Source: a virus. From it: DNA of 48,443 nucleotides. The position numbers and the translations under genes were made by a program. The stretch is taken from positions 1 through 48,443 of the IMG/VR virus record IMGVR_UViG_3300028840_000605. One strand, given 5' to 3'. Below the pieces are notes generated by a model. That model did no database searches. It was not told the DNA's origin and was given only the letters and a program-made list of their open reading frames with translations. This document shows, in pieces, positions 1 to 48,443 of this stretch (its first letter is position 1; every line of letters starts with the position of its first letter).

Positions 1-13
1 GCTTCGACAATTA
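1..13. repeat. 13-bp terminal direct repeat (left copy)
   Basis: The first 13 bases, GCTTCGACAATTA, are identical to the last 13 bases of the window (48431-48443). This is either the overlap left by closing a circular assembly or the filled-in cohesive end of a cos phage. It lies between an HNH gene and the small terminase candidate, which is where cos lies in HK97-like and lambda-like genomes. Joining the ends gives a 48,430-bp circle. Confidence 0.85.
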
Positions 14-21
14 GGCCCGAT

Positions 22-642
22 TTAAACGCCGTTAGCGATACAGTACCTTTCGTTATAAGAAACCAACCAACGGAACGCATCGCTATTGCGAAGCGATACT
101 TCATTATATCCGGCTTTAATCTCTGCCTTATGCCTTGCCCAAACAGCCTGATATAGATTGTCATAGTTTCCTAAGTTATGATCGCGACCCCTAATGCATA
201 TGTGAGCGCGCCAATTTCCCCGATCTTTTTCCCAACATACACCCATGATACCGGAACTAGAACGCGAAGTCGCGCCGCGATTATGTGAGTTTTGAGTAGC
301 AGAAACAACGTGAAGATTAGCAATCCGGTTATCGCATCGAACCCGGTTTTTATGATCAATCTGCTTGCCTTTAATCGGCCATTGTCGATGAACATAATAC
401 CACGCTAAACGATGCGCTAGAAAACTATCACCATTGATACTTATCGTTATATACCCTTGCGCGTTGACCGACCCGGCCATTGACCCGGCCGCCATATGGC
501 CCCGGCCTTTTATCCAGGTAAATTGGCCGGTGTATGGGTTATATGATAAAAGGCTAATAAGCCGCGCCCACGAAAGACGGCTTTCTTTGTCCATAATAAA
601 CGACAATAATTTGCTATCCTCTAAGATCAACGCTGTTAGCAT
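22..642 (-). CDS. HNH endonuclease with C-terminal AP2-like DNA-binding domain
   Basis: A 206-residue protein of the free-standing HNH homing endonuclease type. Around residues 32-45 is the 'YxPxTGxFxW' entry motif typical of these phage HNH proteins. The HNH core follows at about residues 94-121 (QIDHKN, then DNRIANL and NSHNR). An AP2-like DNA-binding module lies at about 130-175 (GVCWEKDRGNWRAHI, LGNYDNLYQA). The ATG at 642 has an AGAAAGGCGG ribosome site and overlaps the upstream gene by 7 bases. It is probably a DNA-nicking or cutting enzyme. On the circular map it is the last gene before the terminase genes, so a role near cos is conceivable but unproven. A second protein of the same architecture lies at 9019-9564. 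Confidence 0.85.
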   Translation of the reverse strand: MLTALILEDSKLLSFIMDKESRLSWARLISLLSYNPYTGQFTWIKGRGHMAAGSMAGSVNAQGYITISINGDSFLAHRLAWYYVHRQWPIKGKQIDHKNRVRCDNRIANLHVVSATQNSHNRGATSRSSSGIMGVCWEKDRGNWRAHICIRGRDHNLGNYDNLYQAVWARHKAEIKAGYNEVSLRNSDAFRWLVSYNERYCIANGV

Positions 643-947
643 ATTCCGCCTTTCTTTGTTTTCACGACATATGGAACGCCCGGCATAAGAACGGCGTTAG
701 AATCGCCTTTTTTGATCCAATCCGGCCGCCTTTTTCGCACTTCCTTGATAATCCCCCGAAGGCGTTCCACTGATAGCGCTATTTTGTCAATATCATCCGT
801 CAATATTGGAATCATAATCAGGGAGTCGTCAAAACCGGCGTTTTTACCCGACCAACCATAACTAGAAATTTTACTTAACCGCTTTGTAAGATTAGCGGCC
901 GCTTCGATAGCATCGTCGAAGACTATCCGGTCCTTTTTTCGAATCAT
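636..947 (-). CDS. hypothetical protein (103 aa)
   Basis: Not recognised. It is a basic, mostly helical protein without signal peptide or membrane segment. The N-terminal half (IEAAANLTKRLSKISSYGW) looks helical, the middle contains a hydrophobic IMIPILTDDIDKIALSVERL segment, and the C-terminus is lysine-rich. Its start codon shares a base with the stop of the upstream 242-residue gene, and its end overlaps the HNH start. It is therefore tightly coupled in an operon of 1668-1988, 947-1675, 636-947 and 22-642. A small morphogenesis or regulatory role would be a guess. Confidence 0.6.
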   Translation of the reverse strand: MIRKKDRIVFDDAIEAAANLTKRLSKISSYGWSGKNAGFDDSLIMIPILTDDIDKIALSVERLRGIIKEVRKRRPDWIKKGDSNAVLMPGVPYVVKTKKGGIC

Positions 948-1675
948 TATTTCCCTTTCCTAAATTTTAATTGTTGTTGAACAGCATTCGCCCATAGCTT
1001 CCGAAGATCCGTTTCCCTGAAGTATCGATCGACGCCGCCGGATAACCATTTGACCCGCGCCGGTTGTAATCGATTTTGATACTTATCATAGGTTTGCAAT
1101 TTCCTAAGTTTTTGACCTTTACGCTTATAAAGCGATAACCGGGATCCGCCGCGGCTTTTTATGATAAATGGTTTTCGGTATCGCTTCCGGCGAAGAATAC
1201 TCAAGGCGACGATTGTTCGATGCTGTTCGTCGGTCGCGTTTCGAACGTTGATATCATCGGGAACCGTCAGAAAATCTTTCCCCGGCATAAACCGCGCCGA
1301 TGGGATAACCGCTTTCATTTCGTCGCCGCGGCGGCCTTCTAAAGTCGCAATTCGGGCGCGTTCGGTTCGTTGGCCGGTTTCTTGTTCAACCCAGCCGGAA
1401 AAACCGCGCTTTTCGAGAGATCCCATAATTGCGCGTTGACTTCGAACCGGTTCCCGGCCGTTCGCCTTGACGACATTCATTTGTCGTTTAATAAAGCCTT
1501 CCCGGCGAACCGTCATTTTAGATTTAATTATCGCAAGGGAGTTTAGGCGCGAACCGAACGCTTCGGAATTAAGAACATTAGCCGAAGCATACCGAAATTG
1601 TTTAGGCGCGTTTTTATAAAATCGCTTCAATTTCTTTAAATCTTTTGTTGTTAACTCGAACATCGCTTCAGCCAT
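947..1675 (-). CDS. possible phage minor tail protein Z-like / tail completion protein
   Basis: A very basic 242-residue protein. The start (about residues 10-75) predicts helices with an 'AxxxLNSEAFGSRLNSLA...VRREGFIKRQM' pattern. That pattern resembles lambda gpZ-like minor tail proteins, which have a similar 'Ala-Ile-Asn-Arg ... KVRRKLVKER' start. It also has a conserved-looking C-terminal helix 'RKLWANAVQQQLKF', comparable to the family's C-terminal 'AFxxxLxRxL' end. Known members help complete the tail tip or connector. It lies away from the main tail genes, in the leftward region, but on the same strand and just before the packaging genes on the circle. The family assignment is by eye and uncertain; a nucleic-acid-binding protein is the alternative. 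Confidence 0.5.
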   Translation of the reverse strand: MAEAMFELTTKDLKKLKRFYKNAPKQFRYASANVLNSEAFGSRLNSLAIIKSKMTVRREGFIKRQMNVVKANGREPVRSQRAIMGSLEKRGFSGWVEQETGQRTERARIATLEGRRGDEMKAVIPSARFMPGKDFLTVPDDINVRNATDEQHRTIVALSILRRKRYRKPFIIKSRGGSRLSLYKRKGQKLRKLQTYDKYQNRLQPARVKWLSGGVDRYFRETDLRKLWANAVQQQLKFRKGK

Positions 1676-1988
1676 GGCAACGACCTTTCTTAAAAATGCC
1701 TTTTGCTTTCATTTTACGTTTCGGCCTGAAATAAAAGCCGTCTAAAACTTGAGACTGAAAAACCCGATCCCGACGAACAAATTTTTTATCGAAATACGGT
1801 CCTTCGGGAACCGGTTCGTCGTTTAATAAATCGTCGATATCGGTATCGCTAATATAACAAACCGAAACGCGGGAAAAATTTTCAAATTGCGAAATCGCCG
1901 TCGGCGAAGACGAATCGACAAGAACCCATGTTCCGGTAGTCACATAACCGCAATTCGGGCAACGTTCCGTATCGGTCGTCGCTATCAT
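1668..1988 (-). CDS. hypothetical protein with N-terminal CxxC (zinc-knuckle-like) pair
   Basis: A 106-residue protein of unknown function. Residues 9-13 are CPNCG, half of a zinc ribbon. Isolated cysteines at about residue 44 and near the C-terminus (GRCHG) could supply further ligands. The C-terminal 35 residues are strongly basic (RRDRV, RPKRKMKAKGIFKKGR), as in a DNA- or RNA-binding tail. The end overlaps the start of the 242-residue gene by 8 bases, so the two are translationally coupled. No family is recognised. Confidence 0.6.
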   Translation of the reverse strand: MIATTDTERCPNCGYVTTGTWVLVDSSSPTAISQFENFSRVSVCYISDTDIDDLLNDEPVPEGPYFDKKFVRRDRVFQSQVLDGFYFRPKRKMKAKGIFKKGRCHG

Positions 1989-1995
1989 AGAACCC

Positions 1996-2718
1996 CTAAA
2001 ACGTATGAATACCGATCGATTTTAAATCCGTTTTCGACCCGGCGTAATCTTCGGCAATCTTAAAAAAATGCTCGTAAATATGCAAGCCTTTTGAAACCGC
2101 TATGATATGCCCGTCTTCTAAAAGCGGTTTGTTTTGTATCCAAATTGTTGAATTAAGATAATCTAAACAAGTTTCTTTCAACATTTGAAGGCCGCCCAAA
2201 TTTTGCGGCAATCCGGCGATCAAATCCCATGAACGAAAATAAACAACGAAGTGAAGTTTCCCATATCTAACCCGCATATCAATCAAACGTAAACAAGGCG
2301 GCTTCGCAAAATCAAGGCCCGGCGATTCGCCGATTGAAATAGTCGCCTGATTACAACCGCCGTCGCCGTTGGCTAAAAGATCGCAACATTTTTGCCAACG
2401 CGGCGCGATCCAAGTCGCATATTTATATTCGTTGGCGGCCGCTTCTTTTTCATCTTCAAAATCGGGATTCATAAGGTAATCATGAAAATATTTCTGAATC
2501 GCCTTTTCCGACGTTGGAACGATATCCCCGGATTGGCAAGCAAGCGGCCGAATGCCCGGTTGGTAAATATTAATAATCGCCATATCAAGTTCCCGGCGAA
2601 GTTGACCTTCAAATTCGCCTTTATCAACTAGATATTCATGGCCAGTATGGACGCAAGCATAAATAGCACGAAACCATGCTTCAGGAATTGTCATCGCTTT
2701 AATCAATGTTTCTTTCAC
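1996..2718 (-). CDS. thymidylate synthase / pyrimidine hydroxymethylase family protein (archaeal-type)
   Basis: A 240-residue protein clearly homologous to the short archaeal branch of thymidylate synthases. The diagnostic blocks are in order. Catalytic cysteine Cys142 lies in PPCLRLIDMRV. The phosphate-binding arginine block FRSWDLIAGL is at 161-170. Asn173 in GLPQNLGG is the position that selects dUMP over dCMP. The late HxY motif is GLHIY (211-215). These enzymes add a one-carbon unit from methylene-tetrahydrofolate to C5 of dUMP, or hydroxymethylate it in phages with modified DNA. Retained Asn173 argues for dUMP and against dCMP hydroxymethylase. The start is GTG with AAGGGGG eight bases upstream. 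The neighbouring DUF6378 protein (2759-3136) fits a nucleotide-pool role. Methylase versus hydroxymethylase cannot be decided here. Confidence 0.82.
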   Translation of the reverse strand: MKETLIKAMTIPEAWFRAIYACVHTGHEYLVDKGEFEGQLRRELDMAIINIYQPGIRPLACQSGDIVPTSEKAIQKYFHDYLMNPDFEDEKEAAANEYKYATWIAPRWQKCCDLLANGDGGCNQATISIGESPGLDFAKPPCLRLIDMRVRYGKLHFVVYFRSWDLIAGLPQNLGGLQMLKETCLDYLNSTIWIQNKPLLEDGHIIAVSKGLHIYEHFFKIAEDYAGSKTDLKSIGIHTF

Positions 2719-2758
2719 TTTTTAAACCCCCTTTAAAAAGTCTTATTCTAAAAAAGAC

Positions 2759-3136
2759 CTAATCGATATCGACAACAACGCCCGACGGTTTCGGCGGTGT
2801 TCGCGGAACCTTTCGTTCGGAACGCGGCGACTTCGGTTCCGGCGGAAGCAAATCGTCGGTTATTCCCAAATAACCAACCGCGTCGACAAGATTGTCGCGT
2901 TTCCGTTGATGACATTCGCGCGCCATTTTGAAATCGGCAAGCATGAACGTTACGTCGGCCGCGTCCAAGTCGGCATTTATTTTTAACCGTTGCCGAAGAT
3001 ACTGATTCCATCGGGCGGCGATATCCGGGAAGGCGTCTTCCGGGTTTCCATACTGATCTTGACGTTCGCCATTTATAACCCGCTTTGCATCATTGAAAAG
3101 ACATTCCCCGCGATCAAGTCGTTTCCCACGTTCCAT
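2759..3136 (-). CDS. DUF6378-type phage protein, possibly MazG-like nucleotide pyrophosphohydrolase
   Basis: A 125-residue protein with the pattern seen in phage DUF6378 proteins: 'RQDQYGNPEDAFPDIAARW' at about residues 25-43, 'ADVTFMLADFKMARE' at about 60-74 and 'RDNLVDAVGYLGI' at about 83-95. The spaced acidic residues and the final D...VD..GY helix recall the all-alpha MazG-like dNTP pyrophosphohydrolases; that functional link is inference. The last 30 residues are a Pro/Lys/Arg-rich tail (PPEPKSPRSERK, PRTPPKP), probably disordered. The ATG at 3136 has an AAAGGA site. It sits between the endolysin and the thymidylate synthase homologue, which suggests control of the phage's dNTP pool. Confidence 0.65.
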   Translation of the reverse strand: MERGKRLDRGECLFNDAKRVINGERQDQYGNPEDAFPDIAARWNQYLRQRLKINADLDAADVTFMLADFKMARECHQRKRDNLVDAVGYLGITDDLLPPEPKSPRSERKVPRTPPKPSGVVVDID

Positions 3137-3157
3137 AATCTAAAATCCTTTCCCCTT

Positions 3158-3757
3158 TTAAAGTTTTATTTGAACCCGGTTTCCCCAACCGCGGATAAAA
3201 ATTTCCTGCGACCGATCCTTTTCCGCGATCGCGATATACCGGGCGACCCGATAAGCATTATACCAGAAAATGAAAATCCGATCCGCTTCTTTATCGTCGC
3301 GCGACGTCAAATAATATCTTTTAATCGCCGCGACTGTAATCGGCCCGATTTTTCCGTCGACTTTTATATCGGGATAATAACGCCCGTTGTTGTTTAAAAT
3401 GTTAAGCGTTCTTTGAAGCAACCGCCCAGCCCACGCGACACCCATATTAACCGCCGAATCAAAAACCGCGTTCGCGATATCTTGCCTATACAGAAAATCG
3501 CCGGAAACCTTTTCCCAATAATTATCTTTGTAAAATTCCTGAACCGATTTTTCCATCGAAGCATTAGCCCGAAGCGAATCCGGGAACCCCGGCATTTTCT
3601 TTGCCATATCAATAACGATCCAGCCTTCCCATTTCGGATGAAACTTTCGAGCGATCCCCTTGTAAGTTTCGCCGCCGCGGTCGGACGGATGGATCGAATA
3701 TCCGCCTTCCGCCAATTCCGTTCGCCCATACGCTTTTTTAAAATCAGTCATGTTCAT
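3158..3757 (-). CDS. endolysin: GH108-type muramidase with C-terminal peptidoglycan-binding domain
   Basis: A 199-residue lysozyme-like protein from the ATG at 3757, which has a GAAAGGA site; a longer upstream frame would run back through the preceding small gene. Near the N-terminus, ELAEGGYSIHPSDRGGETYKG is the glycoside hydrolase 108 signature (E-GGY ... P-D-GGxTYxGI), with Glu17 as presumed catalytic acid. The middle (ANAVFDSAVNMGVAWAGRLLQ) is the conserved helix of this family. At about 130-150, 'VDGKIGPITVAAIKRY' is a PG_binding_3-type domain. It should cleave peptidoglycan glycan strands at lysis. No signal peptide is visible, so it would need a holin. The small membrane protein directly upstream is the obvious partner. 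Confidence 0.88.
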   Translation of the reverse strand: MNMTDFKKAYGRTELAEGGYSIHPSDRGGETYKGIARKFHPKWEGWIVIDMAKKMPGFPDSLRANASMEKSVQEFYKDNYWEKVSGDFLYRQDIANAVFDSAVNMGVAWAGRLLQRTLNILNNNGRYYPDIKVDGKIGPITVAAIKRYYLTSRDDKEADRIFIFWYNAYRVARYIAIAEKDRSQEIFIRGWGNRVQIKL

Positions 3758-3768
3758 AAAATCCTTTC

Positions 3769-3903
3769 TTATCGAATGAAGATACAAAAAACGCCGCCCA
3801 AAAAAGCGACGACCACACAATACCAAAAAATTACCGCGACAACATTAACGCGTCGAATCTCTTGTTCCGTTGTCAACGGTTCGCGCCGATCCATTCTTTT
3901 CAT
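3769..3903 (-). CDS. 44-aa single-span membrane protein, candidate holin or lysis accessory protein
   Basis: The frame runs from ATG 3903 to TAA 3769 and is preceded by AAGAAAGGGGG. The product starts with a charged stretch (MKRMDRREPLTTEQEIRR), followed by about 22 hydrophobic residues (VNVVAVIFWYCVVVAFLGG, then VFCIFIR). This gives one transmembrane helix with a basic N-terminus inside. Its stop lies 11 bases before the endolysin start and its end contains the endolysin ribosome site, so the two are co-translated. Position and topology fit a small holin or lysis accessory protein. Single-span holins of this size exist but the family is too diverse to assign by sequence. Confidence 0.6.
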   Translation of the reverse strand: MKRMDRREPLTTEQEIRRVNVVAVIFWYCVVVAFLGGVFCIFIR

Positions 3904-3916
3904 TCGTCCCCCTTTC

Positions 3917-4291
3917 TTAGATAAAGTCGTCCATTGAAAAATATTTAACCTTTGGCCGCCATATTTCCCGGCGGCCTTCCTTGACTTTTCTCCAGGCCCA
4001 AAGCTGAAGTTTCGTTCCCGGCGTTAACAACCAATCGACGCAAGCCGAAGATTTATTCCCGGTCATTTCTTTTAGATGACTTGAATATCCCGACGGCCCG
4101 GTCGACTGTATCCCCAAAACCCCTGAAGGCGTTAACACGATAATGTCGATTATTCCGAAAAGATCCCGGCGCTTTTTTGCGCGCGGGATCCATTGTTCGA
4201 CTTTATCAACCGGGAAACCCATTCCCCGGAAATGCTGAAGCGTTTTCGAAGTGTAGTTCGGCCGCTTCTTATTTTTCGCTAGTTCAACCAT
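3917..4291 (-). CDS. small PD-(D/E)XK nuclease-like protein (VRR-NUC / resolvase-like)
   Basis: A 124-residue protein with the layout of a minimal restriction-endonuclease fold. A basic N-terminus (about 1-40) is followed by 'RRDLFGIIDIIVL', giving the acidic Asp after the DLFG turn. Next comes 'GVLGIQSTG', the strand that normally carries (D/E)xK but here reads QxT. A helix follows, then a C-terminal 'LQLWAWRKVKEGRREIWRPKV' strand pair typical of phage proteins of this group. Related proteins act as Holliday-junction or branched-DNA nucleases, or as their inactive relatives. The replaced Glu and Lys make catalysis uncertain. It follows the iteron region and primase-helicase, and has a good AGAAAGGA start. 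Confidence 0.6.
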   Translation of the reverse strand: MVELAKNKKRPNYTSKTLQHFRGMGFPVDKVEQWIPRAKKRRDLFGIIDIIVLTPSGVLGIQSTGPSGYSSHLKEMTGNKSSACVDWLLTPGTKLQLWAWRKVKEGRREIWRPKVKYFSMDDFI

Positions 4292-4308
4292 TGGTTTCCT
4301 TTCTTCTT

Positions 4309-4335
4309 AACGGGCGCTTTTCTTTAGCGCCCGTT
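4309..4335. other. perfect 10-bp stem-loop upstream of the nuclease-like gene
   Basis: AACGGGCGCT (4309-4318) and AGCGCCCGTT (4326-4335) form a perfect 10-bp stem with a 7-base loop. Neither strand has a T-run directly after the stem, so a plain intrinsic terminator is doubtful. On the minus strand the hairpin ends just before the AGAAAGGA ribosome site of the 124-residue gene. It could be an mRNA-processing or stability hairpin, or part of the adjacent repeat-rich region. Confidence 0.6.
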
Positions 4336-4425
4336 AAAATGGTTTATAAATATTGGGAAAGGTCAACGCCTTTCCCATATATTTATATATACCCCCATTG
4401 ACCTTTGACCTTTAAAAAAATTTCG

Positions 4426-4455
4426 TTTAAAATTAGGCACTTATTAAAGGTCAAT
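4426..4455. repeat. 30-bp direct repeat, copy 1
   Basis: This segment matches 4496-4525 at 28 of 30 positions, at a 70-bp period. Both copies start TTTAAAAT, contain GCACTTATTAAAGGTCAAT and end inside an AGGTCAA iteron. It is part of the candidate origin. Confidence 0.85.
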
Positions 4456-4495
4456 GGCGATATTGACCTTATTGACCTTTGACCTTTGTTTTCCC

Positions 4496-4525
4496 TTTAA
4501 AATCAAGCACTTATTAAAGGTCAAT
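4496..4525. repeat. 30-bp direct repeat, copy 2
   Basis: Second copy of the 30-bp unit at 4426-4455, differing at two positions. A further iteron, AGGTCAA at 4530, follows immediately. The 70-bp period suggests that the block duplicated as a unit and includes the tandem TTGACCTT group between the copies. Confidence 0.85.
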
Positions 4526-4614
4526 TTAAAGGTCAATGAATATTGACCTTTGACCTTACCTTAACGCCGCCCGTTAAGGTCAATAAAATTAACCTTTAAC
4601 CTTTTCATTGACCT

Positions 4615-6699
4615 TTAAACATTATCGTTTATTTTCGTTCTTAATATGTAGGTTGTGAAATTCTTAGGATTCGTTTTAGCCGGTTTAGCTAATACATGAT
4701 ATTGTTTATTTTCTAGGATAAAATCTTTTTCAAATATCTTATTTAGATATTTTAGGATCATCCCGGAACTTTTATCAACGAAGTTATTTTCGGTCGCCAT
4801 ACGCTTTAATTCGGTAAAAGAATATTCTTTATCGTCATCGATCGCGTTATGAATTTGACAAAGAAGTTCGTTTTCCGGCGGCCGGGTTTCAACTTCGGAA
4901 AGCGTTTCTTTAAAGAATGCCTGGACGGTTTGAGTATGGGATTCTTGCAATTTGACCGACCCTTTTCCATACCATTGATTCGACGAAGATTCTTCGCCTA
5001 AATTCATCTTTGCGCTGTTTAAACTGATATGCCAACGACGGCGATCCGCGCCGCCCGGAATATTATATTTATCCGGCCCCGCTTCCTTTTCCGACATATA
5101 ATCCAGAGTATGAGCAATCCGGCAAGCCGCGCCCAGCGCCGACGCGCCACGCGCTGAATCAAGTTCCCCCCGGCCCGAATCGGATGACTTTTTCCGCGCG
5201 TGATGAACCAACGAAACCGCGGCGTAAGTTTCTTCGGCGATATACCGGAAAACTTCGGCGACGGCGTAAATATGCATATTGTCATTTTCATTTAAATTAT
5301 GGGATCCGATAAAAGGATCGATTATTAACAGCCGCGCTTTTAATTTCTTTAATATGTAAATTGTTTCGTTAACGGTTTGATCGTTGATCGTCGCCGTTTG
5401 TCCGGTTAGATCCCCACAAAATATTTTTTCCCGGTTACGCGCGGAAAAATGATAAATGTTATGACATTTCGTTTTATCAATACCATGATAAATAAAAGCC
5501 GCGGCTAACCGGCGTTCAATTTCAACTTCAGGATCTTCCATATTAAAAAGTATAACCGGTCCCGTTTCGATAACTTCATTAAAGGTTAAGTTTCGCCCGG
5601 TCGCAACGGCCAACGCTTCGAGAATTGAAAAGGAAGATTTTCCGACGCCGCCGGGCGCGATCGTCGCCGTAACAAAACCCGGCGCGAAACGATTCTGAAG
5701 TAAGAATTCACGTTGGGGAATGGTGGAGAAATCTTTTTGATTAATACATTTCAACCCGGCCGCGATCGATCCCGCCTTCCCCCAGCCGTAAAGCCGGTCA
5801 AGTTCGTCTTCCGTCATATTGGTAAAATCAACTTTCGGCGGCGGAACGATTATCGCGGGCGCGCCGAACATCGCTTCCGGCGTTTTGGATCCGGGCGCGC
5901 TATGTTTTGACTTCGCGCCGGAATTGCAAATTATCTGAAGTTCCCGATCCTTGACCGGCGGATAAACGCGTTCGAGATTCCAAAGGGATAGAAGTTCCAA
6001 CGTTTTGCCCTCTGAAAGCCCGAAATCCTTCATTTGGCAAGCCATATTGAAAAGGCTGTTATTCCTGGATCCTTTTTGAATCGGCGGTTGATTTTTTAAC
6101 CATTCCGTTACTCTAGTAACGTTATGCGGTTCGTCGAAAGTAAAGCCTTCAGGCGTCGGAAGCTGTTGAACTTCTTTTCGTTCGGTGAAGACTTTCGGCA
6201 TCCATTCAGGTATAGCGCCCAACGGACCATCTTCGACAAGTTCGTATCGCTTCCATTCGCCGGTTACTTCGTCTTTTGCGATTGATCCGGGAATCAAGAC
6301 GTATCCGCCAAGGGAACGCGAATCCAGGCCGGGAAGTTCATCGGCTTTCGTTAAGCCTAATCCTTCATAATGATAATGATACCCGTCGCCATTTGGCGTT
6401 CTAACCTTGTAATTGGTATCCGCGGATTTTGTATATTTGGCTAATTCCGCGAATCCGTTGTTCCCATGCTTCATATCGACGTCAAGAACGAACTTGTTAC
6501 TTCGGCCGCAATCAAGCGCCCAATTGCAACCGGGATACTTTGCGGCGTATTCGTGAATTTTATCAGGATCAATTGTCGCTAATTTATCTTTTCCCCAATC
6601 AAACCCGGCGAAAGGCTTTTTATTCAAGCCGACCGGGAAAACATACCAACCTTTTGACGCATAATGAAGCGCCATTTTCAACGCGGGATTCGTTTCCAT
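4615..6699 (-). CDS. replicative primase-polymerase / RecA-like helicase fusion
   Basis: A 694-residue two-domain replication protein. Residues 1-170 form a bifunctional primase/polymerase (Prim-Pol) domain: 'GWYVFPVGLNKKPF' at 17-30, catalytic pair LDVD at 72-75, and GYHYHY at 106-111. A linker with a small helical region follows. A RepA-like AAA_25 ATPase then covers about residues 330-570. Its Walker A is APGGVGKS near 347-354, followed by ILFNMEDP, Walker B 'RLLIIDP' and the motif 'VSLVHHARK'. The C-terminal ~120 residues look like winged-helix material. It should unwind DNA and lay primers at the phage origin. The ATG at 6699 has an AGGTGAT site just after the HTH gene. The iteron cluster lies directly after its stop. 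Confidence 0.88.
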   Translation of the reverse strand: METNPALKMALHYASKGWYVFPVGLNKKPFAGFDWGKDKLATIDPDKIHEYAAKYPGCNWALDCGRSNKFVLDVDMKHGNNGFAELAKYTKSADTNYKVRTPNGDGYHYHYEGLGLTKADELPGLDSRSLGGYVLIPGSIAKDEVTGEWKRYELVEDGPLGAIPEWMPKVFTERKEVQQLPTPEGFTFDEPHNVTRVTEWLKNQPPIQKGSRNNSLFNMACQMKDFGLSEGKTLELLSLWNLERVYPPVKDRELQIICNSGAKSKHSAPGSKTPEAMFGAPAIIVPPPKVDFTNMTEDELDRLYGWGKAGSIAAGLKCINQKDFSTIPQREFLLQNRFAPGFVTATIAPGGVGKSSFSILEALAVATGRNLTFNEVIETGPVILFNMEDPEVEIERRLAAAFIYHGIDKTKCHNIYHFSARNREKIFCGDLTGQTATINDQTVNETIYILKKLKARLLIIDPFIGSHNLNENDNMHIYAVAEVFRYIAEETYAAVSLVHHARKKSSDSGRGELDSARGASALGAACRIAHTLDYMSEKEAGPDKYNIPGGADRRRWHISLNSAKMNLGEESSSNQWYGKGSVKLQESHTQTVQAFFKETLSEVETRPPENELLCQIHNAIDDDKEYSFTELKRMATENNFVDKSSGMILKYLNKIFEKDFILENKQYHVLAKPAKTNPKNFTTYILRTKINDNV

Positions 6700-6709
6700 T
6701 TATCACCTG

Positions 6710-6925
6710 TTAACCGAAGTAATCGTTATCGGTAATTGTTGCTTCCATGAAGGCATAACGGGAAATATAAATTCCCATTGATCGGGCGGCGGCTTCGAGT
6801 TTTAACGCGGAAGGTAAAGAAGCGTTGCGCTTCTTAGATAGGACTTGTCCAATAAAAGCCCGGCTGTAACCGGCGCGGCGCGCAAGTTCTGACTTTTCGC
6901 CGCGTTTCCATTTCTCGTTTAACAT
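6710..6925 (-). CDS. HTH regulator (Cro/CI-like), candidate autoregulator
   Basis: A 71-residue DNA-binding protein. 'SELARRAGYSRAFIGQVLSKKRNASLPSALKLEAAARSMGI' (about residues 13-53) matches an XRE-type helix-turn-helix, with the recognition helix near SRAFIGQVL. It is too short to carry a self-cleavage or dimerisation domain, so Cro-like or small-repressor behaviour is most likely. It is the first gene of the leftward operon, divergent from the rightward early genes. It is followed 10 bases later by the primase-helicase. The ATG at 6925 has AAAGGAG. A dyad operator lies just upstream (6950-6980), so autoregulation is likely. Confidence 0.8.
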   Translation of the reverse strand: MLNEKWKRGEKSELARRAGYSRAFIGQVLSKKRNASLPSALKLEAAARSMGIYISRYAFMEATITDNDYFG

Positions 6926-6949
6926 CGGGTTAACTCCTTTCGTTTTTTA

Positions 6950-6988
6950 TATCCGTCATGTTTACATGAAAATACGGATAGATGTCAA
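6950..6988 (-). promoter_or_regulatory. leftward promoter region with dyad operator
   Basis: TATCCGT (6950-6956) and ACGGATA (6974-6980) form an inverted repeat. It encloses a second dyad, CATG (6957-6960) and CATG (6965-6968). On the minus strand a consensus -35 TTGACA (plus-strand TGTCAA at 6983-6988) sits just outside, so the dyad occupies the spacer and -10 region. The -10 element is weak (TAAACA at 18 bp). The likely ligand is the HTH protein at 6710-6925. Confidence 0.55.
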
Positions 6989-7065
6989 GCGGATTTTAAA
7001 AAAAAGATTTTAGCCAATGTTTATAGGCGTTCCGCGGTTTTTCCTGGACCCCGGCGAAAAAGAAC

Positions 7066-7094
7066 TTGACAAAACTTTACAAAAGGTTTACAAC
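7066..7094 (+). promoter_or_regulatory. rightward early promoter PR1
   Basis: Consensus -35 TTGACA (7066-7071), a 17-bp spacer and -10 TACAAC (7089-7094). It lies 34 bases before the ATG of the first rightward gene at 7128, so the transcript would have a short leader ending in AGAAAGGAG. Together with the leftward promoter it makes up the divergent early switch. Confidence 0.6.
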
Positions 7095-7127
7095 TGTTCG
7101 CATTTAATTCTAAAGAAAGGAGCCTGA

Positions 7128-7343
7128 ATGGCCGATGATACTGTTAGAATTTGGGGAAGAATCCTTATGAAGACAAAACGAAGCGTAAAACTAAAGAATA
7201 CACGAACCGACGCGGAACGCTGGATCCCGTTATATGTTATCGAAGACGCCTATCCGCCCGCGAAGGCGTCGTTCGATGCGTCCTTCGATATACAAAAATG
7301 GTATGTTGAAAGCGTTTCGTTCCCGTTAAAGCGGTTCAAATAG
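7128..7343 (+). CDS. hypothetical early protein (71 aa)
   Basis: First gene of the rightward operon, with a strong AAGAAAGGAG ribosome site. The product is basic at the start (KTKRSVKLKNTRTDAERWIPLYVIEDA). It looks like a small alpha/beta protein with several aromatic residues at the end (KWYVESVSFPLKRF). No signal peptide, membrane segment or metal-binding motif is visible. First-position early genes often encode host-takeover proteins, but nothing here identifies a target. Confidence 0.65.
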   Translation: MADDTVRIWGRILMKTKRSVKLKNTRTDAERWIPLYVIEDAYPPAKASFDASFDIQKWYVESVSFPLKRFK

Positions 7344-7371
7344 GCGGCCCGCGCCTTGCAAGATATAGGCC
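7343..7371. repeat. 29-bp inverted repeat, left arm
   Basis: This stretch matches the reverse complement of 8813-8841 at 28 of 29 bases. It begins at the last base of the stop codon of the gene at 7128 and contains CGCGCCTTGCAAGATATAGG. The partner also lies directly after a stop codon, in the opposite orientation. Confidence 0.85.
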
Positions 7372-7413
7372 AAAAATAGGTAAAAAAAAATTAAAAAAAA
7401 GTCGGAAAAAAGC

Positions 7414-7482
7414 TAAAGTTTTTTTTAAAAAAATCCGATAAAACACTTGACAGGTTAAACAGATTTGTGTATTATGTATTTA
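7414..7482 (+). promoter_or_regulatory. strong early promoter PR2 (copy 1 of a repeated promoter)
   Basis: TTGACA (7447-7452), a 17-bp spacer and TATTAT (7470-7475) make a near-consensus sigma70-type promoter. Upstream are phased A- and T-tracts (7381-7437) resembling an UP element. The block 7414-7482 recurs at 9580-9648 with few differences, including an identical spacer. It should drive the gene at 7542 and beyond. Confidence 0.8.
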
Positions 7483-7541
7483 ACAGGTTAGGAAAGCAGT
7501 TCAAATCAACGGCCGAAAAGGCCAAAGAAAGGAGCAAAGAA

Positions 7542-7796
7542 ATGGAAAAGAAAACCGGAAGCAAACCCCTAGCACTTATCACCCGGCGGAAAGATGTCGT
7601 CAAGTTTTTTAAGACGATCGACGCGACCGCGTTGAAGGACGTCGCCGCCATGATAGCCCCCGTCGTAACGGTTCAGTATTACGCCGAAACCGCGGAAGTC
7701 ACCTTGACCGACGCCCATAACTTCAAATGGCAATTCCCGGCCAACATGATTTCGAACGTCTTGAAAGAAATCGATCCTTTCCTTAATCGCGATTAA
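7542..7796 (+). CDS. hypothetical early protein (84 aa)
   Basis: The chosen start is the ATG at 7542, preceded by AAAGAAAGGAG. The frame is open further upstream but would overlap the -10 box of PR2. The 84-residue product begins MEKKTGSKPLALITRRKDVV. It has a central stretch of likely beta strands (VTVQYYAETAEVTLTDAHNFKWQF) and ends acidic. No known family is recognised. It is the first gene after the strongest promoter of the early region, so abundant early expression is expected. A UUCG-loop hairpin follows its stop at 7809-7828. Confidence 0.65.
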   Translation: MEKKTGSKPLALITRRKDVVKFFKTIDATALKDVAAMIAPVVTVQYYAETAEVTLTDAHNFKWQFPANMISNVLKEIDPFLNRD

Positions 7797-7808
7797 CCAA
7801 CCTTCAAA

Positions 7809-7828
7809 GGCGCGCCTTCGGGCGCGCC
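7809..7828 (+). other. GGCGCGCC-UUCG-GGCGCGCC hairpin
   Basis: A perfect 8-bp GC-only stem capped by a UUCG tetraloop, the most stable RNA loop class. It lies between the genes at 7542 and 7845. No T-run follows, so it is more likely an mRNA stability or processing element, or a weak attenuator, than a full terminator. Confidence 0.75.
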
Positions 7829-7844
7829 ATGGGAGAAACTAACC

Positions 7845-8288
7845 ATGGAAGAAAAATTGAAAATCGGAAAAGATGTCGCCCGCGAACGAGAAAGACTAAT
7901 TGAAGCGGAAATCGAATATTTGGTTCAAGACGTTGAAAACATCGGCAAAAAGGATTTTTTAGCGCCCGCGATTTGTTCACATCTTCGGCATTACTTGAAC
8001 GTACCGGATAAAGATATCCGCGCGGCCGTTGATAAGTTCTTCGCGGATAAAAAACCGAAAGAACCGATCAAAATAAAAATCAATCCGATGTTTCATTGTA
8101 CGGCTTGCGGATTGCTTTTTCATTTCGACGACATCGGCGAAGTTGAAATGTTCGCCGACCTTTCCGAAGAAACGCCGGTCGTTTTTCCCGCGCTCCCTTC
8201 AACCGTTAGAACTTGTCCGGCTTGCGAAAAGCCCGCGGGTTTACATGAATGGAAATTAACGCTTCCCCGGTCGGACGAAAGGAATTGA
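7845..8288 (+). CDS. hypothetical protein with zinc-ribbon-like cysteine pairs (147 aa)
   Basis: The N-terminal half is helical and charged. The C-terminal part carries two CxxC pairs, FHCTACG at about residues 84-90 and RTCPACEK at about 124-131, enough for a four-cysteine zinc site. A histidine (LHEW) follows. Zinc ribbons of this kind in early phage proteins usually bind nucleic acid or a host protein. The start ATG follows GGGAGAAACTAACC, a moderate ribosome site. The next gene starts five bases after its stop, so they form one operon. The family is not recognised. Confidence 0.65.
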   Translation: MEEKLKIGKDVARERERLIEAEIEYLVQDVENIGKKDFLAPAICSHLRHYLNVPDKDIRAAVDKFFADKKPKEPIKIKINPMFHCTACGLLFHFDDIGEVEMFADLSEETPVVFPALPSTVRTCPACEKPAGLHEWKLTLPRSDERN

Positions 8289-8292
8289 TAAC

Positions 8293-8796
8293 ATGAACGA
8301 AGTAATACGAAAACGGTTAATAAAAATCCAGGAATTAGCGAAGCGCGGATCCGACGGCGAAAAGGAAGTCGCCGCCCGAATGCTGAACGATTTGTTAACC
8401 CGTCATAATTTGAAACTGGAAGACCTTTCCGACGATCGGGTTTATTACGAATTCGTTTACAAGCTGGCATATGAACGACGGATCCTTTTTCAAATCTATG
8501 CAAAGGTAACGGGCAACAATCAAATAAGTTATAAACGGACGAACAAAACTATTTTTTTTAAACTTACGAAAAAGGAATACGAACAAATCAAGGAAATGTT
8601 TCCCCGATACCGGGCGGCCTTCAAAAAGGATTTAGATGATCTAATGGTCGCCTTCGTTCAAAAGCATAAGTTATCATCGGGAACAATTTCGTCGGTCGAC
8701 GACGATATTGATTGGGATTATCTGAATCGAATTATCAATATGGCCGAAAATCTTAACAACGCGCCCGCGTCAAAAGAACGGCGCTTAAAATCCTAA
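8293..8796 (+). CDS. DUF2786-containing hypothetical protein
   Basis: A 167-residue protein. Residues 1-40 (IRKRLIKIQELAKRGSDGEKEVAARMLNDLLTRHNL, read in parts) match the DUF2786 pattern found in many phage and prophage proteins. In that pattern 'KI..L..LA.....E..A...A..ll..hgl' is typical. The middle contains a strand-rich region (NQISYKRTNKTIFFKL). The C-terminal part is helical and acidic (SSVDDDIDWDYLNRIINMAENL). DUF2786 function is unknown. The start has GAAAGGA and follows the zinc-ribbon gene closely. Confidence 0.7.
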   Translation: MNEVIRKRLIKIQELAKRGSDGEKEVAARMLNDLLTRHNLKLEDLSDDRVYYEFVYKLAYERRILFQIYAKVTGNNQISYKRTNKTIFFKLTKKEYEQIKEMFPRYRAAFKKDLDDLMVAFVQKHKLSSGTISSVDDDIDWDYLNRIINMAENLNNAPASKERRLKS

Positions 8797-8800
8797 ACCC

Positions 8801-8841
8801 GGCCGCCCGTATGGCCTATATCTTGCAAGGCGCGGGCGGCC
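8801..8841 (+). other. GC-rich stem-loop after the DUF2786 gene
   Basis: GGCCGCCCG (8801-8809) pairs perfectly with CGGGCGGCC (8833-8841), closing a 23-base loop. It lies after the stop at 8796 and directly before the AGAAAGGAAAGG ribosome site of the next small gene. It includes the right arm of the 29-bp inverted repeat. No T-run follows. Confidence 0.65.
8813..8841. repeat. 29-bp inverted repeat, right arm
   Basis: Reverse-complement partner of 7343-7371 with a single mismatch. The pair flanks PR2 and three genes (7542, 7845, 8293), about 1.4 kb. Confidence 0.85.
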
Positions 8842-8857
8842 AGAAAGGAAAGGGATC

Positions 8858-9004
8858 ATGTTTTATTTCGTTTTAGCTATATTTATTCTTGTTTGCTTGA
8901 TGACCGCGTTTTCCATTGGCGCGGTTATCATGATTCCGTATGTTGAAAAATTGGATCGGAAGGTCGAAGATACAACAAAGAAAGTTTTAAACAAATTATA
9001 TTAG
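8858..9004 (+). CDS. 48-aa single-span membrane protein
   Basis: A short gene, ATG 8858 to TAG 9002-9004, with a strong AGAAAGGAAAGGG ribosome site. The product starts MFYFVLAIFILVCLMTAFSI and continues hydrophobic to about residue 28. A charged, helical tail follows (EKLDRKVEDTTKKVLNKLY). This is an N-terminal transmembrane helix with a small cytoplasmic amphipathic tail. The gene sits among early genes, not the lysis genes, so membrane takeover or superinfection exclusion is at least as likely as lysis. The family is unknown. Confidence 0.65.
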   Translation: MFYFVLAIFILVCLMTAFSIGAVIMIPYVEKLDRKVEDTTKKVLNKLY

Positions 9005-9018
9005 AAAGGAATTAAAAA

Positions 9019-9564
9019 ATGCCGAAAGAAATAACGAGACAAGAATTAATGGAATTAACGCGATATGATCCGTCGACCGGGAAATTTTTTTGGCGTAAAA
9101 ATCGAATAGGCGGCGCGAAAAAAGGCGACGAAGCCGGAACCAAGCATAACCGCGCGCTTGTTCTAAGTATCAACAATAAACGCGCGCCCGCGGCCCGGTT
9201 AGCTTGGCTTTATATGTGGGGAAATTACCCCAAATACCATGTTCATCATAAAAACGGGAATTGCTTCGATAACCGAATTGACAATTTGATATGCCATGAA
9301 TATTTTCGAACGAAGCGTCGTCGAAAACCAAACCATAATAATACAAGCGGCGTTACCGGCGTTTATTGGGATAAGCGCGCATTAAATTATTATGCGGCGA
9401 TCGGCATTAAAAAACGTTGGGTTTGGTTAGGATGTTACAAAAGTTTTACCGACGCCGTAATCGCCCGATACGAAGGCGAATGTTATCTTCAATGGTCCAG
9501 AGATAACCCCGCAACCGATGCGTATCTTTATTTAAAAGCCAATGGTTTGTTGGGCGCGATCTAG
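9019..9564 (+). CDS. HNH endonuclease with C-terminal AP2-like domain
   Basis: A 181-residue homing-type endonuclease. The entry motif 'RYDPSTGKFFWRKNR' is at about 15-29. The core VHHKNGNCFDNRIDNL is at about 75-90, with the His pair and Asn residues. An AP2-like domain follows at about 110-155 (GVTGVYWDKRALNYYAAI, WLGCYKSFTDAV). Its start has AGAAAGGA. It lies between the small membrane gene and the second copy of the repeated promoter, a position consistent with insertion as a selfish element into the early region. It shares architecture with 22-642, although the two are clearly diverged. Confidence 0.85.
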   Translation: MPKEITRQELMELTRYDPSTGKFFWRKNRIGGAKKGDEAGTKHNRALVLSINNKRAPAARLAWLYMWGNYPKYHVHHKNGNCFDNRIDNLICHEYFRTKRRRKPNHNNTSGVTGVYWDKRALNYYAAIGIKKRWVWLGCYKSFTDAVIARYEGECYLQWSRDNPATDAYLYLKANGLLGAI

Positions 9565-9579
9565 GCCCGAAAAAAAAAT

Positions 9580-9648
9580 TAAAGTTTTTTTAAAAAAAAT
9601 CCGAAAAAACACTTGACAGGTTAAACAGATTTGTGTATTCTGTATTTA
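9580..9648 (+). promoter_or_regulatory. strong early promoter PR3 (copy 2 of the repeated promoter)
   Basis: TTGACA (9613-9618), the same 17-bp spacer as PR2, and TATTCT (9636-9641), again preceded by T- and A-tracts. The block matches 7414-7482 nearly base for base. The -10 differs by one base (TATTCT against TATTAT), which may lower its strength. It drives the DUF932 gene. Confidence 0.8.
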
Positions 9649-9703
9649 GTTGGACGGAACAAACAATTCAAACCAACGCCGAAAGGCAGAAAGGAAACAC
9701 AAA

Positions 9704-10558
9704 ATGATGATCACAACCGACGCAAGAAACAGAAACCAAATCAACGAACTTCACCCCGACGCGATCCGCCGCTTTTGCCCTTCCTTCTATGCGACCGCGC
9801 CGAAAGGCGACGTTTCCGATCGATACGCTTTTATTTCGACGGAAGAAATTTCGCTTCAATTGGCCGAATACGGTTGGCGGCCGGTATACGCGCGCGAATC
9901 GCGGGCGAACGATGAATCGAACCGCGGCTTAACCCGTCATGTCGTTCGCTGGGCGAATGATGAATATCGGCTTAACGGCGCGCGAATCGAACTCATGGGA
10001 ACCAATTCCCATAACCGCGCAAGCGCCTTCGAATTCATGGCCGCCATTTTCCGGCTTGTTTGCTCGAACGGATTGGTCGCGAATACCGGCGACCTTGGAT
10101 CTTTCAAGGTTCGGCACGTCGGCGAAATCGGCGATCAAATCAAAGACGCCGTTAAAATGATTTCGGATAACGCTTCCCTGATTTCCGGGAAAATGAAAGA
10201 ATTCCATACGATCGATCTTACGCCCGATGAACAAGGAATTTTCGCCCGCGCCGCCCTTGATTACGTTTACCCGGAAGTCGCGCCGATCGCGCCGAAGCAA
10301 TTGTTAACGACCCGGCGTTCTTACGACAATGGAACGGACCTTTGGACGACCTATAACAAAATCCAGGAAAACTTGACGAAAGGCGGCCTTCGCGGCGTAA
10401 CCCGAACGGAAGATCCCCGAACCGGCCGCCCGAAAGTTCGACGGACCAAAACCCGCGCCATTAAATCAATCCAGAAAGATATCAAATTGAACAAGGCGCT
10501 TTGGTCTATGACCGAACATATGGCCGACCTTGTAAAGAACGGCGGCGGCCATAATTAA
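9704..10558 (+). CDS. DUF932 family phage/plasmid-like protein
   Basis: 284 residues from the ATG at 9704, preceded by GAAAGGAAAC; the frame also continues 18 codons upstream without a better site. The DUF932 pattern is clear: an N-terminal beta-rich part (RYAFISTEEISLQL), 'HVVRWANDEY', and 'RIELMGTNSHNRASAFEFMAAIFRLVCSNGLV' (read in parts), with a GSFKVRHVG block after it. Helices follow, then a basic C-terminus (GRPKVRRTKTRAIKSIQK). The family occurs in many phages and plasmids; its function is unknown. Its own strong promoter and terminator make this a monocistronic, probably abundant early transcript. An anti-restriction or DNA-protection role has been speculated for such proteins, but nothing here proves it. 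Confidence 0.85.
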   Translation: MMITTDARNRNQINELHPDAIRRFCPSFYATAPKGDVSDRYAFISTEEISLQLAEYGWRPVYARESRANDESNRGLTRHVVRWANDEYRLNGARIELMGTNSHNRASAFEFMAAIFRLVCSNGLVANTGDLGSFKVRHVGEIGDQIKDAVKMISDNASLISGKMKEFHTIDLTPDEQGIFARAALDYVYPEVAPIAPKQLLTTRRSYDNGTDLWTTYNKIQENLTKGGLRGVTRTEDPRTGRPKVRRTKTRAIKSIQKDIKLNKALWSMTEHMADLVKNGGGHN

Positions 10559-10566
10559 ACCTATTC

Positions 10567-10605
10567 GGCGCGGGTTATCGGCCCGCGCCTTTTAGGGTTT
10601 TTTTT
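10567..10605 (+). terminator. intrinsic terminator after the DUF932 gene
   Basis: GGCGCGGG (10567-10574) and CCCGCGCC (10582-10589) form a perfect 8-bp GC stem. It is followed by TTTT and then, after AGGG, by eight T. It should stop the PR3 transcript. Confidence 0.85.
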
Positions 10606-10632
10606 CTCCTGTTTCACTCTTAACCCTTTAAC

Positions 10633-10655
10633 CGGCGCGGCTAATACCCGCGCCG
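10633..10655 (+). other. second GC stem-loop upstream of the 67-aa gene
   Basis: CGGCGCGG (10633-10640) pairs with CCGCGCCG (10648-10655) across a 7-base loop. Only CTTCTT follows, so termination would be weak. It may act as a back-up terminator or as the 5' stem of the downstream mRNA. No clear promoter is visible between this hairpin and the gene at 10678. Confidence 0.6.
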
Positions 10656-10677
10656 CTTCTTAAAAAGGAAATCAAAA

Positions 10678-10881
10678 ATGAATGAAAAAATAAAAATGAT
10701 AATGCTCGAAATGTTAATCGTCGCCGAAGATCCGAAAACCGACGTAACCATGAACGAATCCATCGACGCGGCGATCGCCCGGATTTATGGCGTCTTTATC
10801 GACGCGGCCGCGCTTGCTTTGGGCGATACTTCGACAGAATATGAAAACATTAAACATAAACTCGAAAGCGAATTAGATTGA
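10678..10881 (+). CDS. hypothetical protein (67 aa)
   Basis: A small acidic helical protein starting MNEKIKMIMLEMLIVAEDPK and ending KLESELD. No motif is recognisable. The start has AAAAAGGA eight bases upstream. Its stop overlaps the start of the lipoprotein gene by four bases, so the two are translationally coupled. It opens an operon that runs without large gaps to the polymerase gene. Confidence 0.6.
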   Translation: MNEKIKMIMLEMLIVAEDPKTDVTMNESIDAAIARIYGVFIDAAALALGDTSTEYENIKHKLESELD

Positions 10882-11129
10882 AAAAATTAATCTTTCTTAT
10901 TCTCTTGTTCTTCCCCGCTTGTGGTCTGATGGATTTTGAAATCGACCCGACGGCGATCGAAGGCTTGATCGAAGAATATTCCGTTTGTTCGGAAGAATGG
11001 TTTACCTGTAACCCGGCCCGGCCCAATTGTTGCGGCGACGTCGAATGCACTTTAGTTTTTATGATGGACGACGGAACCTTTATTTTCGGTTGTATACCGG
11101 ACGAAGAAAGGATCGAAGAAAATGGATAA
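10878..11129 (+). CDS. small cysteine-rich lipoprotein
   Basis: The 83-residue product begins with a textbook lipoprotein signal: MKK, then a run of hydrophobic residues (LIFLILLFF) and PACG with Cys15 as the lipidation site. The mature part is acidic and has at least five more cysteines (CSEEWFTC, RPNCCGDVEC, FGCIPDEE), suggesting disulfides in the periplasm. Phage lipoproteins such as Cor or Llp can block receptors and exclude superinfecting phages; that role here is inference. The start is probably ATG-less (TTG or coupled reinitiation), since the overlap with the previous stop reads TTAGATTGAAAA. Confidence 0.7.
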   Translation: MKKLIFLILLFFPACGLMDFEIDPTAIEGLIEEYSVCSEEWFTCNPARPNCCGDVECTLVFMMDDGTFIFGCIPDEERIEENG

Positions 11130-11328
11130 TAGGCAAGGCGAAATAACCTATCTTTTAAAACGCCGATTCAATGAAAACGCCGAAGCCCGCGAAGGCGATT
11201 TAGAACAGATTCGGGAACGAATTGATAAACTGGAAGACGCGATTATTCAAATGGTTTGTTTTATGGCGGATCATTTGAAATTAAGCGACGACGATATAAT
11301 TAACGAAAACGGCCTGGCGGATTGGTAA
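11122..11328 (+). CDS. hypothetical coiled-coil protein (68 aa)
   Basis: A highly charged, helical small protein. The stretch EGDLEQIRERIDKLEDAIIQM has heptad spacing expected of a coiled coil. The C-terminus is acidic. The ATG at 11122 has AGAAAGGA inside the end of the lipoprotein gene and overlaps it by eight bases. It may be an oligomerising partner of its membrane neighbours, but no function can be read. Confidence 0.6.
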   Translation: MDNRQGEITYLLKRRFNENAEAREGDLEQIRERIDKLEDAIIQMVCFMADHLKLSDDDIINENGLADW

Positions 11329-11409
11329 ATGGAACATATACCCGACATCATAATCGCGCTAATCATTGTTTTTATTATCGCGCTGTTTACTTGGAGAAAT
11401 GAGAAATGA
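11329..11409 (+). CDS. 26-aa membrane micropeptide
   Basis: ATG at 11329 directly follows the TAA of the preceding gene. The TGA at 11407-11409 overlaps the next ATG (11406) in an ATGA arrangement. The product MEHIPDIIIALIIVFIIALF ends TWRNEK: one transmembrane helix with a short basic tail. Tight fit on both sides supports translation by coupling, although no separate ribosome site is needed or seen. The function is unknown. Confidence 0.5.
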   Translation: MEHIPDIIIALIIVFIIALFTWRNEK

Positions 11410-11630
11410 ATCGCGTTGACGTTCAGCCCGGTAAATGGAAAGGATATCATTTAAAAATGCTTAGGTCTTTATGGGGTTTTAATTACAAGGAAATGGCCGA
11501 ATATTTAGGGACCGGAAACCGCCCGAAACGAATTTATGAACTTGAACAAGGCCGCTCGTTACCGCGATACATAAATTTAATTATCGAATTACATTATCGA
11601 TTAGAATTAAAGGAACAAGAAAATGAATAA
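11406..11630 (+). CDS. HTH DNA-binding protein (74 aa)
   Basis: A small regulator whose helix-turn-helix is recognisable: 'LKMLRSLWGFNYKEMAEYLG' followed by 'NRPKRIYELEQGRSLPRYI' (about residues 17-57). This is an XRE-like fold with the recognition helix near RPKRIYELEQG. The C-terminal helix (LIIELHYRLELKEQENE) could dimerise. ATGA overlap with the micropeptide upstream and an 8-base overlap with the next gene place it inside the replication operon. It may time expression of later genes. Confidence 0.7.
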   Translation: MNRVDVQPGKWKGYHLKMLRSLWGFNYKEMAEYLGTGNRPKRIYELEQGRSLPRYINLIIELHYRLELKEQENE

Positions 11631-11988
11631 AACAAAATGGTCAAACGAACTTGGATGTTTCATTCCGCAAAAGGCCGACGTTCACGACGGACGCGTTTTC
11701 TTGAAACGATTTGCGCCCGGCCGGATAGACGACGGCGCGGAAGTCGCTATGGCATATCAGGAAGAATTGAAACCTTTAACCGTTTGCGGCCAATGTGGAA
11801 AGGAAAGGCGCTGGCCCAAATTGAGCGCCGTTAAGATTTGCCCGGATTGCGGAATCCTTCCCGACGTCGTAACCTTTGTCGCGCCGGTTGTGAAGATCCG
11901 CCGCCGGATCGAAGACTTTCTTCGAAAGACCGATCAACAAACAATTTATGAACTAGCCGAACATTTAAACATTCAACTATCAAATTGA
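11623..11988 (+). CDS. zinc-ribbon protein (121 aa)
   Basis: A four-cysteine zinc ribbon lies in the middle: CGQCGK (about residues 50-55) and CPDCG (about 70-74). It is flanked by a helix-rich start and a basic segment (KIRRRIEDFLRKTDQQTIYELAEHL) that could bind DNA. Proteins of this type are common next to phage replication genes, but no specific family is recognised. The ATG lies within the end of the HTH gene and has AAGGAACAAGAAA upstream. Confidence 0.65.
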   Translation: MNKTKWSNELGCFIPQKADVHDGRVFLKRFAPGRIDDGAEVAMAYQEELKPLTVCGQCGKERRWPKLSAVKICPDCGILPDVVTFVAPVVKIRRRIEDFLRKTDQQTIYELAEHLNIQLSN

Positions 11989-12003
11989 AAGGAAGCTATT
12001 ACT

Positions 12004-12375
12004 ATGGGATTTATGGAAAAGTTAACCGAAATCGCCGAAAAGATCGCGGAATTCTTTTCGTCCGAAAAGCCGGTCAAAATTATGGAAAACGCATTAAAAG
12101 CCGCATCGCTCGTTGTCCAAATTATAAGCGTTTTCAACGAAGAACCTTCCAACCCCCGGAAGCGGGAAATTTCAAGGAACGTTTTCAAGTTCCTTAAATA
12201 CGCAACCGTTGCCGACCTGGAAGAATTAATCGCCTTGAAGAAAACCGGCGACCTTGACGACATTCTTCCTCATGAATCCGACGCTATTATCGGCATCGCG
12301 ACCGGCCTTCACGTTCAGGAAAAGAACAACGCCCGGCCGGAAGCCGAACCCTTTGATTTCGATACGATCGGGTAA
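12004..12375 (+). CDS. hypothetical protein (123 aa)
   Basis: A mostly helical acidic protein. The N-terminal half has an amphipathic, fairly hydrophobic helix pair (MEKLTEIAEKIAEFF, NALKAASLVVQIISVF). The middle is charged and the end is acidic (PEAEPFDFDTIG). No catalytic or metal motif is seen. The start has GAAAGGAAG. The next gene starts two bases after its stop, so the two are coupled. Function unknown. Confidence 0.6.
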   Translation: MGFMEKLTEIAEKIAEFFSSEKPVKIMENALKAASLVVQIISVFNEEPSNPRKREISRNVFKFLKYATVADLEELIALKKTGDLDDILPHESDAIIGIATGLHVQEKNNARPEAEPFDFDTIG

Positions 12376-12377
12376 TC

Positions 12378-12632
12378 ATGGCAACCGGCGACAACTTCAG
12401 AGAATGGCGATTAAATAGAGGTTTGACCCAAACGGAAGCGGCCGACATTTTAGGCTTGCGATATCAACAAAGGATAAGCGAAATCGAACGCGATATTATT
12501 TCCATCCCGTTACCCGTTGAAAAGCTGATTATCGTTATGAATGAACGCGACCATATTTTAGAGACTTTCACGAAGAAAGTTGAACGCTTGGAAAAACAAG
12601 TCAAGGCGTTAAAGGATTTAAGATCGCTATGA
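12378..12632 (+). CDS. XRE-family HTH regulator with C-terminal coiled coil
   Basis: An 84-residue regulator. FREWRLNRGLTQTEAADILG with RYQQRISEIERD (about residues 6-38) is a clear XRE helix-turn-helix. A C-terminal coiled coil (about 55-80, FTKKVERLEKQVKALKDL) probably dimerises it. The stop overlaps the SNF2 gene start by four bases (ATGA-type). It is one of three HTH proteins in the genome and the only one with an obvious dimerisation helix. It may regulate the replication operon or late switch. Confidence 0.75.
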   Translation: MATGDNFREWRLNRGLTQTEAADILGLRYQQRISEIERDIISIPLPVEKLIIVMNERDHILETFTKKVERLEKQVKALKDLRSL

Positions 12633-14197
12633 TTAGATTCGATTACCCCTTATCTAAATTCGTTTGGAACGGCCCGTTTGAAGAAAGGGAACGGCCCGAA
12701 AAAGCCGGTTTCGAATGGAACGATACCATTAATGCATGGACGACGGGAAGTCCCTTTGTCGCGGCGTTATTGGCCGATGAACCGATGGACGACAACGCCC
12801 GGCGCGCGGTTGACCTTGTTAGAATAAACGCCATGAAGTCGAACTTAAATAATACCATGCTATTGAATGAACGGATCCCCGGCCCGGCAGGGCGGAACTA
12901 TCTTCCGTTTCAAGAAATAGGTATCCAACAATTAAGCCGGGCGCTTTTAACGACGCGCCCGGCCGTTTGTTGTTTCGACGAAATGGGTTTAGGGAAAACA
13001 ATTCAGGCGATCGGCGTCGCGAATAACTTAGGCTTTAAAAAACTGCTTGTCATTTGCCCGGCGTTCTTGCGCTATAATTGGTTAAGAGAGATTAACAAAT
13101 GGCATCTTTTTAGCCCCGGCGTTAACGTTATCAATTCAGGAACGGCGTCCGTAAATACATTCGAAACTCATGTTTCAAGTTATGAATTGTCCCATAAACT
13201 TGACGGCTTAAAACCTGATTTAATCATCGTTGACGAATCCCATTATTTGAAAACCGCCGAAACGAAAAGAACGCGGATTGTTTTAGGATCCCCCGACGAA
13301 AATTGGGAAGGTCTTGTTAACGAAGCGCCGACGATCTTTCTTTCGGGAACCCCGCTTCCAAATGGGAAACCGTCGGAATTGTATCCCATTATAAATCGAT
13401 GCGCGCCGGAAATAATCGACGGCCGTTCGTATTGGGAATTTATCAAGCGATTTTGTATCCTTTTCGACGACGGATACGACTTCGTAATAAAAGGAGCAAA
13501 ACGGACAAAAGAATTTCATTCACGTTTACGCGGAAGTCGTTTCATGATTCGCCGGAAGTTAACCGACGTTCTTCAAGATATGCCACCTATACGCTTTAAA
13601 ATGGCCGTCTTTCCGCCGTATGGACAAAAACTATCCAAGGTATTAGAACAAGAAAGTCGATTTAGTGCGGCGGATATTATCCGCGGCCGTTTAACCGCGG
13701 AAGGCGTTTCCGCGTTACCCCAAATCCGCCGCCAAATGGGAATCGCTAAAGCGCCGGTTTGCGCGCAATATATACAAAATATGCTTGAATCCGGCGTCGA
13801 AAAAATACCCGCCTTTTGTTATCATCGCGACGTTATCGCGGAACTCGAAAAGCGGCTTCGCGTCTATCAACCAATGGTGATTCATGGATCCGTTCCGGTA
13901 TCCCGGCGTCAAGAATACGTCGATAGATTCCAAGAAAGCCCTTACGCCCGGCTTTTGATTTGTCAGTCGCAAGCGGGCGGCGAAGGCTTTAATATGCAAG
14001 CGGCGAACAATGTCGTTCTTGTCGAACCATCTTGGACACCCAAAGATAATGAACAAGTTATCGCCCGCGTTTTCCGATATGGACAAACGAACCCCGTATT
14101 GGTTCATTATCTTGTTGTCGACGGATCCCTTGACGCGCAAATATTATCAACCGCAACCAATAAACAAAGCGACGCGGATTTGATCCTTGATCGCTAG
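12629..14197 (+). CDS. SNF2-family DEAD-like helicase / DNA translocase
   Basis: A 522-residue superfamily 2 ATPase. Residues 1-90 are a phage-type N-terminal region. Motif I DEMGLGKT is at 117-124, motif Ia near LLVICPAFLRYNW (139-151), motif II DESH at 202-205 and motif III SGTP at 239-242. The second RecA lobe carries AGGEGFNMQ and the motif VI region 'DNEQVIARVFRYGQ' (about 448-486). Such proteins remodel DNA-protein complexes or forks. In phages they commonly sit with the DUF2800, DUF2815 and polymerase genes, exactly as here, so a role in replication or recombination is well supported by context. Confidence 0.92.
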   Translation: MIRFDYPLSKFVWNGPFEERERPEKAGFEWNDTINAWTTGSPFVAALLADEPMDDNARRAVDLVRINAMKSNLNNTMLLNERIPGPAGRNYLPFQEIGIQQLSRALLTTRPAVCCFDEMGLGKTIQAIGVANNLGFKKLLVICPAFLRYNWLREINKWHLFSPGVNVINSGTASVNTFETHVSSYELSHKLDGLKPDLIIVDESHYLKTAETKRTRIVLGSPDENWEGLVNEAPTIFLSGTPLPNGKPSELYPIINRCAPEIIDGRSYWEFIKRFCILFDDGYDFVIKGAKRTKEFHSRLRGSRFMIRRKLTDVLQDMPPIRFKMAVFPPYGQKLSKVLEQESRFSAADIIRGRLTAEGVSALPQIRRQMGIAKAPVCAQYIQNMLESGVEKIPAFCYHRDVIAELEKRLRVYQPMVIHGSVPVSRRQEYVDRFQESPYARLLICQSQAGGEGFNMQAANNVVLVEPSWTPKDNEQVIARVFRYGQTNPVLVHYLVVDGSLDAQILSTATNKQSDADLILDR

Positions 14198-14293
14198 AAA
14201 GGAGCAAAAAAGAAAACCCTGTAAAACGAAAGGAAAGCTATGTTAAAACGTATCGTTAAATTACTAATCTTGTTACTAAAGAAAGGAAATCGA

Positions 14294-15142
14294 ATGGCTT
14301 TAATCGACCTGTTAGAACGCTTAGTGTCTTCCCTTGAACGCTTTGTCGTTTCACAAGAAAAAATGTCGGAAGCATATCAGAAATCAGTCGGCGTAACGGC
14401 GGAACATATCTTCGAACATGCTATGAACGAAATCGTTGATAACCGATCGGCCGCAACGCCGCCGGAAGGCGCGCCCGGAATGGTTCCGCCGGATCCGTCA
14501 ATCGTTCCGCCAGCAACCGGCCCGGCCGTTCCCGGTCCTGAATTTCCCAATTATGAAACCATGGAACTTGGACAATTGAAGGAACTAGCAAGTCAACGCG
14601 GCATTCCTCAAAAAAGCGGAACTCGAAAATCAACATATGTGAAAGCGCTTCAGAAATTTGACGCCGCCGCGGCCGCCGGAACAAGCCCGGAAACGGCCGG
14701 AACCGCCGTCGTTACCGGCGGCCCGACGGAAGCGCCGGATCCCGCGAACCCCTTCGCCGGGCAAGCAACCGGCCCGACGGGCGCGACCGGCCCCGCGGCC
14801 GTCGACCAGATAAACGCGGGAATCAACCCGTTGACCGGCGAACCGATTCCCCAATCCCCGGAAACCGGAACCGTAGACGCGCCGAACCCGTTTGGATTAA
14901 CGGACAAAGTAACGGTTAACGGCGTCAATTACCCGACCTTTATCCCCCATACTCGAAGCGAAGTCGACGCGGCCGCCGGGAAGTTCTATTCCGGCCGCGG
15001 CCAGAAGGACGGCGGCGAAAAAGGAACGTTGGCGTTGTTACAGAAAATCATGATTGAATCGACCGGCGCGAATATGATCGCCGCGATCCCTCAGGAAAAA
15101 TATCATGATTTTATTATCGCTTTGGAAAATTACAAAGACTAA
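14294..15142 (+). CDS. hypothetical protein with SAP/Rho-N-like motif and low-complexity linkers
   Basis: 282 residues from ATG 14294 (AGAAAGGAAATCG upstream). An in-frame ATG at 14240 also has GAAAGGAAAG and would add 18 residues (MLKRIVKLLILLLKKGNR). The N-terminal helices are followed by a Pro/Gly-rich linker. A SAP- or Rho-N-like element follows, about 30 residues with YETMELGQLKELASQRG then KSTYVKALQKF. A second linker with collagen-like GPTGATGP comes next. The end is a compact C-terminal domain (KVTVNGVNYPTFIPH to ENYKD). SAP-like elements bind DNA. It lies between the SNF2 and nuclease genes and is probably a replication or recombination accessory protein. Confidence 0.6.
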   Translation: MALIDLLERLVSSLERFVVSQEKMSEAYQKSVGVTAEHIFEHAMNEIVDNRSAATPPEGAPGMVPPDPSIVPPATGPAVPGPEFPNYETMELGQLKELASQRGIPQKSGTRKSTYVKALQKFDAAAAAGTSPETAGTAVVTGGPTEAPDPANPFAGQATGPTGATGPAAVDQINAGINPLTGEPIPQSPETGTVDAPNPFGLTDKVTVNGVNYPTFIPHTRSEVDAAAGKFYSGRGQKDGGEKGTLALLQKIMIESTGANMIAAIPQEKYHDFIIALENYKD

Positions 15143-15160
15143 GAAAGGATAAATAGTAAT

Positions 15161-16342
15161 ATGGAATTATCCGCTTCGGGAAGTCCAAGGTTTTTAAAAT
15201 GCCACGCGTCGCCGTTGCGATCATCTTTTATGGGTCCATCGGTTTCCGGCCCGGAAGCGAAGGAAGGAACCTTCGCGCATAACTTAGGCGAACAATGTAT
15301 TAAACGTAACCAGAAATGTATTGAATACCAAGGCCGCCGCGGTTATGTGGAAGGAACCCCTTTCGAAGTATCGTCCGAAATGGCGTCTTTCGTTCAGCTA
15401 TATGTTGACGAAGCGAAACGAATTGAACGCTTGTTTCCAAACCCTTTGATATTTATCGAAAGGCGACTTCGCTTGTTTTCCGGCGTATCGGGAACAGCCG
15501 ACCACGCGGTTATAATCCCGAAGCGGATTATTTTTATCAATGATTTAAAATACGGTCGGAAGATTATCGAACCGGATTCGGCACAAGTTAAATTTTATGC
15601 GTTAGGCTTTATTGGCGAAACTAATCCATTTGAAGCTAAAGAAGTTGATTTGGGAATAATACAACCGCGCGCGTCGCATCCTGAAGGATACGTTCGCCGA
15701 AAATTGATTCCCGTAAATGAACTAATCGAATGGAAAAACGACGTCGTAAATCCCGCGTTAAAAGAAATCCGCGGCCGGAATCCGAAGGCGACGCCCGGCC
15801 CGCATTGTGAATATTGTCAAGCGCTTATAATTTGCCCGGAGATTTTAAAAATGATTTTTCAATTACTAAGAATAACAACCAACCGGCGCGGGATCCCCGT
15901 CGAACCCGGTATCCATCCGAAACCATCCATCCTGGATAACGAATCGCTAGGCGAACTAATGCGAATCGAAGCGGTTATCCGAAACCTATCGGCAGAAATT
16001 TATAAAGTCGCGCTGGATCGGTTCAAAGCTGGAAATCGTCTTGACGGTTTTAAAATGGTTCAAGGACGCGGAACAAAGTCTTGGAAGGATCCGAAATCAA
16101 TAGAGGAAGTCCTTTCACAAATGAATCTTGCCGATAGTATATTAACCGACCCGGAATTGAAAAGCCCCGCAAAGATTCTTGAAGTATTAAAGCGATCGGG
16201 AATCGACGGAAAAACCGCCGTTAAATTCTTATCGCCTCATATCAATATTTTTCACGGTCGGAAATTGGTCCCGGTTGAAGACAAGCGGCCCGCGCAAAAC
16301 AAATCCGCCGAAGAATTGTTCGGCCCGGCGAAAGGATCCTAA
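15161..16342 (+). CDS. DUF2800-type PD-(D/E)XK nuclease (Cas4/RecB-like)
   Basis: A 393-residue protein of the DUF2800 family. 'SGSPRFLKCHAS' and 'AKEGTFAHNLGEQC' at the N-terminus are the usual family start (the latter holds the first Glu and His). 'GTADHAVI' carries the motif II Asp at about residue 110, and 'FINDLKYGRK' has the D-x-K of motif III. 'QVKFYALGF' is the following helix. A C-terminal 'PHCEYCQALIICPE' has cysteines like those that bind an iron-sulfur cluster in Cas4/AddB nucleases. It should be an exonuclease acting in recombination, paired with the ssDNA-binding protein two genes on. The C-terminal sequence AEELFGPAK resembles the 'AEEMFGG' segment of that protein. Confidence 0.82.
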   Translation: MELSASGSPRFLKCHASPLRSSFMGPSVSGPEAKEGTFAHNLGEQCIKRNQKCIEYQGRRGYVEGTPFEVSSEMASFVQLYVDEAKRIERLFPNPLIFIERRLRLFSGVSGTADHAVIIPKRIIFINDLKYGRKIIEPDSAQVKFYALGFIGETNPFEAKEVDLGIIQPRASHPEGYVRRKLIPVNELIEWKNDVVNPALKEIRGRNPKATPGPHCEYCQALIICPEILKMIFQLLRITTNRRGIPVEPGIHPKPSILDNESLGELMRIEAVIRNLSAEIYKVALDRFKAGNRLDGFKMVQGRGTKSWKDPKSIEEVLSQMNLADSILTDPELKSPAKILEVLKRSGIDGKTAVKFLSPHINIFHGRKLVPVEDKRPAQNKSAEELFGPAKGS

Positions 16343-16345
16343 CCA

Positions 16346-16576
16346 ATGGTTATTCCCGCGATTCATGACGTTTATTGTTTTCAATGCGCGCACTGTAAGC
16401 GCGGATTCTTTACCCGCGTTAAAAAATGGAAATGCGGAATGAACTATGAAGTCAACTTGTTAACCGGCGAAAGTAAATTAATGTATTGTCATACCGTTCG
16501 GAAGAAAGGTCTTTCCGACGGACTAACCAAATGTAACCACTTTAGACACGAAAAGGAAGGTAAAAAAAATGGCTGA
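16346..16576 (+). CDS. small cysteine/histidine-rich protein (76 aa)
   Basis: The product has CFQCAHCKRGF near residues 11-21 and further cysteines at WKCG, YCH and KCNHF. These could build one or two zinc sites. It is basic overall. The gene lies four bases after the DUF2800 stop and overlaps the start of the ssDNA-binding gene by eight bases, so all three are made together. It may help the nuclease or ssDNA-binding protein contact DNA, but that is inference from context. Confidence 0.65.
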   Translation: MVIPAIHDVYCFQCAHCKRGFFTRVKKWKCGMNYEVNLLTGESKLMYCHTVRKKGLSDGLTKCNHFRHEKEGKKNG

Positions 16577-17462
16577 TGCAATCGCAACAACAACGCCGCC
16601 CGTTCGGATTTCGTATCCGAATCTTTTTAAACCGAAAACCTTTAGCAAAGGAAGCGACGAAGAACCGAAATATTCGGTCATCCTGCTTTTCAATAAAGCA
16701 GATCCGGCCGCCCGTGAATATCTGAATTCGCTTTACCAAATCGTTAACCAATTGATAATTGACAAATGGCCGGATCCGGCAAACCGGCCCCGGAACCCGA
16801 TCGTCGGGAATGAATTTTCCCCCATAAAAGACGCCGACGTTTCCGCCGGTCAAAAGGATCGCATCCCGGTTGTTGAGAAAAACCCGGAATATGCTGGTCA
16901 CTGGATTATATCGACGTCAAACCGGGATAAACCCGACGTTTTCGACGAAAACAATCAGGCGATTTTGAACCCAGCGAAGATTTATCCGGGATGCTGGATC
17001 CAAGCAAATATCCATCCGTGGCCATATGACAACAATTCCGGCAAGGGAATTTCTTTCCAGATTAACGCGGCCCGGTTCGCCCGCGACGACGAACCTTTTG
17101 CTGGTCGAAAGAAACAGTCGGCTGAAGAAATGTTCGGCGGCCCGTCCGGCGCTCAAAATCCGGCTAATTACGCGCCCAATCCGGCAACCATGCAAGGACA
17201 AGCGCCCAGCCAGATACCCGGCCAGAATCCAGGATTTCAGCCCCCGGCGGCCCAAAATCAAGGATTTGCCGGTCAATCGGCCCCGCTTCCGACCCAAATG
17301 ACCCCGAACCCGACAATTCCGGCGACAAACCCGGCCGGGAATCCCGGATTTAACCCGGTTCCCGCTTCAAATCCGGCGATTCCGGCCGGTCAACAGGCGA
17401 ACCCCTATCCAACGTCGGCCCCGGTTCAGAACCCCTCTATTAACGACGACGCGCCGTTTTAA
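16569..17462 (+). CDS. DUF2815 single-stranded-DNA-binding protein with SSB-like acidic tip
   Basis: A 297-residue protein. Residues 1-190 match the DUF2815 ssDNA-binding family: 'VRISYPNLFKPK' near the start, 'PKYSVILLFNKAD', a middle with 'GCWIQANIHPWPYDN' and 'ISFQINAARFARDDEPF'. About 90 residues of Pro/Asn/Gln/Gly-rich disordered linker follow (repeated NPxx and PAxNP). The protein ends NDDAPF, resembling the DDDIPF tip by which bacterial SSB recruits partners. It should coat ssDNA and load the polymerase, nuclease or helicase encoded beside it. The start has GGAAGGTAAAAAA. The overlap with the zinc gene supports coupling. Confidence 0.85.
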   Translation: MADAIATTTPPVRISYPNLFKPKTFSKGSDEEPKYSVILLFNKADPAAREYLNSLYQIVNQLIIDKWPDPANRPRNPIVGNEFSPIKDADVSAGQKDRIPVVEKNPEYAGHWIISTSNRDKPDVFDENNQAILNPAKIYPGCWIQANIHPWPYDNNSGKGISFQINAARFARDDEPFAGRKKQSAEEMFGGPSGAQNPANYAPNPATMQGQAPSQIPGQNPGFQPPAAQNQGFAGQSAPLPTQMTPNPTIPATNPAGNPGFNPVPASNPAIPAGQQANPYPTSAPVQNPSINDDAPF

Positions 17463-17471
17463 GGGGAAATT

Positions 17472-19481
17472 ATGGATTTGACGATCGACTTCGAAACTCG
17501 AAGCCCGGTCGATTTGAAGGATCGCGGGTTATTTGTCTATTTCAGCGACCCATTAACGGAAATTATGTGTTTGGGTTACGCGATAGACAATAACCCCGCG
17601 AAACTTCTAATCCCGGATAAGTTTTTAAAATTAGTCAACCCGGAAAACCTAATATATGAAATCGGATCCCCGGCGGAAGTGATCCATTTAATCCAGGCGG
17701 CCGACCGGATAATCGCGCATAATTCGATGTTTGAATATGTCGGATGGAATAAAAAGTTCCGGGATATTTTAGGTTGGCCGGTTTTACCCATGGCGAAGGT
17801 TTACGATACTATGGCCCAATGCGCCTATCATGCATTACCTTTGAACCTGGACAGCGCTTCAAGCATTTTAAACCTTGCCGTCCAAAAAGATAAAGAAGGT
17901 CATCGGGTAATGATGAAATTATGTAAACCCCGACAGGCTTGGAAGCGCGAGAAAGCCAACGATCCCGAATGGATGTCGAAAATATATTGGCACGAAGCCC
18001 GGCACGAACTTGAAATCCTTTTTAATTATTGCGGGAAAGATGTCGAAACCGAACGCCTTCTTTTCCATACGTTGCCGAAACTTCCGGCCAACGAACGCGC
18101 CGTTTGGTTATTAGATCAAAAAATCAATTTGGCCGGGATCCCGATTGATATGGAATCCGTTAAAATCTTGACGTCGATCCTTGAGAAACGCGAAGCGGAA
18201 CAACAAGGCCGCTTCGCCGTATTGACCGACGGAAAAGTTTCCGGCCCGCGGTCGTATGTCGCCTTGAAGGATTGGATCAACGAAAAAACCGGGTTAAATA
18301 TTCAAAGCGTATCAAACGACGCCGTAACAGAATTACTTGAACGGGATAACCTTCCGACTATTGTTTCCGAAGTCCTAAAAATCAAGGCCGAACTTGCTAA
18401 ATCGTCAACGGCAAAGTTCAAAGGAATGGTTAATCGAGCATCGGCGGATAACCGCGTTCGCGGCGCGACTTTATACCATGGCGCGGCGACCGGCCGGTTC
18501 GCCGGGCGCGGAATCCAGTTTCAAAACTTACCGCGGGACTCATACGGCGAAGATGATTATCATAAAGTCATGGAATATATTATTACCGGTCAAGATGAAC
18601 GGTTAAAAGAAGAATACGACGACCCGTTCTTCATGGCGTCCAAGTGTATCCGCGGAAGTGTTAAAGCCGCGACGGGAAAACAATTCCTTAACGCGGATTA
18701 TTCGTCGATAGAAGGCGTCGGTTTAGCGTGGGCGGCCGGTGAAGAATGGGTTTTAAACGCGTATCGAAGCGGTTCCGATATGTATAAAGTCGCGGCGGCG
18801 ATGATCCTGAATAAACCCTATGATTCGATAACGGATAAGGAGCGCCAATCGCCGGGAAAGATCGCGGAACTTGCTTGTGGTTACGGCGGATCGATCGCGG
18901 CCGTTCGTCAATTCGGCGGAACGGGAACCGACGAAGAAATATATCATGGGATCGTTGCCCCATGGCGCGAAATTCGGCCGGAAACGACTAAATTTTGGCG
19001 CGCCTTGGAGTCGGCCGCCATGAAAGCGTTAAAGAACCCCGGAACGATAACTTCATATCGCGCGTTTAAATATACGGTAAACAGCGGCTTTCTTAAATGC
19101 AAATTACCATCCGGGCGCGTTCTTCATTACTTCCGGCCGGATATTCGGGAAGTATTAACCCCATGGGGAGAATATAAGAAATCGATAACGTATATTAAGA
19201 CCGACGGCGGCGGCCCGCATCGCGTTCCGACCCATGGCGGAAAACTTGTCGAAAACGTTATCCAGGCGCTTTGTCGCGACCTATTGGTAATAGCTATGTT
19301 GAATCTTGATCGCGCCGGATTCAAGATAATTCTAACCGTACACGATGAAATAATGGTTGAAGTCGATAAAGGCGACGATCGGCTTGAAGAAATGATTTCG
19401 ATAATGTCTATTGTTCCATCGTGGGCGGCCGGGATGCCGATTAAGGCCGACGGATGGATCGGCGAAAGGTTTAGAAAGTAA
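17472..19481 (+). CDS. family A DNA polymerase with 3'-5' exonuclease domain
   Basis: A 669-residue replicative polymerase. The start 'LTIDFETRSPVDLKDRG' is exonuclease motif I (Asp6, Glu8), and motif II follows in 'RIIAHNSMFEYVGW'. Polymerase motif A 'NADYSSIEGVGLAWAAGE' is at about residue 405, motif B 'KIAELACGYGGS' at about 461 and motif C 'VHDEIMVEV' near 623. It contains no 5'-nuclease domain, as in other phage PolA-like replicases. The start follows AGGGGAAATT. It sits last in the replication operon after the helicase, nuclease and SSB genes, and should copy the phage genome together with the primase-helicase on the other side of the genome. Confidence 0.95.
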   Translation: MDLTIDFETRSPVDLKDRGLFVYFSDPLTEIMCLGYAIDNNPAKLLIPDKFLKLVNPENLIYEIGSPAEVIHLIQAADRIIAHNSMFEYVGWNKKFRDILGWPVLPMAKVYDTMAQCAYHALPLNLDSASSILNLAVQKDKEGHRVMMKLCKPRQAWKREKANDPEWMSKIYWHEARHELEILFNYCGKDVETERLLFHTLPKLPANERAVWLLDQKINLAGIPIDMESVKILTSILEKREAEQQGRFAVLTDGKVSGPRSYVALKDWINEKTGLNIQSVSNDAVTELLERDNLPTIVSEVLKIKAELAKSSTAKFKGMVNRASADNRVRGATLYHGAATGRFAGRGIQFQNLPRDSYGEDDYHKVMEYIITGQDERLKEEYDDPFFMASKCIRGSVKAATGKQFLNADYSSIEGVGLAWAAGEEWVLNAYRSGSDMYKVAAAMILNKPYDSITDKERQSPGKIAELACGYGGSIAAVRQFGGTGTDEEIYHGIVAPWREIRPETTKFWRALESAAMKALKNPGTITSYRAFKYTVNSGFLKCKLPSGRVLHYFRPDIREVLTPWGEYKKSITYIKTDGGGPHRVPTHGGKLVENVIQALCRDLLVIAMLNLDRAGFKIILTVHDEIMVEVDKGDDRLEEMISIMSIVPSWAAGMPIKADGWIGERFRK

Positions 19482-19510
19482 TTGTCGCGTTCGTTGTTTC
19501 ATGCTATAAC
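19482..19510 (+). promoter_or_regulatory. candidate promoter before the last rightward gene
   Basis: TTGTCG (19482-19487), a 17-bp spacer and TATAAC (19505-19510) resemble a sigma70 promoter, matching 4 of 6 and 5 of 6 consensus bases. It starts right after the polymerase stop. Confidence 0.35.
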
Positions 19511-19545
19511 GAATAACTGAAAATAATACAACGAAAGGCGACCCG

Positions 19546-19812
19546 ATGAAAATAACGACGGCAGGAATATTAAAAACGATATCTCATATAATGTTCTGGT
19601 TTGTTAGCCTTGGAGTTTTGGTAACGATCGATCTAAATTACCGACGCGACTTTATTTACGATAATGATTTAATAGAAATTAATTGCGAGTGTTCGCGCTC
19701 GTTTTGCATTGTTCGAAAGGCCCGGCCGGAAGATGTTGCGCGACATATGGGGTATGAAAATATTAACGCTTGCCCGATCCTTCCTGTTCCGTTGCCGTTG
19801 GATGAACTTTAA
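19546..19812 (+). CDS. small membrane protein with cysteine pair (88 aa)
   Basis: The N-terminal region has a transmembrane helix (ISHIMFWFVSLGVLVTI, about residues 12-28). After it comes an outward or periplasmic-looking domain with acidic residues and CECSRSFC (about residues 46-53). The end is proline-rich (CPILPVPLPLDEL). The start has CGAAAGGCG. It is the last rightward gene, and its end overlaps the end of the convergent leftward gene at 19763 by 50 bases. Function unknown; a cell-envelope role is suggested by topology only. Confidence 0.65.
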   Translation: MKITTAGILKTISHIMFWFVSLGVLVTIDLNYRRDFIYDNDLIEINCECSRSFCIVRKARPEDVARHMGYENINACPILPVPLPLDEL

Positions 19813-20047
19813 TCGGCGGCGGCGGCCCGGCAATTTCAGCGGCCGGTCGATTGTAATTCATTAAAAAATCGTCAATTCGCTTCCTTATATATTCGACGTC
19901 TTTTTGTATCGTTTCAATTTTTACGCCTTCCTTACCCGCTTCAAGAATGCCGGTCGAAACCCAGCCAACCCATGAAACGAAAACTAAACCCATAAACGAA
20001 ATCGCGATCTTAACAACCAATTTTGGAAGTTTTACAGAATTATTCAT
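19763..20047 (-). CDS. membrane protein with coiled coil, possible holin/lysis-associated
   Basis: A 94-residue protein with one membrane helix (LVVKIAISFMGLVFVSWVGWV, about residues 10-30). A helical stretch follows (IETIQKDVEYIRKRIDDFLMNY) with heptad-like spacing, then a Pro-rich C-terminus (AGPPPPIKVHP). It is the last gene of the leftward structural operon. Small membrane proteins with one or two spans at the end of tail operons are often holins or holin partners. The endolysin lies elsewhere (3158-3757), so this remains a positional guess. The ATG at 20047 has AAAAAGGAATT. Confidence 0.6.
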   Translation of the reverse strand: MNNSVKLPKLVVKIAISFMGLVFVSWVGWVSTGILEAGKEGVKIETIQKDVEYIRKRIDDFLMNYNRPAAEIAGPPPPIKVHPTATEQEGSGKR

Positions 20048-20062
20048 CGATTCAATTCCTTT

Positions 20063-21061
20063 TTAAAAAAGGTTAAGCCGCATCCATGTCATTCCGATAC
20101 TGTTTGTCGCGTTAGAACTTTGGCCGGTAAATTTAACCGTTGCCCCGGCCGCGGTGAAGTCATGAGAAAAAGCGACCGGCGCGCGGTAATCCGTAGCGGC
20201 CGGATAACCCGTTGGCAACCACGTTGAATAACTCAATATGCTTGAATGCCCGGTGTATGGGGAAGACTGATCGAAAAGGAATTCAGCCACGATTTGATAT
20301 TCATTATCGTTAACCGCCGATTCAAAATTCCCGAAACTGAAGGACGACGTTCCGACGTAAAATCTTATTATTTGCGTTCCGCCGCCGCCGTTATCGATCT
20401 TATTTGCAAGCGCGACAACTCGAAATCCCTTATATATTAAATGAACGTCACGCGGTAAGGCAATTGTGCATAAATCGCCTTCAGTCGCAACGCCGGAAAC
20501 AAGAACCGGCGTTCCGTCAAAAAGATTCGGATTCGGATTCATAAGAATAAAGTCGTCAAGCCCGGCATCGTATCGCGCTGTTACCCGTTGATTCGCCCGA
20601 ATTTCGCCGCCGACTAAAGCGCGGCCCGTTTCATAAATCAAATCTTTAGCGGCCAAAGATCCGACCCGAAGCGTTGACGCGCCGGAATTATCATTCGTCG
20701 CCATGAATTCGACTAATTGGCCGTCGTAATATTCGTCGATAACCTGCCCGGATTTGAACGGCGAAACTTGATAAGTATTCGCGGAACCGGAATCTTCCAT
20801 TGACGGATTATATCCACAAAGCGCCATTAATCCATCGAAACGATCGGACGCTAACCGGGTATCGGCCGCGCCGGACGAAGTTATGTTCGCATCGTTTTGA
20901 AGTTTTAAAAGAAAACCTAACCAATCGTTAGCCCATTCCTTTTCAACCGGCGTTCCGTCGCCGGATACACCCGGCGTTACTTCGTTCTTAAAAGATCCGC
21001 CCGGATAATTTGCGCTAGACGTAACCGCGTTAGCGTATTCGGTCGCTATATCAATCGCCAT
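20063..21061 (-). CDS. tail fibre / tail appendage protein
   Basis: 332 residues from ATG 21061 (AAAGGGG seven bases upstream); a TTG two codons earlier is less likely. The N-terminal part has 'EWANDWLGFLLKLQNDANI', as in phage fibre proteins. A central beta-rich segment of the common phage tail-fibre type follows ('NTYQVSPFKSG', 'VEFMATNDNSGASTLRVGSL', then 'YETGRALVGGEIRANQRV'). The C-terminal ~170 residues are beta-rich with many aromatic and Gly/Ser residues (ATDYRAPVAFSHDF, GMTWMRLNLF), as in receptor-binding heads. It follows the gp48-like baseplate gene, the usual place for a fibre. Confidence 0.72.
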   Translation of the reverse strand: MAIDIATEYANAVTSSANYPGGSFKNEVTPGVSGDGTPVEKEWANDWLGFLLKLQNDANITSSGAADTRLASDRFDGLMALCGYNPSMEDSGSANTYQVSPFKSGQVIDEYYDGQLVEFMATNDNSGASTLRVGSLAAKDLIYETGRALVGGEIRANQRVTARYDAGLDDFILMNPNPNLFDGTPVLVSGVATEGDLCTIALPRDVHLIYKGFRVVALANKIDNGGGGTQIIRFYVGTSSFSFGNFESAVNDNEYQIVAEFLFDQSSPYTGHSSILSYSTWLPTGYPAATDYRAPVAFSHDFTAAGATVKFTGQSSNATNSIGMTWMRLNLF

Positions 21062-21076
21062 GGTCAACCCCTTTTA

Positions 21077-21793
21077 TTAAACTGTATACGTTGCGATAAG
21101 CCCCGCCCATGTATGAAGCGGCTTATACTTAACTATTAAATTTATAAGTTCATCTTGTCTTGACGCCTTAATGGTCGCGGGCGCGATCGCGGTTAATTCG
21201 TCGGTTACAGGATCCCGCGTCGCCGCGCCGCCGACGAAAAAAATCAAGCCCCAATATTCCGAATCGCCCGTCCCCGGTAACGGCGATTCGTTATCATCCG
21301 TCCGGCCGTTAATTATAACTGTTCCGCCCAGGCCGCCGAAAAGGGAATTCGGTTCGCCGAACATAGTAACGGCCCCGGTTACAACGTTGAATTGAGCGAC
21401 CGCTTGAACGGCCAGAAAACCGGCCGGATTAACCGGCGGATTATTTACATGAACTTGAACATTAAAACCGCTTGCCTGAAGCGCTGATTCTAGGAAATCC
21501 GCGGTTCCATCGCCTTTGTTCGCGGTCTTTGCGGCGGCCAACCGAACGCGGCTTTCCGCTTCAGTAAGCGCAGAATCAGGAAGTAACCCGAATTCTTTTT
21601 CAAGGTCTGACAGAACCGTCGTAAATTCCGGGGAACGGATAAACGCTAAATCTTCAAGGAAGGCGCGAATTTCTTCATTATTGGCCGCAATACCATCATA
21701 TAAAAGATCAAGGTCTTCCCCGTCTTCCGCGGTCCATAGAGAACCCGGCGGTTGAAGCGCGCGAAGAATTGCGCGGGATAATGAATCTGCCAT
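21077..21793 (-). CDS. Mu gp48-like baseplate / tail protein (DUF2313)
   Basis: A 238-residue protein matching the YmfQ/Mu gp48 family. It starts 'RAILRALQPPGSLWTAEDGEDLDLL'. It then has 'LADLEKEFGL'-type content (here 'LSDLEKEFGLLPDSALTEAESRVRLAAAK') and a 'LESALQASGFNVQVHVNNPPVNP' block. In Mu-like phages this protein joins the baseplate rim to the fibres. The order 31.1-20 kb (hub, gp45, cassettes, gp46, gp47, gp48, fibre) follows the Mu tail order with insertions. The C-terminal part 'RQDELINLIVKYKPLHTWAGL' is also typical of the family. Confidence 0.82.
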   Translation of the reverse strand: MADSLSRAILRALQPPGSLWTAEDGEDLDLLYDGIAANNEEIRAFLEDLAFIRSPEFTTVLSDLEKEFGLLPDSALTEAESRVRLAAAKTANKGDGTADFLESALQASGFNVQVHVNNPPVNPAGFLAVQAVAQFNVVTGAVTMFGEPNSLFGGLGGTVIINGRTDDNESPLPGTGDSEYWGLIFFVGGAATRDPVTDELTAIAPATIKASRQDELINLIVKYKPLHTWAGLIATYTV

Positions 21794-21806
21794 TGACTAA
21801 TCCCTT

Positions 21807-22985
21807 TTAGGTGTATGTTATCGTTCCAAGGTCGGCCAATTCGCCTTCACCTAAAACATATTGATCAAGCGACGCCGCGCCAATATCGAAATCGATATCT
21901 TCCGCGCTTCCGCCGTATGTCGTCATGACATCTTGAATTATATTCGCTAAAGTAAAACGGGTTATGGTGTCATTTTTTTCTTGAACCAAATCAACGCCGT
22001 TAACATAGCATCGAACTTCATCACGAAGATAGGTCGAAAGCGCCGTCGAAATTGCGGCTTTTGCGGCCGCTTCCAACGTTGCGTCAACAATCAATCCATC
22101 GATATCGATATTTATATCGGTTCGTCGTATTGCATAAACTTCTAACGTTGCGTCGATATGCCCCAACGGCGCGCGCGCTTTTTGCGTGTCGGGATCTTCG
22201 TTAATTGCGTTACGAACTTCGGTTAACAGCGACGCGGGCGCGATTCCGTCGACCTGGATGTCGGAAGTACACTGAACATAAACAACCCGATCGCCCGGAT
22301 ATTCCGTTCCGGCGTCGTCATACGGCAAACCGCCATAAGGATAGGCGCGGAATACTCCCGCGACGCCTTCGGCCCATGTCTTATAATCCGTCGCGTTTCC
22401 GCCGCCCGCGGTCGACCGGATCGCAAAAAGAACCCGCGCCCGATATGCTTCTTCAGATTCTTCGTCCGTCCCGGTGTTATCAAGACTTGATACGGTAGCG
22501 ACGTTTTCCGCGCCCGCGATTTGAGTCGAAATGGTTAATGTATCGGAAACATTTAAATTACCAATTGCGCCGACTTCTTCCGCGGTTACTGATATAGTGG
22601 CAACGCCCGCGGCCGCTACGGCTTGCGCGTCGGGAAAATATCGGACCCCGTTTGAATCCCCAACAAAAGAAACCGTAACCGGGATAATGGTTCCGGTCGT
22701 TGCGTTCAAGGTTATGGTAAGAACCGCCGCTTCGGCGGCTTTTATAGTGGTTTCGTATTCTTCGCCGATTCGTTGTAAGTCGATTCCGGTCGCGGTTATC
22801 GCTAGGTTTTGAATAATTCGTTCAGCCCCATATTTATAAAGTTCGGTATGATTCAAGGCTTCGTTCGCGGCTAAAACTTTTAAAAATGCTTTAGTCTGTA
22901 AGGGAACGGTTTGACCAAGTTTACTTTCAAAATTTGCTATATACCGGGAATAAATTTCGGCCGTTGTTAAGATATTAAGCGCCAT
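21807..22985 (-). CDS. baseplate J-like protein (Mu gp47 type)
   Basis: A 392-residue baseplate wedge protein. The N-terminal helices ('LTTAEIYSRYIANFESKLG', 'LQTKAFLKVLAANEALNHTELY') and 'GIDLQRIGEEYETTIKAAEAAVL' (read in parts) are typical. The middle beta-domain contains 'VTVSFVGDSNGVRYFPDA'. The diagnostic block is 'GTDEESEEAYRARVLFAI' followed by 'GGGNATDYKTWAEGVAGV'. Its homologues form the wedge ring that opens for sheath contraction. It is followed directly by the gp48-like gene. Length agrees with the Mu gp47 family (about 360-400). Confidence 0.9.
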   Translation of the reverse strand: MALNILTTAEIYSRYIANFESKLGQTVPLQTKAFLKVLAANEALNHTELYKYGAERIIQNLAITATGIDLQRIGEEYETTIKAAEAAVLTITLNATTGTIIPVTVSFVGDSNGVRYFPDAQAVAAAGVATISVTAEEVGAIGNLNVSDTLTISTQIAGAENVATVSSLDNTGTDEESEEAYRARVLFAIRSTAGGGNATDYKTWAEGVAGVFRAYPYGGLPYDDAGTEYPGDRVVYVQCTSDIQVDGIAPASLLTEVRNAINEDPDTQKARAPLGHIDATLEVYAIRRTDINIDIDGLIVDATLEAAAKAAISTALSTYLRDEVRCYVNGVDLVQEKNDTITRFTLANIIQDVMTTYGGSAEDIDFDIGAASLDQYVLGEGELADLGTITYT

Positions 22986-22989
22986 AATC

Positions 22990-23427
22990 TTATATCCTTC
23001 TGGAAGCGGGATTTTCTATTTGCGCGACCCAATTCAAACCATTTTTTTGAATCAACAATTGAAAGACGTCGGAACCCGGCGGCTTGATCAAAATCTTGAC
23101 GTCGATTCTATGGCTAACCGGATTCGTTACTTCGACGGTAACGTCGCCGAAGATAGGATCCGTCAAGGCCCGTTCGGCCGCGTTCCGAATCCGGTTCAAG
23201 GTATCAAGGTTAATCGCGGCTAAAGCGCTTTGCTCGAAATCAGATCCAATTTTTTCATCGGGATTATCAAACAAGGCGTTCCCCGGCCAACCGGGCGAAG
23301 TGAACAAGGATATCAAAACCATATTTTCCAATCCCTGATCCATGGTCGGTTGACCACCAATAAAATTTAATTTGGATCCGTTTTCGGTTAAGATTAACCG
23401 TGGATCCCCTTCAAGTGAATAAGCCAT
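22990..23427 (-). CDS. Mu gp46-like baseplate protein
   Basis: A 145-residue protein of the phage GP46 family. Typical features are 'GGQPTMDQGLENMVLISLFTSPGWPGN' (read in parts) near residues 24-50, then 'SALAAINLDTLNRIRNAAERAL' and a final strand pair ('VTNPVSHRIDVKILIKPPG', 'FQLLIQKNGLNWVAQ'). The protein is a small gp25/lysozyme-like baseplate component linking sheath and wedge. It abuts the gp47-like gene five bases downstream, and its start overlaps the stop of the 111-residue gene by one base (TAATG-type). Confidence 0.87.
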   Translation of the reverse strand: MAYSLEGDPRLILTENGSKLNFIGGQPTMDQGLENMVLISLFTSPGWPGNALFDNPDEKIGSDFEQSALAAINLDTLNRIRNAAERALTDPIFGDVTVEVTNPVSHRIDVKILIKPPGSDVFQLLIQKNGLNWVAQIENPASRRI

Positions 23428-23762
23428 TATGAGTAAACCCTGAAAAAGATTTCACGGTCCCAAACAATCCCATTCGGATTAGTCGGATCGTAAAGCGTTA
23501 ACCAAACGTTTGAATAATTCCCCGGCGCTATGGATTCGCCGCCTAAGTCAAGAATCAATTCCCCGATAAAATTCGCGGTTAGCCAATCGAAAGCGCCCGG
23601 CGACGTATTGGAATCAATAGTCAATGTCGCGGAAAATCGAAGCGTCATCCGGGTAACGGCGGCTAAATTAGTCGGAAGGAATCCTTGCCCGTCGGGATTC
23701 TTAGATTTAAGAATCCAAAGAATCGTATTTCCGGCATTAAGATAAATATCTTCTTTAACCAT
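23427..23762 (-). CDS. hypothetical tail-associated protein (111 aa)
   Basis: A beta-rich protein ('TILWILKSKNPDG', 'VTRMTLRFSATLTID', 'LILDLGGESIAPGNYSNVWLTLYD', 'EIFFRVYS'). It looks like a single immunoglobulin-like or jelly-roll domain without signal peptide. Its layout is like small phage proteins that precede the gp46 gene and may decorate the tail. No precise family is recognised. It is bounded by the gp46-like gene (1-bp overlap) and a structural protein 11 bases upstream. Confidence 0.6.
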   Translation of the reverse strand: MVKEDIYLNAGNTILWILKSKNPDGQGFLPTNLAAVTRMTLRFSATLTIDSNTSPGAFDWLTANFIGELILDLGGESIAPGNYSNVWLTLYDPTNPNGIVWDREIFFRVYS

Positions 23763-23773
23763 GGCGGAATTCC

Positions 23774-24610
23774 TTATGAAAGCGAGATATCAAAATCCCC
23801 GATATTGAAACGAACGATATCCCCGAATCGCGGCCGTTGATCAACAATGTTATTGTTATCATAGGCCAGAATTTTAGCGGCCCCGGAAATGGCCGTTACG
23901 ATCGCGCAGGAAGTCATTGTGTCCCAATCGTCAACCGTCCAATCGCCCGAATCGATCATTAAGATTATGTCGGTATTGGATATCGCGCCGCCCGACGTTG
24001 CCGACCAATCAGGCGTTCCGCCGGTATTGGCGTAAACCCTTTTTCGCGCGTAATCGGTTCCATTTTCCTCTGTAATATCGGCCGGGGTATCTTCGTCGGA
24101 ATCGGAAAGCGTCGCGGTAGCAATTGCGATGTAAGTATCGGGAGTTGAAAAGGTTTGATTCCGAAACATGAGATCCAACATTGAATGAACCGCATAATCA
24201 GTAAAGCCCGCGCCGCCGGTCGAAGCGTTGATTTGAACATATATTTCGGCGGAAGCGATTCGCGGCGTATTCCCGGAAACCGGAGAAATGGACGAATCAA
24301 GCGCGCCGTGGGCAAGCATATTCCCGCCCGTCAAGGCATCCATTAACGCCCAATGGGTTATTGTTCCCCACGCGCCCGTAGCTTGCGGAAAGACGACTTC
24401 GGCGTTTTGAGTCACCCGGCGAGTCGCGGCGGCCCCGAAAGTAATTGTCGCGCGCGCGTATCCGTTGCCGACTGGTTCCGTTAATCCCGTCGCGTCATCC
24501 AACGGATCCGCGGTCGACAAGGCAACATAAACCGTCGTAATTGACGTCGCAACCCCATTGAAAAGATGATCCATAAATTCATTTTCGGCGTAATTGCTTA
24601 AAGACCCCAT
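23774..24610 (-). CDS. tail-associated protein with two copies of a phage structural domain
   Basis: A 278-residue protein with an internal duplication. The first half has 'TTVYVALSTADPLDDATGL', 'NGYARATITFGAAATRR' and 'WALMDALTGGNMLAHGAL'. The second half repeats it with 'TYIAIATATLSDSDEDTPADI', 'TDYARKRVYANTGGTPDW' and 'DTMTSCAIVTAISGAAKILAY'. Each half is the ~130-residue domain seen in many phage tail or decoration proteins. The end is 'DIVRFNIGDFDISLS'. It is likely a virion surface or tail-fibre base protein. It directly follows the tandem-repeat protein at 24614, four bases apart, and belongs to the host-recognition block. Confidence 0.68.
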   Translation of the reverse strand: MGSLSNYAENEFMDHLFNGVATSITTVYVALSTADPLDDATGLTEPVGNGYARATITFGAAATRRVTQNAEVVFPQATGAWGTITHWALMDALTGGNMLAHGALDSSISPVSGNTPRIASAEIYVQINASTGGAGFTDYAVHSMLDLMFRNQTFSTPDTYIAIATATLSDSDEDTPADITEENGTDYARKRVYANTGGTPDWSATSGGAISNTDIILMIDSGDWTVDDWDTMTSCAIVTAISGAAKILAYDNNNIVDQRPRFGDIVRFNIGDFDISLS

Positions 24611-24613
24611 AAT

Positions 24614-25537
24614 TTAACTCCTTTTTGTCATTGACCGGGATTCAATCCGGTAACGCGTTGTAATACTGGTTATTTTTGGTCTTAACACGTTTCCTAATTC
24701 AAGTAAAGTAATTTCTATATCATCCGGCGTCGAACTTATCGCGGCGATATCAGCTATCAAATATCGAAGGAAGGACGTCGAAACGTCGTCCGGTGTCGAA
24801 CTTATCGCGGCGATATCCGGGAATAAGGCGCGAATAATTGACGTTTCAACAATATCCGGCGTCGAACTTACCGCGGCGATATTGGCGATAATTGGCCGAA
24901 CAAGAAACGCGGCCGCATCCGGCGTTGAACTTATCGCGGCGATATTAGCGGCCAAGGCCCGAAGGAAAGTTGTTGATACGTCGTCCGGCGTTGAACTTAT
25001 CGCGTCGATATTGGCGGCCAAGGCCATTATTAAATCAGCTTCGACTGTATCCGGCGTTAAACTTATCGCAACTATATTCGCGGCGATATCCATTATTTGT
25101 GAAATGGTTATATCGTCCGGTGTCGAACTTATTCCGGCGATATCGGCGATCAAGTTATAAACGGTCGCCGTCGTTGCCTCAACGTCGTCCGGCGTCGAAC
25201 TTACCGCGGCAATATTGGCGATTAGATCCAAATAAATCAACGCTTCAACGGTATCCGGTGTCGAACTTATTCCGGCGATATCAGCAATCAAGGCCCGAAT
25301 CGATGTTGCTTCAACATCGTCCGGCGTCGAACTTGCGGCGGAAATATTGGCGACTAAGGCCCAAAGATTATTAATGTCAACGTCGTCCGGCGTCGAACTT
25401 GCGGCGGCGACATTAGCGGTCAATTCCCGTTCAAGTCCCAGGATTGGAGAAACCCCAGCGAATAAATGAACAAGCGTTTCGCCGGTCGCGCCGACGTTCG
25501 GAATTCCCGCGGTTATGTTAATTACGGTTTCCGCCAT
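24614..25537 (-). CDS. tandem-repeat protein 1 (11 x ~22-residue 'ANIAAISSTPDDV' units)
   Basis: A 307-residue protein made of eleven copies of a ~22-residue unit. The consensus is 'A(N/D)IAAISSTPDDVE' plus 8-9 variable residues such as 'TSFLRYL' or 'EATSIRAL'. The repeats cover about residues 45-290. The unit starts are almost invariant, while the linker part varies. The C-terminus 'LLELGNVLRPKITSIT' matches the end of the related protein at 27537 ('MLELGLIVWPEITSLT'). A regular solenoid or fibrous spine is the natural reading of such repeats. It lies directly after a beta-helix gene (1-bp spacing), so it may serve as stalk or decoration for it. Function not known. Confidence 0.75.
   Translation of the reverse strand: MAETVINITAGIPNVGATGETLVHLFAGVSPILGLERELTANVAAASSTPDDVDINNLWALVANISAASSTPDDVEATSIRALIADIAGISSTPDTVEALIYLDLIANIAAVSSTPDDVEATTATVYNLIADIAGISSTPDDITISQIMDIAANIVAISLTPDTVEADLIMALAANIDAISSTPDDVSTTFLRALAANIAAISSTPDAAAFLVRPIIANIAAVSSTPDIVETSIIRALFPDIAAISSTPDDVSTSFLRYLIADIAAISSTPDDIEITLLELGNVLRPKITSITTRYRIESRSMTKRS
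24700..25415. repeat. tandem DNA repeat array inside repeat gene 1
   Basis: The coding repeats appear in the DNA as a near-regular 60-75 bp period, with the phrase TCCGGCGTCGAACTTATCGC (or a close variant) recurring eleven times. Such arrays can expand or contract by recombination or slippage and so vary the protein length. Confidence 0.75.
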
Positions 25538-26545
25538 TTAAGTTCCTATTCCTAAACCAATGGTGTCCGATCCGTCGCCGTTGTAAGTTCTATTTCGTTT
25601 TAAATTGAAATCTTCATTTGACGCGTTATTATATCCGTCGTCCGAATCGGGATCGTATTTGTTTGAATCCGCGGTCGCGTAATTCCGCATAATTTGCGTT
25701 CCGGCCCCGTTGTCAACGACATCGCTTGTATTGTTATGGAAAAGGTTGAAACCATAAACCCCGACATCCCCGGAAGAATTAAAAGTCAATCCTTCAGTGC
25801 AATTTGTCATCCTGGTACGCATAACGAAATAAAGCAAGTCATTTACGGTAACGCCCGTATATTCATTATCGGCAACGCATCCGAAAATAAGCCCGCGCGC
25901 ATCCGCCCGAAATCCTTGATCAAGGCTAGTAGCGCCATTATCCGCCGCTATGCTTTCAATAAAAACGCCGCCCGCGCCAACAACTAAATATCCGGTATCC
26001 GCGTTATTCGCCGCAACGCAACCAATCCAGAAATTATTAGCGGGCGGATTGTTCCAACCATAACCCCCGGCGTTATTGGTTCCCCGGCAATAAAACCAAA
26101 AGTTATAAGTTCCGCCGGTATTCCATCCTGAATTTCCATTATTTCGAGAAATAAAATTATACCAAACATTCCACGAAGCAAGCGTTCCCGGATTAACGCC
26201 GTGGGCATTACAGTTATAAACTTCGATATTTTCCCACCATGTATATTTCGCGTTTGTTTGAAGAATAAGCCCGTCGGTAACGGCGGAATTTCCGTCAATT
26301 TTATATGTCGTTCCGTCCACGTTCCCGGAAGCATTACAACCGATGAATTTTATAAATCCGCTTGTGGTATCGCCGCCGACATTTATGATAATTCCCGAAG
26401 AAAGCGTTTCCGTTCCACGCGCGTAAACGGTGTCACCCGCCGCAACGGGCTTCGCGATCGCCGCCGCCAGCGTTGTAAATGCGTTCGTCCAATCCGCGCC
26501 GGATCCGGTTCCGGTCGCCGCGGGATCAACATAATATGTCGCCAT
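25538..26545 (-). CDS. right-handed beta-helix tail protein C
   Basis: A 335-residue protein with the features of phage pectate-lyase-like spikes. The N-terminus 'YYVDPAATGTGSGADWTNAF' and 'GDTVYARGTETLSSGI' is the common start of such proteins. It is followed by Gly/Asn-rich repeating turns ('WENIEVYNCNAHG', 'NFWIGCVAANNADTG', 'FRADARGLIFGCVADNEY', 'MRTRMTNCTEGLTF', read in parts). It lacks a recognisable catalytic motif. Such proteins bind or cut surface polysaccharide. It sits beside the tandem-repeat gene and the 'CN' repeat-like gene, repeating the arrangement further upstream. Confidence 0.78.
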   Translation of the reverse strand: MATYYVDPAATGTGSGADWTNAFTTLAAAIAKPVAAGDTVYARGTETLSSGIIINVGGDTTSGFIKFIGCNASGNVDGTTYKIDGNSAVTDGLILQTNAKYTWWENIEVYNCNAHGVNPGTLASWNVWYNFISRNNGNSGWNTGGTYNFWFYCRGTNNAGGYGWNNPPANNFWIGCVAANNADTGYLVVGAGGVFIESIAADNGATSLDQGFRADARGLIFGCVADNEYTGVTVNDLLYFVMRTRMTNCTEGLTFNSSGDVGVYGFNLFHNNTSDVVDNGAGTQIMRNYATADSNKYDPDSDDGYNNASNEDFNLKRNRTYNGDGSDTIGLGIGT

Positions 26546-26548
26546 GGT

Positions 26549-26926
26549 TTAAACCCTCTTATCTTCATATTGGTAAATGAAAATAGGATCCCCGTCGTCG
26601 ACCTGGATTTCATCGACGTCAACAACGTGTTCGCAATTTTCTTCGCAAGGCGTCAAGCCCTTATCAATAAGATCCGGTCGTAAATTAGTGCATCGGGATA
26701 TTTGAACGACAAGGCTTTCTTGAATAATGGCGTCGCCGGGCGGAAGAACATTGACCAAATTGCAACGGCGAAAAGTCAACCCGGTGAACGTATCCGGGAT
26801 TTTAAAACCCGGCGTCAATTGAGAGAAATTACAATCTTCGAAAACGTCGCCCGGTTTCGGATCGATCGGCCAACCCAGCGCCGCGATAATATCCCGACTG
26901 AAGTTCTTCCGCTTAAATATCGCCAT
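26549..26926 (-). CDS. 'CN(F/L)' motif protein 1 (125 aa), paralogue of 30605-31081
   Basis: A small protein with two repeat-like segments, 'GDVFEDCNFSQLTPGFKIPD' and 'LTFRRCNLVNVLPPGD'. These recall pentapeptide-repeat or short beta-helix turns. The C-terminal third has a cysteine pair (PCEENC) and an acidic end. The protein at 30605 shows the same pattern ('FEGCNLNNCLIPPG', 'NCCNYHW'). Both lie directly in front of beta-helix and repeat-protein genes. A capping or adaptor role in fibre assembly is plausible but unproven. Confidence 0.62.
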   Translation of the reverse strand: MAIFKRKNFSRDIIAALGWPIDPKPGDVFEDCNFSQLTPGFKIPDTFTGLTFRRCNLVNVLPPGDAIIQESLVVQISRCTNLRPDLIDKGLTPCEENCEHVVDVDEIQVDDGDPIFIYQYEDKRV

Positions 26927-27167
26927 TGATCTTTTCCTTTCTCAAGTCAACATTGAACAAGTCTTCGTCGCAAAGATATTGTAATATCGTCCACGCGATA
27001 TCAAGAACCGGATCCCGTTTAGAACGAATCAATTTTATTTTTTGTTCTTCCGTCAACTTTGCCCATAGCGGCTTTCGTCGCTCTAAATGTTCTTGTAGCA
27101 ATTGAAGCGACGGTTTTATCGACGCGTTGACGGCAACCTTCCCGCCGGTTAAATCATGAACGGCCAT
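26913..27167 (-). CDS. hypothetical protein (84 aa)
   Basis: A basic, helical small protein ('NASIKPSLQLLQEHLERRK', 'LTEEQKIKLIRSKRDPVLDIAW'). Its end overlaps the start of the 125-residue gene by 14 bases, so the two are coupled. The 5' end is 11 bases from the FN3-like gene's stop. It could be a chaperone-like assembly protein, as small coupled genes beside fibre genes often are, but no family is recognised. Confidence 0.55.
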   Translation of the reverse strand: MAVHDLTGGKVAVNASIKPSLQLLQEHLERRKPLWAKLTEEQKIKLIRSKRDPVLDIAWTILQYLCDEDLFNVDLRKEKINGDI

Positions 27168-27177
27168 AATATTTCCT

Positions 27178-27540
27178 TTACGGTATATGTATGGTTATTG
27201 TTCCGGGTTTGCCTAATGGCGCGAAACCAACGATGCGATCGGAAGGATCCGAATAAATACTATAAACCTTTTCGTCTTCAATTGTTTTAAAAGCCCGAAC
27301 CCTAAAATAGACGCCTTGCAAATCCTGTAAAATATATTCATGGGTATTTCGATTAACGGTCGCGGCTAATACCCACGGCCCCGCCGGATTTTCCGCGGTA
27401 TAAACTTCATAGCCTTCAGGATTTCCGGCGGAATCAAGCCAAGATATATTGAATAGGGAATCCGCTTCAACTAAACTAAGGGCGGCGACGGGATCCGGCG
27501 ACAACAATAAAAGCAAAATACCGGCCATTGAACTTTTCAT
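27178..27540 (-). CDS. fibronectin-III-like protein with hydrophobic N-terminus
   Basis: A 120-residue protein. The first ~20 residues (MKSSMAGILLLLLSPDPVAA) look like a signal peptide. A single ~90-residue beta domain of FN3 type follows, with 'NISWLDSAGNPEGYEVYTA', 'ENPAGPWVLAATVNRNTHEYIL' (read in parts) and 'GVYFRVRAF'. FN3 domains are common in phage tail proteins, but a secretion signal is unusual for a virion protein. The segment may simply be a hydrophobic attachment helix. The start overlaps the stop of repeat protein 2 by four bases. Confidence 0.65.
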   Translation of the reverse strand: MKSSMAGILLLLLSPDPVAALSLVEADSLFNISWLDSAGNPEGYEVYTAENPAGPWVLAATVNRNTHEYILQDLQGVYFRVRAFKTIEDEKVYSIYSDPSDRIVGFAPLGKPGTITIHIP

Positions 27541-28373
27541 ATTTCCACCTTTTCAACTTTTGTGATAGCGGTTAAACTTGTTATTTCCGGCCAAACAATC
27601 AAACCCAATTCAAGCATAAACGAAACAATTATATCCGACGTCACACTTACGGCGTTTATATCAGCTATTAATTCCCGCGTAAAGAGAAAAGAAACGTCGT
27701 CCGGTGTCGCCGAATAGCCCCGAATATTCGTTCGAAGTTCGATATCAAGAAAAGAGACAACGATATCCGACGTTGAACTTACCGCGGCGATATTGGCGAT
27801 CAATTCAATAATACGCGAATTTAAAATGAAAACATTATCCGGCGTCGAACTTACCGCGGCGATATTGGCGATCAATTCCCGAAGAAATGACGCCGAAACG
27901 TCGTCCGGCGTTACCGAAACCCCGTTGATATCGGCGATTAATCCAAAAATTAAACCCGCGGTTACTGTATCCGGCGTCGAACTTACCGCGGCGATATTGG
28001 CGATCAATTCCCGAAGTTCGGAATTGAATAATTGAACGTCGTCCGGTGTCGAACTTATCGCGGCGATATTGGCGATCAAATCAAAATATATTAAGGCGTC
28101 AACGTCGTCCGGCGTTAAACTCGCCCCATTGATATTGGCGATCAAACCAAGGGTTAAAGAAAGAAGTATGTCATCCGGCGTTATCGAAGCCCCGACGATA
28201 TTAGCAATTAAGTTTCTATGCGTTGACGAATATATTTCAACGTCGTCCGGCGTTACCGAAACCCCGGAAACATTAGCAACCAAATTTATAGTTATGGATT
28301 CATCATTTTCCGATTGCCACGCGCCAATATCAAAGGTTTGCCACGCGCCACGGTTATGATAACTTGTCGCCAT
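27537..28373 (-). CDS. tandem-repeat protein 2 (10 x ~22-residue units)
   Basis: A 278-residue paralogue of the protein at 24614. It has ten copies of the same unit ('LIANIAAVSSTPDTV', 'LIANINGASLTPDDV', 'LIADINGVSVTPDDV'). The N-terminus differs ('YHNRGAWQTFDIGAWQSEND', a structural-protein-like start), and the ending has the same closing block 'MLELGLIVWPEITSLT'. The repeats are less uniform than in protein 1, which suggests an older array. Between the two genes, the repeat regions and C-termini are shared while the N-termini differ, as in a modular fibre system. The gene follows beta-helix B with 1-bp overlap. Confidence 0.74.
   Translation of the reverse strand: MATSYHNRGAWQTFDIGAWQSENDESITINLVANVSGVSVTPDDVEIYSSTHRNLIANIVGASITPDDILLSLTLGLIANINGASLTPDDVDALIYFDLIANIAAISSTPDDVQLFNSELRELIANIAAVSSTPDTVTAGLIFGLIADINGVSVTPDDVSASFLRELIANIAAVSSTPDNVFILNSRIIELIANIAAVSSTSDIVVSFLDIELRTNIRGYSATPDDVSFLFTRELIADINAVSVTSDIIVSFMLELGLIVWPEITSLTAITKVEKVEI
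27640..28265. repeat. tandem DNA repeat array inside repeat gene 2
   Basis: The phrase TCCGGCGTCGAACTTACCGC and close variants recur at roughly 60-75 bp spacing through this gene, as in the array at 24700-25415. The two arrays share whole stretches such as GCGGCGATATTGGCGATCAA, so recombination between the genes is possible. Confidence 0.7.
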
Positions 28374-29395
28374 TATCCAATCCCTAATTCAAGCGTTTTT
28401 CCGGTATCCATGGAAGGCGATCCGTTAAATATTCGAAAATCTTCCGAACTTGCGGCCCGGAATTTCGGATCGGCCGATGAAAGATTAAAATCGCAAAATA
28501 AATCTTCAGTATCCCCTTCTTTCGGAACGTTATTAAAATCAAAAGTGTTATCGTAAAAAGTATTATTATTTTGATAAATATTGTTATTGTTTGATCCCCA
28601 ATACAAACCTTGACCACAACTATATATAATGGTGTTAATAACCGACCAACCGCCCGTTGTTGTCCCGGAACCCGAAATCGCCGGATTATTTAAAATCTCT
28701 GCAAATACACATTGAAGAATATGAATTGATCGGCCGGTTGTAAAAACCCCTTTCGCGTATCCGTCAACAATACACCCAAAAACTAACGTCCTAAGATCAA
28801 GAATAACAGCGGTCGCCGTCGTTCGCGTCCCTAATTGCTTTACATAACAAAAAGCGATAAGCCCCGACGCCATATCAATTCCGGTGTTATAGCTTTCGAC
28901 TTCACAATTAATAATCCGATTGCCACTTCCGCCGCCGTAAATAGCAACTTTCGACGCCGAATCCGCGGAATAATCATTCAACGCGTAACAATTTTCTATA
29001 ATACTATGCTGATCCGCCCGAATAACGTTATCTTGTTCACTTTCCGCCCGGATATTCCGAAGAATTGCGTAATTATCAAAGTTAACATCATACGACGCGC
29101 CGCCGTTGAAATAAGGCCGGTCGTCGCCGGTCGCAAAATCATCATAATCAACCGCGTTTCCGGTCGCCGTCGTTCCCGACTTAACACCTATAACGGCGAT
29201 TGGATCCGTCAATGTTCCATCGGTCGTTGTTCCCAAATCCGCCGTTAACGTATACGTTCCACTTTTAAAATAAAAAACGTCGCCCGCCGCTATGGTATGC
29301 GAATAATATTCCGCTAAACCGTAAGCATTCGCCCAATCAGCCCCCGTTTTAGATCCGGCCCCGGATACGGTAACGTGATAATATGAAAGCGCCAT
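28373..29395 (-). CDS. right-handed beta-helix tail protein B
   Basis: A 340-residue beta-helix-type protein. It shares most of its N-terminal 140 residues with protein A upstream ('GVKSGTTATGNAVD' versus 'GVKSGTTAQGNNIN', 'FNGGASYDVNFDNYAILRNI' versus 'FNGGASYHINVGDDYILKNI'). The later half diverges, except for the ending 'DTEDLFCDFNLSSADPKF', which matches 'DTEDIFCDWLVLTSDPDF'. A and B thus arose by tandem duplication followed by change in the middle, where receptor contact would be. No catalytic residues can be assigned. B overlaps A's stop by one base. Confidence 0.8.
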   Translation of the reverse strand: MALSYYHVTVSGAGSKTGADWANAYGLAEYYSHTIAAGDVFYFKSGTYTLTADLGTTTDGTLTDPIAVIGVKSGTTATGNAVDYDDFATGDDRPYFNGGASYDVNFDNYAILRNIRAESEQDNVIRADQHSIIENCYALNDYSADSASKVAIYGGGSGNRIINCEVESYNTGIDMASGLIAFCYVKQLGTRTTATAVILDLRTLVFGCIVDGYAKGVFTTGRSIHILQCVFAEILNNPAISGSGTTTGGWSVINTIIYSCGQGLYWGSNNNNIYQNNNTFYDNTFDFNNVPKEGDTEDLFCDFNLSSADPKFRAASSEDFRIFNGSPSMDTGKTLELGIG

Positions 29396-30408
29396 TAGCC
29401 AACTCCTAAAACCATTTTCATTGAAGCATTCAACGCGGGCGATCCCGTATCAAGCGTAAAATCCCCGTTGGGCGCGTCAACGAAATCAGGATCCGACGTT
29501 AAAACAAGCCAATCGCAAAATATATCTTCAGTATCGCCCGACGCGGGAACGTTATTCCAATCGGTCGTATTATTATACATAAGATTCCGCCACATAAAAT
29601 TATTATTGGACGCCGCGGTCCAATTAATCCCCGTTACGCAAGTATGAAAAATGTTCCCTATAATCGACCACGATATTCCGGCGACAGAATAAATACCATT
29701 GGTGCAATCGTAGCAAACACAATTAATTACTTGAATCGCGTCCGAAACCGCCCCACCATAAAAACCCGTTCCGACATCATCGCAAATAGTAAACGTTGCG
29801 AAACTACTAACCGCCATAAGGACGCCGTAATCAAAAACATTATGCACATAACAAAGATGAATAAGGCATCCCGCGGATAAAGCAACGCCGCGATTATTCG
29901 GGCTTTCAACTTCAGTATTAATAATTCGACATCCCACATTTTCCGTTAAAATAGCATACCTGGAAGTTCCCCCGGCGTCGTCGCATTTCGCGTAACAGTT
30001 ATCAATAATACCGTGTCTTTCGATAGTTATTACGCCGCTTTGTTCACTTTCAGAACGAATATTTTTTAAAATGTAATCATCCCCGACGTTTATATGATAA
30101 GACGCGCCGCCGTTGAAAAAAGGTCTATCGGATCCCGTCGCCCAATCATCCGAATTAATGTTATTTCCTTGCGCCGTTGTCCCGGATTTAACGCCAATTA
30201 TGGCGATCGGATCGGATAACGTTCCATCATAAACCGACGCTATATCCGCGGTTAATGTATAGGTTCCCGGCTTAAAAAAATAAATATCGCCCGCCGTACA
30301 AGTAGCGAAATCAGACATAAACGCGGCAAAGTCAAAAGCGTTCGCCCACGATCCGCCATTCTTAGACCCCGCGCCGGTTGATGTAACGTAATGATACGAT
30401 AAAGCCAT
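29395..30408 (-). CDS. right-handed beta-helix tail protein A
   Basis: A 337-residue paralogue of protein B. The start 'LSYHYVTSTGAGSKNGGSW' and 'GDIYFFKPGTYTLTADI' is the same as in B and similar to C. Repeating turns with Asn/Cys ladders follow ('ERHGIIDNCYAKCDD', 'CRIINTEVESPNNRG', 'IQVINCVCYDCTNGIY', 'IGNIFHTCVTGINW'). It probably forms a trimeric spike or fibre that binds host surface polysaccharide. A, B and C represent three parallel receptor-binding candidates within one virion gene block. Its start overlaps the stop of the coiled-coil gene by one base. Confidence 0.8.
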   Translation of the reverse strand: MALSYHYVTSTGAGSKNGGSWANAFDFAAFMSDFATCTAGDIYFFKPGTYTLTADIASVYDGTLSDPIAIIGVKSGTTAQGNNINSDDWATGSDRPFFNGGASYHINVGDDYILKNIRSESEQSGVITIERHGIIDNCYAKCDDAGGTSRYAILTENVGCRIINTEVESPNNRGVALSAGCLIHLCYVHNVFDYGVLMAVSSFATFTICDDVGTGFYGGAVSDAIQVINCVCYDCTNGIYSVAGISWSIIGNIFHTCVTGINWTAASNNNFMWRNLMYNNTTDWNNVPASGDTEDIFCDWLVLTSDPDFVDAPNGDFTLDTGSPALNASMKMVLGVG

Positions 30409-30605
30409 TAAAGTGAATCCTCATTAGAAATTAAGCTGGTAACTTGCCGTTTTAGCCGCGCGACTTCGTTCGCTAACTCCGCGTTTTCCCGCTCAAGATA
30501 TTTTATACGCTTAACCATTTTTGCGGTTAATTCGATAGCGCCTTTCGCGACGGCTAATTGATCGCCGGGCATTGACTTTTTTAATCGTTCCGTTGCATCG
30601 GGCAT
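30408..30605 (-). CDS. small coiled-coil protein (65 aa)
   Basis: The product is helical, with clear heptads in the second half ('MVKRIKYLERENAELANEVARLKRQVTSLI'; read in parts). The N-terminal part resembles a short amphipathic lead-in. It is flanked by 1-bp overlaps on both sides, between 'CN' protein 2 and beta-helix A. A trimerisation or assembly chaperone for the downstream fibres would fit, but the sequence alone shows only a coiled coil. Confidence 0.65.
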   Translation of the reverse strand: MPDATERLKKSMPGDQLAVAKGAIELTAKMVKRIKYLERENAELANEVARLKRQVTSLISNEDSL

Positions 30606-31081
30606 TATAGGCGGCCTTTCTCTTTTAAAATACGGATCATTTCATCGGGATCCGCCTGAAGGTTAGCAAGTTCGAATTTTATCTTTTTCATAGTTTCAAC
30701 CGTTAACGATTCTTTCATTTTTTCCTTCGGGATATCTTTCGGATCCGTTGAAAGGCCCAATTTCTTGAAACGCGTTTTCTTCATAGGTTCGACCGGTTCC
30801 CCGGTCTTTGCGTCTATAATCCATTGTTCAAGATCGTTTTGGATTGCCCAATGGTAATTACAACAGTTAACAAGTTTAGCACCCGGCGGAATCAAGCAAT
30901 TATTTAAATTGCATCCTTCGAAAATAAGATTCTTGATCCCGGCCGGAAAAACCGGCGTCATTGGATTAGCTTGTTCGAAACAAGAACCCTTTATAATGGT
31001 GTCGCTGAAATCGACCGATTGTTTACCGGTAAAAGATTTATGTTTGAATGATCCAAACGAATATATTTTATTTTCTATCAT
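30605..31081 (-). CDS. 'CN(F/L)' motif protein 2 (158 aa)
   Basis: A paralogue of the 125-residue protein at 26549. It has 'DFSDTIIKGSCFEQANPM', 'GIKNLIFEGCNLNNCLIPPG' and 'KLVNCCNYHW', which look like short beta-helix turns. A charged helical C-terminus follows ('EKMKESLTVETMKKIKFELANL'). It starts within the end of the gp45-like gene (ATGA overlap). It opens the first host-recognition cassette. Function unknown; an attachment point of the fibres on the baseplate is one option. Confidence 0.6.
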   Translation of the reverse strand: MIENKIYSFGSFKHKSFTGKQSVDFSDTIIKGSCFEQANPMTPVFPAGIKNLIFEGCNLNNCLIPPGAKLVNCCNYHWAIQNDLEQWIIDAKTGEPVEPMKKTRFKKLGLSTDPKDIPKEKMKESLTVETMKKIKFELANLQADPDEMIRILKEKGRL

Positions 31082-31581
31082 GGTAATTTTACCTCATCGA
31101 CTTTTGACGGCGACATATCCGCGGTTGAAATGGTATCCGGGATTGACGGCGGCCCGGTCGCCGCGGTCGGATGTTTATGCGCGTTGTAGTCACTTTTCAA
31201 TTGATCGAACGCCGTTTTCAAGGCATTATATCGAACCGCGAAGTCGCTGTTTCCGTTTATTTCGATAATCCCATCATTTAGTAAATTAATATAGGCGGAA
31301 ATCGCCGCCGCCGCAATTGAATATATTTTCCGTTCGCCTTCGTCCATGGAAGGCGCGATCCCGTCGTTTATCCCGATCCCCAATTTCCAGGCGTCGGAAA
31401 CTTGCGTTATCAAAACAAGGGAATCATTCGGCGGATTATATTCTTCGCCGCCGCCAGATATAAGTTCAACGGTTTGAATATCTTCCGGCGTCGTTATTTC
31501 AACTTGCAAAAGGCGAACGTTCCCGGCCCCATCCTTATTTTTTGCGATCCTGGATCCCGTTACTTTTCCGATTAAAGCCAT
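31078..31581 (-). CDS. baseplate spike / assembly protein (Mu gp45 / gpV-like)
   Basis: A 167-residue protein with an OB-like start ('GKVTGSRIAKNKDGAGNVRLLQVEI'), typical of phage baseplate spike proteins. The C-terminal part 'LLNDGIIEINGNSDFAVRYNALKTAFDQLKSDYNAHKHP' (read in parts) ends in the 'NxHxHP'-like HKHP block of puncturing spikes. The DxNxHxH-type residues can bind a metal at the tip. It follows the LysM hub gene and overlaps it by ten bases, as gp45 follows gp44 in Mu. It should form the membrane-piercing central spike. Confidence 0.78.
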   Translation of the reverse strand: MALIGKVTGSRIAKNKDGAGNVRLLQVEITTPEDIQTVELISGGGEEYNPPNDSLVLITQVSDAWKLGIGINDGIAPSMDEGERKIYSIAAAAISAYINLLNDGIIEINGNSDFAVRYNALKTAFDQLKSDYNAHKHPTAATGPPSIPDTISTADMSPSKVDEVKLP

Positions 31582-32819
31582 GGTTCTTCTAATGCCTCCC
31601 CGGTGTAAACTTCCGGCGGAACAAGAGAAAGAACCGCGCCGTAAGTTTCCCCGTAAGTATATTCGACCGACTTAATTAAAAATGTGAATCCATCCGGTAT
31701 GAACATGGTTTCAGAAATGACCGAAACCAATGTGTTAGGCGTCCATAAACGGCCGTTAGGAGCATACCAACCCGTTACAGGTATAGTAAACGTCATGGCC
31801 GCGGCTAATTGCTTAGAACGCCGCCATTCGGCCGCCCGTTTGACCGCGCCCGTTACCAAATCATTAACGCGAATTGTCATAAACCGGGAACGCGGAACCC
31901 GGTCATCGGTTACGATCGCCGTCGTTCCCGGCGTCTTTGGCGACGATTGCGTGGCCCGGTATGTATTGAACCGCTTCCGGCCGTCATAACGCGCCGACCA
32001 TTCGGAAACCTGAATTTCTTTTTCCGCCAAAGTTCCGACGCTATTCCCGCCGATCGCGGCCTTCAGAAAAAGAAGATCCCCGGCCGCCGTCGACGACATT
32101 AAAAAGCCCCGTTGCGTCGCCAAAGAAACCAAATGTTTATAAATGGTGTCGGTCGGTTTCGCTGTTATCCGGTCAAAAGGCCCGCCGGAATCCGTTTCGA
32201 AAACGACGTCGATCCCGATTGCTTGAATTAAATCCTTCGCCCGGTTTTCGAGCGTAACGTTATTAACTTCATACGGCGGAAGAACCATCGAATCGATAAT
32301 ATCCGCGGTAAAACTGTACCCTTCTAGCCCCATGGTTTGACCGGATACGGAAAGCGACGGTTCAATCGTATAAAGAACCCCGTTTATGATCAATTCGTTT
32401 CCCAAATAGACGGCGGCCGTCGGATAAGAAAACGGCGAAAGCGCCCGGTCAATCGCGGGATCTTCGCCCGGAACCCATGGAATTTCAGCGGTCCAACCGT
32501 CGGAAACGGTGTCCATCGTTCGAAGGACGTTCGCCGACAAAACCGGGATTTCAATATCGTTGATTTTGAGCGTCAATTGATCGACCGGCCGATTTGTCAA
32601 AGCGCCGTCGGATTGGGCTGTTTTAATGGCTTTCCGTTCGGGTAAGGGCGGAATATTGATAATTTGACCGGCGACAAGGGAATCGGGATCGATTATCCCC
32701 GGATTCGCGCCAGAAATACGCGAATAAAGCGACGAATCCCCATACGCTTGTGATGATATACCCGATAAGGTGTCGCCCGTTTTAACGGTATATTGGCGGC
32801 CTGGAATGGGTTTAGACAT
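31572..32819 (-). CDS. tail hub protein (Mu gp44 / phage late control D-like) with N-terminal LysM
   Basis: A 415-residue hub protein. Residues 8-55 form a LysM domain ('YTVKTGDTLSGISSQAYGD', 'SLVAGQIINIPPLPE'), which binds peptidoglycan. The rest matches the gp44/gpD hub family ('LTLKINDIEIP', 'GWTAEIPWVPGEDPAID', 'EVNNVTLENRAKDLIQAIG', and the end 'LIKSVEYTYGETYGAVLSLVPPEVY', read in parts). LysM fusion to the hub occurs in several Mu-like and Gram-positive phages. It couples the tail tip to the cell wall. The gene lies between the circularisation-like protein and the spike gene. Confidence 0.87.
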   Translation of the reverse strand: MSKPIPGRQYTVKTGDTLSGISSQAYGDSSLYSRISGANPGIIDPDSLVAGQIINIPPLPERKAIKTAQSDGALTNRPVDQLTLKINDIEIPVLSANVLRTMDTVSDGWTAEIPWVPGEDPAIDRALSPFSYPTAAVYLGNELIINGVLYTIEPSLSVSGQTMGLEGYSFTADIIDSMVLPPYEVNNVTLENRAKDLIQAIGIDVVFETDSGGPFDRITAKPTDTIYKHLVSLATQRGFLMSSTAAGDLLFLKAAIGGNSVGTLAEKEIQVSEWSARYDGRKRFNTYRATQSSPKTPGTTAIVTDDRVPRSRFMTIRVNDLVTGAVKRAAEWRRSKQLAAAMTFTIPVTGWYAPNGRLWTPNTLVSVISETMFIPDGFTFLIKSVEYTYGETYGAVLSLVPPEVYTGEALEEPWL

Positions 32820-34074
32820 AGATTACGACCTCGCGCCCGGCCGGAAGTAGCAAAATGTCAGAACCTTTTAAGTTATTTGACGCGATAAACAAATCGAAAA
32901 AGGCGTCATCCGGCCCTAATTCGCCATATTCCGAAATAGTGATTTCAATCGGCGCGCGCGGTCGTTTCAAAAGAATTTTCTTTTCGACGGCTAAATCGTA
33001 AGAGGCTTCGAGTAAATAATCAAGAATCCGGGCGACCAAAAGCGACGAATCCGAATAACTTGACGATTGGGAAAAAAATTGATTATCGATATAGTTCGCA
33101 ACAAATGTGCTTTGAATAGTGTCTAATTCGGTCACTATATCACTAAATAAGCCGTCAATCTTAATAACGGTGTCAATGGCTTGTGTTCGCGTCCGAAGCG
33201 TTCCTGATGCGGATATTTGCGCCATAGCGCCAATCGACGCAACCAACGCCGCTTCCTGAATGGCGGCGGCGTTCTTATCTTCCGCGGTTATGCCTTCCGG
33301 CGAAAGGCCCAAAAGATCGTCAACCATATCGCCATAAAAAGAAAGCCGGGCGGAAATATCATCGGATATTTGCGTCGGCAATTGAACCAACGTTTGAATT
33401 TCCCCGGCAAGGCCCGCGACATCGATAACCGTTTGATTTAAAGTATTTGTTATACTTCGTTGAACTTGATCAATCTGCGATTTGATCGCGGCGCTTTTTT
33501 CGTAAAGATTCTCTAACCGTTCTTTTACCGTTGTTACCACTTTTTGAGCGGATACGGCAAACGTATAAACTTGTGTCGCCTTGGCTTGCTCAACAAGGTT
33601 AGTTAATTGACTTGTCGCCGTTTCGTTAACGTCATCGACGCCCGCGGCTATGGTCGCCTTTTTTTGTTCAAGGGATTTTTCTATTTGATCCTTGATCGGT
33701 TCGATCCATTCCGTTTCAATAGTGGTAACGTTACCGGATTCGATAGGCGCTATATTTTCGGTAACAGCTACTAATTGAAGTTCGAGTTTCCCCCGAACCG
33801 GATGATCGATCGACCATAGGCCAACCTGTTTACACGAATTTAAAAACCGATTCGCTTCAATGTCGTTATCGTCGCCTTCAAAATAAATTGTCAAGGGATA
33901 CGTTATCGCGCCGGATCCTAAATCTTGAATTCGCGTTCCATCGACTTTGGGATAATCGAAAAAACCCAGGCGCTTTTCAAAACTTCGCGGATTTCCAATC
34001 CAAAGCGCGGAAAAAGAATCGCCGTCCGGTGAATCTAACAGAATTTCGGTTTTCAGTCTCGTTTTCCATGTCAC
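32812..34074 (-). CDS. DNA circularisation-type tail protein (Mu gpN-like)
   Basis: A 420-residue protein. The start 'TWKTRLKTEILLDSPDGDSFSALW' and 'KRLGFFDYPKVDGTRIQDLGSG' with 'YPLTIYFEGDDNDIEANRFLN' (read in parts) is the DNA_circ_N family. The middle is long helical coiled-coil-rich sequence ('TSQLTNLVEQAKATQV', 'LYEKSAAIKSQIDQVQRS'). Despite its historical name, Mu gpN is a tail-tip component beside the hub. The start overlaps the tape measure stop by four bases and the end overlaps the hub gene by eight. Order tape measure - gpN - gpP - gp45 is the same as in Mu. Confidence 0.87.
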   Translation of the reverse strand: MTWKTRLKTEILLDSPDGDSFSALWIGNPRSFEKRLGFFDYPKVDGTRIQDLGSGAITYPLTIYFEGDDNDIEANRFLNSCKQVGLWSIDHPVRGKLELQLVAVTENIAPIESGNVTTIETEWIEPIKDQIEKSLEQKKATIAAGVDDVNETATSQLTNLVEQAKATQVYTFAVSAQKVVTTVKERLENLYEKSAAIKSQIDQVQRSITNTLNQTVIDVAGLAGEIQTLVQLPTQISDDISARLSFYGDMVDDLLGLSPEGITAEDKNAAAIQEAALVASIGAMAQISASGTLRTRTQAIDTVIKIDGLFSDIVTELDTIQSTFVANYIDNQFFSQSSSYSDSSLLVARILDYLLEASYDLAVEKKILLKRPRAPIEITISEYGELGPDDAFFDLFIASNNLKGSDILLLPAGREVVIYV

Positions 34075-35468
34075 GGATTCGCCCCTAGTAATTCCATTTG
34101 CAACGGCGGCGCGCCGGTCGTCTTCCCTTCAACGGTTGACCCCGGCGGCGCGCCCGCAATATTTAATTGACCTTGGAAGTTTATTTGACGGCGCGCTTCA
34201 ACTTCGGTTTGATTCGGCGGAACCCGCGGCGCGACCGACGGCGTTTCGTCGCCGCCTATCCCAAAGAACCGGCCCACCTTCCCCGCAATTCCGCGAATAC
34301 TTATCTTGTCTATCCCCGCTTTTATCTTATCGAAGAAATCAAGAAACCATTTCTTGACAGGATCCCAATGTTTGATAAGCATAACCGCGCCCGTAATCAA
34401 AAGCGCGATCCCGGCGACGATAAGCCCAACCGGATTTAATAGCATGACAGCATTATAAGCGGCTTGCGCGATCGTTAGCGCCTTTGTAATCGCTAAATAC
34501 GAACCCATGAACGTAAGGATCGCCGGAAAGTATGGTTGAAGCGCGTTAAAGATATCTTTCATTTGATTGAAGTATCCGATCGCCTTCCCTTTAATCAAGT
34601 CTTGATTCGCATCGACCCAACCGCGAACCGCGACGGCGATTTCAATTCCCCGATCAACGATCTTTTTTAGTACGGGAAGCATAAGGCCGCCAATAGTCGC
34701 GGCCGTTTGCTTCAAATTATCGGTTAACGTCGACGTCCGGCCGGTCAAGGTTAGCGAAGCGTTTTCCATTCCCTTATAAAATTTCCCGCCTTCCGCCGTC
34801 ATATTACGAAACGCTTTTGTAATTTCTTTCCCGGTCGCTTTTCCGGTCGATATCATTTCCCGCGCTTCGCCAACGGTTACGCCCCATTGTTTTGCTAAAG
34901 CGCCCAGGATCGGAACCCCGTTGTTGATAAGCTGGTTAACGTCAATCATGTTAGCCTTGCCCGCGGCTTTAATTTGTGAAAACGCTAGAATGATTCCTTG
35001 AAATCGTTCCGCATTTCCGCCCGCGGTGTCGCCCAACATCCGTAAAGTCGGTATCAAATCTTTTTGCGTCGCCGCTTCGAACCCTAAAAGCGTTTTCGTT
35101 GCTTGCGACAAAGTTCCAAATTCGAAAGGCGTCGCGGCGGCCGTTGCGTTTAAATCATTAACGATCTTACGCGCATTATCGACAGATCCCGTTAACGTCC
35201 CGAAATCGGTTATCGCGTTTTCAACTTTGGCCGCTTCAGAAACGAAAGACTTCATTCCCTGAGAAAGATAAAAGAACCCCTTTTGAACGACGCCCGCGGC
35301 CAAAACACCTTTCATTACATCACCAAACCCGCGGCCAGATCGCGACGCCTTCCTGAAAGCCCGCGAAGATTTATCGCCGAACTTATCGGCGGCGTTTCCC
35401 ATTTTAACGAATTTTTGGGTAACGCGATCTTTAGCGCTAAAGATTGTAGCGATCGCGAAGTTCGGCAT
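34071..35468 (-). CDS. tape measure protein
   Basis: A 465-residue tape measure. The tape-measure domain is seen at about residues 80-260 ('SEAAKVENAITDFGTLTGSV', 'NDLNATAAATPFEF', 'LGDTAGGNAERFQGIILAFSQIKAAGKANMIDVNQLINNG', read in parts, and 'TGKATGKEITKAFRNMT'). Membrane-like segments follow at about 330-380 ('AYNAVMLLNPVGLIVAGIALLI'). The C-terminus is a Pro/Gly-rich linker. It sets the tail length. At ~0.15 nm per residue, 465 residues would give only about 70 nm, i.e. a short contractile tail. The start overlaps the frameshift chaperone by one base (TAATG). Confidence 0.87.
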   Translation of the reverse strand: MPNFAIATIFSAKDRVTQKFVKMGNAADKFGDKSSRAFRKASRSGRGFGDVMKGVLAAGVVQKGFFYLSQGMKSFVSEAAKVENAITDFGTLTGSVDNARKIVNDLNATAAATPFEFGTLSQATKTLLGFEAATQKDLIPTLRMLGDTAGGNAERFQGIILAFSQIKAAGKANMIDVNQLINNGVPILGALAKQWGVTVGEAREMISTGKATGKEITKAFRNMTAEGGKFYKGMENASLTLTGRTSTLTDNLKQTAATIGGLMLPVLKKIVDRGIEIAVAVRGWVDANQDLIKGKAIGYFNQMKDIFNALQPYFPAILTFMGSYLAITKALTIAQAAYNAVMLLNPVGLIVAGIALLITGAVMLIKHWDPVKKWFLDFFDKIKAGIDKISIRGIAGKVGRFFGIGGDETPSVAPRVPPNQTEVEARRQINFQGQLNIAGAPPGSTVEGKTTGAPPLQMELLGANP

Positions 35469-36045
35469 TATTTACCTTTCTTTTCCATCGCTTTTCGTTC
35501 AGCTTCGTCCATTAATAAATGCCAATCATTCCAGTATTTCATCTCAGTGTAACCCATGGCTTTTATTTCGGACGGCTGGACGCCGCGGTAAAACAAATTA
35601 CCAATCATTTGTTCAACCGCGGCTATATTTGTAAAAAAAGTAACCCTATCGATTCCGCGATTGACATATCTGCGCCGGTTAATCGGGTTATAGCTGTTTC
35701 CCCCAACCCGGTTAAGGATCCAACAAGCGCATATATCTTGCCGAAGGTATCGGTTTCGTCCTTCCCTTTCATGGCAACCTTCGCCCGGCCCGACATTTCC
35801 GAATAAACCAATTCAGTCGTATCCCCTTTCGGCTTGATCAAGATTTGAACAATCCGAATCGGATCGCCCGCTTCAATAGAAAGATTCCCTTTCGTAATAG
35901 CGCGAATCAATCGATTTTTAGCGGTTTGAAAAGGGACTTGCAAAGAATCGGCCCAATCTTCGGGATCAATGTCGTAATAATCCATGAACAAATTGAATTG
36001 TTCTTCGGCCGATTCGCGACTTAATTTTGAATTACCTTCGGTCAA
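35468..36045 (-). CDS. tail assembly chaperone, -1 frameshift fusion form (192 aa)
   Basis: If ribosomes slip -1 at the T_TTT_TTA site (35632-35638), reading continues past the first stop into a second frame. The 54 extra residues are TNIAAVEQMIGNLFYRGVQP..., ending in EKKGK, with the stop at 35468-35470. The result is a 192-residue fusion. This is the common G/GT arrangement of phage tail chaperones placed between tube and tape measure genes. The extension overlaps the tape-measure start by one base (TAATG), again typical. The slip site, position and open frame are all visible; the actual frameshift rate is not. Confidence 0.75.
35623..36045 (-). CDS. tail assembly chaperone, short form (140 aa)
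   Basis: The zero-frame product begins MTEGNSKLSRESAEEQFNLF and is helical and acidic at the start. A beta part ('PIRIVQILIKPKGDTTELVYSEM') follows. It ends '...SIGLLFLQI' at a TAG just after the slip site. It would coat the tape measure during tail assembly and is not expected in the finished virion. It sits 27 bases after the tube gene in the usual Mu/T4-like order. See the overlapping fusion entry for the longer form. Confidence 0.8.
   Translation of the reverse strand: MTEGNSKLSRESAEEQFNLFMDYYDIDPEDWADSLQVPFQTAKNRLIRAITKGNLSIEAGDPIRIVQILIKPKGDTTELVYSEMSGRAKVAMKGKDETDTFGKIYALVGSLTGLGETAITRLTGADMSIAESIGLLFLQI
35632..35638 (-). promoter_or_regulatory. -1 ribosomal frameshift slippery site T_TTT_TTA
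   Basis: On the minus strand the codons read CTT TTT TTA, so the heptamer T TTT TTA has the exact X XXY YYZ form. The zero frame stops three codons later (CAA ATA TAG), while the -1 frame stays open to the tape measure start. Confidence 0.8.
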
Positions 36046-36072
36046 AATACACCCCCTGCAAAATTAAAAGGT

Positions 36073-36453
36073 TTATGATGCTAGAAAGCTATTCCAGGGA
36101 TCGCGCGGAAGCAATTGAATAGTCGCGCGGTTTTCTTCGGTTTCCCTGGATTCGAATTCAATCCAACCAACCGTTCGAAAAACGTCGCCCGCGGCCGTTT
36201 CATAAGACATTGAAAACGCCGCTTGACTTTCCGCCAATTCCTTTAGGATTTCCCGTTCCGCGCCGTTCGCGATAACGGTTACGCCTTCCCGATTCTCCGC
36301 CCGTTTGGTTTGCTTTAGAAAATTTCGGCCTGAAGTCGGAACAACTTCGTTTTCATGAGTCGACCCGATTTCAGTAATATTCGTATCCGCCGCAAAATCA
36401 AACGTAATCCCGTTAAGGATTAATTTTTTTGGTGTCCCGGAAACGTCAACCAT
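36073..36453 (-). CDS. tail tube protein
   Basis: A 126-residue protein downstream of the sheath gene. 'GTPKKLILNGITFDFAADTNITEIG' at the start and 'GVTVIANGAEREILKELAESQAAFSMSYETAAGDVF' (read in parts) match the Mu gpM / phage tail tube type. These are beta-rich with a central helix. 'ATIQLLPRDPWNSFLAS' forms the end. The sheath - tube - chaperone - tape measure order in this window makes the identification firm. The gene starts 34 bases after the sheath stop. Confidence 0.82.
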   Translation of the reverse strand: MVDVSGTPKKLILNGITFDFAADTNITEIGSTHENEVVPTSGRNFLKQTKRAENREGVTVIANGAEREILKELAESQAAFSMSYETAAGDVFRTVGWIEFESRETEENRATIQLLPRDPWNSFLAS

Positions 36454-36486
36454 GATAAAAACCCCCTATAAAAAACGGTTAAAGAT

Positions 36487-38046
36487 TTATGAAGAAAGAA
36501 CCGCGATACTTGTATCGAATTCAGCGACAGTATCCAGGATAACACCTTCCCCGGAAAGAATAATCGAAAAGATCGCGTCAAAACCGACGTTCCCGGATCG
36601 AATTGTTACCGCGCCCGCCTCTTTCAACTTTTCAATGGTGAATTCCGCCGTATAGATCCAAGCCTTCGATTCGAAAGCCCGCGCTAAAGCGGTCAAATCA
36701 TCTTTAACGGCGTCGATATCCCGCGCTTTTTGACGGTTAACCGTTGACGAAACTTTCGCGACATCCTGAACAATTGAAATGCCCAGCCATTTTTCTTGCT
36801 CGAAAGTCGTTCGAATATTTTTCAGAATGTTCTGAAGAATTGAAATATTCCTCATAGATCGATAACCATTGGACGTTACCGCAACCGTCGTCGGCCGGTA
36901 AAAGGAAACCACGTTCTGAAGGTATACCGCGCCGTTCTGAACCCGCGTCGGCGATATACCGGATTTAACGGCCGCGTCGCGGCTATCATAGTCGCTTGTC
37001 CATCGATCCGACTGATCGCCCGGATCAACGTTCGCAAGCTGAATGCCGACGTATGATTGTTCCGGCCGTTCGTTCGAAATGCGCGCCATATTTCCAACGG
37101 CGGCCGCGGCGATTTCTGAAGAATGCGTTCGGGATCCCGGAACCGCGATAATCCCGTTCGCACGATCGGTCAACCGCGCGTCGGTTATTACCTGAAGTGC
37201 GGCAAGTCCGGCCGATCCGGCTTGAGTATCGCCGGTAATCGCCCGGAACGGTCGCGAAACCAATTTATCATATAAGCCAAGAAAATCATTCCCCAGCCCA
37301 ACATAAAGCGAAATGGCATCGATTACAGAGGTTTCTATTCCGTATCCATGAACAACGTCGGTAAAATGATCCTGGTTCGCATCGTCGCCCGTTCCCAAAG
37401 CGTTTAGGGCATTTTGAATTGTTCCGGTTCCCAGCCCACCGGATAATTGCGTATAAGTAACGGCCAACCCGGAAGGCAATTCTTCACCCGCGCCGATATT
37501 ATCCGACATATCAATGTAATTACCCCAACGCGCGTTATCTTTCGCCGTTACGTCAACTTGATTCAATGTAACGCCGTTAACAGCCGCGGTTACTGGAAGA
37601 TCATTATCGGCATTAATCGCCGCGGCAACGGCCGTCGCCAAATCGTTTGAAGTCATAGTCGACGTAACATTAACCGCGACAAGTTCCGCGCCGATATAAA
37701 GCCGGTAAACGCCAACGACGTTTCCGGTAATAGTTACGGTTAAACTTCCGACAGCCTGAGAAGCGCCCGCGCCGTCCGGCTGGGCAATCGCCCAACATTC
37801 TATCCCATTCGACCCTTCAAAAACCCGCTTCGCCATTCGATGAATCATAAAACCAAACCCGAATCGCGTTGCGGCGTCTTCAGGCGATAAGATTTGAATC
37901 GGCGTATTTTCAACCGGTGAAAGCGTATTGTCATACGTTCCGATAATCAAAATTTTTCGCGGTAAAACTTCGGCCGTCGGCTGGAATTGAACGTTTTTAA
38001 CTGAAGCGCCAACCGCCGCCGCTAAAGAATTGGTTGATAAACTCAT
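36487..38046 (-). CDS. contractile tail sheath protein
   Basis: A 519-residue sheath protein of the Mu gpL family. It has 'VLPRKILIIGTYDNTLSPVENT' and 'FGFGFMIHRMAKRVFEGSNGIECWAIAQ' near the N-terminus (read in parts), and a central variable beta domain (about 95-230). Conserved segments are 'GIIAVPGSRTHSSEIAAAAVG' and the C-terminal 'STVNRQKARDIDAVKDDLTALARAFES'. Sheath presence shows that the phage has a contractile tail. Length agrees with Mu gpL (495 residues). The start is preceded by AGGAGGTTAAAAAA, the strongest ribosome site of the late region. Confidence 0.93.
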   Translation of the reverse strand: MSLSTNSLAAAVGASVKNVQFQPTAEVLPRKILIIGTYDNTLSPVENTPIQILSPEDAATRFGFGFMIHRMAKRVFEGSNGIECWAIAQPDGAGASQAVGSLTVTITGNVVGVYRLYIGAELVAVNVTSTMTSNDLATAVAAAINADNDLPVTAAVNGVTLNQVDVTAKDNARWGNYIDMSDNIGAGEELPSGLAVTYTQLSGGLGTGTIQNALNALGTGDDANQDHFTDVVHGYGIETSVIDAISLYVGLGNDFLGLYDKLVSRPFRAITGDTQAGSAGLAALQVITDARLTDRANGIIAVPGSRTHSSEIAAAAVGNMARISNERPEQSYVGIQLANVDPGDQSDRWTSDYDSRDAAVKSGISPTRVQNGAVYLQNVVSFYRPTTVAVTSNGYRSMRNISILQNILKNIRTTFEQEKWLGISIVQDVAKVSSTVNRQKARDIDAVKDDLTALARAFESKAWIYTAEFTIEKLKEAGAVTIRSGNVGFDAIFSIILSGEGVILDTVAEFDTSIAVLSS

Positions 38047-38050
38047 TTTT

Positions 38051-38695
38051 TTAACCTCCTAAAGTTCCGGCGACGCCGGTTTTTTCGATATCATCGCCAA
38101 CAATATCAACGGTAATATCGTAATCTTCATTAATAACGCCTTCGTCGCCAAGGATTTGTTCGGCGACCCGGCAACCTAATTGAACCGATCCCGTAAGAAC
38201 AACATACTCCCCGCGCGGAATTGGGTTATCTTTTTGCAATCCTTGAACCCAACGATTCGAAACTTCACCTTTAGTTTCTAATCCAAGGTGAATATTTCGA
38301 GCGTCCATGAGAACTTGATAAATCAAATCGAAAAGTTCGTCAATGGATTCATCGGCAACCGCGGCCGCTTCCTGAAAAGCCGCCATAGCGGCGGCGACTT
38401 GCGCCGCGGTCGCGTTCGGATCGTTAATAACGGAAAGATCGCCTTCGGCGGCGCTTGCGGTTGTTAATTCAATTCTAAAAATTGCGTCATGTTGAGTAAC
38501 CCCGTTTACCCGGCCGCCTTGCTTCGCAAAATCGCCCGAATGAAAAAATACTTGAACCATTCGATCATCGCCCAGCGCTTCGCCCGCGGCTTTCATTTGC
38601 CGTTGATAACCTATTGTTCTGTATCGACCATGTTCCGCCGGTCCAAGAACATTATTAATCAGACTATCTTTGACGGTTCGAAACATCATTGTCAT
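38051..38695 (-). CDS. head-tail connector / tail terminator candidate (214 aa)
   Basis: A protein of unknown family. N-terminal 'MFRTVKDSLINNVLGPAEHGRYRTIGY' and 'DRMVQVFFHSGDFAKQGG' are mixed alpha/beta. An alanine-rich helix (AAQVAAAMAAFQEAAAVADE) follows, with a C-terminal beta part ('RGEYVVLTGSVQLGCRV', 'YDITVDIVGDD'). Its place between the head genes and the sheath fits a tail terminator or connector (Mu gp37 region). The start ATG has GAAGGGC about 10 bases upstream and overlaps the previous stop by four bases. The sheath gene starts four bases after its end. Confidence 0.6.
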   Translation of the reverse strand: MTMMFRTVKDSLINNVLGPAEHGRYRTIGYQRQMKAAGEALGDDRMVQVFFHSGDFAKQGGRVNGVTQHDAIFRIELTTASAAEGDLSVINDPNATAAQVAAAMAAFQEAAAVADESIDELFDLIYQVLMDARNIHLGLETKGEVSNRWVQGLQKDNPIPRGEYVVLTGSVQLGCRVAEQILGDEGVINEDYDITVDIVGDDIEKTGVAGTLGG

Positions 38696-39102
38696 AACTG
38701 AAGCGCCCTTCGTAAATAAAGCCGGATAAACCCAATCGACCGGCCGCCTTCAGGCGGCCGCGTCGAATCAATAATAAAATCTTCTAAAGTCGCCGTTTGG
38801 GATGGGTCAACGGGAATCTTCACGATCCATTTTTCGCCCGCGGCCGGAACGCGCGAAAGCGCCGCCCGGCGTAACGTGACAACCGGCTTATTAATGACAA
38901 CTTCCTCCCCGGTGTCGGGATTAGTGCGAACGATGTCATAAAGGATTTGACCCCCTAATCTTTCGGGAACCAACGGATCCGCGGGATCGGCTATTTCGGT
39001 TATAATCGTTCCGTCGGGATCGATTAAGGTAACAGGAAGTTCCCATTCCCGATTAAGCGTTTTCTTTAGATCCGCGGCGACTTTTTCGCGAAGATTAACC
39101 AT
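38692..39102 (-). CDS. head completion / connector protein candidate (136 aa)
   Basis: A beta-rich protein ('LPVTLIDPDGTIITEIADPADP', 'GQILYDIVRTNPDTGEEVVINKPVVTLRRAAL', 'KWIVKIPVDPSQTATLEDFIID', read in parts). It resembles small connector proteins that sit between the portal and the tail, and it ends '...IGFIRLYLRRALQL'. The gene lies between the 71-residue gene and the 214-residue gene; Mu gp36 occupies the same place. A specific family was not recognised. Confidence 0.6.
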   Translation of the reverse strand: MVNLREKVAADLKKTLNREWELPVTLIDPDGTIITEIADPADPLVPERLGGQILYDIVRTNPDTGEEVVINKPVVTLRRAALSRVPAAGEKWIVKIPVDPSQTATLEDFIIDSTRPPEGGRSIGFIRLYLRRALQL

Positions 39103-39106
39103 TGGG

Positions 39107-39322
39107 TTATGACTGCTTTGTTACAATTTTCTTCAAGTCTTCGTCGACCTTTTCCGGCTTTACTTTTTCAACCGGTTTTTCGCCGATACAACCCAAAGCG
39201 ATAAGTTCTTTAACGCGTTCATCGGTTACGGCTTCGGGAATCGGTTCGTTTTGTCCGATCAACTTCTTACCAACCCGAAGAACCCCTTTCCCGATCCAAA
39301 CATAATTTTTTGACTTTGCCAT
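39107..39322 (-). CDS. small protein, Mu gp35-like by position (71 aa)
   Basis: The product starts MAKSKNYVWIGKGVLRVGKK and has 'TDERVKELIALGCIGEK', a short pattern seen in the small protein placed after the capsid gene in many Mu- and lambda-like phages. The C-terminus is lysine-rich. The start has AAGGAG ten bases upstream. It follows the terminator that closes the capsid transcript (39351-39383), so read-through or a separate promoter must supply its message. Confidence 0.6.
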   Translation of the reverse strand: MAKSKNYVWIGKGVLRVGKKLIGQNEPIPEAVTDERVKELIALGCIGEKPVEKVKPEKVDEDLKKIVTKQS

Positions 39323-39350
39323 TTCTAAAAACTCCTTCTTTGAAATGATG

Positions 39351-39383
39351 AAAAAGCGTTCCCGGCGTTAACCGGGAACGCTT
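39351..39383 (-). terminator. terminator after the major capsid gene
   Basis: AAGCGTTCCCGG (39354-39365) pairs perfectly with CCGGGAACGCTT (39372-39383) over a 6-base loop. On the minus strand it is followed by TTTTT (39351-39355). This is a strong intrinsic terminator, perhaps partly read through, that should raise capsid mRNA over the tail genes downstream. Confidence 0.85.
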
Positions 39384-39399
39384 GATTACCTATTACCCG

Positions 39400-40617
39400 T
39401 TAAGGCGTCAATGTTGCGGTGAACGTCACGAAGGCGTCGGTCATCGTGGTCGCGAAAATCGGCGCGCTTTGAGAACGAATCGTCACGTTCTTGTGATTCG
39501 TCGACATATATGCATCGAAATAAAACATTTCCGGCCGAACGGTATGACCTTGATTTTTTACTCTTGGCGGCATCGGTTGAAGCGACGGAGAGAACCCGAA
39601 CATTTCTTGATACATCGCGGCGCGTGTCGGAGTCATGGGAAGAACTTCGGACGGCCCGAAATACCGATCGCAACGCGCGCCGGAATAGGCTAAAAGCGCC
39701 TGATTGGTCGGCATATAAAGCGTTGCGGTTCCGGCGCTATTGGTGTAAACGTCAACATAGGTGAACAGCCAAACGGTGTATCCTTGCGGCGTCCGAAGTC
39801 GCCCGCGCGGAATCAAACCGGCATCGACAAACGGCATAAGATTGGGCGGAACCGGATTATTCGTCGCTACGTCGATCAACTCGAAACGCCTGTTATCGGC
39901 CAACGTTTGAACCGCCGTATTCGCCAACAGCGCTTCCATGGATCCGCCGCCCATGATAAGCATATCCGGCGTAACGTGAGCATCGGCCCGGATAAGCGCG
40001 CAACCGGTGTCGATGTCGCCTAAGATATCGGATGTTACGACATCCCATTTTGTCGCCGGGGTTATGGTATGCGTTGCCGGGCGATAAAAATCATAAATCA
40101 AATCGCTGTTAGTCGTTCCCAGGATTCCCGGCATTTCGCCCGTTAAAATTGACTGAGAAGCGAGATATTCATAAAGGCGAAGCATACGGCGAACGTGTTC
40201 TTGATGCTGGATTCGAGCAAGTTCCCGAAGACGATCAAGTTTATCCATATTCGCGTATGGATTTTCCCCGGCTAACCGACGATTCAATTGATCCGCTTCG
40301 ATTCCGCCTTCTTCTTCAATCAACGGATATACGCGAGAAACGGAAGTAAACTTTTGTTCTTGCGTATTTTGTTGACCTGATATCATTCGGGCATTGGTCC
40401 CGCGATGAATCAACGCGGCAAGGCGTTCATTCCCGCGAATGATATCAATTTCAACGATATTCGCATTGGGAGAAAACAAGGTTTTCCCGCCCGCGGCTGG
40501 ACGGCCGAAAAACGTTTGAAAAGCGGTCGGAACCGAAATAACTTCGCGGTCGTCGAAAACTTCGACCATATACCGGCTATAAGGATCAACCGCTAAAGGT
40601 GTCGTAAAAGCGCTCAT
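39400..40617 (-). CDS. major capsid protein (lambda gpE-like)
   Basis: A 405-residue capsid protein. 'FQTFFGRPAAGGKTLFSPNANIVEIDIIRGNERLA', then 'SVSRVYPLIEEEGGIEADQLNRRLAGENPY' and 'RLRELARIQHQEHVRRMLRLYEYLASQSILTG' (read in parts) match the gpE family of lambda-like phages in order and length. 'ILGDIDTGCALIRADAHVTPDMLIMG' is the usual middle part. 'FYFDAYMSTNHKNVTIRSQSAP' near the end is also characteristic. With the decoration protein it forms the icosahedral head. Its start at 40617 has GAGGTTTTT upstream, and a terminator follows its stop. Confidence 0.93.
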   Translation of the reverse strand: MSAFTTPLAVDPYSRYMVEVFDDREVISVPTAFQTFFGRPAAGGKTLFSPNANIVEIDIIRGNERLAALIHRGTNARMISGQQNTQEQKFTSVSRVYPLIEEEGGIEADQLNRRLAGENPYANMDKLDRLRELARIQHQEHVRRMLRLYEYLASQSILTGEMPGILGTTNSDLIYDFYRPATHTITPATKWDVVTSDILGDIDTGCALIRADAHVTPDMLIMGGGSMEALLANTAVQTLADNRRFELIDVATNNPVPPNLMPFVDAGLIPRGRLRTPQGYTVWLFTYVDVYTNSAGTATLYMPTNQALLAYSGARCDRYFGPSEVLPMTPTRAAMYQEMFGFSPSLQPMPPRVKNQGHTVRPEMFYFDAYMSTNHKNVTIRSQSAPIFATTMTDAFVTFTATLTP

Positions 40618-40679
40618 AATAAAAACCTCCGAAAAAATCTTGTAAAAAGTTTAGTTGTTTTGAATCCCTTTAAACCGGT

Positions 40680-41147
40680 TTAGGTGTTTTCAAACGAAGA
40701 AATATCGATCGTATCTTCGCAAAGAATCCCGCGGGAAGCGAGCCGATCGCGAACCGTCCGAAGATCAACGCAAGTGGCTTCGCCGGGCGCGGTTTCGATT
40801 ACAGTATCAAGCGTTTTCGAATTTTCGATAACGATTTGATTCTCATCGACCATAACGTTAAGGCCGACCATAATCGGCGCGTCGGTAACATCGCCCGCGA
40901 CAAGATCGGCGGCGGCAACGGAAGGCCCGACATAAATCCCTTGAGGAATCGCGGCCCCGGTTGTCGCGGTTTCATCGGTAAACGGAACCCATTTCTGACT
41001 TGCGGCAACCTTCGCCATAACGGTTCCGAAAACAAGCGCCGTGGCGCGCCCGGCGTCCTGTAACAGCGTTGCATCGCCAAGAACGGCGGCGTTCCCGAAA
41101 AGAACAAAGGGAACATTCGTGTTATTCAGTCTTACTTGTAAAGCCAT
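40680..41147 (-). CDS. head decoration protein (lambda gpD-like)
   Basis: A 155-residue protein. 'LGDATLLQDAGRATALVFGTVMAK', 'KWVPFTDETATTGAAIPQGIYVGPSVAAADLVAGDV', and 'VVIDTVIETAPG'-like content (here 'TLDTVIETAPGEATCVDLRTV') match the head decoration D/HDPD family (all read in parts). It stabilises the expanded capsid. The order protease/scaffold - decoration - capsid is as in lambda. The start has AAAGGAG. The C-terminal extension after about residue 130 is longer than in lambda gpD (110 residues). Confidence 0.87.
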   Translation of the reverse strand: MALQVRLNNTNVPFVLFGNAAVLGDATLLQDAGRATALVFGTVMAKVAASQKWVPFTDETATTGAAIPQGIYVGPSVAAADLVAGDVTDAPIMVGLNVMVDENQIVIENSKTLDTVIETAPGEATCVDLRTVRDRLASRGILCEDTIDISSFENT

Positions 41148-41212
41148 GATTTATACTCCTTTAAGCCTTCAAATTTAAACGTTAGCGGTATTGAATCGAA
41201 AAGCCCTTCCCC

Positions 41213-41626
41213 TTATGCCCCGCGGGCATCCGTCACGCGTTGAATAGCCGCTTGAAGATCTTGTTCACTGTTCAACGTACCATCCGGGGAGACGGCGTTA
41301 CCTTGTTCAACGGCGTTCGTTTCGCCGGTCGCTTCCGTTTCGCTTTGCGCGGTTTCGGAAGCGGCGGTTTCAGCTTGCGCGTCAAGAACGGCCGCCGCGC
41401 CTTCGAGCGCATCGAACCCGGATTCCCCGGTCAAAACCTTGACGGCAAGCGTCTTGATCGCTTCAGGATACTTCGATTCCTTGTTCAGATAAGGAACGAC
41501 TTTCTTGATCCGCGCTTCAACCCGATCGGAACCGGATTGACTTCCCTTCTCTCTTGCTTCGACGATCGCCGCGTCAAACTGAGCTTTGGCCCCGGCGTTT
41601 TCCTTCAGAAATTCCATTAAATCCAT
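41213..41626 (-). CDS. nested scaffold protein (lambda Nu3-like internal start)
   Basis: An in-frame ATG at 41626 inside the protease gene is preceded by GAAGGGAAAAAGACA, a good ribosome site. It would yield a 137-residue acidic helical protein, starting MDLMEFLKENAGAKAQFDAA, with repeated Glu/Ala/Gln content. This is how lambda makes Nu3 scaffold from the end of gene C. The internal site is visible; expression as a separate protein is inferred. Confidence 0.7.
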   Translation of the reverse strand: MDLMEFLKENAGAKAQFDAAIVEAREKGSQSGSDRVEARIKKVVPYLNKESKYPEAIKTLAVKVLTGESGFDALEGAAAVLDAQAETAASETAQSETEATGETNAVEQGNAVSPDGTLNSEQDLQAAIQRVTDARGA

Positions 41627-42640
41627 TGTCTTTTTCCCTTCATTTGCTTTTGATTGATTGATAGTTGTTTCCCCGTTAGCCGGATTTTCGTCAATATTAG
41701 GATCATTTGAAGAATTCGTCAACAACTTTTCGGAATCATTCCGATCCGCCGCAACGGAATTCCCGGCAATCTCTAACGATTGATTATCTTCCGCGCTAAA
41801 ACCCTTCCTTTTTTTATCGGCACAACCGGCCGTTATAACCATGTCAAATTTCAAGGCGTCGATCATTCCCGTCGAAAAGGCGTCCGGCTTTCCTTCGTCG
41901 GGATCCCACGCGATCAAAACGCCACCTTTTCCGAAATCAGAAATAACTTTTTCTTCGGCAATCTTCCGGCCTTCGGCGATTCGGGATATAAAAACCCGTT
42001 CCGTCGCGTCGATCCGTTCCCGGATTATATCGCGCCCTTCTTTGGTGTCGATATCGGGAAATTTCTTCGGCGCGTTCTTTGAAACGATCGTTATATCTTT
42101 TATTCCAAGGCGTTCATCGTAATTCTTCCAGGAAGTAAAAGCGACAACGACTCCGATCGATCCGAATTCATTCGTCGGCGCGGTCGCCCATATTTCGTCA
42201 GCCGCCGACGCCAACCAATAACCCGCGCTTGCGACTAACCCGGTCGCGATCGCTGTTACTTTCTTATGTTTTCTTAATTCCATGATTGCTTGATAAGTTT
42301 CGTCGAGTCCATCGACAACGCCGCCGGGAGTATCCATAATCAATCGAACTTCTTTAACCTGATCGCTTGCCTGAACCGTCATAACGGCGTCGATGATATC
42401 CTGATAAACGGTCGCGTTGAATCCAAAGAACTTGGAAATATACGACGGTTTCGCATTGGTCAACCGGCCTTTAATGGTGATATACGCCGTATCGCCTTGA
42501 ACGGAAAGGATATCGTTCGTCGCGCCTTCCGTTTGAAATATCTCGAAGGCTTTTTGACGATCTTCCAACGTCGCGTTTTCAATTTTTTCAAGATACTTTT
42601 TTAAATAGGTCGGTTCAACCGCCCAAAGCGTATTATCCAT
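41213..42640 (-). CDS. S49 head maturation protease fused to scaffold
   Basis: A 475-residue protein of the lambda gpC type. Residues 40-280 are an S49 (SppA-like) peptidase: 'GDTAYITIKGRL', 'VRLIMDTPGGVVDGLDE' and 'GLVASAGYW' with nucleophile Ser138. A basic residue near 188-193 is the likely general base. 'NEFGSIGVVVAF' and 'DITIVSKNAPKKFPD' are also conserved. Residues 339-475 are an acidic, Ala/Glu-rich helical scaffold, also encoded as a separate nested gene (41213-41626). The protease would remove scaffold during head maturation. The start has AGAGGGG. Confidence 0.9.
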   Translation of the reverse strand: MDNTLWAVEPTYLKKYLEKIENATLEDRQKAFEIFQTEGATNDILSVQGDTAYITIKGRLTNAKPSYISKFFGFNATVYQDIIDAVMTVQASDQVKEVRLIMDTPGGVVDGLDETYQAIMELRKHKKVTAIATGLVASAGYWLASAADEIWATAPTNEFGSIGVVVAFTSWKNYDERLGIKDITIVSKNAPKKFPDIDTKEGRDIIRERIDATERVFISRIAEGRKIAEEKVISDFGKGGVLIAWDPDEGKPDAFSTGMIDALKFDMVITAGCADKKRKGFSAEDNQSLEIAGNSVAADRNDSEKLLTNSSNDPNIDENPANGETTINQSKANEGKKTMDLMEFLKENAGAKAQFDAAIVEAREKGSQSGSDRVEARIKKVVPYLNKESKYPEAIKTLAVKVLTGESGFDALEGAAAVLDAQAETAASETAQSETEATGETNAVEQGNAVSPDGTLNSEQDLQAAIQRVTDARGA

Positions 42641-42652
42641 AATTGACCCCTC

Positions 42653-43465
42653 TTAATATACCGTTATTTCCGGCTTATCCGCTGTTTGAATTAAACGACC
42701 TTCCGCAATAATTCGAAACGATAATAACGTTGATAGATTATCTTGTATTATCAATTCTAAAGTTTCCCCCGGAAATAAGCGGATATTTGTTCCGTGTTTA
42801 TCCCGGCCGCCGAACGTATATCGAACCGCGATCCCGTGGACACCTTGCGCGGGATTCGACGCGTCGTACACGGTGTAATCATATGCATAGTTCGCTAATT
42901 CAAGATTTAATTTTATATTCCAAATATTTTTAAGAACGCCGTTGTTTTGTCTTAGAACAACGCCATTTGTCAAACCGTTTACTATATCCCCGAACTTTCC
43001 GAAGTCGGGCGCGTTATCACAAGTCATTTGAATCATTATCCGGGTTATGTCAACCGCTTGCCCGGAAACTTGTCCCGGCCCGCGAACCTCAAACGTTTGA
43101 GGCGTTATTGACCCATCAACATTTAAATCGCGCGTCGTATTAACCATTTGATCGCCCGCTTCAAAAGCGAAATCAAGCGGCGAATCAACGGTTATATTAT
43201 TTCCGGCAACCGCTAAAACTTCGCCGAAATAAAATTGATTCGCAACGGCCCCGGAAAAAACCCCTAACCAATCGCCGATAACAATTCCCGTCGAATCGGT
43301 AACAACTAAAAGGCGGCTATCAATGACCGCGTTAACGGCCAATGTTGCCAGATTTTTTAATTTAATAAAAAACAAATCAACCGGAACATGAACTATGTCG
43401 GGAAGCGCCAAAACTTCCGCGCCGTCGCGCCCGATCGGATCGTTTCCTATGATATCCCATTCCAT
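42653..43465 (-). CDS. structural protein (270 aa), between portal and protease
   Basis: A beta-rich protein without recognised family. 'VHVPVDLFFIKLKNLATLAV' near the start is followed by 'LLVVTDSTGIVIGDWLGVFSG' and 'QFYFGEVLAVAGNNITVDSPLDFAFEAGD'. 'NTTRDLNVDGSITPQTFEVRGPGQ' and 'RLFPGETLELIIQDNLSTL' complete a pattern like beta-sandwich capsid decoration proteins (all read in parts). It may stabilise or decorate the head. The gene starts at a TAATG overlap with the 89-residue gene and ends 12 bases before the protease gene. Confidence 0.6.
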   Translation of the reverse strand: MEWDIIGNDPIGRDGAEVLALPDIVHVPVDLFFIKLKNLATLAVNAVIDSRLLVVTDSTGIVIGDWLGVFSGAVANQFYFGEVLAVAGNNITVDSPLDFAFEAGDQMVNTTRDLNVDGSITPQTFEVRGPGQVSGQAVDITRIMIQMTCDNAPDFGKFGDIVNGLTNGVVLRQNNGVLKNIWNIKLNLELANYAYDYTVYDASNPAQGVHGIAVRYTFGGRDKHGTNIRLFPGETLELIIQDNLSTLLSFRIIAEGRLIQTADKPEITVY

Positions 43466-43734
43466 TATAAATGAACCTGAACCTTTCCGGCTTGCCGTTG
43501 AGCGTAAATATAAATATCAAGTGGATCCTTCCCGGATATTTTCGCCGCCGGAAGACGAAGCCGCGTTCCTTCGTCAGCTAAAACCGTCGGCGCGGTTCCG
43601 CCGGTTATGCGATACGTCGAATAATAAATCGCGCCGGTTTCAATAACGTAAACCGCGCCCGTCTTAACAGCCGTCGCGACCTTGACCCATGTATCAACCG
43701 GAATGTCAAACGATACTGGATTTTGCGACGGCAT
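43465..43734 (-). CDS. hypothetical small structural protein (89 aa)
   Basis: A short beta-rich protein: 'VSFDIPVDTWVKVATAVKTGAVYVIETGAIYYSTYRITGG' (read in parts), ending '...IYIYAQRQAGKVQVHL'. It has the look of a single beta-sandwich, as in head fibres or decoration proteins. It is coupled to the portal gene (1-bp overlap at 43734) and to the 270-residue structural gene. No family is recognised. Confidence 0.6.
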   Translation of the reverse strand: MPSQNPVSFDIPVDTWVKVATAVKTGAVYVIETGAIYYSTYRITGGTAPTVLADEGTRLRLPAAKISGKDPLDIYIYAQRQAGKVQVHL

Positions 43735-45389
43735 TATTCATCTTCCTTATCTTCTTTTACTTCCAAAGGCGCTTTAGCCGCCGCGCCCCATGGCGCGTTA
43801 GGTAGTTCTTCGAATTCGCGCGCCAATTTTGCCCGGTTCGCCTTTCCGCTTGATCCGTTATGATTTCTTGCAAGTCTGTCAAGTGTTACCGCGCCCATTT
43901 CAACATATTGCTTATCCGCCGCCGCGGTCTTTGACGGATCTATATTGGGCATCGGCGAGCCGACCCAACGGTTATTAATCCAGGCGGCTTTTAAGCGCGG
44001 ATCTAACCATCCGGGCGCGGAAATCCGCCCGGCGGCTATTTCTTCCGAAAGCCACATTTCATAAACCGGATTCAAGAAATCCGACGCCATTTCTTCGCGC
44101 CATATTTGCGCCACTCTCCAAAAGAGAATAAGCGACGCCCGCGACGCTGAGAAATTTTTGTCGAACTTCATCAAAAGAACTTCGATCGGCATCGACGACG
44201 CCGCGGCAAGATAAGAAGTAAACGAATGAACAAACGAATCAAACGATTCCGACGGCGCGGTTTCCGGGAACGCCTTTAAATCTTCGCCGCCGGTCAAATT
44301 GAAAACGCCAACGCTTCCAGGTGTATCCAAGGTCGCTTCCGGTAACGGCGAATAAGAAACCGTCGCGGCCAACGCGTCGGCCGCGTCCGTTGTTCCGTCA
44401 AAATCGGGCGCGGTTCCATAAAGGGAAGGAATCGGCCCGGCCCCGCGATTTGTCGCGATATCTTCAAACGGATTTGTCGCGTCCTTATCTTCCGCCGGTT
44501 TCGTATACATCATAATTGACGATTGATTAATCGCTTTCTTTATTTGCGCAGAAGTAAAATCGGTTATGTTCTCGAAATCCTGTATCGCTTGTGAAAGCCG
44601 GGAATACCCGCGTAATTGACCGGCGTATTCCTGCGAAAACCCATGTAACATAAAAATCCGTTTCGACCTGGACCCCCGCGCCGGAACGTCGACCGATTTA
44701 TAATAGCCGGGTTTCGACAAATCGGGAACCCATACGCGATATTCAACTTCGCGCCCTTGTTCATCGCGCTTAATTCCATCCTGCGAATATTGCGGCCCGA
44801 ATGTTGACGTAAAACCCCAGCCTTGAATTTGATCGGGATCAATGAATTCCCATTGAAGCGGATTCAATAAATGCTTTTCGCCGGAATAATAAAGACGAAT
44901 AAACGTGTCGTTATCTCTATGCTGGCAAATTTGATACAACCTATGGGATTGATAAAAGTTCATTAGCCCGGCGCGATGCTGAACTTTAGCCCGCGCCCAT
45001 GAATCGAAACGTTGTTCGACGTCATCGGCCCACGCTTCCGCTTGTTCCGGCGTTATACCTAAAATTTCCGCCTTTGGAGTCGCTTCCAACATTAAACCAA
45101 CGTCGGCGACAGTATCCGCGTAACGATCAACCAAGGCGCGCGCTTGCGAACTTTCGTGGTAAGCGTCTCGCGCATTTCGTCTTAACAAGGAATGGTTTAA
45201 AATTCGCCCGCGACCCGACGCCGATAAACCATAGGGCCATTTTGAACCGTCCGAACCGGATCCATAAGTATGACTATAGAAACCGGATCCGAACGAATAA
45301 CCGGCGGCGTTCTGTTTTACGGGTAAGGAAAGACTTTCAGCGGGCGGCGCGGGTAATAGCTTTTTACGGAAGAAATCTAATATTCCCAT
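43734..45389 (-). CDS. portal protein (lambda gpB-like)
   Basis: A 551-residue portal, close to lambda gpB in length (533). 'LLRRNARDAYHESSQARALVDRYADTVADVGL' (read in parts) near residue 70, then 'ERFDSWA'-like 'VEQRFDSWARAKVQHRAG', 'HRDNDTFIRLYYSGE', 'LQWEFIDPDQI', 'FMLHGF'-like 'RIFMLHGFSQEYAGQLRGYSRLSQAI', and 'MPIEVLLMKFDKNFSASRASLILFWR' are the family blocks. It forms the dodecameric ring at the packaging vertex. The start lies three bases after the gpW/DUF6148-like gene's stop. Confidence 0.93.
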   Translation of the reverse strand: MGILDFFRKKLLPAPPAESLSLPVKQNAAGYSFGSGFYSHTYGSGSDGSKWPYGLSASGRGRILNHSLLRRNARDAYHESSQARALVDRYADTVADVGLMLEATPKAEILGITPEQAEAWADDVEQRFDSWARAKVQHRAGLMNFYQSHRLYQICQHRDNDTFIRLYYSGEKHLLNPLQWEFIDPDQIQGWGFTSTFGPQYSQDGIKRDEQGREVEYRVWVPDLSKPGYYKSVDVPARGSRSKRIFMLHGFSQEYAGQLRGYSRLSQAIQDFENITDFTSAQIKKAINQSSIMMYTKPAEDKDATNPFEDIATNRGAGPIPSLYGTAPDFDGTTDAADALAATVSYSPLPEATLDTPGSVGVFNLTGGEDLKAFPETAPSESFDSFVHSFTSYLAAASSMPIEVLLMKFDKNFSASRASLILFWRVAQIWREEMASDFLNPVYEMWLSEEIAAGRISAPGWLDPRLKAAWINNRWVGSPMPNIDPSKTAAADKQYVEMGAVTLDRLARNHNGSSGKANRAKLAREFEELPNAPWGAAAKAPLEVKEDKEDE

Positions 45390-45391
45390 TA

Positions 45392-45676
45392 TTAGCGCGT
45401 CCTATTGTATTGTTTACGTCGAACGTTCAAATTCATTATACCGGTTCCATTCAAACGACGATAAAGGGATCGGATATTACTTTCAAGCGCGTCAACCGCC
45501 ATTTGAAGTTCTTCTAATCCCCGGTATTTCGTTTGCTGAGATCCTTCCCCGGTATCCAATCGATAAGAAGCAATCTCCGTTAACGCCGCGGAAAGCGCCG
45601 CATTGGCAAGCGCCAATTGTGCTTCCTTCGCGACAATTTCCGCGCGAATGGCGTCCCTTGTTGCGGTTGTTAGCAT
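45392..45676 (-). CDS. gpW-like / DUF6148-type head-tail joining protein
   Basis: 94 residues from ATG 45676, preceded by GAAGGGGGG; an upstream in-frame ATG at 45712 lacks a site and is less likely. The N-terminus 'DAIRAEIVAKEAQLALANAALSAAL' and the pattern 'TEIASYRLDTGEG ... YRGLEELQMAVDALESNIRSL' fit small proteins between terminase and portal (gpW or DUF6148), which have two helices around a beta hairpin. They close the portal and hold DNA in the head. The C-terminus is basic. Confidence 0.72.
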   Translation of the reverse strand: MLTTATRDAIRAEIVAKEAQLALANAALSAALTEIASYRLDTGEGSQQTKYRGLEELQMAVDALESNIRSLYRRLNGTGIMNLNVRRKQYNRTR

Positions 45677-45731
45677 CGCGACCCCCCTTCGAACCCTGAT
45701 AATGAAACGCAAAAAATCGTTAATTATTCAG

Positions 45732-45760
45732 GGATTAACACAAAGGAATCTATCTGTCAA
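45732..45760 (-). promoter_or_regulatory. candidate leftward promoter at the terminase-gpW junction
   Basis: On the minus strand there is a TTGACA (plus TGTCAA, 45755-45760), 17 bp, then TAATCC (45732-45737). The end of the spacer contains TTTGTGT as in PR2 and PR3. The -10 is weak. It could raise head gene expression. Confidence 0.35.
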
Positions 45761-47722
45761 CTAAAAAGATCGGGAGTATTTAGCTTCTAAAGCGTCGATT
45801 ATTGTTCGGCGAGATATTTGTTGAAGTGCGGCCGGTGTCGCGCCTTCGTCCTTCAGCCGAAGTTTTAAATCAAGAACTTGAGCGTCAAGCCAAACGTCGC
45901 CCGCGCATAACGCATAAACGCGACAGTCAAGCGCTTCGTTCCGGCGACCCGGCCGACAATAGAAGGAACCATCCGTTCGCTTTTCTTCCGCGGTTAGCTG
46001 ATCGAAATACTTTTCGCCATAATCAACCGGGAATTCACAAAAGCCCGGCCGTTGTGGATCTATGTCTTGACGTTTGATTTTTAAATTATTGTATATGTGG
46101 GTTTTGTAATAGTTCGTCGATATCTCATAAAAAACCGTATCCCCGGATTTCGCCGCCCGATATCTCCTGAAGTTTTGCGGCCCGGCGTCGTCGGTCGGTT
46201 CACCTTTTTTCTTTTTAAGCGCCTGGAACCCTTTTATCGGAAATGTATTCGCCCAGCCTTCGCAAAATCGATAAACTTCCGCGGTAACGTTTCCATCCCC
46301 GGAATCTATAAAAATTATTTGCGGTTGAAATTCCGCGCCGTCGGCGCGGCGGAAAATTAAATTTGTCTCTTCCGCCCATTCATTTAATTTCTGCCACGCG
46401 CCCGCGGCCGGATCGTCAACCGGTCCAAGAAAAGTTAAATATGCGACCGACCAAGTTCTATAACCCGCGCCAATGCCTAAAACTTCCGCTTCCAAGCGCG
46501 GCGGATTATTAGGATTCTTTTCCGATCCGCGTTGAACGTCGACCCCCATAACGAGATAAAGAACGCCGTCTTGAACAACCCCCGACGAATACGCGCCGCG
46601 TAATTCGATTACGTTTTCCAATTTAGGCCGGGATCCGGTTTCCTGATATGCAAGGCCCAAATATAAATTAACGAACGCCCGCATCCCGTCGGGAGTCGTC
46701 AACGCTTCGTCGCGTTCTTGAACTAATTCAGTCCAAGAAAACATCCCAACCGGCGAAAGCAACGAAGGTATATGGTAGGATCGGCGGATAGGATTCGCGT
46801 CGGAAACTTCCGGCGTCCATACACCCTTATGAAGAAACATTGATTTATGATGATTGAAAAAAGCGTCATGGCAAAATTCACAAATATAATAACCCCGGAT
46901 TAAACGCCCGGCTTCGCGATCGGCTTTAATACCATGTTGGGTATCTTCATTCCCGTAAACTAATTCTTGATACTTTCCGCATAGCGGGCAAGGGATCCGA
47001 AACTTCCGCCGGTCGCCTTTATTGTATTCTTGCGTTATAAGCGATTGTTCAACGGTCGTCGGCGTCGAAAAGGTAAGGATCTTTTTACGCGCGCCCCAAC
47101 CACGCGTTCGGCCTTCAGATACTTTTAACCAATTTCCTTCGCCCGTTTTTAATAAAGGCGGCGCGCCGTCAACTTCGTCACGAATTAGGATCCGCTTCGA
47201 GTCCATACGAAGGCCCGCGGCGCTTTGGGCGCTTGCCATATCCAAATTCCCGCCGATAAATTCTTTCGAAAATATCTTGTCGCCGGTTCGCCGGGATTTC
47301 TTATTTTCGGTTTGAGCGAAAATCTTATGCCGGAATCCACACGAATCAATTAACGGTTCAAGTCGTTTCGTGGCCCATTTCAAAAGAAGTTCCGCGGTCG
47401 CCGATATGTATAATATTTCGGACGGGAATTCGTCCATCCAATACGCCATGACGTTTTCCGCGCAAGCCGTCGCGCCAAGCTGAACGCCTTTCATTATATC
47501 CGTCATTTGGATAGGCGAAAACGGCGACATACAATCCATAGGTTCAACTAAATACGGCGTTCGGTTATTCCGCCAAAAGCCCGGAAACGGCGTATTTGAG
47601 GGAAGGACGCGCTTCCGCTCTATATATTCGGAAATATATTTCATAGGCGGCTTTATAGGCTTTTTGTTGTTCTGTTCGCGCAAACAAGCTAAATCGTCAA
47701 TTCGGTATTCCGTTTGTAGCAT
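45761..47722 (-). CDS. terL: terminase large subunit (GpA family)
   Basis: A 653-residue packaging ATPase-nuclease of the lambda GpA family (gpA 641). The ATPase region has 'MKGVQLGATACAENVMAYWMD', the variant P-loop of this family (its 'QLGATxxxEN' form without the classical Lys), 'RILIRDEVDGAP' as Walker B, and 'TFSTPTT' as coupling motif. A zinc-finger-like 'RIPCPLCGKYQELV' with 'YICEFC' follows. The nuclease region has 'VMGVDVQRG', 'IIFIDSGDGN' and 'NEALDCRVYALC'. It cuts concatemers at cos and drives DNA into the prohead. The start overlaps the small terminase gene by 26 bases. Confidence 0.94.
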   Translation of the reverse strand: MLQTEYRIDDLACLREQNNKKPIKPPMKYISEYIERKRVLPSNTPFPGFWRNNRTPYLVEPMDCMSPFSPIQMTDIMKGVQLGATACAENVMAYWMDEFPSEILYISATAELLLKWATKRLEPLIDSCGFRHKIFAQTENKKSRRTGDKIFSKEFIGGNLDMASAQSAAGLRMDSKRILIRDEVDGAPPLLKTGEGNWLKVSEGRTRGWGARKKILTFSTPTTVEQSLITQEYNKGDRRKFRIPCPLCGKYQELVYGNEDTQHGIKADREAGRLIRGYYICEFCHDAFFNHHKSMFLHKGVWTPEVSDANPIRRSYHIPSLLSPVGMFSWTELVQERDEALTTPDGMRAFVNLYLGLAYQETGSRPKLENVIELRGAYSSGVVQDGVLYLVMGVDVQRGSEKNPNNPPRLEAEVLGIGAGYRTWSVAYLTFLGPVDDPAAGAWQKLNEWAEETNLIFRRADGAEFQPQIIFIDSGDGNVTAEVYRFCEGWANTFPIKGFQALKKKKGEPTDDAGPQNFRRYRAAKSGDTVFYEISTNYYKTHIYNNLKIKRQDIDPQRPGFCEFPVDYGEKYFDQLTAEEKRTDGSFYCRPGRRNEALDCRVYALCAGDVWLDAQVLDLKLRLKDEGATPAALQQISRRTIIDALEAKYSRSF

Positions 47723-48356
47723 CGCCGATTATTTCCTTTAGTTCCATTTCAACAAGGAACCCATTTAAAATGTCTTTGATATGTTCAAGGATTGCATAAA
47801 CTTCTTTATCAATTCTTTCAGTCGCGGCCAATACCAACGCGGGATCGTCAACGTTAAAGATCGATGCAAGTTCCGGCGCGAGATTCATACCAAGCATTCG
47901 GAATTCATTTACGTCGACAGTGTAAATTTTCCCGAACATCTTCGCGACTAAATCCCGATCGATTAATTTCCGGCGCGCGCGATCCGTTCGCGTTTTTATA
48001 TCCTGGATTTGTTGAAGTGTCTTTAATTTATTTGTGAACGCTTCGGATATTTCGTTAAATTCTTCGAAAGTAGTATCAGCGCCCAACAACCCTTTAATTT
48101 TTGCACGAAGCCCCGGCGAAAGAGTCGTTAACGCGTTCGAACCGCCGTTGTCTTGTCGATCCGCGCGCCCGTTCCCCGGTTTACTTTTTTGAGTATGCAA
48201 ACGTTTATACGCGCGAGTTTTAGGATCCGTTAAATCCAAGTAAACGCGTTCGCCTTGTTTATGCGCGGTTAAGTCGCCTTTGGAAATAGCGTTCGCGATC
48301 GCGTTCGGCGATACTTTACAGGAACGCGCGAATTCGCTTTGGCTTATGAATTTCAT
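47697..48356 (-). CDS. terminase small subunit candidate (Nu1-like)
   Basis: 219 residues from ATG 48356 (AGAAAGGA about 11 bases upstream). An open frame continues back to 48440 without a better site. The N-terminal 'FISQSEFARSCKVSPNAIANAISKGDL' is a winged-helix/HTH-like DNA reader. The middle has basic and disordered residues. The C-terminal half has 'KLIDRDLVAKMFGKIYTVDVNEFRMLGMNLAPELASIF' (read in parts), typical of small terminases paired with GpA proteins. It should recognise cos and recruit the large subunit. Location beside the terminal repeat supports this. Confidence 0.78.
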   Translation of the reverse strand: MKFISQSEFARSCKVSPNAIANAISKGDLTAHKQGERVYLDLTDPKTRAYKRLHTQKSKPGNGRADRQDNGGSNALTTLSPGLRAKIKGLLGADTTFEEFNEISEAFTNKLKTLQQIQDIKTRTDRARRKLIDRDLVAKMFGKIYTVDVNEFRMLGMNLAPELASIFNVDDPALVLAATERIDKEVYAILEHIKDILNGFLVEMELKEIIGDATNGIPN

Positions 48357-48430
48357 ACGATGTTTGATCCTTTCTAAAAAAGTCAATGAATTCAATAGGT
48401 TTAGAACCCCGGCACGTCCGGCCGAACGCG

Positions 48431-48443
48431 GCTTCGACAATTA
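48431..48443. repeat. 13-bp terminal direct repeat (right copy)
   Basis: Identical to bases 1-13. It lies 75 bases upstream of the small terminase start. Bases 48357-48430 hold no gene apart from the upstream end of the terminase frame. Confidence 0.85.

Follow-up and report, generated by a model that had tools for sequence, protein, structure and literature searches.

A heptamer array directly 3′ of a phage primase-helicase gene is a probable iteron-type replication origin

The crr site of P4, which its annotation describes as needed in cis for replication, is made up of two 120-bp repeats carrying 8-bp iterons in both directions and lies just 3′ of the alpha gene, whose product is reported to read it through a C-terminal winged helix (PMC4234260). 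The origin in PICIs directly follows the 3′ end of the initiator gene (PMC6092414), and SaPI Rep recognises, through its C-terminal domain, iterons that come right after its own gene (PMC7581432). In Streptococcus phage Sfi21, a 302-bp origin is annotated directly 3′ of the primase gene. Here we describe a heptamer array in a viral genome that has the location and layout of P4 crr and the location of the experimentally defined Sfi21 origin. We propose that it is probably a phage iteron-type replication origin recognised by the primase-helicase encoded beside it. The main evidence for this reading is a comparison across lineages: arrays like it, built from other words, occupy this place in dozens of phages that are only distantly related.

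The stretch of DNA analysed here (the window) is IMG/VR record IMGVR_UViG_3300028840_000605 over its full 48,443 nucleotides. The array and its surroundings comprise the following features.

3917-4291, minus strand: gene for a 124-aa protein, the first same-strand gene after the array; no Pfam match
4307-4337, unstranded: stem-loop with a 12-bp stem, TTAACGGGCGCT/AGCGCCCGTTAA, upstream of the 124-aa gene
4354-4377, unstranded: stem-loop TGGGAAAGG-TCAACG-CCTTTCCCA, overlapping the first iteron
4360-4614, both strands: iteron array with 13 exact AGGTCAA and two one-mismatch copies, the proposed origin core (copy counts, repeat analysis)
4377-4391, unstranded: all-A/T tract ATATATTTATATATA between the iterons at 4360 and 4398, a candidate unwinding element
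4397-4413, minus strand: tandem iteron pair ATTGACCTTTGACCTTT, copy 1 (repeat family D1)
4411-4435, unstranded: AT-rich tract between iterons, a second candidate unwinding element
4421-4455, plus strand: 35-bp direct repeat, copy 1, AT-rich spacer with a forward iteron (repeat family D3)
4471-4487, minus strand: tandem iteron pair, copy 2, with an extra iteron at 4463-4469 (repeat analysis)
4491-4525, plus strand: 35-bp direct repeat, copy 2, 89% identical (repeat family D3)
4542-4558, minus strand: tandem iteron pair, copy 3, 94% (repeat analysis)
4559-4579, unstranded: dyad CCTTAACG-CCGCC-CGTTAAGG (read directly and by repeat analysis)
4589-4602, minus strand: tandem degenerate iterons TTAACCT TTAACCT (one mismatch each)
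4615-6699, minus strand: gene for the 694-aa primase-helicase, the proposed initiator, with Prim-Pol, PriCT_1 and AAA_25 (RSF1010 RepA fold) domains and a predicted C-terminal winged helix
6710-6925, minus strand: gene for a 71-aa HTH protein (weak HTH_3 match) upstream of the primase gene, an alternative binder

Exact AGGTCAA occurs 18 times in the window and 13 of these copies fall within 4360-4614, 5 forward (starting at 4360, 4448, 4518, 4530 and 4577) and 8 reverse (4398, 4405, 4463, 4472, 4479, 4543, 4550 and 4608); dinucleotide-shuffled versions of the whole window contain 2.57 ± 1.64 copies, with a maximum of 7 among 100 of them. The 300-bp tile holding the array has a corrected Poisson P of 6e-25. 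Three head-to-tail pairs are spaced at exactly 7 bp (4398/4405, 4472/4479 and 4543/4550), and the one-mismatch copies AGGTTAA at 4589 and 4596 form a fourth tandem pair. At the next level, three near-copies of the 17-bp double iteron are spaced 74 and 71 bp apart. The five remaining exact copies (1112, 2602, 12810, 34167 and 40372) are single, each within an ORF. These counts against shuffles confirm the initial annotation, which had noticed 13 exact heptamers in both orientations, several of them in tandem at 7 bp. The gene-free setting, AT-rich tracts, dyad and flanking stem-loop that it described are likewise borne out: no ORF of at least 60 aa was found inside 4402-4614, and the all-A/T tract adjoins a C5/G5 run at 4392-4396. 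The 8-mers ATATATAA, TATATAAA and GGGGTATA, cited for this tract, are enriched 3′ of related primase genes. A scan of the window against Rfam at the gathering threshold returned no match, and ARAGORN found no tRNA in it.

The last iteron (4608-4614) abuts the primase-helicase stop codon at 4615, placing the array immediately 3′ of the proposed initiator gene. The region had been described as framed by this gene, which it does adjoin, but at the gene's 3′ end and not at its promoter. On the far side of the array, the 124-aa protein contains a segment, GIIDIIVLTPSGVLGIQST, that we take to be reminiscent of PD-(D/E)XK nucleases; in one related locus (L055) a gene in the same place has a weak VRR-NUC match. 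Elsewhere in the window, a promoter region is duplicated (7406-7533 and 9572-9695, 84% identical), the first copy with a near-perfect sigma-70 promoter, TTGACA-17-TATTAT, and the second with TTGACA-17-TATTCT; AGGTTAA, one mismatch from the iteron, lies in the spacer of both. The sequence GCTTCGACAATTA stands at both ends of the window (1-13 and 48431-48443), contig IMGVR_UViG_3300017971_000528 ends at exactly the same base, the large terminase is lambda-type, and the left and right ends carry an HNH nuclease gene and a small-terminase gene, respectively. Together these sequence features suggest that the window is a complete linear genome with 13-nt cohesive ends.

The sole near relative of the window is 100% identical over 11.7 kb, so the window's own lineage offers no test of conservation, and a DNA-level search of phage records returned no relative. 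With only one near relative at hand, we sought others by profile search. The discovery set comprised 45 loci, the window among them, after dereplication at 75% protein identity; each was tiled with 300-bp windows every 150 bp, and every tile was tested for a single over-represented heptamer. An array is present within 300 bp past the primase-helicase stop codon in 17 of the 45 loci, the window being one of the 17, compared with 39 of 2739 other tiles (1.4%; binomial P 3e-20). With the test fixed beforehand, we then scored hold-out loci from bacterial genomes that were less than 75% identical to anything used earlier, and found the array in 7 of 20, compared with 12 of 1340 other tiles (0.9%; P 3e-10). 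Residual relatedness among loci makes these P values optimistic, although the effect is large. The words differ from lineage to lineage (TGGGACA, AACGCCG x12, GCTCCAC x11, TATCCCA x10, GTATAAA x10, TGAACCA x8) and are arranged alike, which fits the expectation for a co-evolving protein-DNA pair. The same scan, applied to known systems, recovers P4 crr 3′ of alpha and also ori1 (at -4850); the repeats of the Sfi21 origin scored weakly (P 5e-3). The initial annotation had called the region a candidate phage origin and had proposed looking for arrays beside related primase genes. That search shows that arrays recur there and, with P4 crr and Sfi21, it supports the proposal. A further suggestion, to examine GC skew, says nothing about the array, since the shift near 7 kb coincides with a change in gene orientation.

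In over half of the related loci, no array could be detected right after the primase-helicase gene, and in some the array sits 0.5-4 kb downstream or elsewhere. Among isolates, Alteromonas phage PB15, CGphi29 and Roseobacter phage CRP-821 carry clear arrays; in BFK20, Acadian, Caulobacter RW, KYD2 and Vibrio 1.210 the same scan finds none directly 3′ of the gene. In related prophages (L078, L089, L090, L100, L104, L111, L118 and L128) one and the same CTTACGC array is found between 537 and 2757 bp beyond the 3′ end of the primase-helicase gene, a pattern that would fit the insertion of cargo genes between the two. We also searched viral contigs for TTGACCTTTGACCTTT, which gave mostly scattered single matches; the few dense matches (L005, L026, L047 and L021) are plain tandem runs away from recognisable primase genes.

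A dyad, for example CCCTTTAGGG or CCCTTATAGGG, occurs within many of the arrays. It was present no more than 330 bp from the stop codon in 11 of 22 arrayed loci of the discovery set, compared with 0.8% per 330 bp elsewhere, with the pattern picked post hoc; the hold-out has it in 8 of 20 loci, compared with 1.5% elsewhere (P 3e-10). Since the dyad was first noticed in the discovery set, the hold-out value is the one independent test. Dyads of the form CCCT[ATG]0-4AGGG lie in or beside arrays in the first 330 bp 3′ of the stop codon in L137, L146, L147, L185, L228, L231 and others. Where the array is displaced (L235 and L259) the dyad is displaced along with it, and it is also present in some loci with no array detected directly there (L150, L158 and L190). 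The window lacks the full dyad and has only a half, GGGGGTATATATAAA, adjoining an iteron. A literature search for the letters of CCCTTTAGGG found no earlier description. Our guess is that the dyad might form a hairpin for helicase loading or primer start.

Which protein reads the heptamer? The likeliest reader of the array is the primase-helicase itself. Of the two binders named by the initial annotation, it is thus the one we retain; we see no evidence linking the 71-aa HTH protein with the array. The structure model of the 694-aa protein (mean pLDDT 76, lower toward the C-terminus) matches RSF1010 RepA in its helicase part and pRN1 ORF904 in its N-terminal part, and a profile search also finds RSF1010 RepA (PDB 1g8y, E 9e-25). 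The last 95 residues are modelled, at low confidence (block pLDDT 41-67), in the order H-E-H-H-E-E, that of a winged helix; the corresponding domain of relatives reaches pLDDT 79 in its model, and most of its top structure matches are winged-helix proteins, with modest E-values (best 5e-3). The analogy of SaPI Rep and Cch2 (PMC7581432), and of P4 alpha (PMC4234260), makes this C-terminal domain the likely candidate for the part that reads the heptamer. Sequence comparison among relatives gives mixed evidence on the point. In one large family, near-identical helicases with different heptamers sometimes diverge sharply at the C-terminus: L134 and L195 are 96% identical in the helicase and 35% in the C-terminus, and their heptamers are GCTCCAC and CCGTGCA. 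Yet L134 and L140 share a heptamer despite 33% C-terminal identity. Shared heptamers are predicted with an AUC of 0.979 by the C-terminus, 0.954 by the helicase and 0.865 by Prim-Pol; in a partial test, the partial correlation with a shared heptamer was 0.32 for helicase identity against 0.16 for the C-terminus, although the C-terminal effect was also notable against permutations (13 of 2000). A change of primase type leaves the array in place: in L137 and PB15 the same helicase class is paired with a Toprim primase, and the array is still present.

We envision that the 694-aa primase-helicase would bind AGGTCAA through its C-terminal winged helix and that copies of the protein would gather on the iterons, both tandem and opposed. 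Melting would then follow in the AT-rich tracts that separate the iteron groups, and the RepA-type hexameric helicase would be loaded on the exposed strands, where the Prim-Pol domain could lay primers for the phage DNA polymerase to extend. We infer that replication starts at the array in vivo.

Other roles for the array have to be weighed against an origin. It could be an auxiliary site of the crr type, bound by the primase-helicase while replication starts at a second site, as at P4 ori1 several kb off. P4 crr is indeed the closest anatomical match: it measures about 300 bp, directly follows the primase-helicase gene, and has two direct repeats and short iterons pointing both ways. However, the second site of P4 bears the same iterons, and no second AGGTCAA cluster was found in the 48-kb window, where the other exact copies are single and intragenic. 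We consider an auxiliary role somewhat unlikely. An operator array, on which a repressor or activator such as the 71-aa HTH protein would control the left-operon promoters, would account for the likeness of TTGACC to a -35 hexamer, for a 10/12 promoter-like match on the plus strand from 4405, and for the presence of AGGTTAA in the strong promoters of both duplicated copies (7444 and 9610). The strongest promoters nevertheless lack an exact heptamer, promoter-like matches in the region number 9 against 6.7 ± 2.9 in shuffles and so show no excess, and across lineages the arrays follow the helicase gene irrespective of the next gene, all of which makes regulation an unlikely function.

Plasmid iteron arrays also serve in partition, copy-number handcuffing and recombination, and the heptamers could act in one of these ways with no role in initiation. 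Against this, experimentally defined replication sites hold the same position in P4 and Sfi21, and the gene products scanned, which covered part of the ORFs, included no recognisable partition gene; such a role seems very improbable. Least credible is a functionless repeat expansion by microsatellite-like slippage of the heptamer. Plain 7-bp AGGTCAA tandem runs do occur elsewhere, away from recognisable primase genes (L026, L005 and L047), but the copies in this array point both ways, with an ordered spacing and AT-rich DNA between them, and other lineages repeatedly have arrays of unrelated heptamers at the matching position.

A replication origin thus remains our preferred reading, and the across-lineage rule is the useful part of the finding: a heptamer array just past the primase-helicase stop codon offers a means of locating origins in many uncultured phages. 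The natural pairs of nearly identical helicases with different heptamers provide material on how an initiator reads its origin, and the comparison draws attention to the dyad within such origins. It may be, with odds somewhat below even, that phages with RecA-fold (RepA-type) primase-helicases share one origin design, in which a self-loading initiator reads, through a C-terminal winged helix, a lineage-specific heptamer array just 3′ of the gene that encodes it. The array would include a conserved dyad of the CCCTTTAGGG type, which may form a hairpin for helicase loading or primer start. If this were true, the heptamer would be a readable code linking initiator C-termini to origins.

How does the window array relate to the systems described at the outset and to plasmid replicons? 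Like P4 crr with alpha, it spans about 300 bp and directly follows a primase-helicase gene, with iterons in both orientations and internal direct repeats; P4 alpha, however, combines a Toprim primase with a D5-type helicase, whereas the window protein joins Prim-Pol to a RecA-fold RepA helicase, and P4 differs in iteron sequence and in having ori1 as a second iteron site. SaPI/PICI Rep and Pri-Rep and SCCmec Cch2 likewise have the origin 3′ of the initiator, iterons flanking AT-rich DNA and a C-terminal domain that binds them (PMC6092414, PMC7581432), binding that we propose for the window protein; their helicases are D5-like or DUF927-type and belong to satellites and cassettes (PMC7581432), whereas the window is a tailed-phage genome with a RecA-fold helicase. 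The Sfi21 origin resembles the array in being non-coding, directly 3′ of the primase gene and AT-rich at its centre, with short repeats in both orientations, but its Prim-Pol and D5-like helicase are encoded by separate genes; in the window, Prim-Pol is fused to the RepA-type helicase. pRN1 ORF904 shares a Prim-Pol replication protein, a C-terminal winged helix (predicted in the window) and an origin 3′ of the gene, although there the origin lacks iterons, being a large stem-loop, and the helicase belongs to SF3 (PMC4234260); the window region has short stem-loops only, none of the pRN1 type of about 100 bp, and has iterons instead. RSF1010 oriV pairs a RepA-type helicase with an iteron origin, but divides the work among RepA, RepB′ and RepC, with RepC reading the iterons (PMC4234260), whereas primase, helicase and proposed reader are one polypeptide in the window. 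No RepC-like product, and no separate RepC/RepB′ arrangement, was recognised among the gene products scanned, which covered part of the ORFs.

By place, and by its many short iterons, which run in both orientations in sets separated by AT-rich DNA, the array resembles the P4/PICI origins. The initiator helicase of that group is AAA+/SF3 (D5), whereas that of the window is AAA_25 with the RSF1010 RepA fold, and because it is RecA-fold we do not file the array as a member. The best reading, by analogy, is that it works like P4 crr and the SaPI/PICI origins while standing outside formal membership. The design is already known; its combination with a RecA-fold helicase is new, and extends the P4/PICI origin design to helicases that in RSF1010 require a separate reader protein.
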